NCBI RefSeq assembly: GCF_027944115.1
Contig: NZ_JAPJZI010000001.1
Span: 3,968,001-4,032,000 of the forward strand
From: Hoeflea prorocentri
GTDB taxonomy: Bacteria; Pseudomonadota; Alphaproteobacteria; Rhizobiales; Rhizobiaceae
Length of the DNA stretch: 64,000 bases
Direction of reading: 5' to 3'
Below the pieces are notes generated by a model. It saw nothing but the letters and a program-made list of their open reading frames with translations, ran no database searches and had not been told where the DNA came from. Made by a program: the position numbers and the translations under genes. Shown piece after piece: positions 1 to 64,000 of this stretch; position 1 is the first letter of the stretch, and every line of letters starts with the position of its first letter.

Positions 1-96
1 AGCAAGTTCAACAGCGCGCTTAACGTGCCGCCGCAGGGATTTTGCCAGCTTCCCGAGCCTTCGACCGGCGATGACTCCGGCAAAAAATCCGGATAG
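1..96 (+). CDS. Possible 3' end of a truncated ORF at the window edge
   Basis: Frame 1 is open from the first base to a TAG at 94-96 and encodes 31 residues ending in GDDSGKKSG. The piece is rich in proline and glycine and shows no recognisable domain. If it is real it is the C-terminus of a gene that begins outside the window and converges on the VOC gene. It could equally be chance open frame in GC-rich DNA. Confidence 0.2.
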   Translation, partial: SKFNSALNVPPQGFCQLPEPSTGDDSGKKSG

Positions 97-150
97 CGGC
101 ATTTACATACGGAGCTGTGTCACGCGTCGCCGGCCACAGCGGCATGCTGG

Positions 151-642
151 TCAGTCTTTGCTGCCCTGCATGGCTTCATATTGGTGAGAATAGACCTCAA
201 CAACATTGCCGAACGGGTCAGCGCAATAGCACATACGGAACTCTTTTTTGGGCGGCCGCTCCTGCCAAAAATCCGATAGCTGCTTGCCACCGGTTTCGAC
301 GATGCGGGCGACGAGGTCCTCGACATCGGGATCCGTCACGCATATGTGGAAATAGCCGTGCCGCCAATATTCGATCACTTCATCGCGGCGCTCAATCGGC
401 GGATCAACGGGTTCGAACAACTCAAGCCCGACCCCATTTGCCGCCGCCATATGGGCAATGCGCAAATGATTGAGGCTCTGGCCAAGAATATTGCGGGTTT
501 GCGCACCCATCGCGCCTTCGGATGTCAGGTCATACGGCCCGCCCACCAGGCCAAAACCCATAACATCCTGATACCATTTGATGGCGGCCTCGATGTCATC
601 GACAACCGCACCGACATGATTGATGGCAACTGGTCTGGTCAT
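151..642 (-). CDS. VOC (glyoxalase/dioxygenase fold) family protein
   Basis: A 163-residue protein of the vicinal oxygen chelate superfamily. The paired beta-alpha-beta modules place likely metal ligands at His9, Glu74, His99 and Glu149, the H-E-H-E pattern of glyoxalase I-like enzymes. A strong ribosome-binding site (AGGGAGGAACC) precedes the ATG. It is the last gene of the sugar-catabolic operon, 28 nt after the inositol-dehydrogenase-like gene, so it may isomerise or cleave a keto-sugar intermediate or detoxify a reactive aldehyde; the substrate cannot be told from sequence. The family call is firm, the reaction is open. Confidence 0.85.
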   Translation of the reverse strand: MTRPVAINHVGAVVDDIEAAIKWYQDVMGFGLVGGPYDLTSEGAMGAQTRNILGQSLNHLRIAHMAAANGVGLELFEPVDPPIERRDEVIEYWRHGYFHICVTDPDVEDLVARIVETGGKQLSDFWQERPPKKEFRMCYCADPFGNVVEVYSHQYEAMQGSKD

Positions 643-670
643 GGTCTTCGGTTCCTCCCTGTTCCTGTGT

Positions 671-1672
671 TCACGCCGTCATTGTGTCAAGATTGACCGG
701 CACACCCGTCTTTGCGGAATGCGTTGCCGCCTCGGCCATCATCAAGGCGTTGATGCCGTCCTCCAACGTGGACGGAGGCGACGCTCCGGTTTTGAGTGCC
801 TCGACGAATGCCGCCCACTCGGCGCTATAGGCCTGCATGTACCGCTCCAGGAAGAAGTGGACCGGCTTTGCGGCTGTTACGCCGGACTTGTTCGAGGTAA
901 CGACTGTGTTTTCCAGCACATTGGTCGCCTGCAAGAGACCGTCGGAGCCCAACAGTTCGATACGCTGATCGTAGCCATAGACTGCTCTGCGCGAGTTCTT
1001 GATCACTGCGATCTGTCCGCTGGCATAGGTCATCGTCACAACGGCAGTATCGACATCTCCCAGTGCGCCGATTGCGGGATCAACGAGGGACGAGCCAACG
1101 GCGCTGACTGTGACCGGCAGTTCTTCCAGAATGAAATTGGTTATGTCGAAATCATGGATCATCATGTCGCGGTAAAGGCCGCCAGACCCTCTTGCATATT
1201 CAACGGTCGGGGGCGCAGGGTCGAACGATGTGATCGACAGCAGTTCCGCCTTGCCGATATCGCCATTGGCGAGCGCTGATTTCAGTGTTGCAAAATGGGT
1301 GTCAAAACGCCGGTTGAAGCCGATCATGACCGGCTGATTGCGCCCGGCAATCGCCTGTTGGCACCGGCGCGCCCGACCAAGGTCCAGATCCACCGGCTTC
1401 TCGCACAGGACGGCTTTACCGGCTTCTGTCGCTGCTTCGATCAGGTCGGAATGCGTATCGGTTGAGGTGGCGATCAACACGGCATCGATTGACGTATCGG
1501 CCAAGATCTCCTCAGTGCTGCGTGCCGTGGTGCCGTATTCCTGCGCGAGCCTTTCCGCACTCTCGATATTCACATCCGAGACCGCTGCAAGCGTGCTCTC
1601 ACGGTGAGCCGAGATCGCTGTGGCGTGAACTCCAGCAATGCGACCGGCCCCAAGTAATCCAACATTCAGCAT
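671..1672 (-). CDS. Gfo/Idh/MocA oxidoreductase, inositol 2-dehydrogenase-like
   Basis: A 333-residue NAD(P)-dependent dehydrogenase. The N-terminal Rossmann fold has GAGRIAG at residues 8-14. The family's catalytic lysine lies in CEKPVDLD (about 90-97) and the HDFD motif at 173-176 supplies the active-site His/Asp. CEKPVDLD closely resembles IolG/IdhA of rhizobia, suggesting oxidation of myo-inositol or another cyclic polyol to a ketose. The ATG at 1672 is preceded by GGAGG eight bases upstream; the frame runs further 5' but has no better signal. It sits between the TIM-barrel isomerase and the VOC gene in one operon. The exact substrate is inferred. Confidence 0.85.
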   Translation of the reverse strand: MLNVGLLGAGRIAGVHATAISAHRESTLAAVSDVNIESAERLAQEYGTTARSTEEILADTSIDAVLIATSTDTHSDLIEAATEAGKAVLCEKPVDLDLGRARRCQQAIAGRNQPVMIGFNRRFDTHFATLKSALANGDIGKAELLSITSFDPAPPTVEYARGSGGLYRDMMIHDFDITNFILEELPVTVSAVGSSLVDPAIGALGDVDTAVVTMTYASGQIAVIKNSRRAVYGYDQRIELLGSDGLLQATNVLENTVVTSNKSGVTAAKPVHFFLERYMQAYSAEWAAFVEALKTGASPPSTLEDGINALMMAEAATHSAKTGVPVNLDTMTA

Positions 1673-1741
1673 TATAAAATCCTCCGTGGCGGGATGCGCG
1701 CCCCGCGCATCGGCAATCGTTTTCAAGCGCGCAAACGGCGC

Positions 1742-2701
1742 TCAGATATCCTGCAGCTGAAAGTCAGCCGCCGCTTCAGGCATGACGTTTCGCAACAGCG
1801 AAACGGATTTCTCCAGACCTTCCAGAGAGTTCAAAAGCACGTCTTCGTGCTCAATCGAGACCCAGCCGTCATATCCGGCCATTTTCAGCCGGTAGCAGAA
1901 TTGCCGCCACCACTCCTCGCCATGGCCGATGCCGAGCGTGACATAAGACCAGCTGCGCGCCGGGATATCCGTTAGCGATCCAGTTTCAAGAAGGCTGGTC
2001 GTTGCCTGCACGGGGGCATTCAAAAGCGTATCTTTGGCATGCACATGATGGATCGCTTCTCCCAGCGCTTCAGGGATCATGAGCGGATCCGCACCCATCC
2101 AAAAAAGGTGCGAAGGGTCGAGATTTGCCCCGATGACCGGCCCGACCGCTTCGCGCAGTTTCAACAGGGACGGTGTATTGTAGACGCATTGATTTGCGAA
2201 CATTTCCAGAGCAATGCGCTCGACGCCATGCTCCCTGGCGAATTCGGCAATGTCAGTCCAATAGGGGATAAGCTTCTCCTCCCATTGGTATTTCAACATG
2301 GTCTGGGTCTCGGGCGGCCAGCTGGCCACAACCCAATTGGGCATGGTGTCGGTCGCATTTCCAGCGGGCAGGCCGGACATGGCGCAAACGGTCCTGATGC
2401 CCATCTCACCGGCAACGCGGATCGTGTCCTTCAGCTTGTCGCTATGCGCGGTACTGGCCGGATGCAGTGGGTTGCCGTTGGCGTTGAAGCTGACAATCTC
2501 GAGTTCCCGCGCGGCAAATTCGGCGCGAAATTCCTTTTGCGCCTGGCTGTTGCCAAGCATGCCGTCAAGATCGAAATGGGGCGCGGTGGAAAATCCGCAG
2601 GTATTGATTTCCACGCCATGTACGCCCATGCGCGCGGCATTATCGAGCAACTCGTTAAGCGGCATGACGCTCAGACTGTCTGAAACGAATGCCAGCTTCA
2701 T
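1742..2701 (-). CDS. Sugar phosphate isomerase/epimerase (xylose isomerase-like TIM barrel)
   Basis: A 319-residue AP-endonuclease-2/xylose-isomerase-like TIM barrel. The usual divalent-metal ligands can be placed at Glu166, Asp195, His221 and Glu284. Relatives include IolE (inosose dehydratase), IolI and other ketose epimerases. The start ATG overlaps the stop of the upstream dehydrogenase in an ATGA arrangement, implying translational coupling and joint function. No strong ribosome-binding site precedes it, which fits coupling. It probably acts on the keto product of one of the two neighbouring dehydrogenases; whether as epimerase or dehydratase is undetermined. Confidence 0.85.
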   Translation of the reverse strand: MKLAFVSDSLSVMPLNELLDNAARMGVHGVEINTCGFSTAPHFDLDGMLGNSQAQKEFRAEFAARELEIVSFNANGNPLHPASTAHSDKLKDTIRVAGEMGIRTVCAMSGLPAGNATDTMPNWVVASWPPETQTMLKYQWEEKLIPYWTDIAEFAREHGVERIALEMFANQCVYNTPSLLKLREAVGPVIGANLDPSHLFWMGADPLMIPEALGEAIHHVHAKDTLLNAPVQATTSLLETGSLTDIPARSWSYVTLGIGHGEEWWRQFCYRLKMAGYDGWVSIEHEDVLLNSLEGLEKSVSLLRNVMPEAAADFQLQDI

Positions 2702-3702
2702 GAGTAGAATTCCGGTTTTTGAACCATCTTCACCGGCGTCTTGGCGCCTGAGGCAAGCGCCTCCACACCAGCTTCGGCGACAAATGCCGCGCAATACCCA
2801 TCCCAGCTATCGGATCCGATTTCCGGAAAAATCCCGGTTTCAACAAATGACAGGAACGCCGTGTTCTGGCGCAGATAGGCTTCCGCGTAGCGGGTACGCC
2901 AGTCCGCGTCATAGCGGGTGGCGCTTGACAGCGCCAAATCCGTGCGGGTGTAGGCGACCTGGTTCATGGCGATACTGCCGGCCTCGCCGACAAGCTCTGC
3001 CCGTACATCGTAACCGTAAGCGGCGTTGTTGTTGATCTCGATGGTCACGAGCTGGCCGTCGGTGGTTTCCAAAACCATCACCACCGGCGCGACAGCGGTG
3101 TCCGAGCGCGTCGGCTGATAGGCCGAGATGGTGGCGTATTCGACGCCCAGAACGTGGCGCGCCACGTCGAATTCGTGCGGGGCGGAGTTGGTAATCGCCA
3201 TTGCCCCGGTGAAATCGTCAATCGGTATTTCAACGTTGCGGTGGAAATTGTGCATGATCAGCGCACGACCGAGCTTGCCATCGGCCAGCGCAGCCTTCAT
3301 CTCCACATAGGATTGGTCGTAACGGCGCATGAAGCCCACCTGCACGAATTTCTCGCCGGCGGCCTGTTCTGCAGCCATGACCTCAAGGCATTCGGCTGAG
3401 GACTGCGACAGGGGTTTTTCGCACAGCACTTTCTTGCCTGCCTTGATACAGGCAAGGCTCAGGGGCGCATGTGTCGAGTCGGGCGTGGCCAGAATAAGCG
3501 CGTCGACATCGGAGCGTGCGATCACCGCTTCGGCGTCAAAGGCCACGTCGGCCGCCCCCAGGCTTTCGGCGACAGTTTCGGCATTGGCCTTGTGTGCATC
3601 ACACACGACCTGCAGTTTTGCACCGGGCAGGTTCCGGGCAACGATCTTCGCATGATCCGCGCCCATTTGGCCGGTGCCGATAACGGCAATTCTAACTGTC
3701 AA
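2698..3702 (-). CDS. Gfo/Idh/MocA family oxidoreductase (second copy in operon)
   Basis: A 334-residue NAD(P)-dependent dehydrogenase with GTGQMG at residues 9-14 and a CEKPLSQS motif bearing the catalytic lysine. It is clearly a paralogue-level relative of the gene at 671-1672, not a duplicate: the sequences differ through most of their length. Translation appears to start at a TTG preceded by AGAAGGA about nine bases upstream. It lies downstream of the ABC ATPase gene and overlaps the isomerase by 4 nt. Two such dehydrogenases plus a TIM-barrel enzyme is the usual tool set for inositol isomers or other polyols. Confidence 0.85.
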   Translation of the reverse strand: MTVRIAVIGTGQMGADHAKIVARNLPGAKLQVVCDAHKANAETVAESLGAADVAFDAEAVIARSDVDALILATPDSTHAPLSLACIKAGKKVLCEKPLSQSSAECLEVMAAEQAAGEKFVQVGFMRRYDQSYVEMKAALADGKLGRALIMHNFHRNVEIPIDDFTGAMAITNSAPHEFDVARHVLGVEYATISAYQPTRSDTAVAPVVMVLETTDGQLVTIEINNNAAYGYDVRAELVGEAGSIAMNQVAYTRTDLALSSATRYDADWRTRYAEAYLRQNTAFLSFVETGIFPEIGSDSWDGYCAAFVAEAGVEALASGAKTPVKMVQKPEFYS

Positions 3703-3786
3703 TCTCAGAGATCCTTCTTAACTATCGTCTCAGTTCGATCCCGTGCCCGACGGCCGGCAGATATCAGGCGACCGCTTGTGGTTCCC

Positions 3787-4590
3787 TCAAGGTTGGGCCT
3801 GATCCGCAGGGCCCTCAATGGCGGCCTCCAGATCCGCCATCGTTTCACCTCCGGCCATCAGATCGGTTATTTCTTCGCGGGATTTTTCGCCCTTGCGGAA
3901 ATCTGCCGCGACCGCTCCGCGGATGAGTACCGCGAAGTGATCTCCGACCGACATCGCGTGCATGACCTGGTGGGTAATAAAGATCACGGCCAGGCCACGT
4001 CGCTTCGTTTCGTTCACTATGCGCAGTACGTGTGCCGCCTGTTTCACACCCAGGGCAGCGGTCGGCTCATCGAGGATCAGAACACGCGCGCCAAAGTGCA
4101 CGGCACGCGCAATGGCAAGCGACTGCCGTTCGCCGCCCGACAACCCACCGACCAGCCGGTCTCCATCGTCAATTCGCGTGATGCCGAAATCCCGCACGGC
4201 CTTTACCGCGATGGCATTGGCTTTCTTGCGGTCAAAAAACTGCAGAGGACCAAAACCTTTTGTCGGTTCCACGCCGGCAAAAAAACTGCGCCCGATGGAC
4301 ATGAGCGGGAAGGTGCCGCCAAATTGATGCACGGTGGCGATACCGGCATCCTGCGCCTGTCGCGGCCCTTCGAAAACCACGGGCTTTCCATCCATCAGTA
4401 TCTCGCCGCGCGTCGGCTGGTGCACTCCGGCCAGAGTCTTGATCAGCGTTGACTTGCCGGCACCATTGTCGCCAAGAAGACACAGCACTTCGCCGGGCCT
4501 CACCTTGAGATTGATGTCGCGCAGCACCTCGATCGGCCCGAATGATTTGTCGACATCGCGCAGTTCCAGGATCGGAGTTTGGTCGGACAT
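3787..4590 (-). CDS. Sugar ABC transporter, ATP-binding protein (single-domain, FrcA-like)
   Basis: A 267-residue ABC ATPase. Walker A is GDNGAGKST at 40-48, the signature LSGGERQ at 150-156, Walker B LILDEP at 171-176 and the switch histidine at 207. Most ribose/xylose-type importers use a double-length ATPase; the single-domain form resembles FrcA of rhizobial fructose uptake and would act as a homodimer. It lies 12 nt after the permease gene and energises uptake of the operon's sugar across the inner membrane. Confidence 0.92.
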
Positions 4591-4602
4591 ATTGGGCTCC
4601 CG

Positions 4603-5676
4603 CTAACTCTTCTTCTTCGATGTCGACCAGTTGGTCGCCAGATTGCGGAACGTGTCGTTCATGAGAACGGCAATCAGCAGCATGACGCCGATAATCAGGC
4701 TGGACAGGTTGCGGTCGATATTGGTGAAATTGATACCCTGCTGCACAATTCCGAGGGTCAGCGTTCCGAAGAATATACCCATAACGCTACCGAAGCCGCC
4801 GGTCAGGAGCACGCCGCCCACAACCACCGCAATGATGGTGTTGAAGATCAATGTGAAGTTGGTTGAACTTTGGGCCGAGTTGAACTGGATTGACTGGCAG
4901 ATACCGGCAAGCGCCGTGCAAACGGCCACCAGTATGAACAATGCAATTTTCAGCCTGTCTGTCGGGATGCCGGCATTACGGGCGCTTTCCTGGTCACCGC
5001 CCAGGGCGAAAATCCAGTTTCCCCATTTCGAATAGTGCAAAACGTAAATGAAGACGACTGTCAGAAAGATCCACCACAGGACAGAGGATCGGAAACCGCC
5101 GAAATAGCGGCCGCCAAAGATGGCCTTGGCCCAATCCGGGGGATACAGCGCGACCTGTGTCGTGTTTGTCAACAATATGGACAGGCTCAATGTCAGGCCG
5201 GCAACCGCAAACAACGTGCCCAACGTGACGATCAAAGACGGGACACTCGTACGTGTGACAAGCATGCCGTTTACCCAGCCGATGAATGCGGCAATGCTGA
5301 GCGTGAATATCATGCCCAGCCAGATGGGCAGTTCATAATAACCGGATGTGATGCCCATGGTCATCGCGGATGCCGGCAAAACCGCTCCGACGGAGATGTC
5401 GAGCTCGCCGGCAATCATCAAAAACCCGACGGGGATGGCAATGATGCCGATCGCCGAGGCGTGATTGACCCAGGTTGAACTGCCAATCACGGACAAAAAA
5501 TTCTTTTCGAAACCGAAAAAGGCAAACACGATGAACACCGCCGCCATGCCCATGAAGGCACCGACTTCCGGTCTGCGAAAAAGGTTGCCGAAAGAGGACG
5601 ACAGGCCTGATTTGTTTGGCGGTGTGGTCGCCTCGGCAGATATGCTTGCCGTTCGGGTTTCGGTATTGTCGGCCAC
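4603..5676 (-). CDS. Sugar ABC transporter permease (RbsC/FrcC family)
   Basis: A polytopic membrane protein of the BPD_transp_2 family, about ten hydrophobic segments, with the characteristic stretch IAGELDISVGAV and a conserved GGVLLTGGFGS near the C-terminus. I place the start at the GTG at 5676, giving 357 residues, because AGGAG lies six bases upstream. The frame extends to an ATG at 5733, but that codon has no ribosome-binding site and falls inside the hairpin at 5722-5757. It forms the channel of the importer with the adjacent ATPase and binding protein. Confidence 0.9.
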   Translation of the reverse strand: MADNTETRTASISAEATTPPNKSGLSSSFGNLFRRPEVGAFMGMAAVFIVFAFFGFEKNFLSVIGSSTWVNHASAIGIIAIPVGFLMIAGELDISVGAVLPASAMTMGITSGYYELPIWLGMIFTLSIAAFIGWVNGMLVTRTSVPSLIVTLGTLFAVAGLTLSLSILLTNTTQVALYPPDWAKAIFGGRYFGGFRSSVLWWIFLTVVFIYVLHYSKWGNWIFALGGDQESARNAGIPTDRLKIALFILVAVCTALAGICQSIQFNSAQSSTNFTLIFNTIIAVVVGGVLLTGGFGSVMGIFFGTLTLGIVQQGINFTNIDRNLSSLIIGVMLLIAVLMNDTFRNLATNWSTSKKKS

Positions 5677-5721
5677 ACAGCTCTCCTGTGATCCAGTTTC
5701 GGCTATTTCTGTTTGCGCGTT

Positions 5722-5757
5722 CGGCCCGGCCATTCACGCATGCGAATGACCGGGCCG
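5722..5757 (-). promoter_or_regulatory. Intercistronic stem-loop between binding-protein and permease genes
   Basis: Two 16-nt arms (5722-5737 and 5742-5757) pair almost perfectly around a 4-nt loop, with one G-U and one mismatch. No T-run follows on the minus strand, so this is more likely an mRNA-stabilising structure or attenuator than a full terminator. It lies between the binding-protein stop and the permease start, where such hairpins usually keep binding-protein mRNA in excess. Confidence 0.7.
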
Positions 5758-5775
5758 GTTGCTTGGGAGGTTATA

Positions 5776-6735
5776 TCAGCGTGCGCCGAGCTTCACACCA
5801 GCGAGAGCGCTCTCGATATTGCTCGCATCGACAATCGCGGGACCGGTCAACACAGGCTCTGCGATGATTTCCGTGCCGAATTTGAGGTGCGCAAACAGTG
5901 TTGCGGTTGACAGGAAGCCCTGAAGATAAGGCTGCTGGTCAATCGCCATGGCCTGGGTGCCGGCCTGGATACGATCAAGCACCGCAGCGCTCATGTCGAA
6001 CGTGCCAAGCTTCACGCGGTCAGTCGCGCCAAGCTCCGAGATCGCGTTGGCCGCTGCGTCTGAGGCCCAGGCCGCCAGGGTAACAACGCCATCGATGCTG
6101 TCGTCACCGATCAATTCAGCTTTCAACGCCTCAGACGTGCCGACCATGTCCTGGTCGAGGTTGGCAGGCACACGCACAACATAAACTTCGCTGCCGACTT
6201 CCTTAGCCCCGTCCACGACGCCCTTGCAGCGTGCTTCGAGGTTGATCGCGCCGGGGATCTGAATGTGACACATGATCTTCTTCGCGCCGTTTTCGGCCAT
6301 GTATTTGCCACCGGCGACACCCGCGACATATTCGTCCGAGCCAAAGTAGTTCAGCGCGTCCAGCTCCTTCATCTTGTCCTGGCCGGCGTTGTACATTGTG
6401 ATGACGATACCGGCATCACGGGCGGCTTTCAGGGCAGGCATCTGAGACTCGGGCACCCAGACCGGGATTGCGATGCCGTCAACGTCCTGCGCAACGGCCT
6501 GCTCGATAAGGGTCACAAGATCGGGTCCAAAATTGTCGTAGTTTTGAACCAGCATATAGTTGACCGAGCCACCATTGGCTTCGACCATGAGGGTTGCGTC
6601 TTCAACACCCTTTTTGAGAATGTTCCAGAAGCCATCGTTGATCGAGCCACCGATCACGGCGATATCCTGCGCCCAGGCGCCGGTTGCTATTACCGTGGCG
6701 GTCGCCGCGGCCATTATGGTTTTCATCATTTTCAC
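5776..6735 (-). CDS. Periplasmic sugar-binding protein of the ABC transporter
   Basis: A type I periplasmic-binding-fold protein of the ribose/galactose/inositol class, about 319 residues. A signal peptide (MMKTIMAAATATVIATG, then AWAQ) ends near residue 23. The favoured start is the GTG at 6735, eight bases after AGGGAGG; an ATG six bases further on would give the same mature protein. It captures the sugar in the periplasm and delivers it to the permease. As first gene of the operon it is transcribed from the region shared with the LacI-type gene and is followed by a strong hairpin. Confidence 0.92.
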   Translation of the reverse strand: MKMMKTIMAAATATVIATGAWAQDIAVIGGSINDGFWNILKKGVEDATLMVEANGGSVNYMLVQNYDNFGPDLVTLIEQAVAQDVDGIAIPVWVPESQMPALKAARDAGIVITMYNAGQDKMKELDALNYFGSDEYVAGVAGGKYMAENGAKKIMCHIQIPGAINLEARCKGVVDGAKEVGSEVYVVRVPANLDQDMVGTSEALKAELIGDDSIDGVVTLAAWASDAAANAISELGATDRVKLGTFDMSAAVLDRIQAGTQAMAIDQQPYLQGFLSTATLFAHLKFGTEIIAEPVLTGPAIVDASNIESALAGVKLGAR

Positions 6736-6844
6736 TGGGTCTTCCTCCCTATTTTGCAGTCTTAAGCGGCATTTTGGGCTTTCCCAAGCCAAGGCCGGCG
6801 ACACGTTCATTCCCGTCGCCACTCCTCCCCTGGTGCAGCCAATT

Positions 6845-6861
6845 ACGTTGAGCAACGTTGC
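6845..6861. promoter_or_regulatory. Candidate LacI-family operator in the divergent promoter region
   Basis: Two overlapping inverted repeats lie here: ACGTTG-AG-CAACGT (6845-6858) and GCAACGTTGC (6852-6861). The second has the central CG typical of LacI-family operators. It sits 110-126 bp upstream of the binding-protein gene and about 140 bp before the regulator gene, as expected for a local repressor site controlling both. The assignment to this regulator is inferred from position. Confidence 0.45.
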
Positions 6862-6999
6862 ATCTCCTGTGCTGGTCGCTCGTCCAGATTTTGCTAGGAT
6901 GCGTTATGTTGAGGCAATATGGTTTGGCAGGTTAGAGATATTTCAGTTCATTTCGTATCAAATCTTTGACAAAATGACATGAAATGGCATGATTGAAAA

Positions 7000-8031
7000 A
7001 TGGTCAAGCGTCCGACGATTCCAGATCTAGCCGAGTTTGCCGGAGTTTCCGTGTCCACCGTAAACCGGGTGGTCAACGGGAGTGACAGTGTACGCCAACC
7101 GACGAGGGAACGCATTTTGCGCGCTGCCGAGGAAATCGGCTTCTATGGTCTCGGCTCCATTGAACATGAAGTGAAGCGCTGGCGCGAAACTCATAAACTG
7201 GGCGTGCTTCTGCAACAGGGCAACCGCGCCTTCAGCCGTACGGTAAGCGATGCTTTGTATCGTGCTGCAGCGGAGGATCTGGACGGCACGGTCGAATTGA
7301 CCGTGGAATTTCTCGACGATCTGACAGCGGACACGGTCGCCGCGCGGCTGATTGATCTGGGAGAGCGTTGCGAATCCGTGGCGCTTCTTGCTGCCGGTCA
7401 CCCGATCCTGTCAAATGCTATCGATACGGTTCTGCAAACGGGTGTTCCGGTAACCGCACTGGTCTCCCAGCTTTCGGCCAAGGGCAATGTCAGTTTTGTC
7501 GGGCTTGATAACTGGAAAGTGGGGCGGACAGCCGCCTGGGCTTTCGACAAAATCGTAAGGCAACCCGGCAAGATCGGCATTCTTGTAGGCAATCACCGTT
7601 ATCGCTGCCAGGAACTGAACGAAAGTGGATTCCGCTCCTATTTCCGCGAATACAATCCCAGCTTTACTCTTCTGGAGCCGCTATCGACCTACGAGTCCGC
7701 TGCAGTAGCCCGTGAGAAGACCGAATATCTGCTCGCCGAGCATCCGGACATGTGCGGGCTTTTCGTATCAGGCGGCGGCATTACCGGCGCACTGGCGGCC
7801 TTGCGCGACCAGCCTCGCAGGGAAGATTTCTTCACTGTCGGTTATGAGCTGTATGATGCGACGCGAACAGCCTTGATTGACGGAACGCTGAACTTTGTCA
7901 TCTCGCACCCGTTCGAAATATTTGCGCGAAAGGCCCTCGCGACCATGATCAAGGCAAAGAAGAACGGAAGCGACGCGGGGGCACAAAATGTGTCGCTGGA
8001 GTTCGATATCTATACGTCGGAGAATGTGTGA
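7000..8031 (+). CDS. LacI-family transcriptional regulator of the sugar operon
   Basis: A 343-residue regulator. The N-terminal helix-turn-helix (about residues 6-30, TIPDLAEFAGVSVSTVNRVV) and hinge are typical of LacI/PurR, followed by a periplasmic-binding-like effector domain with SFVGLDNWKVGR near residue 165. It is divergent from the seven-gene catabolic operon and so very probably controls it, with the imported sugar or a metabolite as effector. The ribosome-binding site is poor. Rhizobial regulators of this subgroup govern inositol or pentose uptake; the ligand is not determinable here. Confidence 0.9.
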   Translation: MVKRPTIPDLAEFAGVSVSTVNRVVNGSDSVRQPTRERILRAAEEIGFYGLGSIEHEVKRWRETHKLGVLLQQGNRAFSRTVSDALYRAAAEDLDGTVELTVEFLDDLTADTVAARLIDLGERCESVALLAAGHPILSNAIDTVLQTGVPVTALVSQLSAKGNVSFVGLDNWKVGRTAAWAFDKIVRQPGKIGILVGNHRYRCQELNESGFRSYFREYNPSFTLLEPLSTYESAAVAREKTEYLLAEHPDMCGLFVSGGGITGALAALRDQPRREDFFTVGYELYDATRTALIDGTLNFVISHPFEIFARKALATMIKAKKNGSDAGAQNVSLEFDIYTSENV

Positions 8032-8059
8032 CGCTTCACAAGGGCCTGCCTTGCAGACC

Positions 8060-8260
8060 TTAATGTTGTCCCGCCTGGTCCAGGCGCTTTCTTTCAAGCT
8101 GGATGGTTACGTAATAGACCCCGAAATCATCTGCCAACACAGCATCGAGGCCTTTAAGGGCCCTGTCATGGCCTGCTCCGTCTGACAGGACGGCCTGTGT
8201 TGTCAGGACCGGCTTGTCCAAGGTCAGCGACCAGATATAGACGTGTTTGATGTTCTCATT
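8060..8260 (-). pseudogene. Remnant: C-terminal end of a cation diffusion facilitator (CzcD/ZitB-like)
   Basis: The last 66 codons of this frame spell a sequence typical of the cytoplasmic C-terminal domain of CDF zinc/cadmium exporters: HVYIWSLTLDKPVLTT, then HDRALKGLDAVLADDFG and VTIQLERK. The frame stays open upstream to 8506, but that part has no CDF features (no six-helix membrane domain, no HxxxD metal site) and overlaps the secreted-protein gene. The 5' part of the gene has evidently been lost, leaving a fragment convergent with the LacI-type gene. No start codon with a ribosome-binding site is visible. Confidence 0.7.
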
Positions 8261-8411
8261 GTGCGGCAAAACAATACAAAGACAGTGGACTATCAGAAAA
8301 CAGGGCAGAACAGGGCCGTGCAAAAAACACCGATACTGTATAAGTAAACAAGTGTTTAGAAGTAAAATGTGCCGCCCAACCATTTGTTCCGTGCGCAGAC
8401 CGGAGTAATCC
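8261..8411. other. AT-richer spacer upstream of the secreted-protein gene
   Basis: About 150 bp of lower GC than its surroundings, between the CDF remnant and the next gene. It probably contains the promoter for the gene at 8412 and the deletion junction of the CDF gene. I see no clear hairpin, repeat or recombination site. Confidence 0.4.
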
Positions 8412-8882
8412 ATGATCGATCTCACGTTTATCCGCTGCCTTTGTCCTGTTGCCGTGATCGCGGTGTTTGCTCCGGCAGAGACGTTGGCAGAGGAAAAATC
8501 ACGCATACCGCCGCGAGAGCTCTATCAGACCATGCTGGACGCGAACCGACAGAGCGGATGGGTCCAGTTCCGGAACTTCAGCGGCTCTCAGTGGATTTAT
8601 TTCACCGCCCTGCAAACCCTGCACTGCCGGCTTTCAGAAATCCGCTACTCCATCAATTCGACGTCACTCGACAAGCGGTTCGCACTTGTCGACTGCAACC
8701 CTCAGAACCCCATGGCTCTGCCGCCGGACGCCGGGCCCGAGGCAATCGCATTGCGGTTTGCGCCGGATACAGCTCAAAGCATCGCTGTCCAAGTCGTATG
8801 GGAAGACGGCAGTGAAAGCGATGTCGCCATATATGAGCCATGCGACAATGTGGGCGAGCAAAGCTGCGCTTGGCCAAAGTGA
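8412..8882 (+). CDS. Secreted hypothetical protein
   Basis: A 156-residue protein with an N-terminal signal peptide (hydrophobic stretch about 9-23, cleavage near ETLAEE). The mature part has cysteines in CRLSEIRYS, VDCNPQNP, EPCDNVG and SCAWPK, which could form two periplasmic disulfides. GGAG lies seven bases before the ATG. I do not recognise a named family; compact cysteine-containing exported proteins of this kind are common in rhizobia. Its neighbours, a degraded metal exporter and a sugar-nucleotide enzyme, give no clear functional hint. Confidence 0.7.
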   Translation: MIDLTFIRCLCPVAVIAVFAPAETLAEEKSRIPPRELYQTMLDANRQSGWVQFRNFSGSQWIYFTALQTLHCRLSEIRYSINSTSLDKRFALVDCNPQNPMALPPDAGPEAIALRFAPDTAQSIAVQVVWEDGSESDVAIYEPCDNVGEQSCAWPK

Positions 8883-9023
8883 TAGAACCGAACAAAGTGA
8901 CCAAAAAAATACGCATGAGTGGCAATATCTACCAAGGATTGTATGGACTTTTTTTCAACCTATGCGGTATATCTGCTTTTTAATGACATAGTGCGATTAA
9001 TGTAATATGTCCTTCCCGCTCCT

Positions 9024-10058
9024 GTGATAACACAGCAGCAATCGCGGTTCGTGCCTGGGGTATTTCAGTTGTCGCGTAGGAGAATACTGGTTTGCGGTGC
9101 CGGTGGTTTTATCGGAAATCACCTTGTCAATCGACTGAAAGAAGAGGGGCATTGGGTTCGCGGTGCGGACCTGAAATATCCCGATTTCAGCAAGACGGCG
9201 GCGGATGATTTTCAGATCGCAGACCTGAGCAGGCAGGATAGATGTGCCGGCGTCTTCGACACGGGATTTGATGAGGTCTATCAGCTCGCCGCCGACATGG
9301 GCGGCGCCGGCTACATCTTTACCGGCGAGAACGACGCCAATGTTATGCACAATTCCGCATCCATCAATCTGAACGTGCTGGAAGCGGCGCGGCGTAGCGG
9401 GACCAGCAAGGTTTTCTACTCTTCGTCAGCCTGTGTTTATCCCGAGCACAACCAGTTGGATGCGAACAATCCGATAACCAGTGAAGACAGCGCCTACCCG
9501 GCCGCTCCCGACAGCGAATATGGATGGGAGAAGCTCTTCAGCGAACGCCTTTACCTGGCCTTCAACCGCAATGCCGGCATGCACAACAGAATTGCCCGAT
9601 ATCATAATGTCTTCGGCCCGCTCGGCACCTGGACCGGCGGACGGGAAAAGGTTCCGGCCGCCCTTTGCAGAAAAATTGCCGAAGCCCCCAATGGCGGTAC
9701 GATTGAGATATGGGGAGACGGTGAACAGACCCGCTCTTTCCTTTATGTCGAGGAATGTGTGGAGGCGACCTTGCGCTTGACGCATTCCAGCCTCGCGGAA
9801 CCGGTGAATATCGGTTCGGAAGAGATGGTTTCGATCAATCAGCTCGCAGCGCTGATCATGGACATCGCCGGCAAGAAACTCTCGATCAGACATATCCCCG
9901 GTCCGCTCGGCGTAAGAGGCAGAAACTCGGACAACAGGCTGATCCGCGAGAAACTCGGTTGGGAGCCGGACTACGGGCTGGCAAAGGGCATCGAAGCGAC
10001 CTACCGGTGGATTTTTGATCAGGTCTCGCGCGGGCAGGATGCGGCAGAAACCGCATGA
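9024..10058 (+). CDS. GDP-mannose 3,5-epimerase-like NAD-dependent sugar-nucleotide epimerase
   Basis: A 344-residue short-chain dehydrogenase/epimerase (GTG start at 9024). GAGGFIG at 25-31 binds NAD. The protein closely follows plant GDP-mannose 3,5-epimerase: LAADMGGAGYI at 88-98, SSSACVYPE at 133-141, YGWEK at 166-170, GGREKVPAA at 205-213, GDGEQTRSF at 231-239 and GVRGRNSDN at 296-304. The epimerase's acid/base residues correspond to Cys137 and Lys209, with Tyr166/Lys170 as the redox pair. It would make GDP-L-galactose or GDP-L-gulose for a glycan. It overlaps the next gene (ATGA). A shorter TTG start near 9071 is possible. Confidence 0.85.
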   Translation: MITQQQSRFVPGVFQLSRRRILVCGAGGFIGNHLVNRLKEEGHWVRGADLKYPDFSKTAADDFQIADLSRQDRCAGVFDTGFDEVYQLAADMGGAGYIFTGENDANVMHNSASINLNVLEAARRSGTSKVFYSSSACVYPEHNQLDANNPITSEDSAYPAAPDSEYGWEKLFSERLYLAFNRNAGMHNRIARYHNVFGPLGTWTGGREKVPAALCRKIAEAPNGGTIEIWGDGEQTRSFLYVEECVEATLRLTHSSLAEPVNIGSEEMVSINQLAALIMDIAGKKLSIRHIPGPLGVRGRNSDNRLIREKLGWEPDYGLAKGIEATYRWIFDQVSRGQDAAETA

Positions 10059-11305
10059 CCGATGCCAAAATCGCCATAGTCGATCCGACATTTCTCGAAT
10101 ATGGCGGCCACCACATGACCTGCCTTGAGACACTGCAGAAAGCCCTGCAGCCTCATCAGGCGGTCTTCTATATCCATCGGCATTCTTCCTCGGACGTCTC
10201 GAACATCCTCGACGATGTCCGGTTCGAGTTCGCGACCGAGCAGCACCGCCTGTCAAACCAGCGCGTGAAAAGGCAAATGAAGCCCGTTCGCTGGACAATT
10301 TCCCAAACGGTTCGCAGGTTGGGCGGCAAACCCGCGGACCGGCTCAACGGCAAACACTATGTGCGGGAACTTGAAAGACTGTTCGACGCATACGGACCCT
10401 CCGATCATCTGATTTCACCCACAACACGGGCGGATATGCTCGGTTCTCTCATCACCGTAGCTTCTTCACGCAAGACTGAAACTCTACCGCATGTGCATTT
10501 GCGTTTTCTGGAATATGCACCCGAATCTGACAGCGCGCTCGCAACGGCGAACTATGAACGTCTTGCCGAACTGTCGGCAGAAAACCCGCATATTCACATC
10601 TACACGGAGACGCAAACGCTACGCCGGCATTTTGAAGACCGGTTCGGCATTAAGGGAATAGGCAGCGCGATCCTGCAGCCGGGTCCGACGGTTCCGGCTG
10701 TGGAACGCAAAGCGATGTCGGACAAAATCAGGATCGGCTATCTGGGCGGAAATTTACGCAGAAACAAGGGTTTTGAACGCATACCCGCCATTGTCGGGCT
10801 GACAATGCAGAAAGTCGCCGGGACGGCGCTTGAGAACAAGATTGAATTTGTTATCCAACTGGCCCATGACGAAAACAGTATCGCCCTGCGAAAGGAATTG
10901 TCAGAGCTGCCGGGGATTGCGCAGGGTCAGTTGCGATTTGTCGAGGGCGATCATGATCTGGAGGCCTTTACAGCACTTCTGGCGAGTTGTGACGTCATGC
11001 TGTTTCCGTATTCGCAGGCCAGGGAACAGGTTCTGGCCGGCTCGGGCATCTTGATTGATGCGGTGATCCATGGGGTTCCGCTGGTCAGCGCGCCGATTTC
11101 CACCCTGAGCGAGTTCGTCGAAGAGGAGACGGGCAAGATCGCGTCCAGTGATCAGGAATTTGCGGATGCAATCGTGGAGATCGCTTCCGATATCGGCACG
11201 TATGGGGCCAATGCCGCCCGGCGATCGCTTGAGTTTTCAGAAGCCTGGCGTACGAATGACCTTGTCACAAATGTCCGCCGGTCCCTACAGGATGCGGACG
11301 CCTGA
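10055..11305 (+). CDS. Glycosyltransferase-like protein (GT4-type)
   Basis: A 416-residue cytoplasmic protein. The N-terminus has the VDPTFLEYGGHH motif seen at the acceptor side of GT-B enzymes, the middle has IRIGYLGGNLRRNKGFERIP, which resembles the start of a GT4 donor domain, and the C-terminus has FPYSQAREQVLAGSGILIDAV, matching the nucleotide-sugar site region. Its ATG overlaps the stop of the epimerase gene, so the two probably act together, the transferase using the epimerised GDP-sugar. The acceptor is unknown. Sequence divergence from standard GT4 enzymes lowers certainty. Confidence 0.7.
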   Translation: MTDAKIAIVDPTFLEYGGHHMTCLETLQKALQPHQAVFYIHRHSSSDVSNILDDVRFEFATEQHRLSNQRVKRQMKPVRWTISQTVRRLGGKPADRLNGKHYVRELERLFDAYGPSDHLISPTTRADMLGSLITVASSRKTETLPHVHLRFLEYAPESDSALATANYERLAELSAENPHIHIYTETQTLRRHFEDRFGIKGIGSAILQPGPTVPAVERKAMSDKIRIGYLGGNLRRNKGFERIPAIVGLTMQKVAGTALENKIEFVIQLAHDENSIALRKELSELPGIAQGQLRFVEGDHDLEAFTALLASCDVMLFPYSQAREQVLAGSGILIDAVIHGVPLVSAPISTLSEFVEEETGKIASSDQEFADAIVEIASDIGTYGANAARRSLEFSEAWRTNDLVTNVRRSLQDADA

Positions 11306-11312
11306 GGGCACG

Positions 11313-12089
11313 CTACTCTTCGATGATCAGCCGCGATAACTCCGCTGCGGCCTCATGCATCTTATCGAGATAGGTATAGGCATCCGCCAGTTTGAGACGT
11401 TGGGTCGGTGCGTGAAAGGACAAGGTCGACAGCAGGCGGTCATGCACATCGCGGATCGGCACGGCAAGAGCAATCATGCCTTCCATGAACTCTTCATCGT
11501 CCTGGGAAAAACCACGCTCACGGGTCTTGTCAACTTCGGCGAGAAGCTTGTCCGGATCGGTTATTGTGTGACCGGTGCGCCTGTCCAGGCGCGCCGAACG
11601 GGCATAACGCTCGAAATGCGCCGGATTGAGCGATGCGAGATACATCTTGCCGCTTGCCGTGCAATAGAATGGAACATGGGTTCCGACGGGAAGCTGGATG
11701 CGCAAGGGCCACTTCGTCTCGACCCGATCGATGTAAACCATCGAATCGCGCTCCGGCACTGAGATATTGCAGGTTTCGCCGATTTCCTCGGCCAGCGCGT
11801 CAAGAACGGCAAGGCGTGCCGTGCGGACGCGCAGCGAGGTCAGGACCCCCATGGACAGATCACGCAGACGCCGCCCCGGCGTATAGGACCGGCCATCGAT
11901 TTCGCGCTGAAGGAAACCCTCGGCTTCGAGCGTTGAAAAGAGGCGATGTATGGTCGGCTTCGGCAATCCCAGTTGCTGGTTGATCGTCGTCGGCGTTACG
12001 GGAACGCCGACCCGAGCAATTTCCTCCAGCACCATCAACAAACGAAGGTTTGTGGGGATCGTTTCACCGGTTTCGCTGCGATCCGCCAT
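11313..12089 (-). CDS. IclR-family transcriptional regulator
   Basis: About 258 residues from the ATG at 12089, or 263 from a GTG at 12104. A winged helix-turn-helix (about 15-75, with GLPKPTIHRLFSTLEAEGF) is followed by the IclR effector domain, with SGKMYLASL and the C-terminal ISVPERDSMVYIDRV region. It lies immediately downstream of and co-directional with the TRAP permease genes, so it probably ends that operon and controls it and the divergent GMC oxidoreductase. The effector would be the transported organic compound. The gene converges on the glycosyltransferase gene 8 bp away. Confidence 0.9.
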   Translation of the reverse strand: MADRSETGETIPTNLRLLMVLEEIARVGVPVTPTTINQQLGLPKPTIHRLFSTLEAEGFLQREIDGRSYTPGRRLRDLSMGVLTSLRVRTARLAVLDALAEEIGETCNISVPERDSMVYIDRVETKWPLRIQLPVGTHVPFYCTASGKMYLASLNPAHFERYARSARLDRRTGHTITDPDKLLAEVDKTRERGFSQDDEEFMEGMIALAVPIRDVHDRLLSTLSFHAPTQRLKLADAYTYLDKMHEAAAELSRLIIEE

Positions 12090-12116
12090 ATCCAACCAAC
12101 TCACCCCCGATCGCTC

Positions 12117-13478
12117 TTACCTTTCCGGCAGCAGAACTGTCGATAATTCCGGCACCAGGGCGACGATGAACCAAACGCTGATCAGCGCCACCAGATAGGG
12201 CACGGTATATCTGAGCAGTTTGAAATAGGGAACACCCGTTACACCGCTGGCCACATACAGGTTCAATCCGTAGGGCGGCGTGATGAAGCCGATGGACGCG
12301 CCGACGAGGAATATCACCGCGAACTGGACCGGTTCCACACCGATCGAATGGGCGATCGGCGCCAGGATTGGTGCGAGAATGATCGTGACCGGCAGGCTCT
12401 CAAGAACCATGCCGAAGATGAAGACGATGATCATTGCGGTGAACAGGACCGCATAATAACCGCCCATATTGGTGACAAAATCGCCAATGACCTGCTGTGC
12501 GCCAAGTACAGACAAAATCTGCTGCATGACGACGGAGACGGCAATGAGCGGCGCAAGGATGCCGGTGATCTGGGCCGAGCGCGCCGTAATTGACGGCACC
12601 TCCGTCAGCCGGAAGCCCTGAACGACCAGCATTTCCGCAAAGCCTTTTTCGCTGTGCGGGCGGTCTTCGCTCTTGGAGCCCATGATCTTGTGCAAGGGCA
12701 GACAGATCAGGCCGACGATGATGCAGAAGCCAACGGTGACACCGGCTGCTTCCGTCGGGGAAAACTTGCCGGTGTAGATGCCCCACAAAACAAGACCGAT
12801 CGCGAAAAAGCCAAGCCATGCCCCGAATGCGGTTTTCAGCACGCGATTGAACTCCAGCCGGATCAAATGGCCCCAGCCGTTCATCCGGCAGATGATCCAG
12901 CATGCAAGCTGCATGCCGCCGACCATCAATGCACCGGGCACGATACCGGCGACAAACAGTTCCGAGATCGGCAGATTCATCAGGAAGCCATAGACAATGA
13001 AGATAATCGATGGCGGGATAATAATGCCGACGGTGCCGCCGGCAGCAGCGGTTGCGGCTGCAAATCGCTCATCGTAACCGCCCTTGACCATTTCAGGATG
13101 CAGCATTGAGCCGATTGTGGCCGTCGTTGCCGAGTTGGAGCCGGAAATGGCGGCAAAAAGACCACAGGCACCGAGGCTGGCCATGGCCAGTCCGCCACGT
13201 ATCCAGCCAAGACAGGCATAGGCGAAATCGGAAAGGCGGCGCGCAATGCCCGACTTGTTGATCAGATCGCCGGTCAGAATGAAGAGCGGCATAGCCAGCA
13301 AGGCAAACCCGTCCGTGAACACATCAGCCAGTGCTGCGCCGATATTGTCGAGCGGCAGCCCCAGCACGAAGCTGCAGCCCACCACCCAGAAGCCGATTAC
13401 GAGAAATACAGGCACGCCGAGCATGAAAAACATCGTCACGCCGATTGAGATGAGGGTAATCCAGGTTCCGTCTGTCAT
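12117..13478 (-). CDS. TRAP transporter large permease (DctM type)
   Basis: A 453-residue integral membrane protein with about twelve hydrophobic segments. Family hallmarks are GVPVFLVIGF near residue 22, ISGSNSATTATIGSMLHPEM near 112-131 and VGASIGFITPPYGLNLYV near the C-terminus. It is the ion-coupled transport subunit of a tripartite ATP-independent periplasmic transporter, working with the small subunit just upstream and the binding protein at 14236-15471. The gap to the small-subunit gene is 10 nt. Confidence 0.95.
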   Translation of the reverse strand: MTDGTWITLISIGVTMFFMLGVPVFLVIGFWVVGCSFVLGLPLDNIGAALADVFTDGFALLAMPLFILTGDLINKSGIARRLSDFAYACLGWIRGGLAMASLGACGLFAAISGSNSATTATIGSMLHPEMVKGGYDERFAAATAAAGGTVGIIIPPSIIFIVYGFLMNLPISELFVAGIVPGALMVGGMQLACWIICRMNGWGHLIRLEFNRVLKTAFGAWLGFFAIGLVLWGIYTGKFSPTEAAGVTVGFCIIVGLICLPLHKIMGSKSEDRPHSEKGFAEMLVVQGFRLTEVPSITARSAQITGILAPLIAVSVVMQQILSVLGAQQVIGDFVTNMGGYYAVLFTAMIIVFIFGMVLESLPVTIILAPILAPIAHSIGVEPVQFAVIFLVGASIGFITPPYGLNLYVASGVTGVPYFKLLRYTVPYLVALISVWFIVALVPELSTVLLPER

Positions 13479-13488
13479 GTCGCCCTCC

Positions 13489-14157
13489 CTATTCGCCGCC
13501 GATGACCGCCTGATTGATCAGGCTTTCGCCCGACCTGTATCTGGCGATATCTTCGAGATAATTTTCCAGCGCTCGCGCGCATAACAGTATGAAGCTGATC
13601 GGCACGGTGGCGAGGAACCACCACTGCATGACATTGTCCGTGCCGAGCATGATCTGGAAATTCGACGCCGAATTGGCAACGACGCGTGTGGATGTGACGA
13701 CGACAATCCAGCAGAAGGTAAACCACAGAACCGCATCCAGCGTCAGACAAGCCATCTGACCGGCGCGAGGCATGGAGGTGCGGAATTCGGCAAATGCGAG
13801 ATGGGTTCTGAGCCGGACATTATAAGAGCAGCCGAACCAGGTCATGATCAGGAAAAGGAAGGGAGGCAATGTTGTCGACCAGGGAGCCTGTTCGCTGAGG
13901 ACAAAGCGGCGAAACACTTCGACGAAGATAATCGCTGCGATGATCAGATAAGACCATACCATGATCGAGCGTTCCAGTTGCCGATCGATGAACGGAACAC
14001 GCTTGTAGATCCAAAGCACAAGAGCAGCGCCCAGAAGCGTCGCAAAAAAGCCAACGACCCAGGCGCCATTGCCGCGCAGGGCCTCACTGATCATCCAAGA
14101 ATCATTCGATAGGACAGCGCTGAAAATCGCGCCGATATCCGCCGCCAGGGAACCCAT
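13489..14157 (-). CDS. TRAP transporter small permease (DctQ type)
   Basis: A 222-residue membrane protein with four main hydrophobic segments, preceded by an N-terminal extension carrying an additional one. RRFVLSEQAPWSTTLPPFLF is the conserved DctQ region. The ATG at 14157 is nine bases after GGGAGG; a GTG at 14163 is too close to that site. It pairs with the large permease just downstream. A strong terminator-like hairpin separates it from the binding-protein gene. Confidence 0.9.
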   Translation of the reverse strand: MGSLAADIGAIFSAVLSNDSWMISEALRGNGAWVVGFFATLLGAALVLWIYKRVPFIDRQLERSIMVWSYLIIAAIIFVEVFRRFVLSEQAPWSTTLPPFLFLIMTWFGCSYNVRLRTHLAFAEFRTSMPRAGQMACLTLDAVLWFTFCWIVVVTSTRVVANSASNFQIMLGTDNVMQWWFLATVPISFILLCARALENYLEDIARYRSGESLINQAVIGGE

Positions 14158-14186
14158 GGCCACCCTCCTCCCGGGTATGCGTTATC

Positions 14187-14220
14187 AAAAAAGCCCGGAG
14201 CCGGCTTTACCGGCCCCGGG
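14187..14220 (-). terminator. Rho-independent terminator/attenuator between TRAP binding protein and permeases
   Basis: On the minus strand an 11-bp stem with one mismatch (arms 14194-14204 and 14210-14220) and loop of five bases is followed directly by six Ts. It lies just after the binding-protein gene and before the small-permease gene, so partial readthrough would give more binding protein than permease. Confidence 0.8.
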
Positions 14221-14235
14221 ACATAGTATCCATCA

Positions 14236-15471
14236 TCAGGAGGAACGCCACCAGCGGCGTGGCTCGACATTTTCAGGCTTCATGTCAGCCGGCACCTCAC
14301 GGGCAACGCGATGGATATCGGTGTAGGTATCGATTCCGCCGGCCCAGTTGTTCAGACGCTCGCGCCAGGCCGCCCAGGGCTCCGGGTTGAACTCCGGCGA
14401 ACACATCTCCTCAGCCATCTTGATCTGGTCTTCGGGCAGGAAGGCCGGGCGGACGTTGTTTTCAACGAACAAGGTGTCCGGCAACTGGGGATCGGAGAAA
14501 CCGACGGTCTTGACCAGCGCCGCCTCGTTGGCCGCCTGGACATGGACCTGCGCCAGATAGGCCGATTCCATGATGGCGTCCTGCAGATGCGCATCCATGG
14601 CGTCAAAGACCTTGGCGGACATGGACGTATGTTCCGTGCCGCAGAAGAACTTCAGATCAACGGACTGCGAGACCACCGGCGACATATTCGCGTAAGCCAC
14701 CGCAGAAGCCCAGGTTTCGGCGCCGTCGATGAGGCCTTGCTTCAGCCCATCGAGGGTTTCTTCCCACGCAATCGGAACCGGGTTGAGGTTCAGGAGCTGC
14801 ATGGCGATGCGGCCGAGCTGCGTGCCGGTCACGCGGTTCTTGGTGCCAAAGAGCTCTTCAAGCTTGGTGACCGTCGGCTCTTTCTCGTATTTCAGGCCAA
14901 GCTGGATACCACGCAGTTCACAATGGCTGAAGAGGAACTTCAGGCCGTGACGCTTCTCCAGCGGGTCGCGCAGGATACGCTGACTTTCCGGGCTGTAGAG
15001 GAAATAGTACTGCGAGGCACGGCCCGGGAACATGAAGGCGTAGTCAAGCACGTTCAGATAAGGAGCACCGCCGGCCGAGTTCTGTGTCGAAGCGGCATAG
15101 ATATCGACGATGCCGAGTTGTGTCTTTTCCACACAGTTCAACTGACCACAGATCTGGTTGTCGCCAATGAACTCAACGCGAATTTCACCTTCGGTCCGCT
15201 CCTCGAGATCGCGGGCAAACTCCAGGCAGCCGGCCCGCTCAATGAGCAGGTTGCGGGCGTTAAATCCGGACGCACCAAACTTCAGAGTGTGTTTTGCGGG
15301 TTTTGAAAACCGCTTCTCATAAGTGGATTCGGCCGCCTGGGCCAACGAAGAAAGGCTGATGGCGCCTCCCAGACCGCCTGCAGCCATAAGCGTGGAACTG
15401 ATACCGAATTGACCCGTTAGCTTGAACAGATCGCGGCGCGATATCGCGCCCAGCGCATTCGAAACCTTCAT
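14236..15471 (-). CDS. TRAP transporter substrate-binding protein (DctP type), Tat-exported
   Basis: A 411-residue periplasmic binding protein of the DctP/TRAP family. The N-terminus is a twin-arginine signal: SRRDLFK at 11-17, a hydrophobic stretch and SSLAQAAES before the mature chain. GGGAGG lies just upstream of the ATG at 15471. The region LKFGASGFNARN starts the mature fold. The Tat signal implies export in folded form. It is first in the TRAP operon and divergent from the GMC oxidoreductase, which suggests that its ligand is an alcohol or a compound giving one. The specific ligand is unknown. Confidence 0.92.
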   Translation of the reverse strand: MKVSNALGAISRRDLFKLTGQFGISSTLMAAGGLGGAISLSSLAQAAESTYEKRFSKPAKHTLKFGASGFNARNLLIERAGCLEFARDLEERTEGEIRVEFIGDNQICGQLNCVEKTQLGIVDIYAASTQNSAGGAPYLNVLDYAFMFPGRASQYYFLYSPESQRILRDPLEKRHGLKFLFSHCELRGIQLGLKYEKEPTVTKLEELFGTKNRVTGTQLGRIAMQLLNLNPVPIAWEETLDGLKQGLIDGAETWASAVAYANMSPVVSQSVDLKFFCGTEHTSMSAKVFDAMDAHLQDAIMESAYLAQVHVQAANEAALVKTVGFSDPQLPDTLFVENNVRPAFLPEDQIKMAEEMCSPEFNPEPWAAWRERLNNWAGGIDTYTDIHRVAREVPADMKPENVEPRRWWRSS

Positions 15472-15594
15472 TACGTCCTCCCAAGACAGTTTCAAAAATG
15501 AGACTTGCGATCTCAAAAATACACACTATGCTCTAAAGGTGCAAGCCCAAATAAACCTGTTGCGGTCAACAGATGTTTCGAAGGACCGATGCCA

Positions 15595-17193
15595 ATGGAC
15601 ACTATTGAAGCCGATTATGTCGTTATCGGAGCTGGGTCTGCGGGATGCGTACTGGCCAACAGGCTGTCTGCGGATCCGACTGTGCGGGTGGTCCTTCTCG
15701 AGGCTGGCGGTCGCGATCTGAATCCGTGGATCCACATCCCGGTCGGCTATTTCAAGACAATGCACAACCCCAGTGTCGACTGGTGCTACAGCACCGAGCC
15801 GGACCCCGGTCTTAACGGCCGCTCGCTCGATTGGCCACGCGGCAAGGTGCTTGGCGGATCGTCTTCCCTCAACGGCCTGCTTTATGTGCGGGGCCAGCAC
15901 GAGGATTACGATCGCTGGCGCCAGATGGGCAATGACGGCTGGGGATGGGATGACGTGCTGCCGCTGTTCAAGCGTGCCGAGAACCAGGAACGCGGCGAGG
16001 ATGACTATCACGGTGTCGACGGCCCGCTGAATGTGTCCAACATGCGGCTCAAGCGTCCGATTTGCGATGCATGGGTCGCAGCCGCACAAAATGCCGGATA
16101 CGAATTCAACACGGACTACAACGGAGCCACCCAGGAAGGAGTCGGCTATTTCCAGCTCACCGCCAAGAAGGGCAGGCGCTGCAGTGCAGCCGTTGCCTAC
16201 CTTAATCCGGTCAAGAAGCGGGAAAACCTTCAAATCATCACGAAGGCGCATGTTCAGAACATCGTGTTCGACGGCAAACGCGCCAGCGGAGTCCGGTTCA
16301 AGGACCGCGGCGGGGCCGAACGCTTGGTCAAGGCAAACAAGGAAATCGTGCTTTCGGCTGGTGCCATCGGCTCGCCGCAGATCATGATGCTGTCAGGTCT
16401 TGGCGAGGCTGACCAGCTTCGCGAGCATGGTATCGACGTGGTGGCGGATCTTTCGGGTGTCGGAAAGAACCTGCAGGACCACCTGCAGGCGCGGCTCGTC
16501 TTCAAATGCAACGAACCGACGCTGAATGACGAGGTGCGCAGCCTGTTCAATCAGGCGCGTATCGGCCTTAAATATATCCTGTTCCGTGCCGGTCCGATGA
16601 CCATGGCGGCGAGCCTTGCAACCGGATTCATCAAGACAAGGGATGAGGTCGCCACACCCGACATCCAGTTCCATATCCAGCCCTGGTCGGCCGATAGCCC
16701 CGGTGAAGGGGTTCATCCTTTCTCCGCCTTTACGATGTCGGTGTGCCAGCTCCGGCCCGAGAGCCGTGGAGAGATACGTCTTCGCAGCAGCAAGGCGTCC
16801 GACCATCCGACGATCCACCCAAATTACCTCGCCACTCCGCTCGACTGCCGCACGATCGTGGACGGCGTGAAGATCGCCCGCCGGATTGCCGAGCAGAAGC
16901 CGCTTTCGGGCAAGATTGCCAGCGAGTTCAGACCCGGTCCGGAAACGGTTGATGACGATGCGATCCTCGACTGGGTCCGCAATGCATCCACCACCATCTA
17001 CCATCCGACAGGCACCTGCCGCATGGGCAATGATGACGGATCCGTGGTCGATGCAAGGCTGAGAGTCCACGGCATTGAGGGCCTGCGCATCGCTGATTGT
17101 TCGATCATGCCGGAAATCGTCTCGGGCAATACCAACGCGCCGGCCATCATGATTGGCGAAAAGGCCAGCGACATGATGCTGCAGGACCGGTAG
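15595..17193 (+). CDS. GMC-family oxidoreductase (choline/alcohol dehydrogenase-like)
   Basis: A 532-residue flavoprotein. The FAD-binding GAGSAG at 12-17 and EAGG follow the ATG; the GMC signatures are PRGKVLGGSSSLNGL and GAIGSPQIMMLSGLG. The catalytic pair is His470 (YHPTGTCRMG) and Asn514 (SGNTNAP). It oxidises a primary alcohol, transferring electrons to FAD. The ATG at 15595 sits nine bases from GAAGGA; an ATG at 15589 is nearly as likely. Divergent from the TRAP operon, it probably acts first on the imported compound. Choline itself cannot be assumed, since no betaine-aldehyde dehydrogenase is adjacent. Confidence 0.9.
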   Translation: MDTIEADYVVIGAGSAGCVLANRLSADPTVRVVLLEAGGRDLNPWIHIPVGYFKTMHNPSVDWCYSTEPDPGLNGRSLDWPRGKVLGGSSSLNGLLYVRGQHEDYDRWRQMGNDGWGWDDVLPLFKRAENQERGEDDYHGVDGPLNVSNMRLKRPICDAWVAAAQNAGYEFNTDYNGATQEGVGYFQLTAKKGRRCSAAVAYLNPVKKRENLQIITKAHVQNIVFDGKRASGVRFKDRGGAERLVKANKEIVLSAGAIGSPQIMMLSGLGEADQLREHGIDVVADLSGVGKNLQDHLQARLVFKCNEPTLNDEVRSLFNQARIGLKYILFRAGPMTMAASLATGFIKTRDEVATPDIQFHIQPWSADSPGEGVHPFSAFTMSVCQLRPESRGEIRLRSSKASDHPTIHPNYLATPLDCRTIVDGVKIARRIAEQKPLSGKIASEFRPGPETVDDDAILDWVRNASTTIYHPTGTCRMGNDDGSVVDARLRVHGIEGLRIADCSIMPEIVSGNTNAPAIMIGEKASDMMLQDR

Positions 17194-17217
17194 GAGCCGG
17201 TAAAGGCGGGCAATACA

Positions 17218-18432
17218 CTACTTTGCGTCCTGCGGCAGAAGAAACCAGGTGTGCATCTTACCCTTGCCCTTGATGTCGACAGTGCCGCGGTCTGCGATCT
17301 GAAAACCCGGAGACAGGCGCTGGCGGGTCGCCGTGCTGATCTGGACCTTGCCAATCTCACCGGTGGATTCCATGCGCGACGCAGTATTGACCACATCGCC
17401 CCAAAGATCGAACGTCATGCGTTTCGCACCGATGACGCCGCCGATCAGCGCGCCGGAGTTAAGACCGATACGCAATTGCAGCGGCTCGCCGTTCGGCAGC
17501 CGGATTGACCTGGCCGCCGCCAGCATATCAAGCGCCAGCCGCGCTGCCGCATCGGCATGATCGGGGCGCGGTTCCGGCAGACCGGCGACTGCCATATAGG
17601 CATCTCCCACGGTTTTTATTTTTTCGACCTGTGCGGTCTCGGCCAGCGTGTCGAAGCGTTCAAACACATTATCAAGCAGGCCAACCAGATCGCGCGCCGG
17701 CATGTGCGCTGCCTGGTGTGTAAAACCCGCAATATCGGCAAACAGAACAGTCACATCCGGATAGGTGTCGGCAATTGTCGTTTCACCGGATTTCATCCGC
17801 CGGGCGATTTTTTCCGGCAATATGGTCAGAAGCAGCCCTTCTGAGCGAAGATATTCTGTTTCCAGCGCATCCTCGGCGCGGGCAATCTCGGTTGAATAGA
17901 ACCACATGACGGCCGCCGCGCCGATTGCCATATTGACCATATTCGCCGTCAAAAGACGGGCTGTTCTGAAGTCGCCAAACGGATCATAGGCACCAAGAGT
18001 GGCAACTGCGGCGATAGTGATCAAGATCAAGGTGAAGCTTGTCAGCAGCGTGATAAGTCGCACGCGTTTTGCAGTGAACGGAATTGCTGATCCAAGACCG
18101 ATGCCGATCATGGGATAGACCAGGAAGCCTGCCGGAACGCCCAGAACCGCCGTTGTGATGATATTGTTGATCAGCAGCTCCGCAATGAAGACCCACCAGG
18201 CGAAGCCGGTCCGACGCGCATAGTGGAGCCGGTGGAGGGCGAAACCAAGCACCGCGACGCTCAACACATTGACGACCGTCAGAGGAACGCGGTCCAGATA
18301 GATGAACAGGAAGACCTGGAAAACATGGCCGATGATGGACAAACCGAGCACGATACGGCCGATGACGAATGCGCGCTGCTCGTTACGCTTTTCCGTCTCG
18401 GCTGAGACAGTCGTGTCCCGGCCAATGGACAT
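17218..18432 (-). CDS. Membrane-anchored class III adenylate/guanylate cyclase
   Basis: A 404-residue protein. About six hydrophobic segments occupy residues 25-195, followed by a class III cyclase homology domain. Metal-binding Asp lies in VLFADIAGF, the purine-selecting Lys and second Asp in KIKTVGDAYMAV, and the transition-state Asn/Arg in DLWGDVVNTASRME, so all catalytic residues are present. AAGGGGA precedes the ATG; the longer open frame upstream lacks a ribosome-binding site. It probably makes cAMP in response to a membrane or envelope signal. It converges on the GMC gene and is divergent from the TetR gene. Confidence 0.9.
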   Translation of the reverse strand: MSIGRDTTVSAETEKRNEQRAFVIGRIVLGLSIIGHVFQVFLFIYLDRVPLTVVNVLSVAVLGFALHRLHYARRTGFAWWVFIAELLINNIITTAVLGVPAGFLVYPMIGIGLGSAIPFTAKRVRLITLLTSFTLILITIAAVATLGAYDPFGDFRTARLLTANMVNMAIGAAAVMWFYSTEIARAEDALETEYLRSEGLLLTILPEKIARRMKSGETTIADTYPDVTVLFADIAGFTHQAAHMPARDLVGLLDNVFERFDTLAETAQVEKIKTVGDAYMAVAGLPEPRPDHADAAARLALDMLAAARSIRLPNGEPLQLRIGLNSGALIGGVIGAKRMTFDLWGDVVNTASRMESTGEIGKVQISTATRQRLSPGFQIADRGTVDIKGKGKMHTWFLLPQDAK

Positions 18433-18726
18433 CCGGCAATTCCCCTTGTGATGCATGATCAAGATCGGACCTGCGTGCCTGATGCCATCATGCGCCGGAT
18501 ATGGCGGGCAGAGCAACCGGCAGATGGGGATGATCTCGCACAGGTATTGGAGACAGGCTATAGCGACGTTATGTGGTATCTGGTATTCAGCATACTGCCT
18601 TGAGTTGAATTGACGCCGACGCAGATCGGACCAGGGTAACGGGCGGCAAGGTAATAAAGAACAGGCACACAAAGTGCCGATTGGACACTAAGACCGGTTT
18701 TTGAAAGGCTACGGACCGACCGCTCG
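18433..18726. other. Intergenic region between cyclase and TetR genes
   Basis: About 290 bp holding the divergent promoters of the cyclase and TetR genes. I see no coding potential with a ribosome-binding site, no hairpin with a T-run and no convincing operator palindrome. Confidence 0.4.
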
Positions 18727-19299
18727 ATGGCACACGACAAAGAACGAAGACGCAGTTCGCAAACAACCAAAGAGGCGATACTGAATGCCGCCAGACGGAC
18801 TTTCATCGAAAAGGGATTCGATGCGGCAGGTCTGCGCGAGATTACGGCAGCGGCCGGAGTAAATGCCGCTCTCGTCAACAGATATTTCGGCTCCAAGGAA
18901 AATCTCTTTCGCAAGGCCGTGGTGCCGGAACTCAATATCGATGCCCTGCTGGCTGGCGACCGGGAAACCTTCGGCAAGCGCGCCGCGACATTCTTCGCGC
19001 GGTCGGACGTGGCGGGTGAAGACACCGATCCGACGCTGGCGTTTATTCGCTCAGCCGGCAGCGCCTATGTGAACAAGACGGTCAGCAAGGCGATCCACCG
19101 GCAGATTGTCCTGCCGCTCGCCGAATGGCTTGGCGGCGAGGATGCGGAACAAAGGGCAGCGCTGATTGTCGCCCATATGACGGGGTTTGAGACGTTGCGG
19201 CGGGTTGTCGGGCTCGATTCGCTGTCACAGGACCATGCCGAAACGGTTATTCTGCGATTTGCCCGGGTGCTGCAAAGTTACGTCGACGACAAGCATTAA
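18727..19299 (+). CDS. TetR-family transcriptional regulator
   Basis: A 190-residue regulator. The N-terminal TetR helix-turn-helix covers about 14-60, with AARRTFIEKGFDAAGLREI and ALVNRYFGSKENLF. The C-terminal ligand domain is of the TetR_C type and ends in SYVDDKH. No ribosome-binding site of note precedes the ATG. No transporter or enzyme gene is co-directional, so its target is open; it may act on itself and the divergent cyclase. Its stop overlaps that of the convergent DUF805 gene. Confidence 0.88.
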   Translation: MAHDKERRRSSQTTKEAILNAARRTFIEKGFDAAGLREITAAAGVNAALVNRYFGSKENLFRKAVVPELNIDALLAGDRETFGKRAATFFARSDVAGEDTDPTLAFIRSAGSAYVNKTVSKAIHRQIVLPLAEWLGGEDAEQRAALIVAHMTGFETLRRVVGLDSLSQDHAETVILRFARVLQSYVDDKH

Positions 19300-19670
19300 C
19301 CGAATCGGTTCACGCCGTCCTCGCTCGGCTGAATGTGCCAGTAAATCAGCACCAGAAATCCGATAATGGGAATGAGGATAATCAATAGCCACCAGCCCGA
19401 GCGCCCGATATCATGAAGGCGACGAACGCCCACTGCGAGAGACGGAAGCAGCAGCGCCAACGCAGCGATCGTACCAAGCGGGCTTCCCGCTTCCTGAGCA
19501 AATACTGTAAAGCCGAGGAGCGGGGCGATCACAACACCATCGACAACTTCCAGAACCAGAGACAGGACGAAGACGAATAATGTCCACCACCAGAACTCCG
19601 GTCTCGTGGCGCGCCCGCTGAAATTCACATAGTTGGAAAAAACGGTTCGCACCGACTGGGTAAATGTCAT
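19296..19670 (-). CDS. DUF805 family inner-membrane protein
   Basis: A 124-residue protein with the DUF805 pattern: an N-terminal FSGRATRPEFWWW, three to four hydrophobic segments, and RRLHDIGRSGWWLLI before the last one. GGAGGGG lies just before the ATG at 19670. Members (YhaH/YhaI-like) are small inner-membrane proteins of unknown role. It overlaps the 3' end of the convergent TetR gene by four bases. Family certain, function unknown. Confidence 0.9.
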   Translation of the reverse strand: MTFTQSVRTVFSNYVNFSGRATRPEFWWWTLFVFVLSLVLEVVDGVVIAPLLGFTVFAQEAGSPLGTIAALALLLPSLAVGVRRLHDIGRSGWWLLIILIPIIGFLVLIYWHIQPSEDGVNRFG

Positions 19671-19884
19671 TGTCCCCTCCGATAAGCGCACATCATGCTG
19701 AAACGCCGTTTTCAGGCGCCTCTATACTTATCTTTGATCGGTGACTTTGCAACCGGTAAAGAAAAGCCGCAGTTGAACGGCTTCATTTCGCCTCAGATTG
19801 CAGAACAATACAGGCTGATTGAAGAGTGATCGCTTTCCATGACTTTTTAAGACTTAGAAGCCAGCGAAACCCAGTCAGCATGGC

Positions 19885-20436
19885 TTACTTGAACGCCTCG
19901 CCGGGATATGCGCCCCATATCTCTTCCTGCGAGACCCATCCGCGCGCATCGGCAACGGTTCCCCGACACCATTTGCCATTGCACTCGGCGATCTGGATGA
20001 CGACACCGGGCTCAAGTTTGGCGACAAGCGTGCCGCCTCTTTGCGGCGCGTCGCGCAACATCACGTAGACCCCGGTCTTTCCACGTTGCCAGGGGGCTGC
20101 AACGGCGGTCCGCTCTCCGGTCAGAAGCGATTTGTGGATCCATCCTTCGGTTCCGTCAGGGTCGCGCACGCGGCGCCAATGATCGTATTCCTGGATAATT
20201 TCCATGGGTATGCCGGACCGGGTGTAAAGCCACTCCACCGCATAATCGCGGCTCGGACCGATTCGCAGATTGACACGCCGGGCCTTGAGGCTGACAAAGC
20301 GAGGCAGCGGCAGTCCACTGGCGCCTTTTGCCGCACTCTGGGCCAGGGCGGGCGGGCTTACCGCAGCGCCGGACAGAGCGATAATCGTCGCAACGAGACC
20401 CATGCACAAGGTTCTTGTGACGGTTGCGGCATTCAT
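19885..20436 (-). CDS. Exported SH3-domain protein
   Basis: A 183-residue protein. The signal peptide ends near ALAQS (about residue 32). The mature part holds two bacterial SH3-like modules: KARRVNLRIGPSRDYAVEWLY and VYVMLRDAPQRGGTLVAKLEPG, with WxxV-type strands in each. GGAGGTC precedes the ATG at 20436. Such proteins, common in rhizobia (SH3_4-like), bind peptidoglycan or envelope proteins in the periplasm. Divergent from the 2-hydroxyacid dehydrogenase gene. Confidence 0.85.
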   Translation of the reverse strand: MNAATVTRTLCMGLVATIIALSGAAVSPPALAQSAAKGASGLPLPRFVSLKARRVNLRIGPSRDYAVEWLYTRSGIPMEIIQEYDHWRRVRDPDGTEGWIHKSLLTGERTAVAAPWQRGKTGVYVMLRDAPQRGGTLVAKLEPGVVIQIAECNGKWCRGTVADARGWVSQEEIWGAYPGEAFK

Positions 20437-20637
20437 TGCGACCTCCATCTGCGCAGTTGACCGAACCTCAATGCCATCTTTCAACCGGTCGGCACAATCT
20501 GTAATTTCGTTCCGGCATGGCACGAGACCGCTTTGTCTTCAGGCTTTCGTCTGGTAAAAAACATCACGTGTGGCCGGGCATTCCCCGAACTATCACACCA
20601 TGGTTAAAGAGCTCTCAACAAGGGGCCGATTGAGGAA

Positions 20638-21639
20638 ATGCCGAATAAAAAAAGACCAAAGGTCTTTATCACCCGCAAACTGCCCGAGCCTGTGGAAACC
20701 CGCATGTGCGAGCTGTTCGATGCGGAACTGAACATCGAGGACGCCCCCCGCTCCCAGCATGAGCTGGTCGAGGCGATGAAAACGGCCGACGTGCTGGTGC
20801 CGACGGTAACCGACCAGATCGATGCAGCCATGATCGAACAGGCAGGCGAAAGCCTCAAGCTGATTGCCAATTTCGGCAACGGAACGGACAATATCGATGT
20901 CGACGCGGCTGCCCGAAAAGGCATTGCCGTTACGAATACACCCAACGTTCTGAGCGAAGACACCGCCGATATGACCATGGCTCTGATCCTCGCCGTGCCT
21001 AGGCGGCTGACGGAAGGCGCCAATATTCTCATGGGTGAAGGGCAGTGGAACGGCTGGTCACCCACCTGGATGCTGGGCCACCGGATCTGGGGCAAACGGC
21101 TCGGGATTGTCGGCATGGGCAGGATCGGAACAGCCGTTGCGCGACGCGCCAGGGCCTTTGGGTTGTCGATTCACTATCATAACCGCAACCGGGTGGACCC
21201 GGTCACGGAAGAGGACCTGGAAGCAACCTATTGGGAAAGCCTCGATCAGATGCTTGCCCGGGTCGATATCGTCTCGGTCAATTGTCCGTCCACGCCGGCG
21301 ACATTCCATCTTCTGTCCGCCCGCAGGCTGGACCTGCTGCGCCCCGAAGCCTTTATCGTCAACACCGCCCGCGGCGGGATCATCGATGAGGCCGCGCTGG
21401 TCAAGAACCTTCAGGAAAACCGCATCGCGGGCGCCGGCCTCGATGTGTTCGAACACGAGCCGGCGGTCAATCCCAAGCTTGTGAGGCTGGCGGAGCAGGG
21501 CCGGGTGGTCATTTTGCCGCATATGGGATCCGCCACTCTGGAAGGGCGCATCGACATGGGCGAGAAGGTAATCATCAATATCCGCACCCTGTTCGACGGC
21601 CACCGGCCTCCGGACCGGGTTCTGCCGGGACAGCAATAA
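20638..21639 (+). CDS. D-isomer-specific 2-hydroxyacid dehydrogenase (glyoxylate/hydroxypyruvate reductase-like)
   Basis: A 333-residue NAD(P)H-dependent enzyme. The nucleotide site is GIVGMGRIGTAVARRA; catalytic Arg, Glu and His lie in NTARGGIIDEA, GLDVFEHEP and LPHMGSAT. The family reduces glyoxylate or hydroxypyruvate to the D-hydroxyacid in the cytoplasm. The ATG follows TGAGGAA. It converges on moeB. The same kind of gene occurs near moeB and the replication genes in rhizobia, so it probably belongs to the conserved background. Exact substrate not deducible. Confidence 0.9.
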   Translation: MPNKKRPKVFITRKLPEPVETRMCELFDAELNIEDAPRSQHELVEAMKTADVLVPTVTDQIDAAMIEQAGESLKLIANFGNGTDNIDVDAAARKGIAVTNTPNVLSEDTADMTMALILAVPRRLTEGANILMGEGQWNGWSPTWMLGHRIWGKRLGIVGMGRIGTAVARRARAFGLSIHYHNRNRVDPVTEEDLEATYWESLDQMLARVDIVSVNCPSTPATFHLLSARRLDLLRPEAFIVNTARGGIIDEAALVKNLQENRIAGAGLDVFEHEPAVNPKLVRLAEQGRVVILPHMGSATLEGRIDMGEKVIINIRTLFDGHRPPDRVLPGQQ

Positions 21640-21655
21640 GCCCTACGGAACCAGC

Positions 21656-22414
21656 TCAGCCGCGGGAGCGATAGGTGATTGTGTCGAAGCGCGCGGCGAG
21701 CGCGTCGTAGAGAAGGAGACGCCCGATCAGCGGATCTCCGATGCCGGTGATCAGCTTGATGACTTCCATGGCCTGAAGCGTGCCAACCACACCGGTCAAC
21801 GCTCCGACAAGACCGGCTTCCGCGCAACTCGGCAAAAGGCCGGGCGGCGGCGGCGAGGGGAAGAGATCCCGATAGGACGGGTTGGCGCGGCCCTCGGCAT
21901 CTTTTTCATAGGGTTTGAGCACTGTCACCGATCCGTCAAACCGTCCAACGGCTGCCGTCACCAGGGGCCGCTTCAGCGCTGCGCACTGATCCGCCATCAG
22001 ATACCGGGTGTCAAAATTGTCAGACCCGTCGGCCACAATGTCATAGCGCCCGAGAATATCGGCGGCATTTGCCGGATCGATCCTGACGTTGTGCTGTTCC
22101 ACGCTGACATTGGGGTTGATGCGCGCAATTGCGCCCGCAGCACTTTTGGTCTTTTCCTCGCCAACGGCGCCCGTGTCATGCAACACCTGGCGCTGCAGGT
22201 TTGAAAGCGAAACCGTGTCGTCATCGACAACGCCAAGCGTCCCGACTCCGGCCGCGGAAAGATATTCCAGGACGGGAGATCCGAGGCCTCCGGCGCCAAT
22301 CACCAGCACGCGGGCATTCTTCAGCTTCTGCTGACCGGGTCCGCCGATTTCCGCAAGCACGATATGACGCGCGTAGCGTTCCAGCTCCTGGGGTGTGAGA
22401 GGGGCATCATTCAT
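21656..22414 (-). CDS. moeB: MoeB/ThiF-type E1-like adenylyltransferase
   Basis: A 252-residue ATP-binding protein with GAGGLGSP near 41-48, the ATP-site DDDTVSLSNLQRQVLH and an adenylation-domain Asp in DGSDNF. It activates the C-terminal Gly-Gly of a ubiquitin-like sulfur carrier (MoaD or ThiS) by adenylation. The two CxxC zinc pairs of E. coli MoeB are missing: the first region reads NPSYRDLFP and the C-terminus has no cysteines. The catalytic-type Cys in SCAEAG is kept. MoeB or ThiF role cannot be separated from sequence alone. Confidence 0.88.
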   Translation of the reverse strand: MNDAPLTPQELERYARHIVLAEIGGPGQQKLKNARVLVIGAGGLGSPVLEYLSAAGVGTLGVVDDDTVSLSNLQRQVLHDTGAVGEEKTKSAAGAIARINPNVSVEQHNVRIDPANAADILGRYDIVADGSDNFDTRYLMADQCAALKRPLVTAAVGRFDGSVTVLKPYEKDAEGRANPSYRDLFPSPPPPGLLPSCAEAGLVGALTGVVGTLQAMEVIKLITGIGDPLIGRLLLYDALAARFDTITYRSRG

Positions 22415-22468
22415 GGTTTTTCAATAACAGGATCAAGCACGGTCGGGTCAAGGCGCAGTGTGAGAGTT

Positions 22469-23623
22469 TCAGTCCAGCACCTCCACCGCCCCGGCGCTGA
22501 CCTTGAGATAAAGAGCACGCTCTTCAAGGGCGGAGAACATTGCCCGGTCAGTCCCGGTCATGAAGGCTTGACCGCCCAGAGCATCAACCAGGTCGAACAG
22601 GGCCGCCCGCCGGCCTTCGTCGAGATGGGCCGCGATCTCGTCAAGAAGCAGAACCGGAGCGTGGCCGCAAATCTCGGCGGTCAACCGGGCATGTGCAAGC
22701 ACGAGGCCGATAAGAAGCGCCTTCTGCTCACCGGTCGAACAGCGTTCGGCTTCCATGTCCTTGTCGCGGTGGCGCACCTGAAGGTCGGAGCGATGCGGGC
22801 CGGTCAGCGTCCTGCCTGCCGCTGCATCACGCCCGCGCATTTCGGCCAGATGGCCGATCAGCGCTTCTTCCTGATCATCGGCGGTGTCTCCGCCGGTTTC
22901 GCCGAGAAAATCGGTTAGCGACAGGTCTGCCTTCGGAAACGGGCCTCCCTCGTCCCGTTCCTCGATCAGCTTTCCGAGCATGGCCACAAGTTCACGACGC
23001 GCATGGGCGATGGCGACGGCAAATTCCGCCATCTGCGCCTCGATCCCGCCGAGCCAGGACGGATCCATCCGCCCCTCGGAAAGCAAACGGTTGCGGCTGC
23101 GCATGGCGCGCTCGTAATCAAGCACGCGGCGACCGTGACCCGGATCGATTGCCAGCACCTGGCGGTCGAGAAAGCGGCGGCGGTCCGACGCTGAGCCGGT
23201 AAACAGGCCGTCCATCGCCGGTGTCAGCCACAGTATGCGCAGGTGATCGAGAAGCTCGTCATTGGTGCGGGCCACTGTCCCGTTGATCTTGAGGCGGCGG
23301 CCCGAGCCGCCACCGTCGCCATCCGACCCGGCTGACGTTCCAATATCGACGCTGCCATCCATTCCGTCGAGCGATGCGAAGACCGTAAAGCCGTTTGCCG
23401 CACCCTTGCGGACCATCTCCGCATAGGATGCGCGCCGCAGCCCCCTGCCCGGCGACAGCAGGGATACCGCCTCCATGAGATTGGTTTTGCCGGCTCCGTT
23501 CTCTCCGGTCAGCACAACGTGGCGCCGGTCGAGATCGAGTGCAAGCTGAGTATAATTTCGAAAGTCGTTGAGTTTCAGACGGGTGAGACAGACGGCGTTC
23601 ACATCGTCATCCGTGTCACACAC
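22469..23623 (-). CDS. recF: DNA replication and repair protein RecF
   Basis: An SMC-like ATPase of 384 residues. Walker A is GENGAGKT near 39-46 and the signature-plus-Walker-B region is STGEQKALLIGLVLAHA then PVLLLDEIAAHLD. RecF loads RecA at gapped DNA with RecO and RecR. The most upstream start is a GTG at 23623 that overlaps the last codons of dnaN; a GTG at 23602 would give a protein closer in N-terminal length to other rhizobial RecF proteins. The overlap with dnaN indicates co-transcription. Confidence 0.93.
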   Translation of the reverse strand: MCDTDDDVNAVCLTRLKLNDFRNYTQLALDLDRRHVVLTGENGAGKTNLMEAVSLLSPGRGLRRASYAEMVRKGAANGFTVFASLDGMDGSVDIGTSAGSDGDGGGSGRRLKINGTVARTNDELLDHLRILWLTPAMDGLFTGSASDRRRFLDRQVLAIDPGHGRRVLDYERAMRSRNRLLSEGRMDPSWLGGIEAQMAEFAVAIAHARRELVAMLGKLIEERDEGGPFPKADLSLTDFLGETGGDTADDQEEALIGHLAEMRGRDAAAGRTLTGPHRSDLQVRHRDKDMEAERCSTGEQKALLIGLVLAHARLTAEICGHAPVLLLDEIAAHLDEGRRAALFDLVDALGGQAFMTGTDRAMFSALEERALYLKVSAGAVEVLD

Positions 23624-24734
23624 GCATGGGCATCAACACATAAAGCGCGCTGTCTTCCGCTACGTCACGCACCAGCGTCGGAGACCCGGGATCGGCAAAC
23701 AGGAAAACCGCTTCCGCGCCGCTGAACTGGGCCGTGATATCGAGAAGATATTTCGCGTTGAAACCTATCTCCAGATCCTCATTCTTGTAACCGACGGCCA
23801 GTTCTTCCGTGGCGCTGCCGGAATCGGGATTGTTGACCGTCAGCGTCAGCAGGCCTTCGGCCAGTGCAAGCTTGACCGCACGGCCCCGTTCGGAGGAAAT
23901 GGTCGACACACGATCGACCGCTGCGGCAAAAGGTGCGCAATCGACGGTCAGTTCCTTGTCATTGCCCGACGGGATGACACGTTGGTAATCGGGGAAGGTT
24001 CCGTCGATCAGCTTGGATGTCAAAAGCACACTGCCGATGGTGAACCTGATCTTGGCCTCCGACACTTCAACCGTCACGGACAGGTCCGGATCGTCAACCA
24101 GCTTCTGCAACTCGCCGACGGTTTTGCGCGGCACGATGATGCCGGGCATTCCTTCCGAGCCGGACGGTGCATCGACATCGGCGCGGGCCAGCCTGTGGCC
24201 ATCGGTCGCAACGGCCCGCAGTTTCAAACCGCCCTCTTCCTCTATCGTGTGCACGAAGATGCCGTTGAGGTAATAGCGCGTTTCCTCTGTGGAAATGGCG
24301 AACTGTGTACGGTCGATCAGCATTTTCAGATCGGTCGACTGAAGCCGGAAGGTGTGGCTGAAATCGCCGGCCGTCAAATCCGGAAAATCAGATTCCGGCA
24401 GGCACTGCAGCGAGAATTTGGAGCGACCCGATACGACCGACATGCTGCCGCCGTCCGGCTCGACGGCGAGCATGACCTCGGCGCCATCCGGCAGTTTGCG
24501 AACGATGTCGTAAAGCAGGTGCGCCGGCACCGTGGTGGAGCCGGCCTGCTCGACATTGGCGGCGGTCGCTTCCGTCACTTCGAGATCAAGATCCGTTGCC
24601 TTGAGATCCAGAGACGTGCCGTCGGCTTTCAACAGGACGTTGGACAGGATCGGAATGGTGTTACGCCGTTCGACAACCCGGTGCACATGATTGAGTGATT
24701 TCAGCAGATTGGAACGCTCGATGGTTACACGCAT
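23616..24734 (-). CDS. dnaN: DNA polymerase III sliding clamp (beta subunit)
   Basis: A 372-residue three-domain clamp beginning MRVTIERSNLLKSLNHVHR, the usual alphaproteobacterial start; a few codons upstream are open but lack a better start. It ends in the conserved VLMPMRV that helps form the peptide-binding cleft. As a dimer it encircles DNA and tethers polymerase III and other partners. It overlaps recF and follows dnaA by about 300 bp, so dnaA-dnaN-recF is kept in the ancestral order. Confidence 0.96.
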   Translation of the reverse strand: MRVTIERSNLLKSLNHVHRVVERRNTIPILSNVLLKADGTSLDLKATDLDLEVTEATAANVEQAGSTTVPAHLLYDIVRKLPDGAEVMLAVEPDGGSMSVVSGRSKFSLQCLPESDFPDLTAGDFSHTFRLQSTDLKMLIDRTQFAISTEETRYYLNGIFVHTIEEEGGLKLRAVATDGHRLARADVDAPSGSEGMPGIIVPRKTVGELQKLVDDPDLSVTVEVSEAKIRFTIGSVLLTSKLIDGTFPDYQRVIPSGNDKELTVDCAPFAAAVDRVSTISSERGRAVKLALAEGLLTLTVNNPDSGSATEELAVGYKNEDLEIGFNAKYLLDITAQFSGAEAVFLFADPGSPTLVRDVAEDSALYVLMPMRV

Positions 24735-24927
24735 GGTTCTAGACACCAAATCCTGTTGCTCTGATTGAGTCCGGCTGTCGCCCGAACTGTGCCCGGCTGC
24801 CGGATGATCGACAAGCCGTAGTTCTCGGCGATACCGGGACTTTCATACCGGGACAAGCAAAATGCCAGATTTAACGCACAGTGCGCAAGTTCACCATGCC
24901 TGCCTTTTACCGGGAAAACCGGCTTTC

Positions 24928-24936
24928 TGGGGATAA
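24928..24936 (+). promoter_or_regulatory. Near-consensus DnaA box upstream of dnaN
   Basis: TGGGGATAA differs from TGTGGATAA by one base. It lies about 190 bp upstream of dnaN, between the dnaA terminator and the clamp gene. It could let DnaA control dnaN, but a single 9-mer with one mismatch is weak evidence. Confidence 0.25.
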
Positions 24937-24960
24937 AGTGAACCCGAGGCTGTTGTTTGC

Positions 24961-24994
24961 GCAAAAGAAACGGGCTCCGCTGCAGCGGAGCCCG
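24961..24994 (-). terminator. Rho-independent terminator of dnaA
   Basis: A perfect 24-bp palindrome (24971-24994) forms a 10- to 11-bp GC-rich stem on the minus strand, followed by TTTCTTTTGC. It begins 34 bp after the dnaA stop. dnaN is therefore probably transcribed from its own promoter. Confidence 0.85.
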
Positions 24995-25027
24995 CATTCG
25001 GACAGCAATGGCTCGAAAGATCGTCGC

Positions 25028-26467
25028 TTATTCGCTGATCAGACGGCGCAGAAGCTCAACCTCATGGGAAAGCTTGGTATCCTGCTCAAGAAGACCTTCG
25101 ATCTTTCTGACCGCATGAAGGACGGTTGTGTGATCGCGTCCGCCGAAGCGCCGGCCAATCTCCGGGAAGGAGCGCGGCGTCATGGTCTTGGACAGGAACA
25201 TGGCGATCTGCCGGGGCTTCACGATGGTGCGCGTACGCCTGTTGGAGATCATTTCCTGGCGCGACACATTGTAGTGGCGTGAAACGATACGCTGGATATC
25301 TTCGATGCGGACACGCTTGGGTTCACCGGCATTGACCAGATGCCCGAGCAATTCATCGACCCGGTCAATCGAAAGAGACGGTTCGAAGGAGCGGCGGAAC
25401 AGGAGCTGGTTGAAGGCTCCCTCAAGCTCCCGGCCGCTCGACGTCACGTGCCGTGCCACATGAGCGAGGATTTCGGTCGGAATATCGAGGGAACTATCCT
25501 CCTGCTGTGCGGCGGCGAGACGACGTTTGAGAATTTCGAGCCGCATCTCGTAATCAGGCGCCTCGATTTCTATGGCAACGCCGCCCTGCAATCGGGAACG
25601 CACCCGCGCATCAAGCGACTCCAGCTCCCAAGGGGCGCGGTCCGCAGCGACGACAACCTGACGGGCCGAATCCAGTAACATATTGAGAAGATGACAGAAT
25701 TCATGCTGTATCGACTTGCCCTGGAGGAACTGCATATCGTCGATCACAAGCAGGTCGATATTGCGCAGCGACTCCTTGAAAGACAGAGCATCATTGTCAC
25801 GGATAGCCGTTGCAAAACGCCACATGAAGTATTCAGCGGTCAGATAGACAACCCGCGGCTTGCGCTCGCTCTCATTTGCGGCAAGTGCGATGGCCTGCAG
25901 GAGGTGTGTCTTTCCCAGACCGACATTTGAGTGAATAAAGAGCGGGTTGAAGCGCACGGCGCTGCTGCCGGCTTCGGCAATCGTCTTGGCTGCCGCCAGG
26001 GCGACCCTGTTTGAAGACCCTTCCACGAAAGTGCCAAAGGAATAACGTCCATCCAGCGGCGAGCCGGAAACAGAATTGCCTTCTGCCGGTCGCATCTGTG
26101 TCTGTTTCGCCTTGGCAACGGCGCGCGGCATACACGGAGCCTTTCCAGCCTGCGCGTTTGCGCCCGTTGATTGCTGCACATCCGAGATTTCCGACGATTG
26201 GATAAGCCGGTTTCCGCGCGTTGCGGAACGCACAACGATTTCGACCTTGTCGATAGCGCCGTTCTCCTCGGAAAAGAGCTGGGTCAAAAGATCCAGATAG
26301 CGATTGTTGATCCAGGACCTCAGAAAGGTCGTGGGTACCGAAAGACGCACATTACTATTCGATATGGATTCCAATTTGAGCCGGCCGAACCAGCTCGAAA
26401 ATACGTCAGGACCGACCTGCGCCTTCAGCCGGGTCTGAACCCGTCCGAAGAGTACGTCATTCGCCAT
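25028..26467 (-). CDS. dnaA: Chromosomal replication initiator protein DnaA
   Basis: 479 residues from the ATG at 26467. Domain I begins [20 protein letters not shown]. The AAA+ domain has Walker A VGLGKTHL (182-189) and Walker [10 protein letters not shown]; the C-terminal helix-turn-helix ends in [15 protein letters not shown], the DnaA-box-binding signature. DnaA opens the origin and regulates its own and other genes. A start at 26551 with an extra N-terminal peptide (MDMRATRNA) is also possible and has a fair ribosome-binding site. A long upstream region with CtrA and CcrM-type sites suggests cell-cycle control. Confidence 0.97.
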
Positions 26468-26943
26468 GTTTGATTTCCCCGTCTCCGTCGATGGATCGGC
26501 CTTGCTGCTGGCAGGAGGTGGTGCGGCATTCCTGGTCGCCCGCATATCCATGCGCACCTGTACTCCCGATAGTCCTCGCATCTAGCCTTCTCCTGTGTCG
26601 TTTTTATTGCCGGCCAAAACGGCCGAACTTGCTGTTTTACGAACAAACCCCAAACTTTACTGAGTACTGACCCCTTTCTGTCTCCGTCAGAGCTACCGCG
26701 TCTGGCCGCACAAGGTGCTACGGATCACCTGGCGCGTCCTGCTCCCGGTCAATGTGCATCCAAAAAAACGCACAAATGTCCCCTTGCCCGGGCCAACAAG
26801 CCCGAGCGACGACCGGGAAATTTAGATGAATCGTGCCGCTGAATGCGAGCACTGCATTGAGGATGAAAACATGAAAACGACTGCGATATGCAGCGGCTTT
26901 CGATAATCAGAACTTAACTGTTTGCGACCTCCATGCAGGCGCA

Positions 26944-26959
26944 TTAAGGCAACGTTAAC
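26944..26959 (+). promoter_or_regulatory. CtrA-type binding box upstream of dnaA
   Basis: The sequence TTAAGGCAACGTTAAC matches the full CtrA consensus TTAA-N7-TTAAC. It lies about 480 bp upstream of the dnaA ATG. CtrA is the master cell-cycle response regulator of alphaproteobacteria and represses or activates promoters through this box. Function here is inferred from the motif match. Confidence 0.55.
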
Positions 26960-27195
26960 GCTCTGAGGTCAAGGCACGCTCAGCGAAGAATCCGACGAGC
27001 TGAGCCGTTGGATGCCATGCGGCTTAGACGTGCATCCTGTGCGCCTTGGCATAACGCATTTGGAATCAACGGCTTTTTTGAGAGGCGGGCAACACGGCAA
27101 CATCAAAAAGAAAAAAAGAAAAAAAACCGCTTGACTCGAATTTGGATCAGAGAGTTCTCCAACGGTGCGACAGTGATTTTCATTCCTCTTATAAG

Positions 27196-27266
27196 TACTT
27201 GTTTTTTATATTAAATACTTGTTTTTAAATTTGCCGCGCGCGGGCGAATATTACAGTGATATTACA
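27196..27266. repeat. Helically phased AT-rich direct repeats
   Basis: TACTTGTTTTT occurs at 27196 and again at 27216, exactly 20 bp apart. A second pair, ATATTACA, occurs at 27248 and 27259, 11 bp apart. Spacings near one and two helical turns put copies on the same DNA face, which suits a bent or easily melted element or a cooperative protein site. It lies just downstream of the rpsT terminator. Confidence 0.45.
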
Positions 27267-27284
27267 ACGACATCACGCCACGAG

Positions 27285-27308
27285 AAAAGCCCGGCCAAAG
27301 GCCAGGCT
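27285..27308 (-). terminator. Rho-independent terminator of rpsT
   Basis: Arms 27288-27296 and 27300-27308 form a 9-bp stem with one mismatch around AAA, followed on the minus strand by TTTTC. It starts 28 bp after the rpsT stop. Confidence 0.8.
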
Positions 27309-27335
27309 CATGAAGATCAGGCTAAATGATTGCAA

Positions 27336-27602
27336 TTAGGCGCTGATTGCCTTTACGCGGCGTGCCAGGCGCGAAACTTTCCGCGATGCGGTGTTGCGGT
27401 GAACGACGCCCTTTGTAGCGGCGCGCATCAATTCAGGCTGCGCCTTGCGAAGAGCGTCCGCCGCCGCGTCCTTGTCGCCGGAGGCGATGGCCTCTTCGAC
27501 CTTGCGGATGAAACCGCGAACTCTCGAGCGGCGGTTCTTGTTGACTTCAGTGCGCCGGGCGATCTTGCGGGTCGCCTTTTTTGCCGAGGCTGTGTTGGCC
27601 AT
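27336..27602 (-). CDS. rpsT: 30S ribosomal protein S20
   Basis: An 88-residue, strongly basic helical protein that starts [20 protein letters not shown], the standard S20 N-terminus, and binds 16S rRNA in the small subunit body. The ATG at 27602 is preceded by GAGAGAA. The order dnaA-rpsT is a hallmark of Hyphomicrobiales. It has its own terminator, and the enoyl-CoA hydratase gene upstream is also terminated, so it is a single-gene transcript. Confidence 0.97.
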
Positions 27603-27683
27603 CGATTTCTCTCTTTGCGTTCCTGCATCACTCCACATCGACTGTTCGGGCTTGAATAGCCCGCAAGTAACGCGACAGGAGCT

Positions 27684-27713
27684 GAAAAAATTGAGGTGGC
27701 CACATGGGCCACC
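27684..27713 (-). terminator. Rho-independent terminator of the enoyl-CoA hydratase gene
   Basis: A perfect 7-bp stem (27695-27701 with 27707-27713) is followed on the minus strand by TCAATTTTTTC. It starts 40 bp after the hydratase stop and separates that gene from rpsT. Confidence 0.8.
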
Positions 27714-27752
27714 AAATCCGTGCCGGGCATATAGCCGGAAAGTCCGGTGCCG

Positions 27753-28526
27753 TCAACGGTTCTTGAACTGCGCTTTGCGTTTCTCGGAGAATGCGGTCAT
27801 ACCTTCCTTCTGGTCCTCAGTCGCAAACAGCGAATGGAACAGGCGGCGCTCAAAAAGAATACCTTCCGCAAGCGTCAATTCGAAGGCACGGTCGACGCTT
27901 TCCTTGGCCATGCGGACCGATGGCTGGGAAAACCCTGCGATGGTTTCGGCAGCCTTGATCGCCGTCTCGATCAACTCGTTTGCGGGAACGATGCGGGCGA
28001 CGAGACCAGCGCGTTCCGCCTCCTCGGCATCCATCATCCGGCCGGTCAGGCACAGGTCCATTGCCTTGGCCTTGCCGACCGCGCGCGTCAGCCGCTGGGT
28101 GCCGCCCATTCCCGGAATTGTTCCAAGCGTGATTTCCGGCTGTCCGAACCTGGCCGTATCGGCGGCGATGATGAAATCGCACATCATGGCAAGCTCGCAA
28201 CCGCCGCCCAGCGCATAGCCCGCCACGGCGGCGATCATCGGCTTGCGAACAGTGCTGACATCATTCCAGCCGCCGATGAAATCGCGCATATAGGCGTCGA
28301 CAAAATCCAGCGCCTGCATCTCCTTGATGTCAGCGCCGGCGGCAAACGCCTTTGCGGAACCGGTTATGACCACCGCACCAATCTTTGCATCCCGGTCAAA
28401 CGCCTGAAGCGCCTCGAGCAACTCGGCCATCAGGGTCGAGTTGAGCGCATTGAGCGCTTTCGGGCGGTCCAAGGTGACAAGGCCCACGCCGCCACGGGTT
28501 TCGACCTTGATGGTTTCGTATGTCAT
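27753..28526 (-). CDS. Enoyl-CoA hydratase (crotonase family)
   Basis: 257 residues, the usual crotonase length. The catalytic glutamates are Glu111 (GGGCEL) and Glu131 (PEITLG), and the oxyanion hole is set by AAGADI near 62-67 and GYALGGG near 103-109. It hydrates 2-enoyl-CoA to 3-hydroxyacyl-CoA in fatty-acid or amino-acid breakdown. AAGGAAA precedes the ATG. It follows mutM on the same strand, as in rhizobial genomes, where this gene is often annotated fadB1-like or ech. Confidence 0.95.
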
Positions 28527-28563
28527 CTTCGATTTCCTTCCTAAAAATGCATGACGCGGCCGC

Positions 28564-29445
28564 TCAACGCTGGCAGGCCGGACAGAAGAATGTCGAGCGC
28601 CCGCTCTGGACGATACGCCGGATATATCCCCCACAGCCGGACCGGGCGCAAGGCTCTCCCTCCCGGTCGTATGTGCTGAAACTGTGCTGGAAATAGCCGA
28701 GTGTTCCGTCGGCCTGACGATGATCGCGCAATGACGAGCCGCCTGCGGCAATCGCCGCATCGATGACCGCGCGGATGGCACGGGTCAGGTCCTCCAGCCG
28801 CGCTACGGGCGCACCGGCGCCGGTGACTAGGGTGCGGGCGGCCCGGCGCGGAGACAAGTGCGCGCGCCACAACGCCTCGCACACATATATATTGCCGAGC
28901 CCGGCAATGATTTTCTGATCGAGAAGCGCTGCTTTCAGCGGTGCCTTCTTACCGGCAAAACGCCCGGCCAGATATTGCGCGCTAAGCGCATTGCCCGTCG
29001 GCTCGACGCCAAGATCGCGGATCAAGGGGTGATCATCGAGCGCCTCCTCGCTGGTCAGCAGCATGAAGCCGAAACGCCTCGGGTCGTTGTAAATCACGCG
29101 GGCTCTGCCGTCCGGCCCGTCCAGTTCGAAGACGACATGATCGTGCTTTTCATCCTTGCTGCGGTCGTGGTGGAATTGTCCGGGCGTGCCGGCATCAGCC
29201 ACATGATAGGAGCCGGACATGCCAAGGTGCGATATAAGGACGCTTTCATCGTCGAAATGGACAAGAAGATATTTGGCGCGGCGGCGCAAAGACACAATGC
29301 GGCGGCCTTCCAGGCGCTCGGCGAAATTCTCCGGCAGCGCAAAACGCAGATCGGGGCGGCGCTGTTCGAGGCGGCGCAGCACGGCGCCCTCCATCGCCGG
29401 CTGCAGGCCGCGGCGAACCGTTTCGACTTCGGGCAATTCTGGCAT
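28564..29445 (-). CDS. mutM: Formamidopyrimidine-DNA glycosylase
   Basis: A 293-residue bifunctional glycosylase/AP lyase for oxidised purines. The catalytic N-terminal Pro2 and Glu3 are in [14 protein letters not shown], a conserved Lys is in AKYLLVHF, and the C-terminal zinc finger is CARSGCGG ... FFCPACQR. The first cysteine pair is CX4C instead of CX2C, as I recall for rhizobial MutM. It is divergent from ubiE and upstream of ech. Confidence 0.96.
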
Positions 29446-29587
29446 CGGGCCTCGTTGCGTTGGCTTTCGGATGGAGTTGACCTATAAGCGGCGCGACTTT
29501 GCCGCACCGCATCGCGCACCAGCCTGATAGCGCATCTTTGTGCCTTAGGCTATTGTTCGGGCCGAATTGAGTACCGGGGTTCCTATC

Positions 29588-30364
29588 ATGTCCGAAACAC
29601 GCATATCAGCCGCCGGTGGAATGGAAACATCCTACGGATTTACCGATGTCGGCCAGGGCGAAAAACAGGGCCTCGTCGACAATGTCTTTCATGGTGTGGC
29701 GAGACGTTATGACATCATGAATGACGTAATGTCGCTGGGCATGCATCGCCTTTGGAAAGATGCGATGATCAATGCCCTCAATCCTCGCAAGGACAGCGAT
29801 TACAAGACGCTTGATGTCGCCGGAGGCACGGGCGATATCGCCTTCAGGATTGTTGAAGCGTCCGACCGTCTGGCCGGCGTGACCGTCCTCGACATCAACG
29901 GCTCGATGCTGGATGTCGGACGGCAGCGGGCGGAAAAGAAGAAACTCGCCGACCGTCTCGAATTCGTCGAAGCCAATGCCGAAGAGCTGCCGTTTGAAGA
30001 CAAAAGTTTCGACGCCTACACGATCGCCTTCGGCATCCGCAACGTGCCGCGCATCGACAAGGCATTGAGCGAAGCGCACCGGGTCTTGCGGCGCGGCGGC
30101 CGGTTCCTGTGCCTGGAATTCTCGGATGTCGACATGCCGATTATGGAGAAGGTCTACGATGCCTGGTCCTTTAATGCCATTCCGCAATTCGGGCGGGCGA
30201 TCACCGGAGACAGCGAACCCTACCGTTACCTGGTGGAATCAATCCGCAAATTTCCAGACCAGCGCAATTTCGCCGCGATGATCGAAGCGGCGGGTCTATC
30301 GCGGGTCAAGTGGACCAACTATACCGGCGGCATCGCCGCCCTTCATTCGGGCTGGAAGCTCTAA
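29588..30364 (+). CDS. ubiE: Ubiquinone/menaquinone biosynthesis C-methyltransferase UbiE
   Basis: 258 residues. The SAM-binding motif is [12 protein letters not shown], preceded by [19 protein letters not shown], which is specific for UbiE, and followed by [13 protein letters not shown]. It methylates the 2-polyprenyl-6-methoxy-1,4-benzoquinol ring. The ATG at 29588 is preferred to an in-frame TTG seven codons upstream. It begins a plus-strand run ubiE-ubiB-coaBC. Confidence 0.96.
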
Positions 30365-30398
30365 ACATCGTCAACGCAACCCAGGCATCCGGCAGATC

Positions 30399-31970
30399 AT
30401 GACCAATGTCCTCGCCTATTTCCGATTGATGCGCGCCGGCTGGGTGATGGCCCGGGAGGGCGTTATCGCCTCCCTGCCGGCCGACGGGCTGCACGGGCCG
30501 GCCCGCGCGGCTCACGGACTTGCTTCCGCGATCGCCCGGCGCCGTGCGCAACGCACCGACCGCGCGGAGCGGCTGGCACGGGCTGTCGAGCGGCTCGGAC
30601 CTTCCTATGTGAAACTCGGTCAGTTTCTTGCGACGCGGCCCGATGTTGTCGGACGGACCCTTGCCCAGGATCTTTCGCTGCTTCAGGACCGGATGGACAC
30701 GTTCCCGATGGCATCGGCCGAGGAGCGCATCGTCGAGTCGATCGGACGTGAAATCGACGATCTTTATGTGCGCTTCGATCCGCCGATCGCCGCCGCTTCC
30801 ATCGCCCAGGTCCATCCGGCCGAGGTCAGGAACGAAACCGGCACCCGCAAAGTGGCGGTCAAGGTGGTGCGCCCGGGGATCCGGCAGCGCTTTTACCGCG
30901 ATCTCGATGCCTTCTATCTGGTCGCCCGGCTTGCTGAAAGACTGGTGCCGGCAACACGGCGACTACGGCCCGTCGATGTTGCACGTACACTTGAGCAGAC
31001 GACGAAGATCGAAATGGACTTCCGGCTCGAGGCCGCGGCGCTGTCGGAGCTGGCTGAGAATACGAAAGACGATCCGGGCTTTCGCGTGCCGACCGTCGAC
31101 TGGGAACGAACCGGGCGCGACGTCGTCACGATGGAATGGATCGACGGCATCAAGATCGCCGACCTTGACGCGTTACGCGATGCCGGGCTCGACCTTCCAC
31201 ACCTCGCGGAGGTTCTGATCCAGTCCTTCCTGCGTCATACCTTGCGCGACGGTTTCTTTCATGCCGACATGCATCAGGGCAATCTCTTCGTCGATCCGAA
31301 CGGAATCATTGTCGCGGTGGATATGGGTATTGTCGGCAGGCTCGGCAGAAAGGAGCGCCGCTTCCTGGCGGAAATCCTCTACGGCTTTATCAAGCGGGAC
31401 TATCGCCGCGTGGCTGAAGTGCATTTTGAAGCCGGCTATGTTCCCGCCCATCATGACGTGGCAAGTTTCGCCCAGGCCATCCGCGCGATCGGCGAGCCGA
31501 TCCACGGGCAATCCGCCGAAACCATATCAATGGCCAAGCTTCTGACTCTGCTTTTCGAGGTGACCGAGCTGTTCGACATGGAGACGCGGCCGGAACTGAT
31601 CATGCTACAGAAGACCATGGTTGTCGTCGAGGGGGTCGCGCGCCTGCTCGATCCGCATTTCAACATGTGGAAAGCCTCCGAACCCGTTGTCGGGGACTGG
31701 ATTATGCGCAATCTCGGCCCGGCACGCATTGTGACCGACGTGAAAGACGGGCTGCAGGCTGCGGCCCGGCTTGCCGAACAGGCCCCCGTGCTTGCGGCGC
31801 GCGCCGAGCGTTTGTCGCAGGAGATGGATGAGATGGCTAAAAGCGGGCTTCGTTTCGACCCCGAAACGGCAGAGCATATCGGAAAAGCGGAGGCGCGCCA
31901 CTCCAGATCCGGCCGTATTGCGCTATGGGTGATTGCATTGACAGCAATCTATATTGCTTTCCAAATCTGA
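30399..31970 (+). CDS. ubiB: Ubiquinone biosynthesis protein UbiB (ABC1/ADCK atypical kinase)
   Basis: A 523-residue UbiB-family protein. The family signature KLGQFLATRPDVVG is at about 72-85, an alanine-rich nucleotide loop AAASIAQVHPA replaces a glycine loop, and HADMHQGNLFVDPNG plus VDMGIVGRL form the catalytic and metal region. A C-terminal hydrophobic segment anchors it in the inner membrane. It supports ubiquinone synthesis, likely by ATP-dependent extraction of lipid intermediates. 34 nt separate it from ubiE. Confidence 0.95.
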   Translation: MTNVLAYFRLMRAGWVMAREGVIASLPADGLHGPARAAHGLASAIARRRAQRTDRAERLARAVERLGPSYVKLGQFLATRPDVVGRTLAQDLSLLQDRMDTFPMASAEERIVESIGREIDDLYVRFDPPIAAASIAQVHPAEVRNETGTRKVAVKVVRPGIRQRFYRDLDAFYLVARLAERLVPATRRLRPVDVARTLEQTTKIEMDFRLEAAALSELAENTKDDPGFRVPTVDWERTGRDVVTMEWIDGIKIADLDALRDAGLDLPHLAEVLIQSFLRHTLRDGFFHADMHQGNLFVDPNGIIVAVDMGIVGRLGRKERRFLAEILYGFIKRDYRRVAEVHFEAGYVPAHHDVASFAQAIRAIGEPIHGQSAETISMAKLLTLLFEVTELFDMETRPELIMLQKTMVVVEGVARLLDPHFNMWKASEPVVGDWIMRNLGPARIVTDVKDGLQAAARLAEQAPVLAARAERLSQEMDEMAKSGLRFDPETAEHIGKAEARHSRSGRIALWVIALTAIYIAFQI

Positions 31971-32001
31971 TTTGCAATCAATGAAATCATTGTGGTAGAA
32001 T
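31962..32001 (+). promoter_or_regulatory. Likely coaBC promoter with palindromic operator
   Basis: A -35-like TTGCAA (31972-31977) and -10-like TAGAAT (31996-32001) are 18 bp apart. Between them lies the perfect palindrome CAATGA-AA-TCATTG (31979-31992). A second inverted repeat, CAAAT-CTG-ATTTG, is at 31962-31974, overlapping the ubiB stop. Ribbon-helix-helix proteins bind short palindromes of this type, and the downstream gene encodes one. Promoter and operator roles are inferred. Confidence 0.5.
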
Positions 32002-32020
32002 ATTGGCCAGGGAGACCGCC

Positions 32021-33397
32021 ATGGCCAGTATTACCATCCGCAACCTAGATGATGCGACGAAGCAGTCCTTGCGCGAGCGCGCTGCCCGCAATGGCCGTTC
32101 CATGGAAGAAGAGGTGCGTCACCTGCTGCGTGACGCATCAGTTACAGAGGTCGAAGCTTCAACTGAATTCAACCCGCAAGAAGCGGTGGTCGACGGCATC
32201 TTAGCCGACAAAGATATCCTGCTGATCATTACGGGCGGGATTGCCGCTTACAAATCGCTCGACCTGATCAGGCGCCTGAGGGAACGCGGTGCGAATGTGC
32301 GACCGATCATGACAAAGGGCGCGATGGAATTTATCACCCCGCTTTCCGTCGGAGCCCTGTGCGCAGACCACGTGTTCACAGAGCTCTTCTCGCGCGAAGA
32401 TGAGCAGGATGTTGGTCATATCCGCCTTGCACGCGGCAGCGATCTGATCATCGTCGCGCCTGCGACGGCTGATTTCATCGCCAAGGCAGCGCACGGGCTT
32501 GCCGACGATCTTGCCTCCACGGTGATCCTTGCAAGCGACCGCCCGATACTCATCGCCCCTGCGATGAATCCGGTCATGTGGTCGGCACCGGCACAGCAGC
32601 GCAATATCAAGCAGGTGCAAGATGACGGCGCCCATATCGTCGGCCCGGCATCCGGCGAGATGGCCGAAAGCGGCGAAGCGGGAAAAGGCCGGATGGCCGA
32701 GCCGCTGGATATCGTGGCGGCGGCAGCCCGTCTCCTTGACGACCGGCCGAAGCCTTTGTCCGGAAAGACGGCGATTGTGACGTCGGGCCCCACGCATGAG
32801 CCGATTGATCCGGTGCGGTATATCGCCAACCGGTCCTCCGGCAAGCAGGGGCACGCCATTGCCGCGGCCCTCGCATCACTCGGCGCGCGCGTTACGCTGG
32901 TATCCGGTCCTGTGACCATTGGCGACCCGCCGGGCGTGTCGACCGTGCATGTGGAAAGTGCCCGCGAGATGCTGAAGGCCGTCGAAAAACATTTGCCCGC
33001 GGATATTGCCGTCATGGTCGCGGCGGTCGCGGATTGGCGCACAGCCGGCGAATCCGGCGAGAAGATCAAGAAGAAAAAGGGCGAACAGCCTCCAGCGCTG
33101 AAACTGACCGAGAACCCGGACATCCTCAAAACCGTGGGTCATCACCAGCACCGCCCCGGCCTTGTTGTCGGCTTCGCGGCGGAAACGCAAAACCTGATCG
33201 ACAATGCCCGCGCGAAACTCGAGCGCAAGGGCGCCGATTTCATTGTCGCCAATGATGTGTCTCCGGAGACAGGCATCATGGGCGGCGACAGGAACAATGT
33301 GCGCATTGTCACGGCGGATGGCGTTGAGGACTGGCCGGAAATGGACAAGCGGAACGTGGCGAACCGGCTCGCCCAGGAGATCGCCAGAAGGTTTTAG
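32021..33397 (+). CDS. coaBC: CoaBC with N-terminal FitA-like ribbon-helix-helix domain
   Basis: A 458-residue bifunctional flavoenzyme that converts 4'-phosphopantothenate plus cysteine, via the cysteine adduct, to phosphopantetheine for coenzyme A. Residues 1-39 (MASITIRNLDDATKQSLRER then RSMEEEVRHLLRDA) are a FitA/VapB-type antitoxin DNA-binding fold, joined by a linker to the CoaC domain (about 64-240; His133, PAMNPVMW at 180-187) and the CoaB domain (SGPTHEPIDPVR at 255-266). The loop that usually holds the catalytic Cys reads AESGEAGKGRM, with no cysteine. AGGGAG precedes the ATG. The frame is uninterrupted across the junction. Confidence 0.93.
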   Translation: MASITIRNLDDATKQSLRERAARNGRSMEEEVRHLLRDASVTEVEASTEFNPQEAVVDGILADKDILLIITGGIAAYKSLDLIRRLRERGANVRPIMTKGAMEFITPLSVGALCADHVFTELFSREDEQDVGHIRLARGSDLIIVAPATADFIAKAAHGLADDLASTVILASDRPILIAPAMNPVMWSAPAQQRNIKQVQDDGAHIVGPASGEMAESGEAGKGRMAEPLDIVAAAARLLDDRPKPLSGKTAIVTSGPTHEPIDPVRYIANRSSGKQGHAIAAALASLGARVTLVSGPVTIGDPPGVSTVHVESAREMLKAVEKHLPADIAVMVAAVADWRTAGESGEKIKKKKGEQPPALKLTENPDILKTVGHHQHRPGLVVGFAAETQNLIDNARAKLERKGADFIVANDVSPETGIMGGDRNNVRIVTADGVEDWPEMDKRNVANRLAQEIARRF

Positions 33398-33408
33398 GTA
33401 CGTCCTGT

Positions 33409-34215
33409 CTAAACAGCGATAGCACGCGGCGAAACAGCGGGACGGAACGGCGCAACATCAATGCCGGCATCGGTGACGCTGACGAAACTGCCGGCCGGAA
33501 TTTCCGACCATCGGTGCGTGTCTTCGTCAAACGGCTCCGAAACCAGGCAATAACTATCGTGCGCGTGACCTGTCATGCGGCCACTATAAAGTGTCGGCGC
33601 AAATTTGTCGGTCGCAAAGCGCACGCAATAGAGCGATGCGCCATCGCTCAACGCGGCGGTGAATCTTATCAGAGGCTGTAGCCCCAGCGCCTGCGCGCGG
33701 GAGATCACGAATCCGATGGCTGCCTCGAGCGCTTGCTTCGGATGATCTTCAAGACCGAACTCCAGCGCCAGCAGAAACAGCAGCTCCGAATCGGTCGAGC
33801 CCTTGCGCGCCGAATAAAGCTGGTCATCGAGCCTCGCCTCGAGGACTCTTTCAAGACGCTCGAAATGGCTGAGCTGGCCGTTATGCATGAAAGACCATCG
33901 ACCATGGACAAAGGGATGGCAGTTGTCGCGCGTTGTGCGGCCTGCCGTCGACGCCCTGATATGGGCAAGGAACAGCGGCGAAGCAATCTGCCGGGCCAAA
34001 GAGCGCAAATTGTCGTCCGACCATGCCGGCAGAATATCCCGATAATGACCGGGTTCATCCCGCTCGCCATACCAGGCGATACCGAAACCATCGCCATTGG
34101 TGGCGGTTTTGGCTTCCGTTGCGCATTGCGACTGGTCAATGAGCGAATGCGCGGGCGACGTGACGAGGTCTTCCAGAAAACATTGTGCACCACGGTATGC
34201 GACCCAGCGGCACAT
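33409..34215 (-). CDS. Class II glutamine amidotransferase (YafJ/EgtC-like)
   Basis: 268 residues. The N-terminal nucleophile Cys2 is exposed by removal of Met1 (MCRWVAYRG), with an Ntn-hydrolase core containing NGDGFGIAWYG, HIRAST and HNGQLSHF, the glutamine-binding signatures. It hydrolyses glutamine or a gamma-glutamyl amide in the cytoplasm. No ergothioneine genes are next to it, so the EgtC role is not supported. It converges on coaBC and follows the DUF6356 gene on the minus strand by 69 bp. Confidence 0.88.
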   Translation of the reverse strand: MCRWVAYRGAQCFLEDLVTSPAHSLIDQSQCATEAKTATNGDGFGIAWYGERDEPGHYRDILPAWSDDNLRSLARQIASPLFLAHIRASTAGRTTRDNCHPFVHGRWSFMHNGQLSHFERLERVLEARLDDQLYSARKGSTDSELLFLLALEFGLEDHPKQALEAAIGFVISRAQALGLQPLIRFTAALSDGASLYCVRFATDKFAPTLYSGRMTGHAHDSYCLVSEPFDEDTHRWSEIPAGSFVSVTDAGIDVAPFRPAVSPRAIAV

Positions 34216-34284
34216 AATCAGGATCCCAGCCCGTCGACATGACGGCGATGCACCGTGGCAAAGACAAAGACACGCATCGGGCGG

Positions 34285-34497
34285 CTAGCTGCGATTGTGC
34301 ATGCGATGATGCATCTCGCCGATCATGTTGCTGGCTGTCTTTTCGAACAGAAATGGCAGAAACGCATGAACAAGCGCAGCACATCCGGCGGCAAACAGCC
34401 GCACGGAGAAGCCGGCGGCAAAACGCATGTGCTGGAAATAGGTCTCATCGACCGATTGCGGGTGTTCGGTGAACAGACGCGTGAGCGGTTTGGCCAT
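34285..34497 (-). CDS. DUF6356 family small protein
   Basis: 70 residues starting MAKPLTRLFTEHPQSVDETY and carrying one long hydrophobic stretch (RLFAAGCAALVHAFLPFLF), ending in a histidine-rich HHRMHN tail. I believe it belongs to DUF6356, small probable membrane proteins of alphaproteobacteria. AGGGAT precedes the ATG. It is divergent from the Lrp-type regulator, and the palindrome between them may control both. Function unknown. Confidence 0.75.
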   Translation of the reverse strand: MAKPLTRLFTEHPQSVDETYFQHMRFAAGFSVRLFAAGCAALVHAFLPFLFEKTASNMIGEMHHRMHNRS

Positions 34498-34544
34498 GGC
34501 CCTATCCCTTCGATGTTGTTTTCTTATCCGCAAATGATAGTCCG

Positions 34545-34572
34545 CAATTTTCGGGAAATGTTCCCGAAATTG
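34545..34572. promoter_or_regulatory. Palindromic operator between DUF6356 and Lrp genes
   Basis: TTTCGGGAA-ATG-TTCCCGAAA (34549-34569) is a perfect inverted repeat; flanking CAATT/ATTG extends the symmetry with one extra base on the left. It lies about 40 bp upstream of the Lrp-type ATG in AT-richer DNA, suited to autoregulation by the Lrp/AsnC protein. Confidence 0.55.
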
Positions 34573-34610
34573 TTCGTATTTTGGTTATTTATGGGATATA
34601 TGTCTCACTC

Positions 34611-35081
34611 ATGCGTAAATTGGACGAATTTGATCTCAAGATCCTAGATGAATTGCAAAAAGACGGCAGCCTGTCGGTCGAATCGCTGGCCGAAAAGGTC
34701 CACCTGTCGCGCAATGCCTGCTGGCGGCGGGTCAAGGCGCTTGAAGAACACGGCGTAATCCGCGCACGGGTTGCACTGGTCGATCCCGAGCAGATCGGCT
34801 GCGGACTGGCGGTTTTCATCTTTGTGCGCACGGCCAATCACGATCCCGACTGGCTTGAGCGGTTCCGCGCGGCGGTGGTGAGCCTGCCTGAAATTACCGG
34901 CGTGCACCGCACGAGCGGCGAGCTCGATTATGTGCTGCGCGCCCGTGTTGCCGATGTCAAATCCTATGACCGCCTCTATCAGCGCCTGATCGCCAAGGTA
35001 CCGCTCTCCGATGTCAGTGCTTCCTTCGTCATGGAGGACATCAAGGACACGACGGCTCTTCCGACTATCCCCACAATATGA
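34611..35081 (+). CDS. Lrp/AsnC-family transcriptional regulator
   Basis: 156 residues. The N-terminal helix-turn-helix (LDEFDLKILDELQKDGSL, then VHLSRNACWRRVKALEEHGV) is followed by the RAM ligand-binding domain with GVHRTSGELDYVLRARV. The ATG at 34611 gives the standard length; upstream in-frame codons are not needed. Lrp-type octamers sense amino acids. It lies beside a palindromic site and upstream of the pirin gene, either of which could be a target. The amino acid sensed is unknown. Confidence 0.92.
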   Translation: MRKLDEFDLKILDELQKDGSLSVESLAEKVHLSRNACWRRVKALEEHGVIRARVALVDPEQIGCGLAVFIFVRTANHDPDWLERFRAAVVSLPEITGVHRTSGELDYVLRARVADVKSYDRLYQRLIAKVPLSDVSASFVMEDIKDTTALPTIPTI

Positions 35082-35188
35082 ACAGGTATCGGCCCGGCGT
35101 CTTTGTGCATTGAACAGTGCGTCATCGCGGCTATACCTGTTTCGCCGCGCCGATGGCCTATATTGGAGGCTCAAAAGGAGCCACTGCG

Positions 35189-36094
35189 ATGTCTATCCGC
35201 CCCGTCAAACAGATTTCGACCGCTACGCCGACCATGGAAGGAGCCGGCGTCAAACTGCACCGGGCCTTCGGCTTCGATGATCCGACGCTTGCCGACCCGT
35301 TCCTCCTGTTCGACGATTTCCGCAACGATCGCCCTCAGGACTATCTCGCCGGCTTTCCCTGGCACCCGCATCGCGGTATCGAGACGATCACCTACGTGCT
35401 CGCCGGTGCGGTGGATCATGGCGACAGTCTCGGCAATCAGGGATCGCTCGGCGCCGGAGACGTGCAATGGATGACCGCCGGCAGCGGCATCATGCATCAG
35501 GAAATGCCCAAGGGTGATGCGCAGGGCCGCATGCACGGCTTCCAGCTCTGGGCAAACCTGCCCTCGTCACTGAAGATGACCGACCCGCGCTATCAGGACA
35601 TCAAGGCCGCAGATATTCCGGAAGTGATCGACGATGACGGCACGGTCGTGCGCATTGTCTGCGGCGACTTCTGGGGAAAAGCCGGGCCCGTCGACGGCGT
35701 GTCCGCCGATCCGCTTTATCTCGATGTTTCCGTCGCGCCGGGCAAACGCAAGACCCTGCCGGTCGATACCTATCGCTCTGCCTTCGCTTATATCTTTGCC
35801 GGATCCGGAACGTTTTCGGGCGCCTCAAAGCCCTTCGGCGTGTTGACGGAAAAGGAAATCGGCGGTGAAGAGATCCTTCTGCGCGATCAGACCGGCGACA
35901 GGACGCTTGTCGTCTTCGACACCGGAGATGAGGTGACAGTTCAGGCCGGCGAGGAAGGCATTCGCTTTCTGCTGGTGTGCGGCAAACCCATACAGGAGCC
36001 GGTCGCCTGGCATGGACCCATCGTCATGAACACACGCGAAGAGCTGGTTCAAGCGATCCAGGAACTGCAATCGGGCTCGTTCATAAGGAGCTAG
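35189..36094 (+). CDS. Pirin family protein
   Basis: 301 residues, a bicupin. The metal ligands His59, His61, His103 and Glu105 are all present (FPWHPHRG and IMHQEMP). Bacterial pirins bind Fe(II) and some have quercetinase activity or act as redox-sensing cofactors. AAAAGGAG precedes the ATG at 35189. The C-terminal cupin ends RFLLVCGKPIQEPVAWHGP, a typical pirin_C feature. Converges on the DUF2855 gene. Physiological role unknown. Confidence 0.92.
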   Translation: MSIRPVKQISTATPTMEGAGVKLHRAFGFDDPTLADPFLLFDDFRNDRPQDYLAGFPWHPHRGIETITYVLAGAVDHGDSLGNQGSLGAGDVQWMTAGSGIMHQEMPKGDAQGRMHGFQLWANLPSSLKMTDPRYQDIKAADIPEVIDDDGTVVRIVCGDFWGKAGPVDGVSADPLYLDVSVAPGKRKTLPVDTYRSAFAYIFAGSGTFSGASKPFGVLTEKEIGGEEILLRDQTGDRTLVVFDTGDEVTVQAGEEGIRFLLVCGKPIQEPVAWHGPIVMNTREELVQAIQELQSGSFIRS

Positions 36095-37173
36095 AGCGTG
36101 ACCGCCAATCCGGTGTGCGGCGAGACCTTGCCGTCACGCAGGTCGTCGAAGAGACCGGCAATATCGGCAAGGCCTTCGGTCGTCTCGTAGGTCAGCCAGT
36201 CATTGCTCCGTTCGGCAGCCGATTGCCAGAACGCGAGGGCGCGTTTTTCGAACTCGCCCTTGCCCCACTCACCCGCACGCTTCTGGATATGGCCCGGGGC
36301 GAAGAACATATGGCTGCGTTCGCGAATGAAGCCGGGTCCCGGTCCGAATTCCGACCAATGGGTGACGCCGACATTTGAGCAGTAGCGCATATTGTCTCCA
36401 AGATGGGCATGCAGTTCCGAAAGCACCGAGCCCGATCCGGACATATCGACAATGGCAGTGGGTTTGGCGGCGTCGACCGCTTCGATCTCATCGTATGACA
36501 ACACCGTATCGTACAGCCCGAGCGAGCGGACGAGATCGAGATTCCGGGCTGATGTCATGCCGATGCTGGCGGGGGCGCGCTCGTCATCGGTCAGTGCATA
36601 GGCAAGACCGATCGCCGTTTTGCTGGACGCGCTGATGACCATGATCTGCTCGGCTCCGAACCAGTCATTGTCGGTAAGGAAATCGTGCAGACAGAAGGAC
36701 GTCGCATAAAGCGGATGCAGCACCATGCGAGCGCTGTCCAGTGCACGATCATAATCCGGCTGACCCGTGAGACGTACATAGGAGTTGTAGACCGGTGGCA
36801 GGGCGGACCGGTGCTTCGATCCATCGAATATCCGGGTTTCGCTGACCTTTTGCGGCCGCATCACCAGATGCGTCGCCATCGAGAAATAGCCGTAAAGCCG
36901 CTCGCCCTCGGGCACCTCCGCCGCGTTCGAGGCAACCACATCAGCAAAACCCCAGACGGGGATAATACCCCAGCGGCCATCGTCATCATTCAGCGGCGGA
37001 AAGAAATTCCAGTAGCCGATGCGCTCGCCGACGACCCCGTAGGTGATGTTGTTGGCCGTCAGTCCAAACCGGTCGACCTTGAGCAGGATTTCCCCGTCAG
37101 CCAAATCCGGAGCATCGGCCTCGACCAGACGGTGATTTGAAAGATCGTCCTTGCGGACCTGAAACTGCATCAT
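36091..37173 (-). CDS. DUF2855 family protein (quinone-reductase-like)
   Basis: About 360 residues. The N-terminus (MMQFQVRKDDL, then LLKVDRFGLTANNITYG) resembles the start of medium-chain quinone reductases, but the Rossmann glycine motif is changed to VISASSKTAIGLAY. This is the pattern of DUF2855, uncharacterised relatives of zinc-less alcohol dehydrogenases. The start is one of several ATGs; the one at 37173 is eight bases after GGAG. It follows prfC closely on the same strand, so the two may be co-transcribed, and overlaps the end of the pirin gene by four bases. Confidence 0.8.
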   Translation of the reverse strand: MMQFQVRKDDLSNHRLVEADAPDLADGEILLKVDRFGLTANNITYGVVGERIGYWNFFPPLNDDDGRWGIIPVWGFADVVASNAAEVPEGERLYGYFSMATHLVMRPQKVSETRIFDGSKHRSALPPVYNSYVRLTGQPDYDRALDSARMVLHPLYATSFCLHDFLTDNDWFGAEQIMVISASSKTAIGLAYALTDDERAPASIGMTSARNLDLVRSLGLYDTVLSYDEIEAVDAAKPTAIVDMSGSGSVLSELHAHLGDNMRYCSNVGVTHWSEFGPGPGFIRERSHMFFAPGHIQKRAGEWGKGEFEKRALAFWQSAAERSNDWLTYETTEGLADIAGLFDDLRDGKVSPHTGLAVTL

Positions 37174-37196
37174 GGCCATTGCTCCTGGAACCGGGA

Positions 37197-38786
37197 TCAC
37201 GCCGCCTTTTGTGGATGATATTCCTTGACGTGGGCAAATTGTATGGCAGGCCAGCGTTCGGCTTCATAATTCAATGAAAAGCCGTCAGAGGCCAGAAAGA
37301 CCGCATCGCCATCGAGATCGCGGGCGATATCGCCGCGCTTGGCGTTGATGAATTTCTCGACCTCGACATCATTCTCGGCCGAGATCCACCGGCAGACACT
37401 GAACCGCGCCGTCTCGAAACTGACCGGCAGGCCGTATTCCGCTCTCAGTCTTTCCTTCAGAACATCAAGCTGCAGCGCGCCGATCACACCGACAATGGCA
37501 GGCGAGCCGTCCTCCGGCGAAAAGAGCTGAACGACACCCTCCTCGGCCATCTGCTGCAGCGCCTCTTTCAGTTTTTTTGCCTTCATGGCGTCTTCCAGCC
37601 GCACTCGACGCAGGATCTCCGGCGCAAAGTTCGGCACGCCTTCAAAGACAATATCCTCGCCCTCCGTCAGCGTATCGCCGATGCGCAATGTGCCATGGTT
37701 GGGAATGCCGACCACATCGCCGGCATAGGCATCGTCGGCAAGCTGGCGCTGATGGGCAAAAAAGAACTGGGGCGCCGAAAGACCGAGCGTTTTTCCGGTG
37801 CGCGAGAGGCGGGCTTTCATGCCACGCTGCAGGCGTCCAGAGCAGACGCGCACAAAGGCGATCCGGTCACGGTGATTGGGGTCCATATTCGCCTGGATCT
37901 TGAAAACAAAGGCGGACATTTTCGGGTCCGTTGCCTTGACGAGGCGATCGCCGGCCTTCTGGGCACGGGGCTGCGGCGCATATTTGCCGAGCGCGTTGAT
38001 CAGGTCGCGCACGCCGTAATTGCGCAGCGCCGAACCAAAATAGACAGGCGTCAAATGGCCTTCCCTGAAGGCCTCCAGATCGAAGGGACGGCAGGCCTCT
38101 ATGGCAAGCGCCGTCTCCTCGATGAACGTGTCGCGGTCGTTTTCCGGCAACAATCCGGCGGCGCTGTCGGCCTCCGGTCCGTTGACCTTGGTGACTTCTT
38201 CCTCGCTGTCCTGACGGCGCACGGCATTGTCGGCGAGGTGATAGGTGCCGGCGAAGGTCCGGCCCCGGCCGATGGGCCAGGTCATCGGCGCGGTGTCGAG
38301 CGCCAGCTTTTCCTCGACCTCGTCGAGGATTTCGAACGGGTCCCGGCTCTCGCGGTCCATCTTGTTGACGAAGGTGACGATGGGAATATCGCGCAGCCGG
38401 CAGACCTCAAAAAGTTTCAGCGTGCGCGGCTCGATACCCTTTGCGGCATCGATGACCATGATCGCCGCATCGACCGCAGTCAGCGTTCGGTAGGTGTCGT
38501 CGGCAAAATCCTCGTGGCCGGGCGTGTCGAGCAGGTTGAAGACATGGTCGCCATATTCAAAGGTCATCACCGATGTGACGACCGAAATGCCGCGGTCGCG
38601 CTCGATCTTCATCCAGTCCGAGCGGGTCTGCATGCGGTCCTTTTTGGCCTTCACCTCACCGGCGAGCTGGATCGCGCCGCCAAACAGAAGCAGTTTTTCG
38701 GTCAAGGTGGTCTTGCCGGCATCCGGGTGCGAGATGATGGCAAAGGTACGCCGCCTTGCGACGGCTTTCGCCAGATGATCGGTCAT
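37197..38786 (-). CDS. prfC: Peptide chain release factor 3
   Basis: A 529-residue translational GTPase. G1 HPDAGKTT at 20-27, G3 DTPGHEDF and G4 NKMD are intact; the C-terminal domain QLDVLKERLRAEYGLPVSFE is specific for RF3 and separates it from EF-G. RF3 recycles RF1 and RF2 after peptide release. It begins divergently to dut with a 91-bp gap and is followed within 25 bp by the DUF2855 gene. Confidence 0.96.
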   Translation of the reverse strand: MTDHLAKAVARRRTFAIISHPDAGKTTLTEKLLLFGGAIQLAGEVKAKKDRMQTRSDWMKIERDRGISVVTSVMTFEYGDHVFNLLDTPGHEDFADDTYRTLTAVDAAIMVIDAAKGIEPRTLKLFEVCRLRDIPIVTFVNKMDRESRDPFEILDEVEEKLALDTAPMTWPIGRGRTFAGTYHLADNAVRRQDSEEEVTKVNGPEADSAAGLLPENDRDTFIEETALAIEACRPFDLEAFREGHLTPVYFGSALRNYGVRDLINALGKYAPQPRAQKAGDRLVKATDPKMSAFVFKIQANMDPNHRDRIAFVRVCSGRLQRGMKARLSRTGKTLGLSAPQFFFAHQRQLADDAYAGDVVGIPNHGTLRIGDTLTEGEDIVFEGVPNFAPEILRRVRLEDAMKAKKLKEALQQMAEEGVVQLFSPEDGSPAIVGVIGALQLDVLKERLRAEYGLPVSFETARFSVCRWISAENDVEVEKFINAKRGDIARDLDGDAVFLASDGFSLNYEAERWPAIQFAHVKEYHPQKAA

Positions 38787-38877
38787 GCGGAGAAAATCCT
38801 GTTGAATTGCAGGTCTTCTAACGCCAGTTTACCGCTGTGGCAATTGACGAAGCTGCGCCTGGCGGCAAGAGTGCGGC

Positions 38878-39369
38878 ATGGCTGCGCAAACCTTTCAATA
38901 TACGACGATTGACGAGACGGGACCGGTTGTCGGCCTGGTCCGGTTACCACACGGCAGCAGCCTGGCTTTGCCGAGTTACGAGACCGAGGGCGCAGCCGGC
39001 ATGGATTTGCGCGCGGCGAATGACGAGGCTGCGCCGATCACTCTTGATCCGGGCGCCCGCGTGCTGGTGCCGACGGGCTTTGTCTTTGAAATCCCGCCGG
39101 GTTTCGAGGCGCAGATCCGGCCACGCTCCGGCCTTGCCTTCAAACACGGGCTGACATGCCTCAATACGCCCGGCACAATCGACAGCGACTATCGCGGCGA
39201 GGTGCAGGTTCTGCTGATCAATCACGGGAGCGAAGCCTTCACCATCGAGCGTGGCATGCGCATTGCACAGATGGTCATCGCACCGGTGGTGCAGGCCCGT
39301 ATTGAAGAACGAACGCTCGCCGGCGAGACCGGTCGCGGCAGCGGCGGCTTTGGCTCAACGGGACATTAA
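38878..39369 (+). CDS. dut: Deoxyuridine 5'-triphosphate nucleotidohydrolase
   Basis: A 163-residue trimeric dUTPase with all five motifs: [40 protein letters not shown] and the C-terminal [11 protein letters not shown] that closes over dUTP. It produces dUMP and keeps uracil out of DNA. In rhizobia dut usually follows coaBC; here about 5.5 kb (the GATase to prfC genes) separates them. It has its own terminator. Confidence 0.96.
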
Positions 39370-39418
39370 ACGCCGCAAATTTCTTCTAAAGAGCCAGCAA
39401 TTTTTCTGATTTCTTAGT

Positions 39419-39454
39419 TTCCCGTTCCATTTATCTTGCGAAACGGGAATTTTC
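39419..39454 (+). terminator. Rho-independent terminator of dut
   Basis: An 8-bp stem TTCCCGTT / AACGGGAA (39419-39426 and 39442-39449) with a 15-nt loop is followed by TTTTC. It begins 50 bp after the dut stop. Confidence 0.7.
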
Positions 39455-39560
39455 TACTAAATGAAATGGGCATTCAGCATTCCTGACCTCGCCGGTTCTT
39501 GCGAGGCAGTTTATGATCGTCACATATTCCATCCATCGATGGGAACCAAGGAGCACAATC

Positions 39561-40535
39561 ATGTCAGAGCACGCAGAGCGCAAACCCGGCCGCGGGCGGG
39601 TTTATGAGTCCATCACGCAGACGATCGGCGATACGCCGCTTGTGCGCCTTGGGCGGCTTGCGTCGGAAAACGGGGTCCATGCCAATCTGCTTGCAAAGCT
39701 GGAGTTCTTCAATCCGATCGCCAGCGTCAAGGACCGGATCGGCGTCGCCATGATCGAAGCCATGGAACGCGACGGGCTGATCACGCCCGGCAAATCGGTT
39801 CTGGTGGAGCCGACCTCCGGCAATACCGGCATCGCTTTGGCCTTTGCGGCAGCCGCCAAGGGATACCGACTGATCCTGACCATGCCGGAATCCATGTCGG
39901 TCGAACGCCGCAAGATGCTGGCGCTGCTTGGCGCGGAGCTGGTGCTCACCGAAGCGCCGAAGGGTATGAAGGGCGCCATCGCCAAGGCCGAAGAACTGGC
40001 ATCCGAGATACCGGATGCGGTGATCCCGCAACAGTTCGAGAACCCCGCCAATCCGCAAATCCACCGTGAGACGACAGCGGAGGAAATCTGGAACGACACC
40101 GATGGCGGCGTCGACATTCTTGTCTCCGGCATCGGCACGGGCGGCACGATCACCGGATCAGGTCAGGTTCTGAAGTCGCGCAAGCCGGGGATCAGGATCG
40201 TGGCGGTTGAACCGGAGGATTCTCAAGTCCTTTCGGGCGGCGCGCACGCGCCGCACAAGATTCAAGGCATCGGCGCGGGCTTCGTGCCCGGCGTTCTCGA
40301 CACGGAGATCTATGACGAGATCGTCACCGCTTCGAATGACGAGGCCTTCGAGATGGCCCGGCAGGTGGCGCGGCTTGAAGGCATTCCCGTCGGCATCTCG
40401 TCCGGCGCTGCGCTGAGCGCTGCCGTCAAAGTGGGTCAGCGGCCGGGGAACGAAGGAAAGACAATCGTAGTCATCATTCCGTCCTTCGCCGAACGTTATC
40501 TTTCGACAGCGCTGTTCGACGGTCTGGACGGCTAG
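39561..40535 (+). CDS. cysK: Cysteine synthase A (O-acetylserine sulfhydrylase)
   Basis: 324 residues, fold type II PLP enzyme. The PLP lysine is Lys57 in [11 protein letters not shown], the substrate loop TSGNTG is at 85-90 and the phosphate-binding loop is [11 protein letters not shown]. It makes cysteine from O-acetylserine and sulfide. AAGGAG precedes the ATG at 39561. It is monocistronic, followed by GC-rich hairpins; no sulfate-assimilation genes are adjacent. Confidence 0.95.
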
Positions 40536-40546
40536 GTCTCAACGCG

Positions 40547-40582
40547 GCGATCCCGGCCCTTGCATTCGCGCGCCGGGATCGC
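40547..40582 (+). terminator. GC-rich hairpin after cysK
   Basis: A perfect 11-bp stem (40547-40557 with 40572-40582) begins 12 bp after the cysK stop. It lacks a following T-run, so it may protect the mRNA 3' end or terminate weakly. Confidence 0.5.
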
Positions 40583-40640
40583 TACCTAAGCGCCATCAAC
40601 AACGGAGTTTTTATGCGCGGACGCTTCGAGTCCCGGTAAA

Positions 40641-40662
40641 GCCCGGTCAAGGAAGACCGGGC
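40641..40662. other. Second hairpin between cysK and yjhX
   Basis: GCCCGGTC and GACCGGGC form a perfect 8-bp stem with loop AAGGAA. It lies about 70 bp before yjhX. It has no T-run; it could be a processing site or a regulatory structure in the yjhX leader. Confidence 0.35.
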
Positions 40663-40732
40663 GACAATGTGAACACTGCCGCAGGCCATGCCGCGGCGGG
40701 TATTTTGTTGCGCATAGACTTCGGACAATCCA

Positions 40733-40990
40733 ATGGACATTTCCAGACCCGAGCAGCGGGTGCTTCACCTGCTCGCTCAAGGCGGCCATATCCTTGTTGA
40801 AAAGGATGAACGAGGCCGCATTGTCGACAATTCCTGTATCACACGCGACGGATGGTATTGGAGCGGCTGTTCGCTTGAGCTTTTCAGAAAGCTGAAGCGC
40901 CGCCGGCTCATTTCATCCAAGCGTGGCGGCCCGTACACGATCACACAGCTCGGACTAAGACGCGTCCGCTCGCAGGCCGACAATCGATAA
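40733..40990 (+). CDS. yjhX: YjhX family protein (UPF0386; putative toxin)
   Basis: 85 residues. The protein matches E. coli YjhX in pattern and length: an N-terminal winged-helix-like SRPEQRVLHLLAQGGHI, CSLELFRKLKRRRLI, and the C-terminal RVRSQADNR. YjhX was proposed as a toxin paired with the acetyltransferase YjhQ, but no such partner is adjacent here, and rhizobial copies usually stand alone. A housekeeping DNA-binding role is as likely as toxicity. Followed by a strong bidirectional terminator. Confidence 0.85.
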   Translation: MDISRPEQRVLHLLAQGGHILVEKDERGRIVDNSCITRDGWYWSGCSLELFRKLKRRRLISSKRGGPYTITQLGLRRVRSQADNR

Positions 40991-40994
40991 GGAA

Positions 40995-41021
40995 AAGCGC
41001 CGCCCTTCTTCGGCGGCGCTT
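40995..41021. terminator. Bidirectional terminator between yjhX and comM
   Basis: A perfect 10-bp stem AAGCGCCGCC / GGCGGCGCTT with a 7-nt loop lies between the two convergent stops. On the minus strand it is followed by TTCC after an AA/TT-closed stem (TTTTCC overall); on the plus strand by CTTAC. It can serve both genes. Confidence 0.8.
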
Positions 41022-41022
41022 C

Positions 41023-42555
41023 TTACGCCGCTGCCGCCACGCCCTCGCCCGGCAGGCGGTAGGAGATTGCTTCAGCGATGTGCATGCGGCTGATGTCGTC
41101 GGCATCGTCGAGATCGGCGAGCGTACGGGCGACCTTGAGGATGCGATGGTAGGCGCGGGCGGAGAACTTCATCTGCTCGGCGGCATCCTGCAGCAGGCTT
41201 GCGGCTGGAGCATCCGGCTGTGCGATCGTTTCGATCAGCGAGGTCGGGCAAAGGGCGTTGGAGGTGACCTGCGGCATGCCGAGGGCGCTGAAACGCTCTG
41301 TCTGGCGCTCACGCGCCAGAGCCACGCGTCCTGCCACATCGGCGCTCGTCTCGCTGGCGCCCGGCCGGATGAGATCCGTGGCGGTGACCGCAGGCACGGC
41401 AATCCTCAGATCGATCCGGTCGAGCAGCGGTCCGGAGATACGGGCCTGATAATCCGCCTGGCAGCGCGGACCACGGGCGCAGACATGGCCGGGTTCGCCC
41501 GCCATGCCGCAGCGGCAGGGGTTCATGGCCGCGACAAGCTGGATGCGTGCCGGGTAACTCACATGATGGTTGGCGCGGGCAATCACGCACTCACCGCCTT
41601 CCAGCGGCTGACGCAGGGAATCAAGCACCTGCGGCGTAAACTCGGGAAACTCGTCGAGAAACAGAACGCCGTTATGGGCAAGCGAGACCTCGCCGGGTTT
41701 TGCCCTTATGCCGCCGCCGACCATCGCCGCCATCGAGGCCGAATGGTGCGGAGCACGGTAGGGCCGTCGGTCCGACAGCTCGCCACCGGTTAAAAGGCCG
41801 GCAATCGAATGGATCATCGAGACTTCAAGAAGCTCTGCCGGAGACAGGGGCGGCAGGATCGAGGGCAGCCGGGCGGCAAGCATCGACTTTCCCGACCCCG
41901 GCGGACCGGACATGAGGAGATTGTGAGCGCCGGCCGCGGCCACTTCCAATGCACGCCGCGCCATCTCCTGTCCCTTGATATCGGCAAGATCCGGCAGATC
42001 GTCCGGTGCGCCGCGTACGGCGGGCTCAGGACGCGAGAGAACCTGCGTGCCCTTGAAATGATTGGCCATGGCAATAAGGCTGCGCGGCGCGAGAATATCG
42101 AGATCGGCGCTTGCCCATGCGGCTTCCGGCCCGCAGTCCGCCGGACAGATCAGCCCCTTTCCCAAGGCATTGGCGCCGATCGCCGCCGGCAGCGCACCGG
42201 CCACCGCGGCGATGGTTCCATCAAGCGAGAGTTCGCCGAGCACCACGTAACCGGAGAGTGCATCGGCGGGGATCGCACCCAACGCCGCCATGAGGCCAAG
42301 CGCGATGGGCAGATCGAAATGACTGCCTTCCTTCGGCAGATCGGCAGGCGCAAGATTAACCGTGACCTTCTTTGCCGGAAGCGACAGGCCCGACGCATGC
42401 AGCGCGGCCTGAACGCGCTCGCGGCTTTCGGCAACCGCCTTGTCAGGCAGGCCGACGATATTCATGCCAACCTTTCCCGGCGCGACCATAACCTGCACAT
42501 CGACGGGCACGGCGCTTATTCCTTGAAAAGAGACCGTGCTTACGCGCGATACCAT
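41023..42555 (-). CDS. comM: YifB/ComM-family Mg-chelatase-like ATPase
   Basis: 510 residues. An N-terminal Lon-protease-like fold without the catalytic dyad begins VSRVSTVSFQGISAVPVDVQ, followed by the AAA+ core with Walker A GPPGSGKSML, Walker B GVLFLDEFPEF and the C-terminal Mg-chelatase domain (RAYHRILKVARTLADLDDAD). ComM is a hexameric branch-migration helicase that helps integrate transformed DNA. AGGAGAGGCAG precedes the ATG at 42555. No other competence genes are near. Confidence 0.93.
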   Translation of the reverse strand: MVSRVSTVSFQGISAVPVDVQVMVAPGKVGMNIVGLPDKAVAESRERVQAALHASGLSLPAKKVTVNLAPADLPKEGSHFDLPIALGLMAALGAIPADALSGYVVLGELSLDGTIAAVAGALPAAIGANALGKGLICPADCGPEAAWASADLDILAPRSLIAMANHFKGTQVLSRPEPAVRGAPDDLPDLADIKGQEMARRALEVAAAGAHNLLMSGPPGSGKSMLAARLPSILPPLSPAELLEVSMIHSIAGLLTGGELSDRRPYRAPHHSASMAAMVGGGIRAKPGEVSLAHNGVLFLDEFPEFTPQVLDSLRQPLEGGECVIARANHHVSYPARIQLVAAMNPCRCGMAGEPGHVCARGPRCQADYQARISGPLLDRIDLRIAVPAVTATDLIRPGASETSADVAGRVALARERQTERFSALGMPQVTSNALCPTSLIETIAQPDAPAASLLQDAAEQMKFSARAYHRILKVARTLADLDDADDISRMHIAEAISYRLPGEGVAAAA

Positions 42556-42753
42556 CTGCCTCTCCTGCACGTTTTGGCTGCAGAACTTCATACACTATCG
42601 CAAAAGCATCAACAAGAACAAAAATAGAACACAGCGCTTACCATTCATTGACCGAGGCCGGGCTTGCGGCTGGACGGGCGTGCGGTAAGAGGATATGTCG
42701 GACACGCACCCGCCAGCGGGCGTTTTCGGAACCAGGGCAAACGGGGATCACTC

Positions 42754-43374
42754 ATGACAATCCGGCTTCACAAGGGCGACATCAGCGAGGCTGACGCCGC
42801 GCATTATCAGGGCGATATCGCCATCGATACCGAAACGCTCGGCCTGAAACCGCATCGCGACCGGCTCTGTGTCGTCCAGCTTTCGCCGGGCGACGGCACG
42901 GCGGATGTAATCCAGATTGCCAAGGGGCAAAAGAAAGCCCCGGTTCTTGCCGCACTTCTGAAGGACCGGAAGAAGACCAAGATCTTCCACTTCGGACGGT
43001 TCGACATCGCCGTTCTCCATCACGCGCTCAACATTGCCTGCGAGCCGGTGTTCTGCACCAAGATCGCCTCGCGGCTGACCCGGACCTATACGGACCGGCA
43101 TGGTCTGAAGGACAATTTGCGCGAACTGCTCGATATCGATATTTCCAAGCAGCAGCAGTCTTCCGATTGGGCCGCAGACGAGTTGAGCGAGGCGCAGCTG
43201 GAATATGCCGCTTCGGATGTCCTTTACCTTCACGCCCTGCGCGACCGACTGACGGAGAGGCTGGAGCGGGACGGGCGGGTCAAGCATGCCGATGCCTGCT
43301 TCAGGTTCCTGCCGACGCGCGCCCGGCTCGACCTGATCGGCTGGGATGAAACCGATATCTTCGCCCATAGCTGA
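42754..43374 (+). CDS. Short ribonuclease D (3'-5' exonuclease domain only)
   Basis: 206 residues, a DEDDy exonuclease domain. The catalytic carboxylates are Asp25 and Glu27 (IDTET), Asp84 (FHFGRFD) and Asp155 with Tyr151 (YAASD). Full-length RNase D is about 370 residues with HRDC domains; this protein lacks them, as do short alphaproteobacterial RND-like proteins. GGGGATCACTC precedes the ATG. It trims RNA 3' ends. It precedes the cyclase gene by 92 bp on the same strand. Confidence 0.9.
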   Translation: MTIRLHKGDISEADAAHYQGDIAIDTETLGLKPHRDRLCVVQLSPGDGTADVIQIAKGQKKAPVLAALLKDRKKTKIFHFGRFDIAVLHHALNIACEPVFCTKIASRLTRTYTDRHGLKDNLRELLDIDISKQQQSSDWAADELSEAQLEYAASDVLYLHALRDRLTERLERDGRVKHADACFRFLPTRARLDLIGWDETDIFAHS

Positions 43375-43466
43375 ACCAAGGCCTGTCTCGCAATTTTGAA
43401 TGGCGGCGGGCGGGCCCTATACTGCGGATCATCACCAGCCGCTGAAGCGGAGGGCAGGCACTGTCC

Positions 43467-44648
43467 GTGGACAAAAACAACAAACAAGAGACCAGGCCGC
43501 GATTCCCGACGGTCGAGGCCCTGACGCAGTGGATGATCGACGGCGCGCGGCCAAGCGCCGATGCGCGCGAGATCATTACCGGCATATGTGACGGGCTTGT
43601 CGGACTCGGCGTCCAAATCGACCGGTTTGTCCTCTTCATCTATACGCTGCACCCCAATCTCCTCGGCACCCGGTTTCGCTGGATCAAAGGCCAGGGCGTC
43701 GACATCAGCCATGCGCAGCTCGGTACATTCAACCAGGAGATCTACACGTCCAACCCCCTGCCCCGCGTCGTCGAAAAGCAGGTCACGATACGCCGGCATC
43801 TGGAACGGCCGGACTGTCCGGAAGACTACATTATTGTCGGTGAATTGCGGGAACAGGGCTTTACCGACTATCTGGCCCAGCCGCTGATCTTCACCACCGG
43901 CGAGACCAATGTGTGCACCTGGTCATCGGCGCAGAAGGGCGGTTTCAGCGAAGACGATCTGGAGATTTTACGACGTGTGAATCCACCGCTCGCCCGACTG
44001 ACCGAGACCTATATGCTGCGACTCAATTCGGCTGTGCTTTTGTCGACCTATGTCGGCCGCAACAGCGGAACGCTCATCCGGGACGGAAAGGTTCATCGCG
44101 GCGACGGGGAGGAAATCACCGCTGTTATCCTGTTTGTCGATCTGAAGAACTTCACCCAGCTCTCGAACGAAAGGACCGGACCGGAGCTGGTCGCACTCCT
44201 CAACGACACATTCGATCAACTGGTGCCGCCGGTTACGGCCAGAGGCGGGGAAATCCTGAAATTCATGGGTGACGGGTTCTTTGCGATCTTCCCCTATGAG
44301 GACGAGGAAGGCCTTGCCGCCATGACGGGAGCGGCAATGGATGCGGTTTCGGAAGGGATGGAAACCCTGGCCGAAAACCCGACCGGGGATGCCGTGTCGT
44401 TTCGCACGGCGCTCCATTGCGGCACCTTTCACTATGGCAATATCGGCGGCGGCGACCGGCTCGATTTCACAGCCATCGGACCGCCGGTCAACTATACGGC
44501 AAGGCTGCTTTCGGCGGCGGCAGACCTTGGCTGCGACAATGTCGTCTCGGACGCGCTTGCACGCTATGCACCGGAGCGCTGCGACGTCGCCGGCTCCTCA
44601 GAGCTCAAAGGGTTCGAAGGCGAGCAGACGATCTGGCGTTTCCGCTAG
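43467..44648 (+). CDS. Cytoplasmic class III adenylate/guanylate cyclase with N-terminal GAF-like region
   Basis: 393 residues from a GTG. Residues 1-210 look like a divergent sensory domain without membrane segments (YIIVGELREQGFTDYLAQPL is typical of this rhizobial group). The cyclase domain has the metal Asp in VILFVDLKNFT, Lys and Asp in ILKFMGDGFFAIF, and Asn/Arg in PPVNYTARL. The second base-selecting Asp is replaced, giving GPPVN instead of GDxVN, so ATP or GTP preference is uncertain. It converges on the membrane cyclase at 44667. Confidence 0.88.
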   Translation: MDKNNKQETRPRFPTVEALTQWMIDGARPSADAREIITGICDGLVGLGVQIDRFVLFIYTLHPNLLGTRFRWIKGQGVDISHAQLGTFNQEIYTSNPLPRVVEKQVTIRRHLERPDCPEDYIIVGELREQGFTDYLAQPLIFTTGETNVCTWSSAQKGGFSEDDLEILRRVNPPLARLTETYMLRLNSAVLLSTYVGRNSGTLIRDGKVHRGDGEEITAVILFVDLKNFTQLSNERTGPELVALLNDTFDQLVPPVTARGGEILKFMGDGFFAIFPYEDEEGLAAMTGAAMDAVSEGMETLAENPTGDAVSFRTALHCGTFHYGNIGGGDRLDFTAIGPPVNYTARLLSAAADLGCDNVVSDALARYAPERCDVAGSSELKGFEGEQTIWRFR

Positions 44649-44666
44649 GCGCGAAAACAAGTCCGG

Positions 44667-46028
44667 TCATTCCAGCATCAGCACTTCCGTAGAGGCGCTG
44701 CGGCCGCGCAGGATCAAAGGCCCGTGCCGGTGCAGCCGGGCCAGAGCCGTTGCCGTTTCCGCGGGGCTTTCGGCTTCAGCCGCCTCGACCAGCGCGGTGC
44801 TGACAACACAGCGACAGCCGATCTCCCGATTGGCCTGCTCCAGACGGCTTGCCACGTTGACCGTATCGCCGAGAACGGCAAATTCCATGCGCCGGCTGGT
44901 TCCGATGTCGCCCAGGATGATGGTCCCGTAGTGCACGCCGACCGCCAGTTCCAGATCTCCGGCGTCGGTTCCCTGTTTGGATTCCTTCCACAGCCGGAAG
45001 ACATCGGCCATTTCAACCGCCGCGGTCAGCGCGTTGACGGCATCGCGGTCGGTCGGTTCGGGCGTTCCGAAGGTCGCCATCAGGCCGTCGCCGATGAACT
45101 TGTCCAGCGTGCCGTCATGTCGAAAGACCGTATCGGCCAGCAATTCGTGAATCTGCCTCAGTACGCTGATGGTTTCCTGCGCCGGGCGGTCCTCTGCCCA
45201 GTTGGTAAAGGAGATCAGATCGGCAAAGAGAACTGCTGCCTGATGTTCACGCGGCTGCGACAGGGGGTTCGTGCGGGTCGCCAGGAGATCAACCGTTTTG
45301 CGGGGGAAATAACGTGCGAGGTTTGTCCGCTCGCTCGCGAGCGCGGCCTGCCGCAGGGCAATCGCTCGAGAGCGGGAAACCGCCAACGCCAAAAGGCCTG
45401 CGGTCAAGAGCAGGACAATTACCTCCTGGAGCCTGACGCCAAGGTCAATAAAATGCGGATCGGCCATGGTTTGCAGCAGCACCTCGCGATCCTCGCCCAC
45501 CGGCGGCGCAGTGATCGCTCCAGGCAGACTGGCGAGTATGGCCACACCGATTGACCAGCTCAAAGCAGCCGAAACCCCACCCCAAAGGACCACACCTGGC
45601 CGATAGAGGTATGCAAGCACTGCCAACAGCACGAAGAAATAGATGAAATTTCCGAAACGCAGACTGTATTGCGGCGGCAGGTCGAAGGGGATCAGCGGAT
45701 TCGGATAAAGGAGCACAAACGACAAAAGTGCAAAATCGGCAAAGACAAATGCGTAACGATGCCATTCCCGGCGCCATGGCGCTCTCTCCGCGCGATAGGC
45801 GCCAATGCCAAGAAGGACAAACAGAACCATCACGGGGTAATACATCAGCGGCCCCGGCCAGGGAGCCAGTATCGTCGATAGTATGGCAATAACCGCAAGA
45901 GCCAGCATCCGGCCCCATAGAGCCACCTTCTGCGCCGCCAGCTCTTCCGTCCTGAATGTCGGATTGCTGTCGCCGTGATCTGTTTGCGTCGTTGTCTGCG
46001 CCATATACGGCCACCCATCTCCGGACAT
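44667..46028 (-). CDS. Membrane-bound class III adenylate cyclase
   Basis: 453 residues (ATG at 46028; another at 46004). About six hydrophobic segments span residues 40-220, then a short linker with ARYFPRKTVDLLA leads to the cyclase domain: VLFADLISFT, LDKFIGDGLMATF and FAVLGDTVNVASRLEQ keep the metal Asps, base-selecting Lys and Asp, and the Asn/Arg pair. It should be an active adenylate cyclase of the inner membrane. Convergent with the previous cyclase and divergent from the GNAT gene. Confidence 0.9.
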   Translation of the reverse strand: MSGDGWPYMAQTTTQTDHGDSNPTFRTEELAAQKVALWGRMLALAVIAILSTILAPWPGPLMYYPVMVLFVLLGIGAYRAERAPWRREWHRYAFVFADFALLSFVLLYPNPLIPFDLPPQYSLRFGNFIYFFVLLAVLAYLYRPGVVLWGGVSAALSWSIGVAILASLPGAITAPPVGEDREVLLQTMADPHFIDLGVRLQEVIVLLLTAGLLALAVSRSRAIALRQAALASERTNLARYFPRKTVDLLATRTNPLSQPREHQAAVLFADLISFTNWAEDRPAQETISVLRQIHELLADTVFRHDGTLDKFIGDGLMATFGTPEPTDRDAVNALTAAVEMADVFRLWKESKQGTDAGDLELAVGVHYGTIILGDIGTSRRMEFAVLGDTVNVASRLEQANREIGCRCVVSTALVEAAEAESPAETATALARLHRHGPLILRGRSASTEVLMLE

Positions 46029-46249
46029 TCGGCAAGCCTAAAGAAATGTACGATGCGTTCCCATTTCAAGGTTCTCGCACCGATTCAAGGCAAATACAGT
46101 GTCATGGCCCCCTCTCCGCGCTGCGATCGTCATGACGTCCGGCATGTCTTCATAATATCGTCATTGCGCACCCGGCGGCGCTTAAAACTATTACATGCCA
46201 GCACCTTGCATGATATGCTGGACTCTTGAAGTTTTTCTTTGGGCGATCA

Positions 46250-46864
46250 ATGAACGACGTGACCGCGCAGGCGATGTACTCGATGAGGCCGATGGGGGCC
46301 GACGATATTTCTGTGATGGCCGAATGGTTCGCGGATTTTGAGGATATTGCCCTTTTTGACCGGAGCCTGCCGGTTCCTGTCGGGCCGCAGGCAGTTCTTG
46401 AAAGCTGGAAACCGGCCCTTGAGCTCACGGACCCGCCGACATGTCTTTGGTATGTCGCGCAATGTGCGCAGGGCAAGCCGACGGGGATCGGCGGCCTTCA
46501 GAAGATCAACTATATTCACGGCGACGCCGTGCTGCCGATATTTGTCGCGCGGCATGCGCGCGAAAACGGCCTGGCTACGGCGATGACGATCGAATTGCTC
46601 GATCTTGCTTTTCAGCACTTGCGGCTTCACCGGGTCACAACGCTTTATCGCGATGACCATGAAACCACAGCCCTGCTCACCCGGAATCTGGGATTTCAGG
46701 AGGAGGGCCGGGTACGCGAGGGCTGGTATGCGAACGGGCGGCATTACGACGTGGTTCAGGTCGGCATATTGAACAGCGAATGGAGTGCCAAACGCGTGGG
46801 CGCGCGTGCGGAGTTCAATCAGAAAAACAAGGTCAGGATCAAACTGGAGGCAATACCGACGTGA
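46250..46864 (+). CDS. GNAT-family N-acetyltransferase
   Basis: 204 residues. The GNAT core shows FADFEDIALFDRSLPVP, an acetyl-CoA site region (ARHARENGLATAMTIELLDLAF) and the RimJ/RimL-like LTRNLGFQEEGRVREGW near the C-terminus. The acceptor is unknown; this RimJ-like subgroup acetylates protein N-termini or small amines. Its 3' end lies 13 bp before the cyclase-TPR gene on the same strand, so the two are probably co-transcribed. Confidence 0.88.
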   Translation: MNDVTAQAMYSMRPMGADDISVMAEWFADFEDIALFDRSLPVPVGPQAVLESWKPALELTDPPTCLWYVAQCAQGKPTGIGGLQKINYIHGDAVLPIFVARHARENGLATAMTIELLDLAFQHLRLHRVTTLYRDDHETTALLTRNLGFQEEGRVREGWYANGRHYDVVQVGILNSEWSAKRVGARAEFNQKNKVRIKLEAIPT

Positions 46865-46877
46865 CGAAGGGCAGGGC

Positions 46878-48653
46878 ATGAGCGACGTGCAGCAAACGCG
46901 GTTCAAGAGCCGGCTTTCGGCCATCTTGTTTGCGGATATGGTCGGCTACAGCCGGATGATGGCTGAGGATGAAATGGCCACGACCATGGCTGTGAAGTCC
47001 TGTGTCGAAATGTTTTCGGCACTCGCAGGCGATTTCTCCGGCAAGGTTATCGGGACCAATGGCGACGGTGTTTTTCTCGTCTTCGACAGCGCCGTCGATG
47101 CGGTCTCTTTCGCCGTCGAAATCCAGAACCGCATCCGCGAGCAGAACCAGGGCGTCAGCGAGAACAAGCAAACACTCTTCCGCATCGGCATCAATCTCGG
47201 CGAAATCATCATCGACGAACTCGATCTGCACGGCGACAGCATCAATATCGCCTCGCGTATCGAATCCTTCGCACAGCCGGGACGCATCTGCATCTCCGGC
47301 ACCGTCCATGATCAGGTCAGCAAAAAGCTCTCCTTCGGCTACGAATATCTGGGGGCTCAGGAATTCAAGAATATCAGCGAGCTGGTGGATGTGTTCCAGG
47401 TTCATGAAGACCCTGCTGCCGCCACGCTGACCACCGGCATGCGGCGCCCTGCCCGCAGTTCCGAATATGTGCGCCCGGAAGCCAACAAGGAGCAGTCCAT
47501 CGTCGTGCTGCCCTTCGGTTTTCAGGGCAACGATCCGTCGGAAAGCTGGTTTGCGGACGGGCTGGCCGACGATGTCACCACCAACCTGTCCCGGTTCCAC
47601 GATTTCTTCGTGATCGCCCGCGGCTCGGCCCATGTCTACAACGACCGCAGCATCGCAGCGCGGGATGTCGCACGCGAGCTCGGCGTGCGTTACGTGGTGG
47701 ACGGCTCGGTGCGTAAATCCGGGCCGCGCATACGCGTGGCGCTGCAATTGATGGACGCCAAGCGCGACCGGACGATCTGGGGCGAACAGTATAATCGCGA
47801 GATTGAGGACATTTTCGATCTGCAGGATGAAATCACGCAGGTCATCGTCTCCGCCACAGCGGTGCAGATTGAGGCCTCGGAGCTCGACCGGGTGCGGCAA
47901 CAGCCGCCGACAAACCTTGCCGCCTACGGGTTCGTCCTGCAGGGCCAAAGTCATATTTTCCGCTATACGCAGGAAGAGGTTGCCCGCGCCCGCGAGCTTT
48001 ATGACAAGGCTCTGGAAATCGACGCTGCCTATGCCCGTGCGCTGGCTGCAAAGTCGCGGACGCTGAATATTGACTGGCGCTATGGCTGGACGGATGAGCC
48101 GGACAGGGCGCTGGACGATGCCCTGCATCTGGCCCGCCAGGCGGTTGATTTCGACAATGCCGATGCACGCGGCTTCGGTGAGCTTGGTTTTGCGCATCTC
48201 TACCGCAAGGAGCATGACGCGGCGCTCAACGCCTATGAGCGGGCGCTGCGGCTTAATCCCAACGATGCGGACCTGATGTCGGATATGGCCGACGCGCTGG
48301 CACATAGCGGCCGGTCGGAGGAAGCGGTGGCCATGCTGCACAAGGCCATGCGTCTCAATCCCTTCTACCCGGACCAGTACATCTGGCATCTGGGCGGGGC
48401 CTATTTCAATCTGGAGCGCTATGACGATGCGATCCGCACGATCCAGACCATGCAGAACCCGACCGAGGGCCGCCGGCTGCTCGCGGCAAGCTACGGCATG
48501 CTCGGACGCACTGCGGAGGCGGAGGCGGAGGCGCGAAAGGTGCTACAGGCCCATCCGAATTTCAGCGTCGATGCCTGGGCGGCCGTGCAGCCGGACAAGT
48601 TCGAAGAGGACGTCGCCCGCTTTGTCGACGGGCTGAAAAAAGCCGGCCTTTAG
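46878..48653 (+). CDS. Class III cyclase fused to TolB-like and TPR domains
   Basis: 591 residues. A cyclase domain (about 1-180), a TolB-N/FlgO-like segment (SIVVLPFGFQGNDPSESWFA through VRYVVDGSVRKSG) and at least four TPR units (about 370-570) follow in order. The first metal Asp is in LFADMVGYSR and the second in IGTNGDGVFLVF; in that loop the usual base-selecting Lys (VKTxGDG) is Gly. DLHGDSINIASRIE keeps the Asp and the Asn/Arg pair. Activity or nucleotide choice may therefore differ. Many such cyclases occur in rhizobia. GAAGGGCAGGGC precedes the ATG. Confidence 0.88.
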   Translation: MSDVQQTRFKSRLSAILFADMVGYSRMMAEDEMATTMAVKSCVEMFSALAGDFSGKVIGTNGDGVFLVFDSAVDAVSFAVEIQNRIREQNQGVSENKQTLFRIGINLGEIIIDELDLHGDSINIASRIESFAQPGRICISGTVHDQVSKKLSFGYEYLGAQEFKNISELVDVFQVHEDPAAATLTTGMRRPARSSEYVRPEANKEQSIVVLPFGFQGNDPSESWFADGLADDVTTNLSRFHDFFVIARGSAHVYNDRSIAARDVARELGVRYVVDGSVRKSGPRIRVALQLMDAKRDRTIWGEQYNREIEDIFDLQDEITQVIVSATAVQIEASELDRVRQQPPTNLAAYGFVLQGQSHIFRYTQEEVARARELYDKALEIDAAYARALAAKSRTLNIDWRYGWTDEPDRALDDALHLARQAVDFDNADARGFGELGFAHLYRKEHDAALNAYERALRLNPNDADLMSDMADALAHSGRSEEAVAMLHKAMRLNPFYPDQYIWHLGGAYFNLERYDDAIRTIQTMQNPTEGRRLLAASYGMLGRTAEAEAEARKVLQAHPNFSVDAWAAVQPDKFEEDVARFVDGLKKAGL

Positions 48654-48666
48654 GAAAAGACCGGCT
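48635..48666 (-). terminator. Probable terminator of the YcaO-TfuA operon
   Basis: On the minus strand AGCCGG (48661-48666) and CCGGCT (48641-48646) form a 6-bp stem with a 14-nt loop, followed by TTTTTTC. It overlaps the end of the convergent cyclase-TPR gene. The stem is short, so termination strength is uncertain. Confidence 0.5.
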
Positions 48667-48692
48667 CGTTATCGCGAAAAATTTCCGTTTGA

Positions 48693-49289
48693 TCAGTCGC
48701 CGGCGTCGCCACGAGCACCGCTGATGCGCGCGCCGGAAACCCTGGCGCCGGACACGCGCGCGCCTGATACACGGGCACCGGAAACGCGCGCGCCTGAGAC
48801 CCTCGCTCCGGATACGCGGGCACCGGAAACGGCCGCACCGCCTTCGCCGATCGTGCTCAGCAGCAGGTCGGCAAAGCTTCCCGAATCAATATCGAGACGC
48901 ATTGTGTCGTCGCCACGGTCATAGGACCAGGCCCTCAGATCGTCGTAGAAATTCTTGTCGTCATTGTCGGGGCCCGGGACCTTTATCTCGCTCGGATGTT
49001 TGCCCTCGCCATGGACCAGGAAGAGGACCGGCACGCCGACTTCGAAATAGGCGCCTTCGTAGCTGAAACCGTAGATTCTGGCGAAACGGGCAAGTTTCTT
49101 GCCCGACCCGGCGATAGCATCAGCCATCTCTTCCCGCATCAACTGTTGCTGAATGCCTGACGAAGACCCCTTGGCTGTAGCCTTGGATGGGCTGTGCGCC
49201 TTGTTTCCGCGCGGCGCGACAATGTTGATGTCCTCAACCTCACGGCCGAACAGAACTATGTTGGACGCGCTGAGCAATGTTTCAGGCAT
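48693..49289 (-). CDS. SGAR-repeat protein, candidate YcaO/TfuA substrate
   Basis: 198 residues. Residues 1-153 are an unrecognised domain without signal peptide (LFGREVEDINIVAPRG, RLDIDSGSFADLLLS near its end). Residues 154-193 are eight tandem pentapeptides, seven VSGAR and one ISGAR, then GDAGD. GGGGAGG precedes the ATG. It is last in the operon with ycaO, tfuA and a metallopeptidase, so it may be a modified precursor with repeated cores, the serines or backbone amides being the targets. Alternatively the ARVSG register matches a short pentapeptide-repeat beta-helix. Function not established. Confidence 0.8.
   Translation of the reverse strand: MPETLLSASNIVLFGREVEDINIVAPRGNKAHSPSKATAKGSSSGIQQQLMREEMADAIAGSGKKLARFARIYGFSYEGAYFEVGVPVLFLVHGEGKHPSEIKVPGPDNDDKNFYDDLRAWSYDRGDDTMRLDIDSGSFADLLLSTIGEGGAAVSGARVSGARVSGARVSGARVSGARVSGARVSGARISGARGDAGD
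48711..48830 (-). repeat. Eight tandem 15-bp units encoding VSGAR/ISGAR
   Basis: Read on the minus strand, eight 15-bp units follow without gaps. The serine, glycine, alanine and arginine codons differ between units (for example TCC, TCA, AGC; CGC, CGT, AGG), yet the peptide is constant except one Val-to-Ile change. This points to selection on the peptide, not recent slippage. Confidence 0.9.
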
Positions 49290-49385
49290 TTGACCTCCCC
49301 TGTCGCCAATTTTGCTGGACTATTACCGGCTTTCTACTGGGCCTAGTCACGTATCTTTACAGTATTGTTAAACCAGCAAAGGAAT

Positions 49386-50651
49386 TCAGTCTATAGGCAT
49401 CATGGTGCGCACCGAGTTGGCGTGACTGTCCTTTTGCAAGGGCTGGAGCTGCGGTCCGACCCGGACATGGCCAATGTCGCGCATGTCAAAATTGCCCTTG
49501 ATCAGCGCTCGGTAGCGGCCGCCGGTGTGGTCTTCATCCACAGACTGGAAGGCCCTGGCCACATCAACAAAATTCAGATCGTTCCGGTCGAGGCGCTGCC
49601 AGGTGTCGGCCAGATAGGTGCCGAGAATATCGCGCGCATCAATGAGAGCCATCTTGAAGCTGTCCGGATCGCGGGCGAAGGCTTCGTCAAACAGCGCCTG
49701 CATGACCGGTGCGTAATCCGGTGTCGCCAGCAGCTGGTCTGACATGTCCTCCATCTGCGCATCGATGGCGCCATAGTCGAGCAGGCATTCGTGAAACAGG
49801 TCGACAAAAATGTCGAAAAAAGCACCGGTCAGCGGCTGGGACAGCTTGTGTTCCTTGATCCAGCCGCGCTCGAACTCCGACAGGCGCACGTCGTTCGCCG
49901 CAATACGGATCTGCGAGTTGTCCGACAGCTCGGCCATACGGGTGATGGTGTTGAGCCGGTAGAGATTGCCGCTGGTGTTGTTGAGCAACCGATCGACAAG
50001 GCTGTTGAAATGCAGTGACGACACGAGGGCAACGAGATCGGCGGCGCTTTCGTGGAAACCGTAATATTCGCCGGTTGCGCCGTTCGGGTCCGGAACGCCG
50101 ATCTCCGAATAGATAAAGGCGTGGCCGACCTCGTGGGCGATCACGTCGAAATTCAGGCTGAAGGGCTTGTAGCGCCCGTGCTTGCGGTCACCGCCCATCT
50201 CCAGGAAACCATATCCCGAATAGGCGTTTTCCAGCGTCGGCAGGATCGTCAGTTCAAGGCGCTCATAATGGCGGGCGCTGTGCCAGGGAATGGGCCTGTC
50301 GAAATAGCCTTCCCAGATATCCATGACAAATCGCACGGTGCCAAAAAGATGTGCGGCCTCGAATTGCGGGGTCCCCGGCTCAAGATAGTCAAAATGACCA
50401 TCTTCGTCGGGCTCAGCCAACGGATGCACTTCGCCTTTCCAGGGCGGCATGAGAACATCCGACGCCTCGCCCGGGTTCGGATTGATACCGTAGGGCGAAG
50501 GCTTTCCGACCGGGAAGATGGTGTACATGCGCTCATCGGCCGGTCCCGGCTCAAGCGAACCGGCGGGCGAGGAAACATAAACCGTTTCCGGCTCTTCAAA
50601 ATCATCCAGGAAACGCGGCTGAGGAAACAGCCTGAATCGCGTGCCTTCCAT
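49386..50651 (-). CDS. HEXXH metallopeptidase (gluzincin type) of the YcaO-TfuA operon
   Basis: 421 residues, no signal peptide, so probably cytoplasmic. HEVGH at 173-177 supplies two zinc ligands and the catalytic Glu; HESAAD at 200-205 offers the third ligand Glu201, 24 residues after the second His, as in thermolysin-like (M4) enzymes. Homology beyond these motifs is weak. GAGGTGATC precedes the ATG, 32 bp after tfuA. In the operon it could remove the leader or cut between the SGAR repeats of the candidate precursor. It may also be unrelated to maturation. Confidence 0.8.
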   Translation of the reverse strand: MEGTRFRLFPQPRFLDDFEEPETVYVSSPAGSLEPGPADERMYTIFPVGKPSPYGINPNPGEASDVLMPPWKGEVHPLAEPDEDGHFDYLEPGTPQFEAAHLFGTVRFVMDIWEGYFDRPIPWHSARHYERLELTILPTLENAYSGYGFLEMGGDRKHGRYKPFSLNFDVIAHEVGHAFIYSEIGVPDPNGATGEYYGFHESAADLVALVSSLHFNSLVDRLLNNTSGNLYRLNTITRMAELSDNSQIRIAANDVRLSEFERGWIKEHKLSQPLTGAFFDIFVDLFHECLLDYGAIDAQMEDMSDQLLATPDYAPVMQALFDEAFARDPDSFKMALIDARDILGTYLADTWQRLDRNDLNFVDVARAFQSVDEDHTGGRYRALIKGNFDMRDIGHVRVGPQLQPLQKDSHANSVRTMMPID

Positions 50652-50683
50652 GTCCGATCACCTCACCCCTCGACCGAAGCGCG

Positions 50684-51487
50684 TCATTCTTCTGTGCCCG
50701 TCGATCTGTATAGACTGTCTTCGGGAACAAGGCGATAGGCGCCGGATGGGGACGCCGTGACGCGCTTTTGGGCTCGCCGCCAATCCGCAACACCGCGGCG
50801 CCACATCTCCGTTTGTTCGAAATGAAACGACGGATGCTCGCCCGGCCAGTTCTCCTGCCGGGATATGTGGTCGAGCAGCATCAGCGCATCGAGGTTCTTG
50901 CGATCGACATAGTTGTCGCGCAGCCAGTCGGCGACGGCTGTCAGCTCGGCGTCACCGTTTCCACGCAGCGCCGCCAATAGGGCAGTCCACGTCCTTTCCT
51001 TGAAATGGATGCATTTTGCCAATGATGCGGCCTGATCGCTCACCTGTGCCGACACGACGCCTTCAGAAACAGCCTTTTCCAAAGTTGCCCGGATATTGAC
51101 CATGGCAAGGCTGAGCGGCGCAAAGCCGGTTTCGGCCGGTCCGTGCTGAAGGGCGACCTCATCATCGTCTTCCAAAGCGCCATCGCGGTAGGCGTCGTAA
51201 ACCGCGCCGATGCCGACCATGCCGAAGACATCAAGTTCGGCAGCCCGGAGCGCGCCCATGCTGGATGCACCGAATACCGGCACGCCCTGGTCGATCGCCC
51301 ACAGCACTTCCTTGTGCCAGACTGACGGGACGCCATCAAAAACACCATCGATCAGGCCGATTGCATCCGCGCCGTCCTCCACAGCCAGATAGAGATCGCC
51401 TTGTTTTGCAGGCGGCCGAAAATCAAACCCCGGATACTCATAGGATAGCGTGCCCGCCAGGGAGGGTCCGGCAAATAACACAATCAT
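50684..51487 (-). CDS. tfuA: TfuA-like protein
   Basis: 267 residues with the TfuA core signatures: FAGPSLAG at 5-12, LIDGVFDGVPSVWHKEVLWA at about 45-64 and GASSMGALRAAEL at 73-85. TfuA proteins partner YcaO enzymes; the name comes from the trifolitoxin locus of Rhizobium, and in characterised thioamide systems TfuA is needed for sulfur delivery. Its ATG overlaps the YcaO stop (ATGA) behind GGGGAGG. The pairing strongly suggests peptide backbone thioamidation or azoline formation. Confidence 0.9.
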   Translation of the reverse strand: MIVLFAGPSLAGTLSYEYPGFDFRPPAKQGDLYLAVEDGADAIGLIDGVFDGVPSVWHKEVLWAIDQGVPVFGASSMGALRAAELDVFGMVGIGAVYDAYRDGALEDDDEVALQHGPAETGFAPLSLAMVNIRATLEKAVSEGVVSAQVSDQAASLAKCIHFKERTWTALLAALRGNGDAELTAVADWLRDNYVDRKNLDALMLLDHISRQENWPGEHPSFHFEQTEMWRRGVADWRRAQKRVTASPSGAYRLVPEDSLYRSTGTEE

Positions 51488-52722
51488 GTGACCACCTCCC
51501 CGTTTGTCAGACCCTGAAAAGCGCGGCTGCCGGGCAGATAGGTTGAATCATCATGCGGCGCCTCAAGGCCCGGAACAATGATGCGAACAACGGGGATCTG
51601 CGTGTCGTCGCGGCTCAGATCCACCGCCGCGACCTCTTCGATACCGGCCTTGCGAAGCGCGCCAAGCAAGGTGGCGAGATCGTCAGAGAGCGTCGGGTTC
51701 ACAACACTGGGCAATGCGGAAAAGGGCCGCTTGAATGCGCTCGCTTCGAGCAATTCGATGACGGCTTCGTTCTTTTCGGCGCGGCCCGACAGGTCATATT
51801 CAGACATCATCAGATCGTCGCGCGATCCGCTGATATAGTTGAGGCGGGTCTGTGCGGCTTCCGTCAGGGCCCGGCGCAGCGCGATCCGCCTGTCGAGATG
51901 GGTGCCGGAACCAAGACCGACATGCCCGCCATGATGTCCGGGCTCCATCACGGCGCACAAGACGGTGGCGACACCGATATCTGTTGTCACATCCCAAAGG
52001 CCGCATTGGAGACCAGCGGAGGCGAACCGTTGCATGATAAGCTGCGCCGGTGCATCGTCGATGCTCTGCTGTTCAAGACCGCGCAGCGCCTTCTCTCCTA
52101 TCGATGCATGATGCCAGACGGCAAGACCATCGCGCTCGACCACCTCGCAAATACCGTGACAGACGGCTTCCAGCGGATGATTGCCGGATGACAGACCATT
52201 TGTGCTTGCCGGAAAACAGCCATGACCCGGCTGGACGGGATGGGTGTAATCGGCATGGACCATCTCGAATGGAACCAGCAGATTCTCTCCGCTTATCAGG
52301 TCCTGCGCATCGGCCCACAGCATGCGCAGGGACTCGGAGAACCGGCCATCGACAACCCCCGGAAGCCGATCGACGTCAATGACCCTATGATTGCCGGAAA
52401 GTTCGCGCAGGCTGGCAAAACGCATCGGCCGGTCGAAATGCTCGGCATGCCAGATTTCAACCGCCTCCATAAGTGCCGACGCCTTGGCCTGCGCGGCCTG
52501 CAGGCCCTTGCCCTGGGATACGGCAACGGAGCGGGCATTCGGGCGGGTTGCCAGGAAGACCGGCACACCAAGCCGGTCAAGACCGGTGACATTTGCAAGA
52601 CGCGTGATGCCGAAGCGTTCCTTGAGCGGCAATATGCGGGCCAATGTCTCTTCAGCATTGCAGACCCGGTGCCACCCCTCGCTCAACCGTTTGGCGCCAC
52701 TGTCCTGCGTATGCAAATCCAT
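51484..52722 (-). CDS. ycaO: YcaO-domain ATP-dependent peptide-backbone modifying enzyme
   Basis: 412 residues. The YcaO ATP/Mg motifs are recognisable: QGKG at 70-73, SALMEAVE at 82-89, GLSSGNHPLEAV at 176-187 leading to CEVVERDG at 192-199, and RALTEAAQTRL at 284-294. YcaO enzymes phosphorylate a peptide amide to form azolines, amidines or, with TfuA, thioamides. There is no proline-rich C-terminus of the azoline-forming class, and no dehydrogenase gene for azoles nearby. First gene of the four-gene operon, divergent from aspT. Confidence 0.9.
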   Translation of the reverse strand: MDLHTQDSGAKRLSEGWHRVCNAEETLARILPLKERFGITRLANVTGLDRLGVPVFLATRPNARSVAVSQGKGLQAAQAKASALMEAVEIWHAEHFDRPMRFASLRELSGNHRVIDVDRLPGVVDGRFSESLRMLWADAQDLISGENLLVPFEMVHADYTHPVQPGHGCFPASTNGLSSGNHPLEAVCHGICEVVERDGLAVWHHASIGEKALRGLEQQSIDDAPAQLIMQRFASAGLQCGLWDVTTDIGVATVLCAVMEPGHHGGHVGLGSGTHLDRRIALRRALTEAAQTRLNYISGSRDDLMMSEYDLSGRAEKNEAVIELLEASAFKRPFSALPSVVNPTLSDDLATLLGALRKAGIEEVAAVDLSRDDTQIPVVRIIVPGLEAPHDDSTYLPGSRAFQGLTNGEVVT

Positions 52723-52927
52723 CAATCATGTCCAATGCGCGTAACCCATAGAATAGACCTGGTTTTACTTCGCTTTGCGCGATTGATCCATCGATTTGCC
52801 AGTTTTGCCGGTCAGCCGACTTTTTGGCGGAACAGGCGGCGCGTTGAAATCACAGCTTGTTTCCGCCGCCATTGCTGTTGCACAGTGACCGTTGGATACA
52901 GCACACACGCGACGACTGGAGCTGGCA
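52723..52927. other. Divergent promoter region of the YcaO operon and aspT
   Basis: About 200 bp between ycaO and aspT starts. The half near ycaO is AT-richer and should carry both promoters. I see no clear operator palindrome or terminator. Confidence 0.4.
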
Positions 52928-54643
52928 ATGGTGGAATTTTTCGATCGGCTGTTTGATGCGGCTCCGTTGCTGGCTTTGTTTATCACCGTATCGCTCGGAT
53001 ACATGGTCGGCAAACTGACCATCGGTCAGTTCGTGCTTGGCGGCGTTGCCGGCTCATTGCTGGTCGGCGTCCTTATCGGACAGTTTGGCATAGAGCTCGA
53101 TACGGGAATGAAATCGGTTTTTTTTGCACTGTTCATCTATGCGGTTGGCTATCAGGGCGGGCCGCAATTCTTTCGTTCGCTCAACAGGCGCTCGCTGAAC
53201 CAGCTCGTATCCGCATTTGTCATGTGCCTGGTCGGCCTGATCTGCGTGCTGATCAGCGCCTGGGCGTTCAACCTCGATCGCGGCACGGCGGCGGGTCTGG
53301 CGGCGGGCGGCCTCACCCAATCCGCCATTATCGGCACCGCCGGAGACGCCATCGCCAAGCTGGCGGGCGTGACAGCGGACCAGATCAAGGTAATGCAGAC
53401 CAATGTCGCCGTCGGCTATGCCGTCTGCTACATCTTCGGCAATCTCGGACCGATCATCATTGTCACATGGTTCCTGCCGATGGTGATGAAATGGGACATC
53501 CGCCAGGAGGCCGTCAAGCTTGCCAAAGAGATGTCCGGTGGAACGCCGCAACTCGAGCCCGGCCAGTTCAACGCTATCCGAAAGGTAACGACACGCCTTT
53601 ACAACGTGACCGAGGGCAGCAATGCGGCCGGAAAATCCGCGATTGCAATCGATAGGGATCTCTCGGACGCGGCAGTAGAGGCCGTTCTTCGCAACGGCCA
53701 AAACCTTGCCGTCAGTGACGACACCGTCGTTCAGCCAGGCGACAGGGTCGCCGTTACGGGTGTTGTCGACGTTCTGGTGGATAAAGCCCCCTATTTCGGG
53801 CCTGAAGCTGCTGCCCCCGATCATTTCCAACTGGTCGAAGAGCACCGCGAAATTATCGTCACCCGCCCCCGGTTCATCGGCAAAACCATCGGCGCGATGC
53901 GCGAGGAACTGGGCGTCGAGACACGTCACGGTGTCTATCTGGTTGCCGCCAAGCGCATGGGCCGGGATCTGCCCAATCTTGACGGGCTTGAGCTGCACAA
54001 GGGCGACGAGCTGCTCTTTATCGGTGCGCCGAGAGATCTCGACCGTGTCGAAGGGCTGCTCGGCTACAAGATTACTGCGGCCGCAGTCACCGATTTTGTC
54101 TTCTTTGGCCTCGGCATGGCGATCGGCATTCTGCTTGGTCTGATCCAATTCAAGATCGCCGGCATTCCGGTGACAATCGGAACAGGCGGCGGATGCCTTC
54201 TCTCAGGGCTCCTTTTCGGCTGGTTGCGCAGCACCCATCCGCAATTCGCCGCGCTGCCGACAGGGGCATCAAACTTCCTGCGTGATTTCGGACTGGCTGT
54301 CTTTGTCGCCATTGTCGGCATTTCCGCCGGACCGCAGGCGGTCACGACCATGCAGCAATATGGCGTCACGCTGTTCTTCCTCGGTGTGGGCGTTACCATC
54401 ATTCCGCAAATTGTGGTCTTTTTCTTCTCCTACTACGTGCTGCGCATCCAGAACCCGATCGAGGCGCTGGCATGTGTCGTCGGCGGACGCAGCGCCAATC
54501 CCGGCTTTGCGGCACTGCTTGCGAAAGCCGGCAATGCAACGCCGGTCGTCTCTTTCACGGTCACCTATGCGGTCGCCAATGTCTTTTTGACGATCTGGGG
54601 ACCGCTGATTGTCGGCATCATCACCAAAAACGCCTCGCCCTAA
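52928..54643 (+). CDS. aspT: Aspartate:alanine antiporter (AspT family)
   Basis: 571 residues. Two blocks of hydrophobic helices (about 10-185 and 385-565) flank two TrkA-C-like cytoplasmic domains, the layout of AspT/YidE-type transporters. GGLTQSAIIGTAGDA and GGRSANPGFAALLAKAGNATP are the repeated family motifs. It exchanges aspartate for alanine. GGAG lies eight bases before the ATG. The asdA gene follows after 12 bp. Confidence 0.92.
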   Translation: MVEFFDRLFDAAPLLALFITVSLGYMVGKLTIGQFVLGGVAGSLLVGVLIGQFGIELDTGMKSVFFALFIYAVGYQGGPQFFRSLNRRSLNQLVSAFVMCLVGLICVLISAWAFNLDRGTAAGLAAGGLTQSAIIGTAGDAIAKLAGVTADQIKVMQTNVAVGYAVCYIFGNLGPIIIVTWFLPMVMKWDIRQEAVKLAKEMSGGTPQLEPGQFNAIRKVTTRLYNVTEGSNAAGKSAIAIDRDLSDAAVEAVLRNGQNLAVSDDTVVQPGDRVAVTGVVDVLVDKAPYFGPEAAAPDHFQLVEEHREIIVTRPRFIGKTIGAMREELGVETRHGVYLVAAKRMGRDLPNLDGLELHKGDELLFIGAPRDLDRVEGLLGYKITAAAVTDFVFFGLGMAIGILLGLIQFKIAGIPVTIGTGGGCLLSGLLFGWLRSTHPQFAALPTGASNFLRDFGLAVFVAIVGISAGPQAVTTMQQYGVTLFFLGVGVTIIPQIVVFFFSYYVLRIQNPIEALACVVGGRSANPGFAALLAKAGNATPVVSFTVTYAVANVFLTIWGPLIVGIITKNASP

Positions 54644-54655
54644 AGGGAGCATCTT

Positions 54656-56251
54656 ATGCAGGACGAAGATTTCAGCGCCTTTGCCGAACTCAGCCCCTTC
54701 GAGCTCAAGGACAAGCTGATTGCCGTTGCAAAAACGGAATCCCAGCGGGTCATGCTCAATGCCGGACGCGGCAACCCGAATTTTCTGGCGACCCAGCCGC
54801 GCCACGCCTTTCTGCGTCTCGGCGAGTTTGCCCTGCAGGAGGCCGAACGGTCCTACTCCTATCTCAATAGCGGCTTTGGCGGGCTGCCCGAGAAAGAAGG
54901 CATGGTGGAGCGCTTCGAATCCTATGCTTCCCGTTTCAGCGGCGACCAGGGCATCAGCTTCCTGCGCGCCGGTATTTCTTTTGTCCGCGACCAGCTTGAG
55001 ATGGAGCGGGAAGATTTTCTCTTTGAGATGGTCAGCGCGTTCCTTGGCTGCAACTACCCCGTTCCACCCCGCATGCTGACGCATTCGGAGGAAATCGTTC
55101 ACGCCTATATCGCCAAGGAGATGTTCGGGCCGAAGCCGGCAAGCGGCCCGTTCTCGCTCTTTGCGACCGAGGGCGGCACGGCCGCCATGACCTATATCTT
55201 CCAGACACTGAAGAATAACGGATTGATTGCCGCTGGCGACAAGATTGCACTCGGTACGCCGATTTTCTCGCCTTACCTGGAAATACCGCCACTGCCGGAT
55301 TACGCACTCGAAATCATCGATGTGCGCATGGACGAAAACAATGAGTGGCAGTTTCCCGACGACGAGATCGCCCGGCTTGAAGACCCGGATGTCAAGGTCT
55401 TCTGCCTCGTCAATCCGAGCAATCCGCCATCCTACAAACTCTCCGATGCCAGTCTTGAGAAGCTGGCGGACCTCATCAACACAAAACGCAAAGACCTGAT
55501 CGTCGTCACCGACGATGTCTACGGCACCTTCGCCGACGATTTCGTATCGCTCTTTGCCATGTGCCCGTACAACACGCTGTGCGTTTATTCCTTCTCCAAA
55601 TATTTCGGCGCGACCGGCTGGCGGCTCGGTGTCATCGGCCTGCATGAGGACAACGCCATCGATGCCGCCCTCGCCGGTCTCGACAAAAAGGAAAAGGACC
55701 TTTTGGACGAGCGGTATTCCTCGCTGACGACCGATGTTGCCGGTCTGCGCTTTATCGACCGTCTGGTTGCCGACAGCCGCGCCGTGGCGCTCAATCACAC
55801 CGCAGGCCTTTCGACGCCGCAGCAATTGCAGATGACGCTTTTTGCGCTGCACGGGCTGATGGATCTGCACGAGACCTACAAGTCGGCCGCCAAACATCTC
55901 ATCCGACACCGCTACCGGACCCTTTGTCAGAATATCGGCCTCGACCCGAAAACCGGGTCGAACGATGTGAATTACTATTATCTGATCGACCTGCAGCAGT
56001 TGGGAGAAGAACTCTACGGCGCCGAATTCGCCAAATGGTTCGCGCAAGACCAGCGAGGCACGGATTTCCTCTTCCGGCTGGCGCGAGAGACCGGTGTCGT
56101 CCTGTTGCCCGGCAAGGGCTTCGAGGTGATTGACGCCTCAGCCCGTGTCTCTCTCGCCAATCTGACCGAAGCCGAATATGCCGAAATCGGCACGTTCACC
56201 CGCCGTGTACTCGACGAACTGCACACGGATTTCGAGAAGGAGAAGGGCTAG
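54656..56251 (+). CDS. asdA: Bifunctional aspartate transaminase/aspartate 4-decarboxylase
   Basis: 531 residues, a large fold-type-I PLP enzyme. The PLP lysine is in VYSFSKYFGATGWRLG; NAGRGNPNF near 35-43 and NPSNPPSYKLS are typical of AsdA. It removes the beta-carboxyl of aspartate to give alanine and CO2, consuming a proton. With AspT it forms a decarboxylation cycle that generates proton-motive force and raises internal pH. AAAGGGAGC precedes the ATG. Confidence 0.93.
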   Translation: MQDEDFSAFAELSPFELKDKLIAVAKTESQRVMLNAGRGNPNFLATQPRHAFLRLGEFALQEAERSYSYLNSGFGGLPEKEGMVERFESYASRFSGDQGISFLRAGISFVRDQLEMEREDFLFEMVSAFLGCNYPVPPRMLTHSEEIVHAYIAKEMFGPKPASGPFSLFATEGGTAAMTYIFQTLKNNGLIAAGDKIALGTPIFSPYLEIPPLPDYALEIIDVRMDENNEWQFPDDEIARLEDPDVKVFCLVNPSNPPSYKLSDASLEKLADLINTKRKDLIVVTDDVYGTFADDFVSLFAMCPYNTLCVYSFSKYFGATGWRLGVIGLHEDNAIDAALAGLDKKEKDLLDERYSSLTTDVAGLRFIDRLVADSRAVALNHTAGLSTPQQLQMTLFALHGLMDLHETYKSAAKHLIRHRYRTLCQNIGLDPKTGSNDVNYYYLIDLQQLGEELYGAEFAKWFAQDQRGTDFLFRLARETGVVLLPGKGFEVIDASARVSLANLTEAEYAEIGTFTRRVLDELHTDFEKEKG

Positions 56252-56354
56252 GGCAGGTCCGGTGTGCGGGTGGCTTTCGGGATCGATGGAACGAACCCGG
56301 CTGTGCGGACGAAGCGGACATCCGCCCGTCGCGCGCAGATGCTTGGTACGATTA

Positions 56355-57119
56355 CTACACAGGAAGACCCGCCAAGGTTCGGCCCTCGTCGGTTTTCAAT
56401 GAGAAATCGGCTCCTGCGAATTCGTCCGCATCGGGGCCGCAAAGGAATCCGATGGCCTGTGCAACCCATTCCGGAGGGATATGGACGGAGGGATCCAGTT
56501 GGCTGACAGGGTTCATGCCCGATGCTTTGATTGCAGACTGCATGTCCGTTGCGACGGTGCCGGGGCTCAGGCCAACAACACGGATGCCGGCGTCGGCGTA
56601 TTCCTCATGTGCAACGCCCGTCAGGCGCAATACGGCGGCCTTGCTGGCACAGTAGTGCGACCATCCCTCGAGAGATGAGTTTGCCGCTCCGGACGAGAGG
56701 TTGATGATTGTCCCACCTTCCTGTTGCAGCATCACCGGGATCGCATAGCGCAGGCCGTGGTAGACACCCTTGATATTGACGTCGATGAGGTTGCCCCATG
56801 TCTCTGGGTCGCTGTCGGCGATGCGTGTGATCGGATCAATCAGGCCCGCATTGTTCACGAGGATATCCAAACACCCGAATGTCTGTGTCGTGTGCTGGAT
56901 CAGCGCGGACACGGCCGCGTGGTCGCTGACATCACAGGCAAATGCGCTGGCTTGCCCGCCGCCCGTTCGGATGTCGTCCGCAATGGCGGAAATCGCCCCG
57001 CCTGATCTTGCGGCAAGGACAACCTTCACGCCGTGTCTGGCCAGATAGCGGGCAGCAGCTTCACCGATGCCCCGGCTTGCACCTGTGACAATCGCGGTCT
57101 TTCCCTTGAGGTGTTTCAA
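56355..57119 (-). CDS. Short-chain dehydrogenase/reductase
   Basis: 254 residues, classical SDR. The cofactor loop TGASRGIG is near 12-19, NNAG near 88-91, and Ser, Tyr and Lys lie in LSSGAANSSLEGWSHYCASK. An acidic or Arg residue after the second strand (LAARSGG) suggests NADPH. Translation appears to use a TTG preceded by AAAGGAAA. It is divergent from the LysR-type gene at 57328, which probably regulates it. Substrate unknown. Confidence 0.9.
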   Translation of the reverse strand: MKHLKGKTAIVTGASRGIGEAAARYLARHGVKVVLAARSGGAISAIADDIRTGGGQASAFACDVSDHAAVSALIQHTTQTFGCLDILVNNAGLIDPITRIADSDPETWGNLIDVNIKGVYHGLRYAIPVMLQQEGGTIINLSSGAANSSLEGWSHYCASKAAVLRLTGVAHEEYADAGIRVVGLSPGTVATDMQSAIKASGMNPVSQLDPSVHIPPEWVAQAIGFLCGPDADEFAGADFSLKTDEGRTLAGLPV

Positions 57120-57139
57120 CGTGTTTCCTTTCCGTTGGG

Positions 57140-57262
57140 CTAAGCAGCAATGGCTGCAAGTTCAGCTGCTGCCTTGGCGAATCGAGCGACAGCTGTTTCT
57201 TCATCGGCCGTGGTCGCCTCAACAGACACCACCTCGACCCCATCAATTGGAATGAGTATCCT
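57140..57262 (-). pseudogene. Possible gene remnant between SDR and LysR genes
   Basis: A 40-codon minus-strand frame without start codon reads RILIPIDGVEVVSVEATTAD and continues EETAVARFAKAAAELAAIAA to a TAG. The composition is that of a real protein C-terminus, a helix rich in Ala and Glu, unlike the shadow frames around it. It stops at an in-frame TAA just upstream. I do not recognise the family; it may be what is left of a gene once located between the two. Confidence 0.3.
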
Positions 57263-57327
57263 TTAATTACTGCAGAAAATGCGAAAAACAGTTGATGAAT
57301 CCTCATTGTCGTGCGCTTTGTACACGA

Positions 57328-58233
57328 ATGGAAATCGCCTCTTTAAAAACAGTCCTGCTTGTTCAATCCCAGGGAAGTATAGCAGCTGCGGCCCGCGCAC
57401 TCGACCTCGATCCATCATCTGTTTCCCGGATTGTCGCCACAGTCGAAGCGGATCTGGGCGTGCGACTTTTCCAGCGCACCACCCGCCGCCTGACGGTAAC
57501 GGAAGAAGGGCAGGTCTTCCTGACACGGCTTGCCCCTATGCTGGAAGAAATCGAAGCAGCGCAAGAAGATGCAAGGGGCTTAAGGAGTAAGCCGACAGGC
57601 CTGTTACGCCTGACCGCATCGGTCGCCTTTGCACATCACATGATCCTGCCGCTCTTGCCAGCGTTTCAGGAGCTCTATCCTGATATCTCCATCGACCTGC
57701 AAAGCAGTGATGCCAATCTGGATTTGGTGGAACATGGAATTGACCTTGCCATCCGCCTCGCTCCTGCCCCAACGGGTGATCTTGTTTCGACCCGACTGAT
57801 GAAAACCCGTTACCATGTGGTGGCCAGCCCGAACTACCTTGACGGTCGTGCCGGCATCACAAAACCCACCGATCTTGAGCAGCTCAACTGCATCAGATTT
57901 GCCTTGCCGGGCCTGCGGGACCGCTGGATGTTTCAGAGCGGAGCAAGCGCACCGTTTGAGGTACCCGTTCGTGGCGATCTCAGAATCTCGAATGCGCTCG
58001 CCCTGCGTCGTGCAGCATGCATGGGTTTGGGCGTTGCGATGCTGGCGGACTGGCTGATCCAGGATGACCTGCGCGACGGGCGGCTGGTTGCCCTATTCCC
58101 GGACTTTCGATGTGCCGCGACCGAGTTCGAGACGGCTGCCTGGGCGCTATATCCAAACCGGGCTTACCTTCCGCAAAAGGTCCGCGTCATGATCGATTTT
58201 CTACGCTCGAACATGCGGACCGCAGTCGGCTGA
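57328..58233 (+). CDS. LysR-family transcriptional regulator
   Basis: 301 residues. The N-terminal helix-turn-helix (about 1-60, SIAAAARALDLDPSSVSRIV) has the Dlp-like short LysR start MEIASLKTVLLV. The effector domain begins at GLLRLTASVAFAHHMILPLL and is of the PBP2_CrgA type. Divergent from the SDR gene, it is the likely regulator of that gene. The effector would be a small aromatic or carbonyl compound; this is inference. Confidence 0.9.
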   Translation: MEIASLKTVLLVQSQGSIAAAARALDLDPSSVSRIVATVEADLGVRLFQRTTRRLTVTEEGQVFLTRLAPMLEEIEAAQEDARGLRSKPTGLLRLTASVAFAHHMILPLLPAFQELYPDISIDLQSSDANLDLVEHGIDLAIRLAPAPTGDLVSTRLMKTRYHVVASPNYLDGRAGITKPTDLEQLNCIRFALPGLRDRWMFQSGASAPFEVPVRGDLRISNALALRRAACMGLGVAMLADWLIQDDLRDGRLVALFPDFRCAATEFETAAWALYPNRAYLPQKVRVMIDFLRSNMRTAVG

Positions 58234-58287
58234 ACGCGCGCCCCCCGGCCTCAGTCTCGCCCCCCGAGGAAGAAGACGTCGATATAG

Positions 58288-58770
58288 ACCTTGCCGGCTC
58301 CGACAAAAGGAAAGGCCTTGCGTGCGGTTGAGCGCAGTCTTGATGTGACGCCCGATTATATGTTCGCTCTGAACGCCCGGGCACGTTTTTATACCTTCGC
58401 AGGTCGCCTTGCAGGGGCGCGCGACTTGTTTGAGCGAGTGATCCCGGTTCTTTCGCAAAACCGGATCATTCATCGCGTTCTTGTTCACAAATCGACGTGT
58501 CAATTCGCGTCAAATGATATGGCCGACGCCCCAGACACCGCACGAAAATCACTGGATTGTGCACCGAATGCTCCGCATTCCCTGGCAATTGCAGCAGCAT
58601 CCGCCAGCGTGCAGGGGGAAGCGAATCTGGCCAGCAGGTTCATGGAGACGCTTCTGGACACCAAACCACATCCGACATTGCCCAAAATTCGCCCGCTCGG
58701 GTTCGCAGATCAGCACATTGAAGAGGTTTATCGCTCTGCCCTGACCGCGGCTGGTTTGCCCTTGGATTGA
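58288..58770 (+). pseudogene. C-terminal TPR fragment of a larger regulator or cyclase
   Basis: About 160 codons open just after an in-frame TAG. The text (SLDVTPDYMFALNARARFYT, GRLAGARDLFERVIPVL, then FADQHIEEVYRSALTAAGLP at the end) is that of the last TPR units of SARP/CadC or cyclase-TPR proteins, whose final line typically resembles this one. There is only a TTG at the 5' end and no ribosome-binding site. I judge it a truncated pseudogene, though a short functional TPR protein cannot be excluded. Confidence 0.5.
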
Positions 58771-58812
58771 GTTGAATGAACGAACCCGGAGATCGATGCA
58801 GGGATGCAACCG

Positions 58813-59583
58813 CTATTCATGCTTCGTGAGGTGCCAGACCTGTTCGACCGGGTAGCTCTTGGCCCAATCTGCCGGAATAGCCGCGCGGGTGCCCATCTCG
58901 CCTTCGGGGGCATAAAGCTCCTGATACTTCGTGACGGCAAAGCCGATGTCGGTGAAAAGGTCCATCCAGGACGACATTGTCAGGTTGAAGCACACACCGG
59001 TTGGTTCGAATTCGACCTCAGTCCAGTCCGCCCCCCACATCTCGCGATAGGGCCGATGCAGCGTCCGTTCGGCGGGCGAGCCGTCAAGCGGTGAGCAGAT
59101 CAGCGACAGCGGATGGTTTCCCAGGAAAACCAACCGTCCGTTCGGGCGAAGCAATCGCCATGCCTCCCGCAGCCACTTGTCCGGTGCGCACCAGATCGAT
59201 GCACCGTATTCCGAGATTGCGAAGTCGAACGAGGCATCCGGCAAGCCCGTCTCTTCGGCGTTTCCCTCGATGAAGGTGATATCCGCGCTGTGTTCTTCGG
59301 CGTTGTGACGAGCGGTGGCCAATTGTTCGGCTGATACATCGATTGCGGTGACCCGCGCGCCACGCCGGTTCATCCAGCCCGACACATATCCCGTCCCACA
59401 TCCGAGTTCGATGGCATCCACACCCGTCATGTCTGCGGGAAGCAGGCGCAAGCTCGCTTCGGAGTTCCCCCATGTGCCCCATTCCGGGGTCTCAAGGCTC
59501 CAACGACTTTTGGCAAAGTCAACCCAATTGGCCGCGTCGGCATTCCAGATGTCCTTGTTAATCGAAAGGTAGTCGCGTGTCAT
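58813..59583 (-). CDS. Class I SAM-dependent methyltransferase
   Basis: 256 residues. Motif I is AIELGCGTGYVSGWM, motif II VTAIDVSAEQL and the post-motif FDFAISEYGASIWC; the rest fits a methyltransferase_11 fold. The ATG at 59583 is preceded by GGGGAGG. The insertion between motif III and the C-terminus (SPAERTLHRPYREMWGADWT) recurs in small-molecule methyltransferases. Its substrate is unknown. It follows the tandem-ABM gene on the same strand by about 180 bp. Confidence 0.88.
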   Translation of the reverse strand: MTRDYLSINKDIWNADAANWVDFAKSRWSLETPEWGTWGNSEASLRLLPADMTGVDAIELGCGTGYVSGWMNRRGARVTAIDVSAEQLATARHNAEEHSADITFIEGNAEETGLPDASFDFAISEYGASIWCAPDKWLREAWRLLRPNGRLVFLGNHPLSLICSPLDGSPAERTLHRPYREMWGADWTEVEFEPTGVCFNLTMSSWMDLFTDIGFAVTKYQELYAPEGEMGTRAAIPADWAKSYPVEQVWHLTKHE

Positions 59584-59717
59584 TGGTGCCTCCCCGGTCG
59601 TTCGCATGGATTGTCTTACCACACAGCCGGTCTGAAATGCATCGCCGGGTGGCGTTCGCCTTCACGAGCAGTCATTGGCGGCCGCTATGAGGGTGGTCTT
59701 CCAACTGAATGCGTAAT

Positions 59718-59740
59718 GCCCGGCGGAACAGGCGCCGGGC
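59718..59740 (-). terminator. GC-rich hairpin after the tandem-ABM gene
   Basis: GCCCGGCG and CGCCGGGC form a perfect 8-bp stem around a 7-nt loop, 24 bp after the minus-strand stop at 59765. There is no T-run, so termination is uncertain. Confidence 0.45.
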
Positions 59741-59764
59741 AAAGCGTTTCGCGATTGGCTTGTT

Positions 59765-60490
59765 CTATTTGATGGCAATGATGTCGAAGTTGCTGACGTT
59801 GGGGATTACGCCATCGTCCCAGCCGCCCACGATCAGTTCTGCCGACTTGTCCTTCAGCAGGCCGGCAACCTCCCCGGCAAAATGTGCCTCGCGGCCGGAG
59901 TTGTCGGCGAAGATGTCAAAGATCGCAAAGTTGTTCTCGTCGATCTGCAACGCAACCCAAAACAGCGTCTTGGGTTCGGTATCGGCAACGATTGAGGCTG
60001 CAGCCGTCAGCAGGGCCCGCAAGTTGTCGCTTTGGCCGGGCGCAGCCTCGAGACTGATGTAAGTGGCCGTCGTGGCCGTATAGAGCTCGACCGGCGCCTT
60101 CATAGAAAGCACATTGGAGTTGCTGATGTTGGCGACAACGCCGGCGGTCCAACCGCCCGAGACAAGTGCGTCGGCATTTTCATTCAATGCGCCCGCGACC
60201 GCCCCGGAAAAATGGGCGTCGCGCGCCGCGTCATCGACAAAGATGTCGAAGATTGCGAGCGTGTCTTCGGCTTGCAGGGCGAACCAGAGCTTGGTTCCCG
60301 GCTCAGTCTCTTTGACCAGTGGCGCAGCGCCGGCCAGAAACTCGGCAAAGGCCTGGGTCTGGCCCTTGGCGGCAGGCATCGCGATGTAGCTGGCTGTGTG
60401 GTTGGTCACGTCGTTATCCAATGCGCTTGCAGTTGTGGTTGCGGTGATAAGGACCAGCGCGGAAAGCATCTGTGCGAATTGAGATTTCAT
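59765..60490 (-). CDS. Exported protein with two antibiotic-biosynthesis-monooxygenase-like domains
   Basis: 241 residues. A signal peptide ends near TTTASALD (about 24). The mature chain holds two similar halves: ASYIAMPAAKGQTQAFAEFL with TLAIFDIFVDDAARDAHFSG, and ATYISLEAAPGQSDNLRALL with NFAIFDIFADNSGREAHFAG. Each is an ABM/dimeric alpha-beta barrel unit, so the tandem makes a pseudo-dimer. Export of an ABM fold to the periplasm is unusual. AAGGAGACG precedes the ATG. Divergent from the LysR-type gene at 60632. Confidence 0.85.
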   Translation of the reverse strand: MKSQFAQMLSALVLITATTTASALDNDVTNHTASYIAMPAAKGQTQAFAEFLAGAAPLVKETEPGTKLWFALQAEDTLAIFDIFVDDAARDAHFSGAVAGALNENADALVSGGWTAGVVANISNSNVLSMKAPVELYTATTATYISLEAAPGQSDNLRALLTAAASIVADTEPKTLFWVALQIDENNFAIFDIFADNSGREAHFAGEVAGLLKDKSAELIVGGWDDGVIPNVSNFDIIAIK

Positions 60491-60563
60491 GGTCGTCTCC
60501 TTGGTTTGGCTTCGATGCGTTCCTTCTCCCACGTCGATACCGCTCACCTCCAATCCCGAGATT

Positions 60564-60592
60564 CTATCTTTCGATAGACATTGACTATCGAA
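60564..60592. promoter_or_regulatory. LysR-type operator with three half-sites
   Basis: TTCGATAG at 60570-60577 and CTATCGAA at 60585-60592 are a perfect inverted repeat with a 7-bp spacer. An additional CTATC at 60564 pairs with the middle GATAG. The cluster is 40-70 bp upstream of the LysR ATG and about 75-100 bp upstream of the divergent tandem-ABM gene, the typical place for a shared LysR site. Confidence 0.6.
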
Positions 60593-60631
60593 GGAGAAAT
60601 CTTAAAACTCCTGTCGCGAGAGGAACCGCCC

Positions 60632-61498
60632 ATGGAGATGAACCAGGTCCGATACTTTCTGGCTGTCTGCGAGCACCGCAATTTCACCCATGCTGCCAGT
60701 GCATCGAACGTGTCGCAGCCCTCGCTAACGACGGCCATCAAAAAACTTGAAGAAGAGATGGGCGGCGCCCTGTTTATTCGCGACCGCGCCGGATGTCGTT
60801 TGACACCGCTCGGCAAACTGGTGCAGCCCAGGCTTGAAAGGATTCAGACAGAATCGGCGGAAGCCAAGGCTGAGGCCGTTCGGCACGTCCGACTGGATCG
60901 TGTGCCCATCAGCATCGGACTTGGGGAGACAATCGGGAACAACAGGATATCGGCTGCTATTGAGCGATTCCGCAAGCGTATGCCGGAAGCGGAGATCGAG
61001 CTGATCGTTGGATCGCCAGAAAGCCTGCTGGCAGGCCTGCGCGACGGCGAACATGACATCGTGGTTACATCAGCACAGGTCAATCCCGAGCTGTATAAAA
61101 TAGACCCTCTCTATAGTGAGGATTATCGTGTCGTCGTCGCAAAAGGTCATCCGATGAGTGGCCTGGGCAGCGTGACACTGGAGGTTCTTGCCCAAACCGA
61201 TCTGCTGGATCGCCCAAATTGCGAGATGCGCGACACGCTCCACGGCACCTGCGCAGATCATGGCCATCTCCTCTATGCCGCCTACCGGTCGAATCGCGTG
61301 GAATGGTTGCTGGAATTGGCCCGAAAAGGAGCCGGGGCGGTGATACTGCCAGCGACGGCCATTCCAATCGATCCGGCCCTGGCGACTTTGGCGATTTCAG
61401 ACATGGAAATCGGACGCAACGTCAGTGCCATAAGATTTCGGCATCAGGCCGCCCGGCCGGAGGCGGCTGAACTTTTGCGCGAGATTTCCAAGGGATAG
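60632..61498 (+). CDS. LysR-family transcriptional regulator (OxyR/CysB-like group)
   Basis: 288 residues. The helix-turn-helix is in MEMNQVRYFLAVCEHRNFTH and SQPSLTTAIKKLEEEMGGAL. The effector domain includes RPNCEMRDTL near residue 200, where a Cys occupies the region of OxyR's redox cysteines, but a second Cys at CADH is only seven residues on. AGAGGAACC precedes the ATG. Its operator candidate lies just upstream. It probably controls the divergent exported ABM gene. Confidence 0.9.
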   Translation: MEMNQVRYFLAVCEHRNFTHAASASNVSQPSLTTAIKKLEEEMGGALFIRDRAGCRLTPLGKLVQPRLERIQTESAEAKAEAVRHVRLDRVPISIGLGETIGNNRISAAIERFRKRMPEAEIELIVGSPESLLAGLRDGEHDIVVTSAQVNPELYKIDPLYSEDYRVVVAKGHPMSGLGSVTLEVLAQTDLLDRPNCEMRDTLHGTCADHGHLLYAAYRSNRVEWLLELARKGAGAVILPATAIPIDPALATLAISDMEIGRNVSAIRFRHQAARPEAAELLREISKG

Positions 61499-61638
61499 TG
61501 CGTCGTGCTTTGCCCGAAAAAGATGACATTCGCGACGTACGCGGTATCAAACACTTTGGGCTCTATGCCGCCATTCACCCTCAGACCCGTGTGCGGTTTG
61601 TCCTTGCGGCCAGAGCCGTGTTGGATATCAATATCCGT

Positions 61639-62883
61639 ATGAATGATGTGAACCTGTCCCCGGAAGAGCTGAGCGAACTCATTGGCCTGGCCTATGATTC
61701 CGCTTTTGAACCGCGGCCCTGGCAGTCTTTGCTGGATCGATTGACCGCGCTGTTTCCGGGCATCGGCGCGAATGTCTATGGTTATGACGAGAACGGCCCT
61801 CTACCGGAATACTCCTATTCGGGGGGGCGCGAATTCTATCGTGATCCGACACAGGTTGACCTGATGGAGCTGGGGCTCAATGTCCCGGATTATCTCAATC
61901 TGGCCACACCGGCCTCGATGGCCGTGGCCGAAGGAATACGGCATATGCAAAACGGTTTCGTCGCGCGCACCAAGGTGTTTTTCGACGAGGCGATGTGGGT
62001 GCAGACACCGATCTACAAGGAACTGCTGGAACCGGGCGGCTTCAAACATACGTTGCAGATGAAGATCGAGCATCTGGGCGACAAGGGTGTCATGATCGGT
62101 TTTGCACTGCCGGCGGATCCGGAGCGGGAGGCCGAAATCCACGACCCGCTCTTCAACCTGCTCAAGCTCCTTTCACCTCATGTGCTGCGAGCAACCAAGC
62201 TGGCACGGGCGATTGCGCTGTCGAAACGGACCAATGAGGTTTTTGCCGGCTTTATTGACGGGATTGTGCTGCCCCTTCTTATCACCGATGGGGCCGGGAA
62301 ATACCTGTTCGGCAATGCCGCCGGCCGGCGGATGATCGACCGCAATGCGCCCTTCAAGGTCGGTGCCAGCGGCATCCTGACCTTGTCCGATCCGATGGAC
62401 ACCAGGGCACTCCACAACAAGCTGAAGCAGCTTGAGGCGCATCAGGCCCCGGGGGGCATGCGGCTGGAATCGGAGCCGGATCCGCTGTCGCTCATCATTA
62501 CCCCTTTCCGCCCGGCTTTGCGCGAGGCCAGCGCGATTGATCGCCACCTGCTCGCGGAAGAGCGCCTTTACGCAATCGTGGTCGGCCAAACTTCGAATGA
62601 CACCATTTCCAGTGCATTGCTGGAGGATGTGTTAGACCTGACGGCGCGCGAGGCCCAAGTTTGTAAAGAGCTTCTGATGGGCCGCAAGGTGCCTGAAATC
62701 GCCGAAAGCTCTGGGCGCTCGCCGAAGACAATTCGCAATCAGATCCAGACCATCTACGACAAGACAGGCGTGGCATCGAACACCAGCCTGTTGGACGCGC
62801 TTTTGGTGTTTCGGACCATCGGCACCTTGTTTGACGGCGAAGACGCGGATCGCGTCAAGGCCGCGCAGCGTACCCAAAAATAA
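61639..62883 (+). CDS. LuxR-family transcriptional regulator
   Basis: 414 residues from the ATG at 61639; the frame is open back to a GTG at 61498 that overlaps the LysR stop. Residues 1-330 are a PAS/sensor-like region (LLITDGAGKYLFGNAAGRRM). The C-terminus carries a LuxR helix-turn-helix: LTAREAQVCKELLMGRKVPE and GRSPKTIRNQIQTIYDKTGV. No autoinducer-binding signature is visible, so a metabolite or redox signal is likelier. The target genes are unknown. Confidence 0.88.
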   Translation: MNDVNLSPEELSELIGLAYDSAFEPRPWQSLLDRLTALFPGIGANVYGYDENGPLPEYSYSGGREFYRDPTQVDLMELGLNVPDYLNLATPASMAVAEGIRHMQNGFVARTKVFFDEAMWVQTPIYKELLEPGGFKHTLQMKIEHLGDKGVMIGFALPADPEREAEIHDPLFNLLKLLSPHVLRATKLARAIALSKRTNEVFAGFIDGIVLPLLITDGAGKYLFGNAAGRRMIDRNAPFKVGASGILTLSDPMDTRALHNKLKQLEAHQAPGGMRLESEPDPLSLIITPFRPALREASAIDRHLLAEERLYAIVVGQTSNDTISSALLEDVLDLTAREAQVCKELLMGRKVPEIAESSGRSPKTIRNQIQTIYDKTGVASNTSLLDALLVFRTIGTLFDGEDADRVKAAQRTQK

Positions 62884-63057
62884 ATCAGCTCTCTTAGGTA
62901 AATTTGCTCATGTGAGCGGCGCGCAGAGCCGTCACACATGACCATGCTGTGGGGTCAGTCTTCTTTCACAGAGAAGTGCCTGCGGAAAAACGCAAGTCGC
63001 AGGAGATGAACCTGTTTCCCGCGACCGTTTGAAAATGAAAAATTGAGGGCAGAATCC

Positions 63058-63351
63058 ATGCCAAAAAATGTGATCAAAGCCGACGAAATCGATTGCCATG
63101 AGCCCGAGCCGGTGCTCTCCGGCTTTCGATCGCTCCACACGCTTGCCGCATCCAGGGGCGACGGACTTCACCCCAAACTGTTGGCGCTCGCGGAGCGCAC
63201 TGCCAACGGGGCCCTCGGGCACCCGACGAGGCAGCTGGGGTGCGATCTTTCCGGCACCTTTCTTGACCCGGATCGGTTCGCAGCCGACACGGCCAGTAAG
63301 ACAGGCGCGGCGACCATGCGACATGACCTCGTACGCGGCGAGAAGGATTAG
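63058..63351 (+). CDS. Small hypothetical protein
   Basis: 97 residues starting MPKNVIKADEIDCHEPEPVL, preceded by GAGGGCAG about seven bases upstream. It is hydrophilic, with no signal peptide or membrane segment. I recognise no family. It precedes the ABM-like gene by 28 bp and may be co-transcribed with it. The good ribosome-binding site is the main reason to accept it. Confidence 0.5.
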   Translation: MPKNVIKADEIDCHEPEPVLSGFRSLHTLAASRGDGLHPKLLALAERTANGALGHPTRQLGCDLSGTFLDPDRFAADTASKTGAATMRHDLVRGEKD

Positions 63352-63379
63352 ACGATCATCGCAGGATAGGAGAAAAAGG

Positions 63380-63658
63380 ATGTTCACACGGATCATCACA
63401 TGGAATGGAAGCGATTCCGACGCGGTACGGCCAAACATTGAAGCAAAGCGCGAACAGATCATGTCCGTTCCCGGCATAGTTTCGTGCCATGTTGCCTGGA
63501 ACGAGGATGGATCAGGAGTTACCGTCGCAGTCTACGAGTCCGAGGCCGCGGCGAGCGCCTCAGCGGCGCAAATCCAGGCGATCTGGAGCGATCTCGGTTC
63601 CCTGTTCACCGCGCCGCCCGAAACGGTGACCTATTCCGAATCGATAGAGATGCGCTGA
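63380..63658 (+). CDS. Small ABM/dimeric alpha-beta barrel-like protein
   Basis: 92 residues starting MFTRIITWNGSDSDAVRPN, preceded by AGGAGAAAAAGG. The pattern of a beta strand, helix (EAKREQIMSVPG), strands SCHVAWNEDGSGVTVAVYES and a second helix fits a dimeric alpha-beta barrel, as in ABM, DUF4242-like or EthD-like proteins. No catalytic residue can be assigned. This is a third protein of related fold within 4 kb, besides the exported tandem copy. Confidence 0.65.
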   Translation: MFTRIITWNGSDSDAVRPNIEAKREQIMSVPGIVSCHVAWNEDGSGVTVAVYESEAAASASAAQIQAIWSDLGSLFTAPPETVTYSESIEMR

Positions 63659-63813
63659 CGGTGCCAGGCCGGATACCGTCCTCTCACGTCTCGTGAGTCC
63701 GATAGATACCATGCAGGAGCGCATGCCAACGCGCGCCTCTTGCAAGGGATCAGGGAGACGGATGCCTGGTGTGTTTCAAAATCCAGCTGGCTTTCGCAGG
63801 AGACAGTGTTCCA

Positions 63814-64000
63814 ATGGCCTTCGCTATATGGATATCAGCTTGGTTGGTTTTCATTTTCAAGCTTGCCATCATTGCCACAGCTTCATTGGCTTTCCTGGCC
63901 ACGCTGCCTGCCCTCTTCGGCGCCGCAGCCAAGGCGTTGAGGATGCACCCAGCGCCGGGTCCAACCGCGCCGACCAGCAAGGTCCGGCATTTGCCAAGCG
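63814..64000 (+). CDS. Partial small membrane protein, runs off the window
   Basis: The frame from an ATG at 63814 is open to the end of the window (62 codons). AGGAG lies about ten bases upstream. A long hydrophobic segment (residues about 5-40, WLVFIFKLAIIATASLAFLA) suggests a membrane anchor, followed by a Pro-rich part. Family unknown. The opposite strand also has an open frame, so certainty is modest. Confidence 0.45.
   Translation, partial: MAFAIWISAWLVFIFKLAIIATASLAFLATLPALFGAAAKALRMHPAPGPTAPTSKVRHLPS

Follow-up and report, generated by a model that had tools for sequence, protein, structure and literature searches.

The window, a 64,000-nucleotide stretch of the Hoeflea prorocentri genome, contains four consecutive minus-strand genes that encode a YcaO protein, a TfuA protein, a predicted metallopeptidase and a repeat-tailed protein. 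The features of the locus are as follows, in window positions.

51484-52722, minus strand: ycaO, with an ATG start and an in-frame TTG at 52725
50684-51487, minus strand: tfuA (267 aa), with an ATGA overlap with the ycaO stop
49386-50651, minus strand: predicted metallopeptidase gene, 32 bp past tfuA
48693-49289, minus strand: repeat protein gene (198 aa), 96 bp past the peptidase gene
48711-48830, minus strand: eight 5-residue units, putative cores (VSGAR seven times, ISGAR once)
46878-48653, plus strand: predicted class III nucleotide cyclase with TPR (591 aa), convergent with the repeat gene
46250-46864, plus strand: GNAT N-acetyltransferase, immediately 5' of the cyclase gene
52892-54643, plus strand: aspartate-alanine exchanger-type permease, upstream of ycaO and read as unrelated

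The first-pass annotation had reported the four-gene order with its ATGA overlap and gaps of 32 and 96 bp, as well as a 198-residue protein ending in eight VSGAR/ISGAR units, and the window's open reading frames bear out each of these features exactly where they had been placed. Its account was incomplete in overlooking the linked cyclase-TPR and GNAT genes (46250-48653), both of which belong to the conserved neighbourhood. Apart from the permease, Pfam revealed no exporter or immunity gene among eight window proteins. A scan for promoters and terminators yielded numbers that differed from those of shuffled sequence by no more than about 1.2 sd.

The identities proposed for the two modification enzymes were upheld by Pfam (YcaO, E 1.5e-79; TfuA, E 1.9e-46). 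Judged by its family, the YcaO protein is an ATP-dependent enzyme that activates backbone amides. Its best NCBIfam model is the YcaO of McrA-glycine thioamidation (E 2.8e-67), and the TfuA protein matches the corresponding TfuA model, NF033432 (E 4.6e-58), each under the model cut-off. Glycine thioamidation by the McrA pair is thus the nearest enzyme type for both proteins. The nearest solved structure to the YcaO protein is the archaeal MJ1094 (6pe3, E 4.3e-30), with which the stretches SALMEAVE, CEVVERD and RALTEAAQTR align (motifs read by eye); these three ATP-binding stretches are kept. The window TfuA is a short form that lacks the C-terminal extension of many relatives. In ten relatives, nine TfuA frames have 437-502 aa and one has 304; the window's nearest relatives are also short. 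Pfam models show no RRE domain in the four cassette proteins.

The third protein carries an HEVGH motif (50121-50135) and a candidate third zinc ligand, E201 (50049-50051). Residues H173, E174, G176, H177, E201 and D205 are invariant across 33 peptidase sequences. Searches of Pfam and NCBIfam with the window peptidase gave nothing at E 0.01, and it does not reach the curated Pfam cut-off for M4/M36 (Peptidase_M4, E 0.064). At E <=0.01, Pfam M4 is matched by 2/33 family members and M36 by 1/33. Although no Pfam assignment is above cut-off, the earlier claim of an HEXXH peptidase holds by structure: the AlphaFold model (pLDDT 87) matches thermolysin (4tnl, E 1.8e-7) and an M36 protein (7qfy, E 5.0e-7) in Foldseek. 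The protein has the HEXXH motif and downstream Glu ligand of M4/M36 gluzincins in a thermolysin fold, and so models as a thermolysin/M36-like gluzincin metallopeptidase of predicted activity. We saw no signal peptide on it.

The repeat protein is composed of an N-domain (aa 1-150, about 145 residues of which are folded) and a tail (aa 151-198). In a structure model the N-domain is folded, residues 150-194 have pLDDT <50, and the tail is predicted to be disordered. TRF finds a period of 15 in the array (68% matches, score 93), as well as periods of 30 and 45. The N-domain is unclassified and is also conserved beyond this genus. Foldseek matched its fold to nothing in the PDB (best E 2.7), and Pfam gave one stray match in 1/16 members (E 0.046). 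A phage origin was rejected, as the N-domain has no match in 50,697 phage records and none at E 0.01 in PHROGs. A role in anti-phage defence was likewise set aside: none of YcaO, TfuA, the peptidase and the repeat protein matched PADLOC at E 0.01.

To study conservation, loci were retrieved by the peptidase alone, and the best 80 of 164 relatives were taken. Among these best 80 of 164, ycaO and tfuA are present in 80/80 loci, always adjacent and directly upstream of the peptidase gene. Such adjacency, together with the ATP-binding motifs, is among the marks of YcaO-TfuA pathways for thioamidated RiPPs. The repeat gene occurs in 79/80 loci of the same set, and the contig of the 80th stops there. 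A search with the N-domain only found all four genes in 10/10 other genomes of the order. The ycaO-tfuA-metallopeptidase-repeat protein set is a conserved alphaproteobacterial cassette. We found no published description of it in the literature searched.

The linkage of the repeat gene to ycaO and tfuA, on which the first-pass annotation had staked its reading, therefore stands in 79/80 loci and 10/10 genomes and breaks down in one clade, discussed below. Two Paracoccus plasmids encode YcaO, TfuA and the repeat protein without the peptidase alongside, and their tails have only 2-3 units. Genome G527 (locus L041) has tfuA, the peptidase gene and the repeat gene, and no ycaO was detected by profile in its 18-kb stretch; on account of its tfuA, this locus was placed among the YcaO-positive rows. 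The gene set is common to many marine and soil bacteria of diverse genera. The N-domain occurs in 51 plasmid records, of which five were examined, and the peptidase search matched 141 records, of which six were examined, including Rhizobium etli CFN 42. From one further list of places, 20/25 were fetched.

The linkage bears on the idea that YcaO-TfuA modifies a housekeeping protein, e.g., a ribosomal one, and lies beside the repeat gene incidentally. A thioamide on ribosomal protein uL16 has been reported, with YcaO as its inferred installer, in the available text of PMC13063428. However, it would be hard to reconcile incidental placement with 80/80 linkage in diverse genera (best 80 of 164). 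Moreover, the only TfuA match in the window genome is the one at this locus, and the window YcaO scores 21.5 bits against the S12-associated YcaO model (cut-off 700). We regard this explanation as highly improbable and, given the linkage, largely refuted.

Units differ by lineage (VSGAR, VSGAK, GASVR, MSARG, YSGGKA and GRSGGAM), and orthologous tails have units of 4, 5, 6 or 7 residues. A distant group of repeat-protein relatives has a single unrepeated tail. Comparison of the window's eight units gave pS 0.686 and pN 0.119. Across arrays the medians were pS 0.745 and pN 0.076, calculated from the 115 of 130 rows (duplicates included) that have at least four units. At the level of codons, the units within one gene are thus shown to be held alike by selection, with synonymous sites near saturation. 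Chance does not account for the array: the N-domain has been retained in further genera, and the amino acids of the eight units persist despite synonymous divergence. An N-domain that is constant beside units that vary by lineage is as expected for a leader with multiple cores. This pattern of conserved leader, variable core and linked gene (79/80 loci, best 80 of 164) is that of a RiPP precursor, with an N-domain that is unusually large at about 145 residues. The earlier reading of the gene as a multi-core precursor gains from these observations and loses from the clade in which the repeat gene has no ycaO or tfuA beside it.

The same variation disfavours a pentapeptide-repeat beta-solenoid of the MfpA/Qnr type, with a structural or DNA-mimic role, as the nature of the tail. 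Pfam Pentapeptide gives a weak match under its cut-off (E 0.0032), and a profile that includes the tails matches designed beta-solenoids (4yfo, E 1.3e-9). Such a solenoid has a strict period of five and an ordered right-handed helix, but the period of orthologous tails ranges from 4 to 7 and the tail has pLDDT <50; its forty residues would form two coils only. By period and disorder, this very unlikely candidate is largely refuted.

Basic residues switch as a block. Of the 104 arrays in which four or more basic residues are regularly spaced, 99 are uniformly Lys or uniformly Arg, and the tree requires 10 K-R changes. Exchange of whole arrays as the cause gained no support from tail codons: where peptidase identity is at least 90%, median tail codon identity is 0.393 for same-type and 0.393 for different-type pairs, and at 80-90% it is 0.37 for both. 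Exactly one V/I/L/M/F/Y/W residue is present in 14/18 unit types from YcaO-positive loci; 3/18 have two or three such residues and 1/18 has none. Thermolysin favours large hydrophobic P1' residues. It is possible that the sole hydrophobic residue of a unit is the P1' site.

Second copies of the same contig (12 loci) were excluded from the counts of unit types, K-R arrays, cyclase residues and Gly74. Twelve were likewise excluded from the tree, where thinning at 93% identity left 84 rows.

The cyclase gene, in its longer ORF from 46785, matches Pfam Guanylate_cyc (E 1.4e-13) and TPR_1 (E 1.2e-15). A cyclase of this profile occurs in 69/80 loci (best 80 of 164); it is absent from the retrieved stretch in 11/80, for some because the contig ends. 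In the nearest copies at 97 loci, counted without the large group-C proteins, the catalytic residues are kept as D in 94, D in 93, N in 94 and R in 96. We take the two Asp to be the metal pair and the Asn and Arg to be the catalytic pair. These are the residues of class III cyclases, and catalysis is predicted. In PADLOC the protein matches Pycsar cyclase models (1.6e-8), which we read as general class III similarity. The GNAT gene, in the ORF from 46226, matches Acetyltransf_3 (E 2.8e-9) and is found in 63/80 loci (best 80 of 164). The cyclase-TPR protein is the likeliest candidate for the user of the predicted peptide product.

In one clade the repeat, peptidase and cyclase-TPR genes persist with neither ycaO nor tfuA next to them. 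This clade consists of the four Rhizobium plasmids examined, seven Mesorhizobium loci and one further genus, and its rows form a single group on the tree (4 rows, support 100). A search for TfuA found none in 8/8 clade genomes searched whole; the Rhizobium members were covered at plasmid level. The units are of the RSGG/RSSG kind, mostly of seven residues (five in L151), and the cyclase is another paralogue. The repeat protein is thus not always accompanied by YcaO-TfuA. Given that this clade keeps peptidase, repeat protein and cyclase, modification is not always required.

This clade is the main argument for regarding the tail as an unmodified scaffold, linker or peptidase substrate or decoy, in a protein-based signalling system of cyclase, peptidase and repeat protein, with YcaO-TfuA acting elsewhere in the operon. 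We consider this unlikely. It does not fit with ycaO and tfuA lying directly upstream of the peptidase gene in 80/80 loci (best 80 of 164), and linkers normally do not hold their units alike. In addition, the absence of YcaO-TfuA coincides with the RSGG/RSSG-type units, though SGG is also found in one YcaO-positive unit type, YSGGKA.

The clade also matters for the idea that the target of YcaO-TfuA is Gly74 (ARIYGF) in the folded N-domain, which would make the repeat protein a thioamidated working protein and its tail a separate feature. Both enzymes are nearest to the McrA-glycine pair, and the archaeal pair modifies McrA. Where ycaO or tfuA is present, position 74 is Gly in 94/107 rows and, judged by eye, in two others; where they are missing, it is Ala or Ser in 11/11 rows (eight from TfuA-less genomes and three Rhizobium plasmids). 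This count leaves out L153 (a cut contig from a genome with TfuA) and L162 (a 3.2-kb contig). In group C, where ycaO and tfuA are present, a G-[FY]-x-[YF]-E-G stretch is mostly retained. However, the correlation counts only once, because the YcaO-less rows are one clade on the tree. Seven rows with ycaO/tfuA have Ala (L099, L096, L069, L078 and, by eye, L039) or Ser (L176, L042) at this position, L041 also differs, and three rows are unreadable. A modified Gly74 would, moreover, leave the uniform units and the peptidase unexplained, and we think it a doubtful alternative.

We favour, with moderate confidence, a RiPP-like multi-core precursor that is thioamidated by YcaO-TfuA and cut by the peptidase, with a product that is possibly sensed by the cyclase. 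The folded N-domain would act as leader or docking domain, and the disordered tail, with about 3 to 11 near-identical short units, would supply the cores. YcaO and TfuA would convert a backbone amide to a thioamide, and the glycine in each unit is its most probable site. The thermolysin-like peptidase would then cut between units inside the cell to give several identical short peptides, which the GNAT enzyme perhaps N-acetylates. Binding of the peptide by the TPR domain would cause the class III cyclase to make a cyclic-nucleotide signal. More tentatively, thioamidated and perhaps N-acetylated peptides of 4-7 residues might bind this TPR domain to switch cAMP or cGMP synthesis, with the K/R unit switches corresponding to pherotype-like signal types.

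If the favoured reading is true, the cassette represents a widespread alphaproteobacterial YcaO-TfuA peptide pathway. Searches that limit precursor size would probably miss it, since the precursor has about 150-310 aa. It would also provide a simple experimental system for bacterial thioamidation that comes with its own protease, and raise the question of what many TPR-fused class III cyclases of Alphaproteobacteria sense. Versions of the cassette are carried by Rhizobium johnstonii 3841 (single-core type), R. etli CFN 42 (YcaO-less type) and one Sinorhizobium meliloti strain, so the pathway is testable in tractable strains.

The earlier comparison with thiovarsolin (Streptomyces varsoviensis varA-varY-varT-varO) proved apt. 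According to the available text of PMC6511847, varA, ycaO and tfuA alone yield N-acetylated, thioamidated APR peptides from the repeats, and precursors in the family have none to five repeats. Both systems have YcaO, TfuA and an imperfect-repeat precursor of variable unit number, and both would make short, Arg-containing, N-acetylated products, which are predicted on the cassette side. By contrast, the thiovarsolin pathway described there is actinobacterial and the window cassette alphaproteobacterial. The window precursor has a folded N-domain of 145 residues and units that appear more uniform. Its cassette includes a thermolysin-like peptidase and a linked cyclase-TPR gene, and, unlike in the thiovarsolin pathway as described in that text, no heme-oxygenase gene was found among the window proteins scanned.

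McrA glycine thioamidation provides the closest models for both enzymes (TIGR03266, NF033432) and, in MJ1094, the closest solved YcaO. However, the target in that system is a large metabolic enzyme, and both window proteins are under those models' cut-offs. Alpha-ketoglutarate HEXXH enzymes occur in RiPP clusters according to the available text of PMC12636437, and the likeness is an HEXXH motif inside a peptide-modifying cluster. The window protein instead models as thermolysin/M36 and has no match among the HEXXH-hydroxylase families of NCBIfam; with this fold, the assignment was dropped.

The Bacillus PlcR-PapR-NprB system, in the available text of PMC4147580, has a TPR receptor and the precursor of a short peptide, which needs a protease in order to mature. 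Its likeness to the window locus is one of logic only, and we claim no homology. PlcR is a DNA-binding regulator, and the PapR precursor has 48 residues and carries a putative secretion signal (PMC4147580). In the window, by contrast, the TPR and a cyclase form one fusion protein, no signal peptide was seen, and YcaO-TfuA is present. The window TPR domain may be a putative RRNPP-type receptor for short linear peptides.

The ycaO-tfuA-peptidase-repeat gene cassette is real and widespread. In the window, the positions of the four genes agree exactly with the first-pass annotation, with an ATGA overlap and then gaps of 32 and 96 bp, and the repeat gene does end in the VSGAR/ISGAR units it described. 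Neither the HEXXH protein nor the first 150 residues of the repeat protein (the N-domain) matched a Pfam family above the cut-off. Two further genes occupy the strand opposite to the four-gene set, and the end of the cyclase-TPR gene is 39 bp from the repeat-gene stop.

46250-46864, plus strand: GNAT acetyltransferase
46878-48653, plus strand: class III cyclase with TPR repeats (cyclase-TPR)
48693-49289, minus strand: repeat protein, 198 aa
48711-48830, minus strand: unit array (VSGAR seven times, ISGAR once) at the C-terminal end of the repeat protein
49386-50651, minus strand: peptidase
50684-51487, minus strand: TfuA
51484-52722, minus strand: YcaO

Reading the sequence by eye, we noticed class III cyclase-like genes at 43467-44648 (plus strand) and 44667-46028 (minus strand), just upstream of the GNAT/cyclase-TPR pair. 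Counting cyclase-TPR, there are three such genes within about 5 kb; a profile reached only 44667-46028 (52 bits) of the upstream two. Also by eye, a G+C-rich hairpin and then a T run occur on the minus strand at 48636-48666, where the repeat gene and the cyclase converge. The hairpin overlaps the last codons of the cyclase, and its loop exceeds the length permitted by the scanner.

Genome searches used the N-domain alone as query, with the repeats excluded. Counting the window's own genome each time, the N-domain occurs in 14 of 199 genomes of the family, 11/297 of the order, 5/385 of the class and 3/398 of the phylum. A co-occurrence search suggested in the first-pass annotation bore out the association at the order level, where all ten other genomes have ycaO, tfuA, the peptidase and the repeat gene together, five of them with a strong cyclase match in the fetched stretch. 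All four genes are also present in three of the four other class genomes; the fourth (G527, locus L041) has tfuA, peptidase and repeat gene, and no ycaO was matched by profile at that locus. Among the 13 others of the family, ten have all four genes, one lacks ycaO and tfuA, and two have contigs (6.3 and 3.2 kb) that break off inside the cassette.

A search of 84,980 species genomes that started from the peptidase gave 164 relatives, of which the best 80 were fetched. These come from Ruegeria, Roseobacter, Leisingera, Roseovarius, Hoeflea, Roseibium and Mesorhizobium, among others, and from metagenome bins labelled Hyphomicrobiales, Rhodospirillales and Kiloniellales. Within these best 80, ycaO and tfuA occur at every locus (some clipped by a contig end), the repeat gene at 79, cyclase-TPR at 69 and the GNAT gene at 63. 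The one locus lacking the repeat gene, L067, lies on a 4.1-kb contig that stops just past the peptidase.

Of the four cyclase matches in the window genome, the linked one scores highest, at 1319 bits against 201 for the runner-up. Six relatives with ycaO/tfuA were searched whole (G1155, G029, G1175, G071, G1250 and G067), and in each the linked copy is the top match to the window cyclase, with a lead of at least 175 bits over the second-best paralogue (1147 versus 300 in G1155). Catalytic residues are retained in 93-96 of the nearest copies across 97 loci. We checked three genomes in which the neighbourhood of the cassette has no such gene. One of them (G037) carries a copy with 70% identity on a separate contig, as well as a fragment with 80% identity right at the beginning of the contig that bears the cassette; the best matches in the other two (G267, 519 bits; G113, 389 bits) are on contigs other than the cassette's. 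The YcaO-less clade has a different cyclase paralogue at this place, and one Mesorhizobium genome has 27 cyclase matches, so cyclase linkage is weaker evidence there.

In the AlphaFold model of the repeat protein, the N-domain core is folded well and residues 150-194 have pLDDT under 50. Orthologue tails have units of period 4 (MNVG), 5 (VSGAR, VSGAK, VSGSR, GASVR, MSARG, GGGKV), 6 (YSGGKA, SGANLG, TGRSMM, VGRSDL) or 7 (GRSGGAM, SGQRVRA). Profile searches do find resemblance to a pentapeptide helix; because periods vary from 4 to 7, a strict pentapeptide helix is ruled out as the common function.

Within a gene, the units were duplicated long ago. Those of the window differ by 0.686 at synonymous and 0.119 at nonsynonymous sites; part of the nonsynonymous figure comes from one V-I change and from Ser and Arg each having codons in two blocks. 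Across 115 of 130 rows, duplicates kept, the medians are 0.745 and 0.076; the remaining 15 have no four-unit array. Of 104 arrays, 99 have a single kind of basic residue (Lys or Arg throughout); the mixed ones are L119, L154, L052, L050 and L060. The peptidase tree (FastTree) requires ten K-R changes overall and seven in a 50-row subset. Units that stay uniform while their silent sites are saturated suggest that selection acts on each one as a probable product. In several genera we also saw long repeat proteins of about 280-313 aa (e.g. L170, 8201-9043) with an insert of roughly 100 residues inside the N-domain; the one long form tested had no PHROG match at E 0.01.

Three architectures were found. 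Architecture A, that of the window, usually adds the cyclase and often GNAT to the four genes. Architecture B consists of cyclase, peptidase and repeat gene, without ycaO/tfuA at the locus, in four examined Rhizobium plasmids, seven Mesorhizobium loci (L163-L169, of which L168 is a short contig showing peptidase and repeat gene only) and one further genus (L151). The absence of ycaO refers to the locus, the Rhizobium members being known from plasmids; PF07812 is missing from all eight group-B genomes searched whole. In architecture C, ycaO, tfuA and the peptidase gene are joined by a gene for a large cyclase-AAA-TPR protein and by one for a diverged homologue of the repeat protein, which has a single unrepeated tail (profile E 1e-5 to 1e-3, except in L180 and L182, where it was identified by eye). 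It occurs in Mesorhizobium, Rhizobium johnstonii 3841 and Phyllobacterium and, judged by the genes other than the cyclase, in Sinorhizobium meliloti Ak57, whose record has the tfuA frame in its DNA, unlisted as a gene. On Paracoccus plasmids, no peptidase lies next to the cassette.

TfuA is short in the window's group (267 aa in the window) and has a C-terminal extension elsewhere, in the same gene order. The YcaO-less Rhizobium form (L018-L020, about 8600-8950) has a protein of about 110 aa after the repeat gene. A Nostoc sp. UHCC 0302 plasmid (L218, 6965-8227) carries a 44% identical peptidase homologue adjoining two ferritin-like genes and a radical SAM gene, with no ycaO or repeat protein among the annotated neighbours.

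The tie between repeat gene and ycaO/tfuA holds in 79 of the best 80 of 164 relatives and fails in group B, where repeat protein, peptidase and a cyclase persist without YcaO-TfuA. In that group, either the peptide functions without modification or the tail is not what the enzymes act on. Gly74, in the ARIYGF motif of the N-domain, may be the modified residue: group B has Ala or Ser at this position in 11/11 rows, and among 107 rows with ycaO or tfuA, 94 have Gly by reading and two more by eye. However, eight of the 107 differ despite carrying ycaO or tfuA (a further three are unreadable), and the correlation is limited in that group B is one clade. Its four rows in the 84-row peptidase tree group with support of 100, so a single change is enough, most simply a loss.

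A multi-core RiPP-like precursor remains the best-supported reading. The N-domain would be the leader and the units the cores, with YcaO-TfuA as the putative thioamide installer. The closest solved structure to the window YcaO is the archaeal MJ1094 (E 4.3e-30), and YcaO and TfuA both score highest on the McrA-glycine thioamidation models, under those models' cut-offs, which supports probable thioamidation over azoline formation, short of proof. For the peptidase, the model (pLDDT 87) resembles thermolysin and M36 enzymes in structure, and HEXGH, E201 and D205 are kept in 33/33 rows; this gluzincin may free the cores. The GNAT enzyme could N-acetylate the product. The system looks cytosolic, since none of six window proteins has a hydrophobic stretch suggestive of a membrane segment or signal peptide (top 19-residue mean 1.61).

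Malit et al. 2021 describe many proteobacterial TfuA clusters, none resembling the window cassette in the abstract and selected sections (PMC8120280). The main text contains "repeat" and "cyclase" zero times, "peptidase" once (an S9 enzyme) and "acetyltransferase" once (albusnodin), and names Ruegeria once, for Nif11-like precursors in TfuA clusters (PMC8120280). Among the open-licence PMC main papers listed as matches, no title or abstract start describes the cassette, and we could not find it described there.

The cyclase-TPR gene suggests that its protein may read the peptide product. According to parts of one source, TPR domains of Bacillus PlcR-type sensors bind short peptides, and PapR maturation requires the protease NprB (PMC4147580). 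What PlcR/PapR/NprB and the window cassette share is a similar logic, with no homology claimed. Most likely, the cassette encodes a new peptide pathway of the YcaO-TfuA type, whose multi-core precursor would be large and unusual and whose output may be a cyclic nucleotide. The nearest known case to this predicted pathway is thiovarsolin, for which sections of the source report that the VarA repeats, YcaO and TfuA suffice to yield APR that is N-acetylated and has a Pro-Arg thioamide (PMC6511847). Acetylation by the linked GNAT enzyme would fit a thiovarsolin-like product; the acetylation of thiovarsolin itself is ascribed to a host enzyme (PMC6511847).
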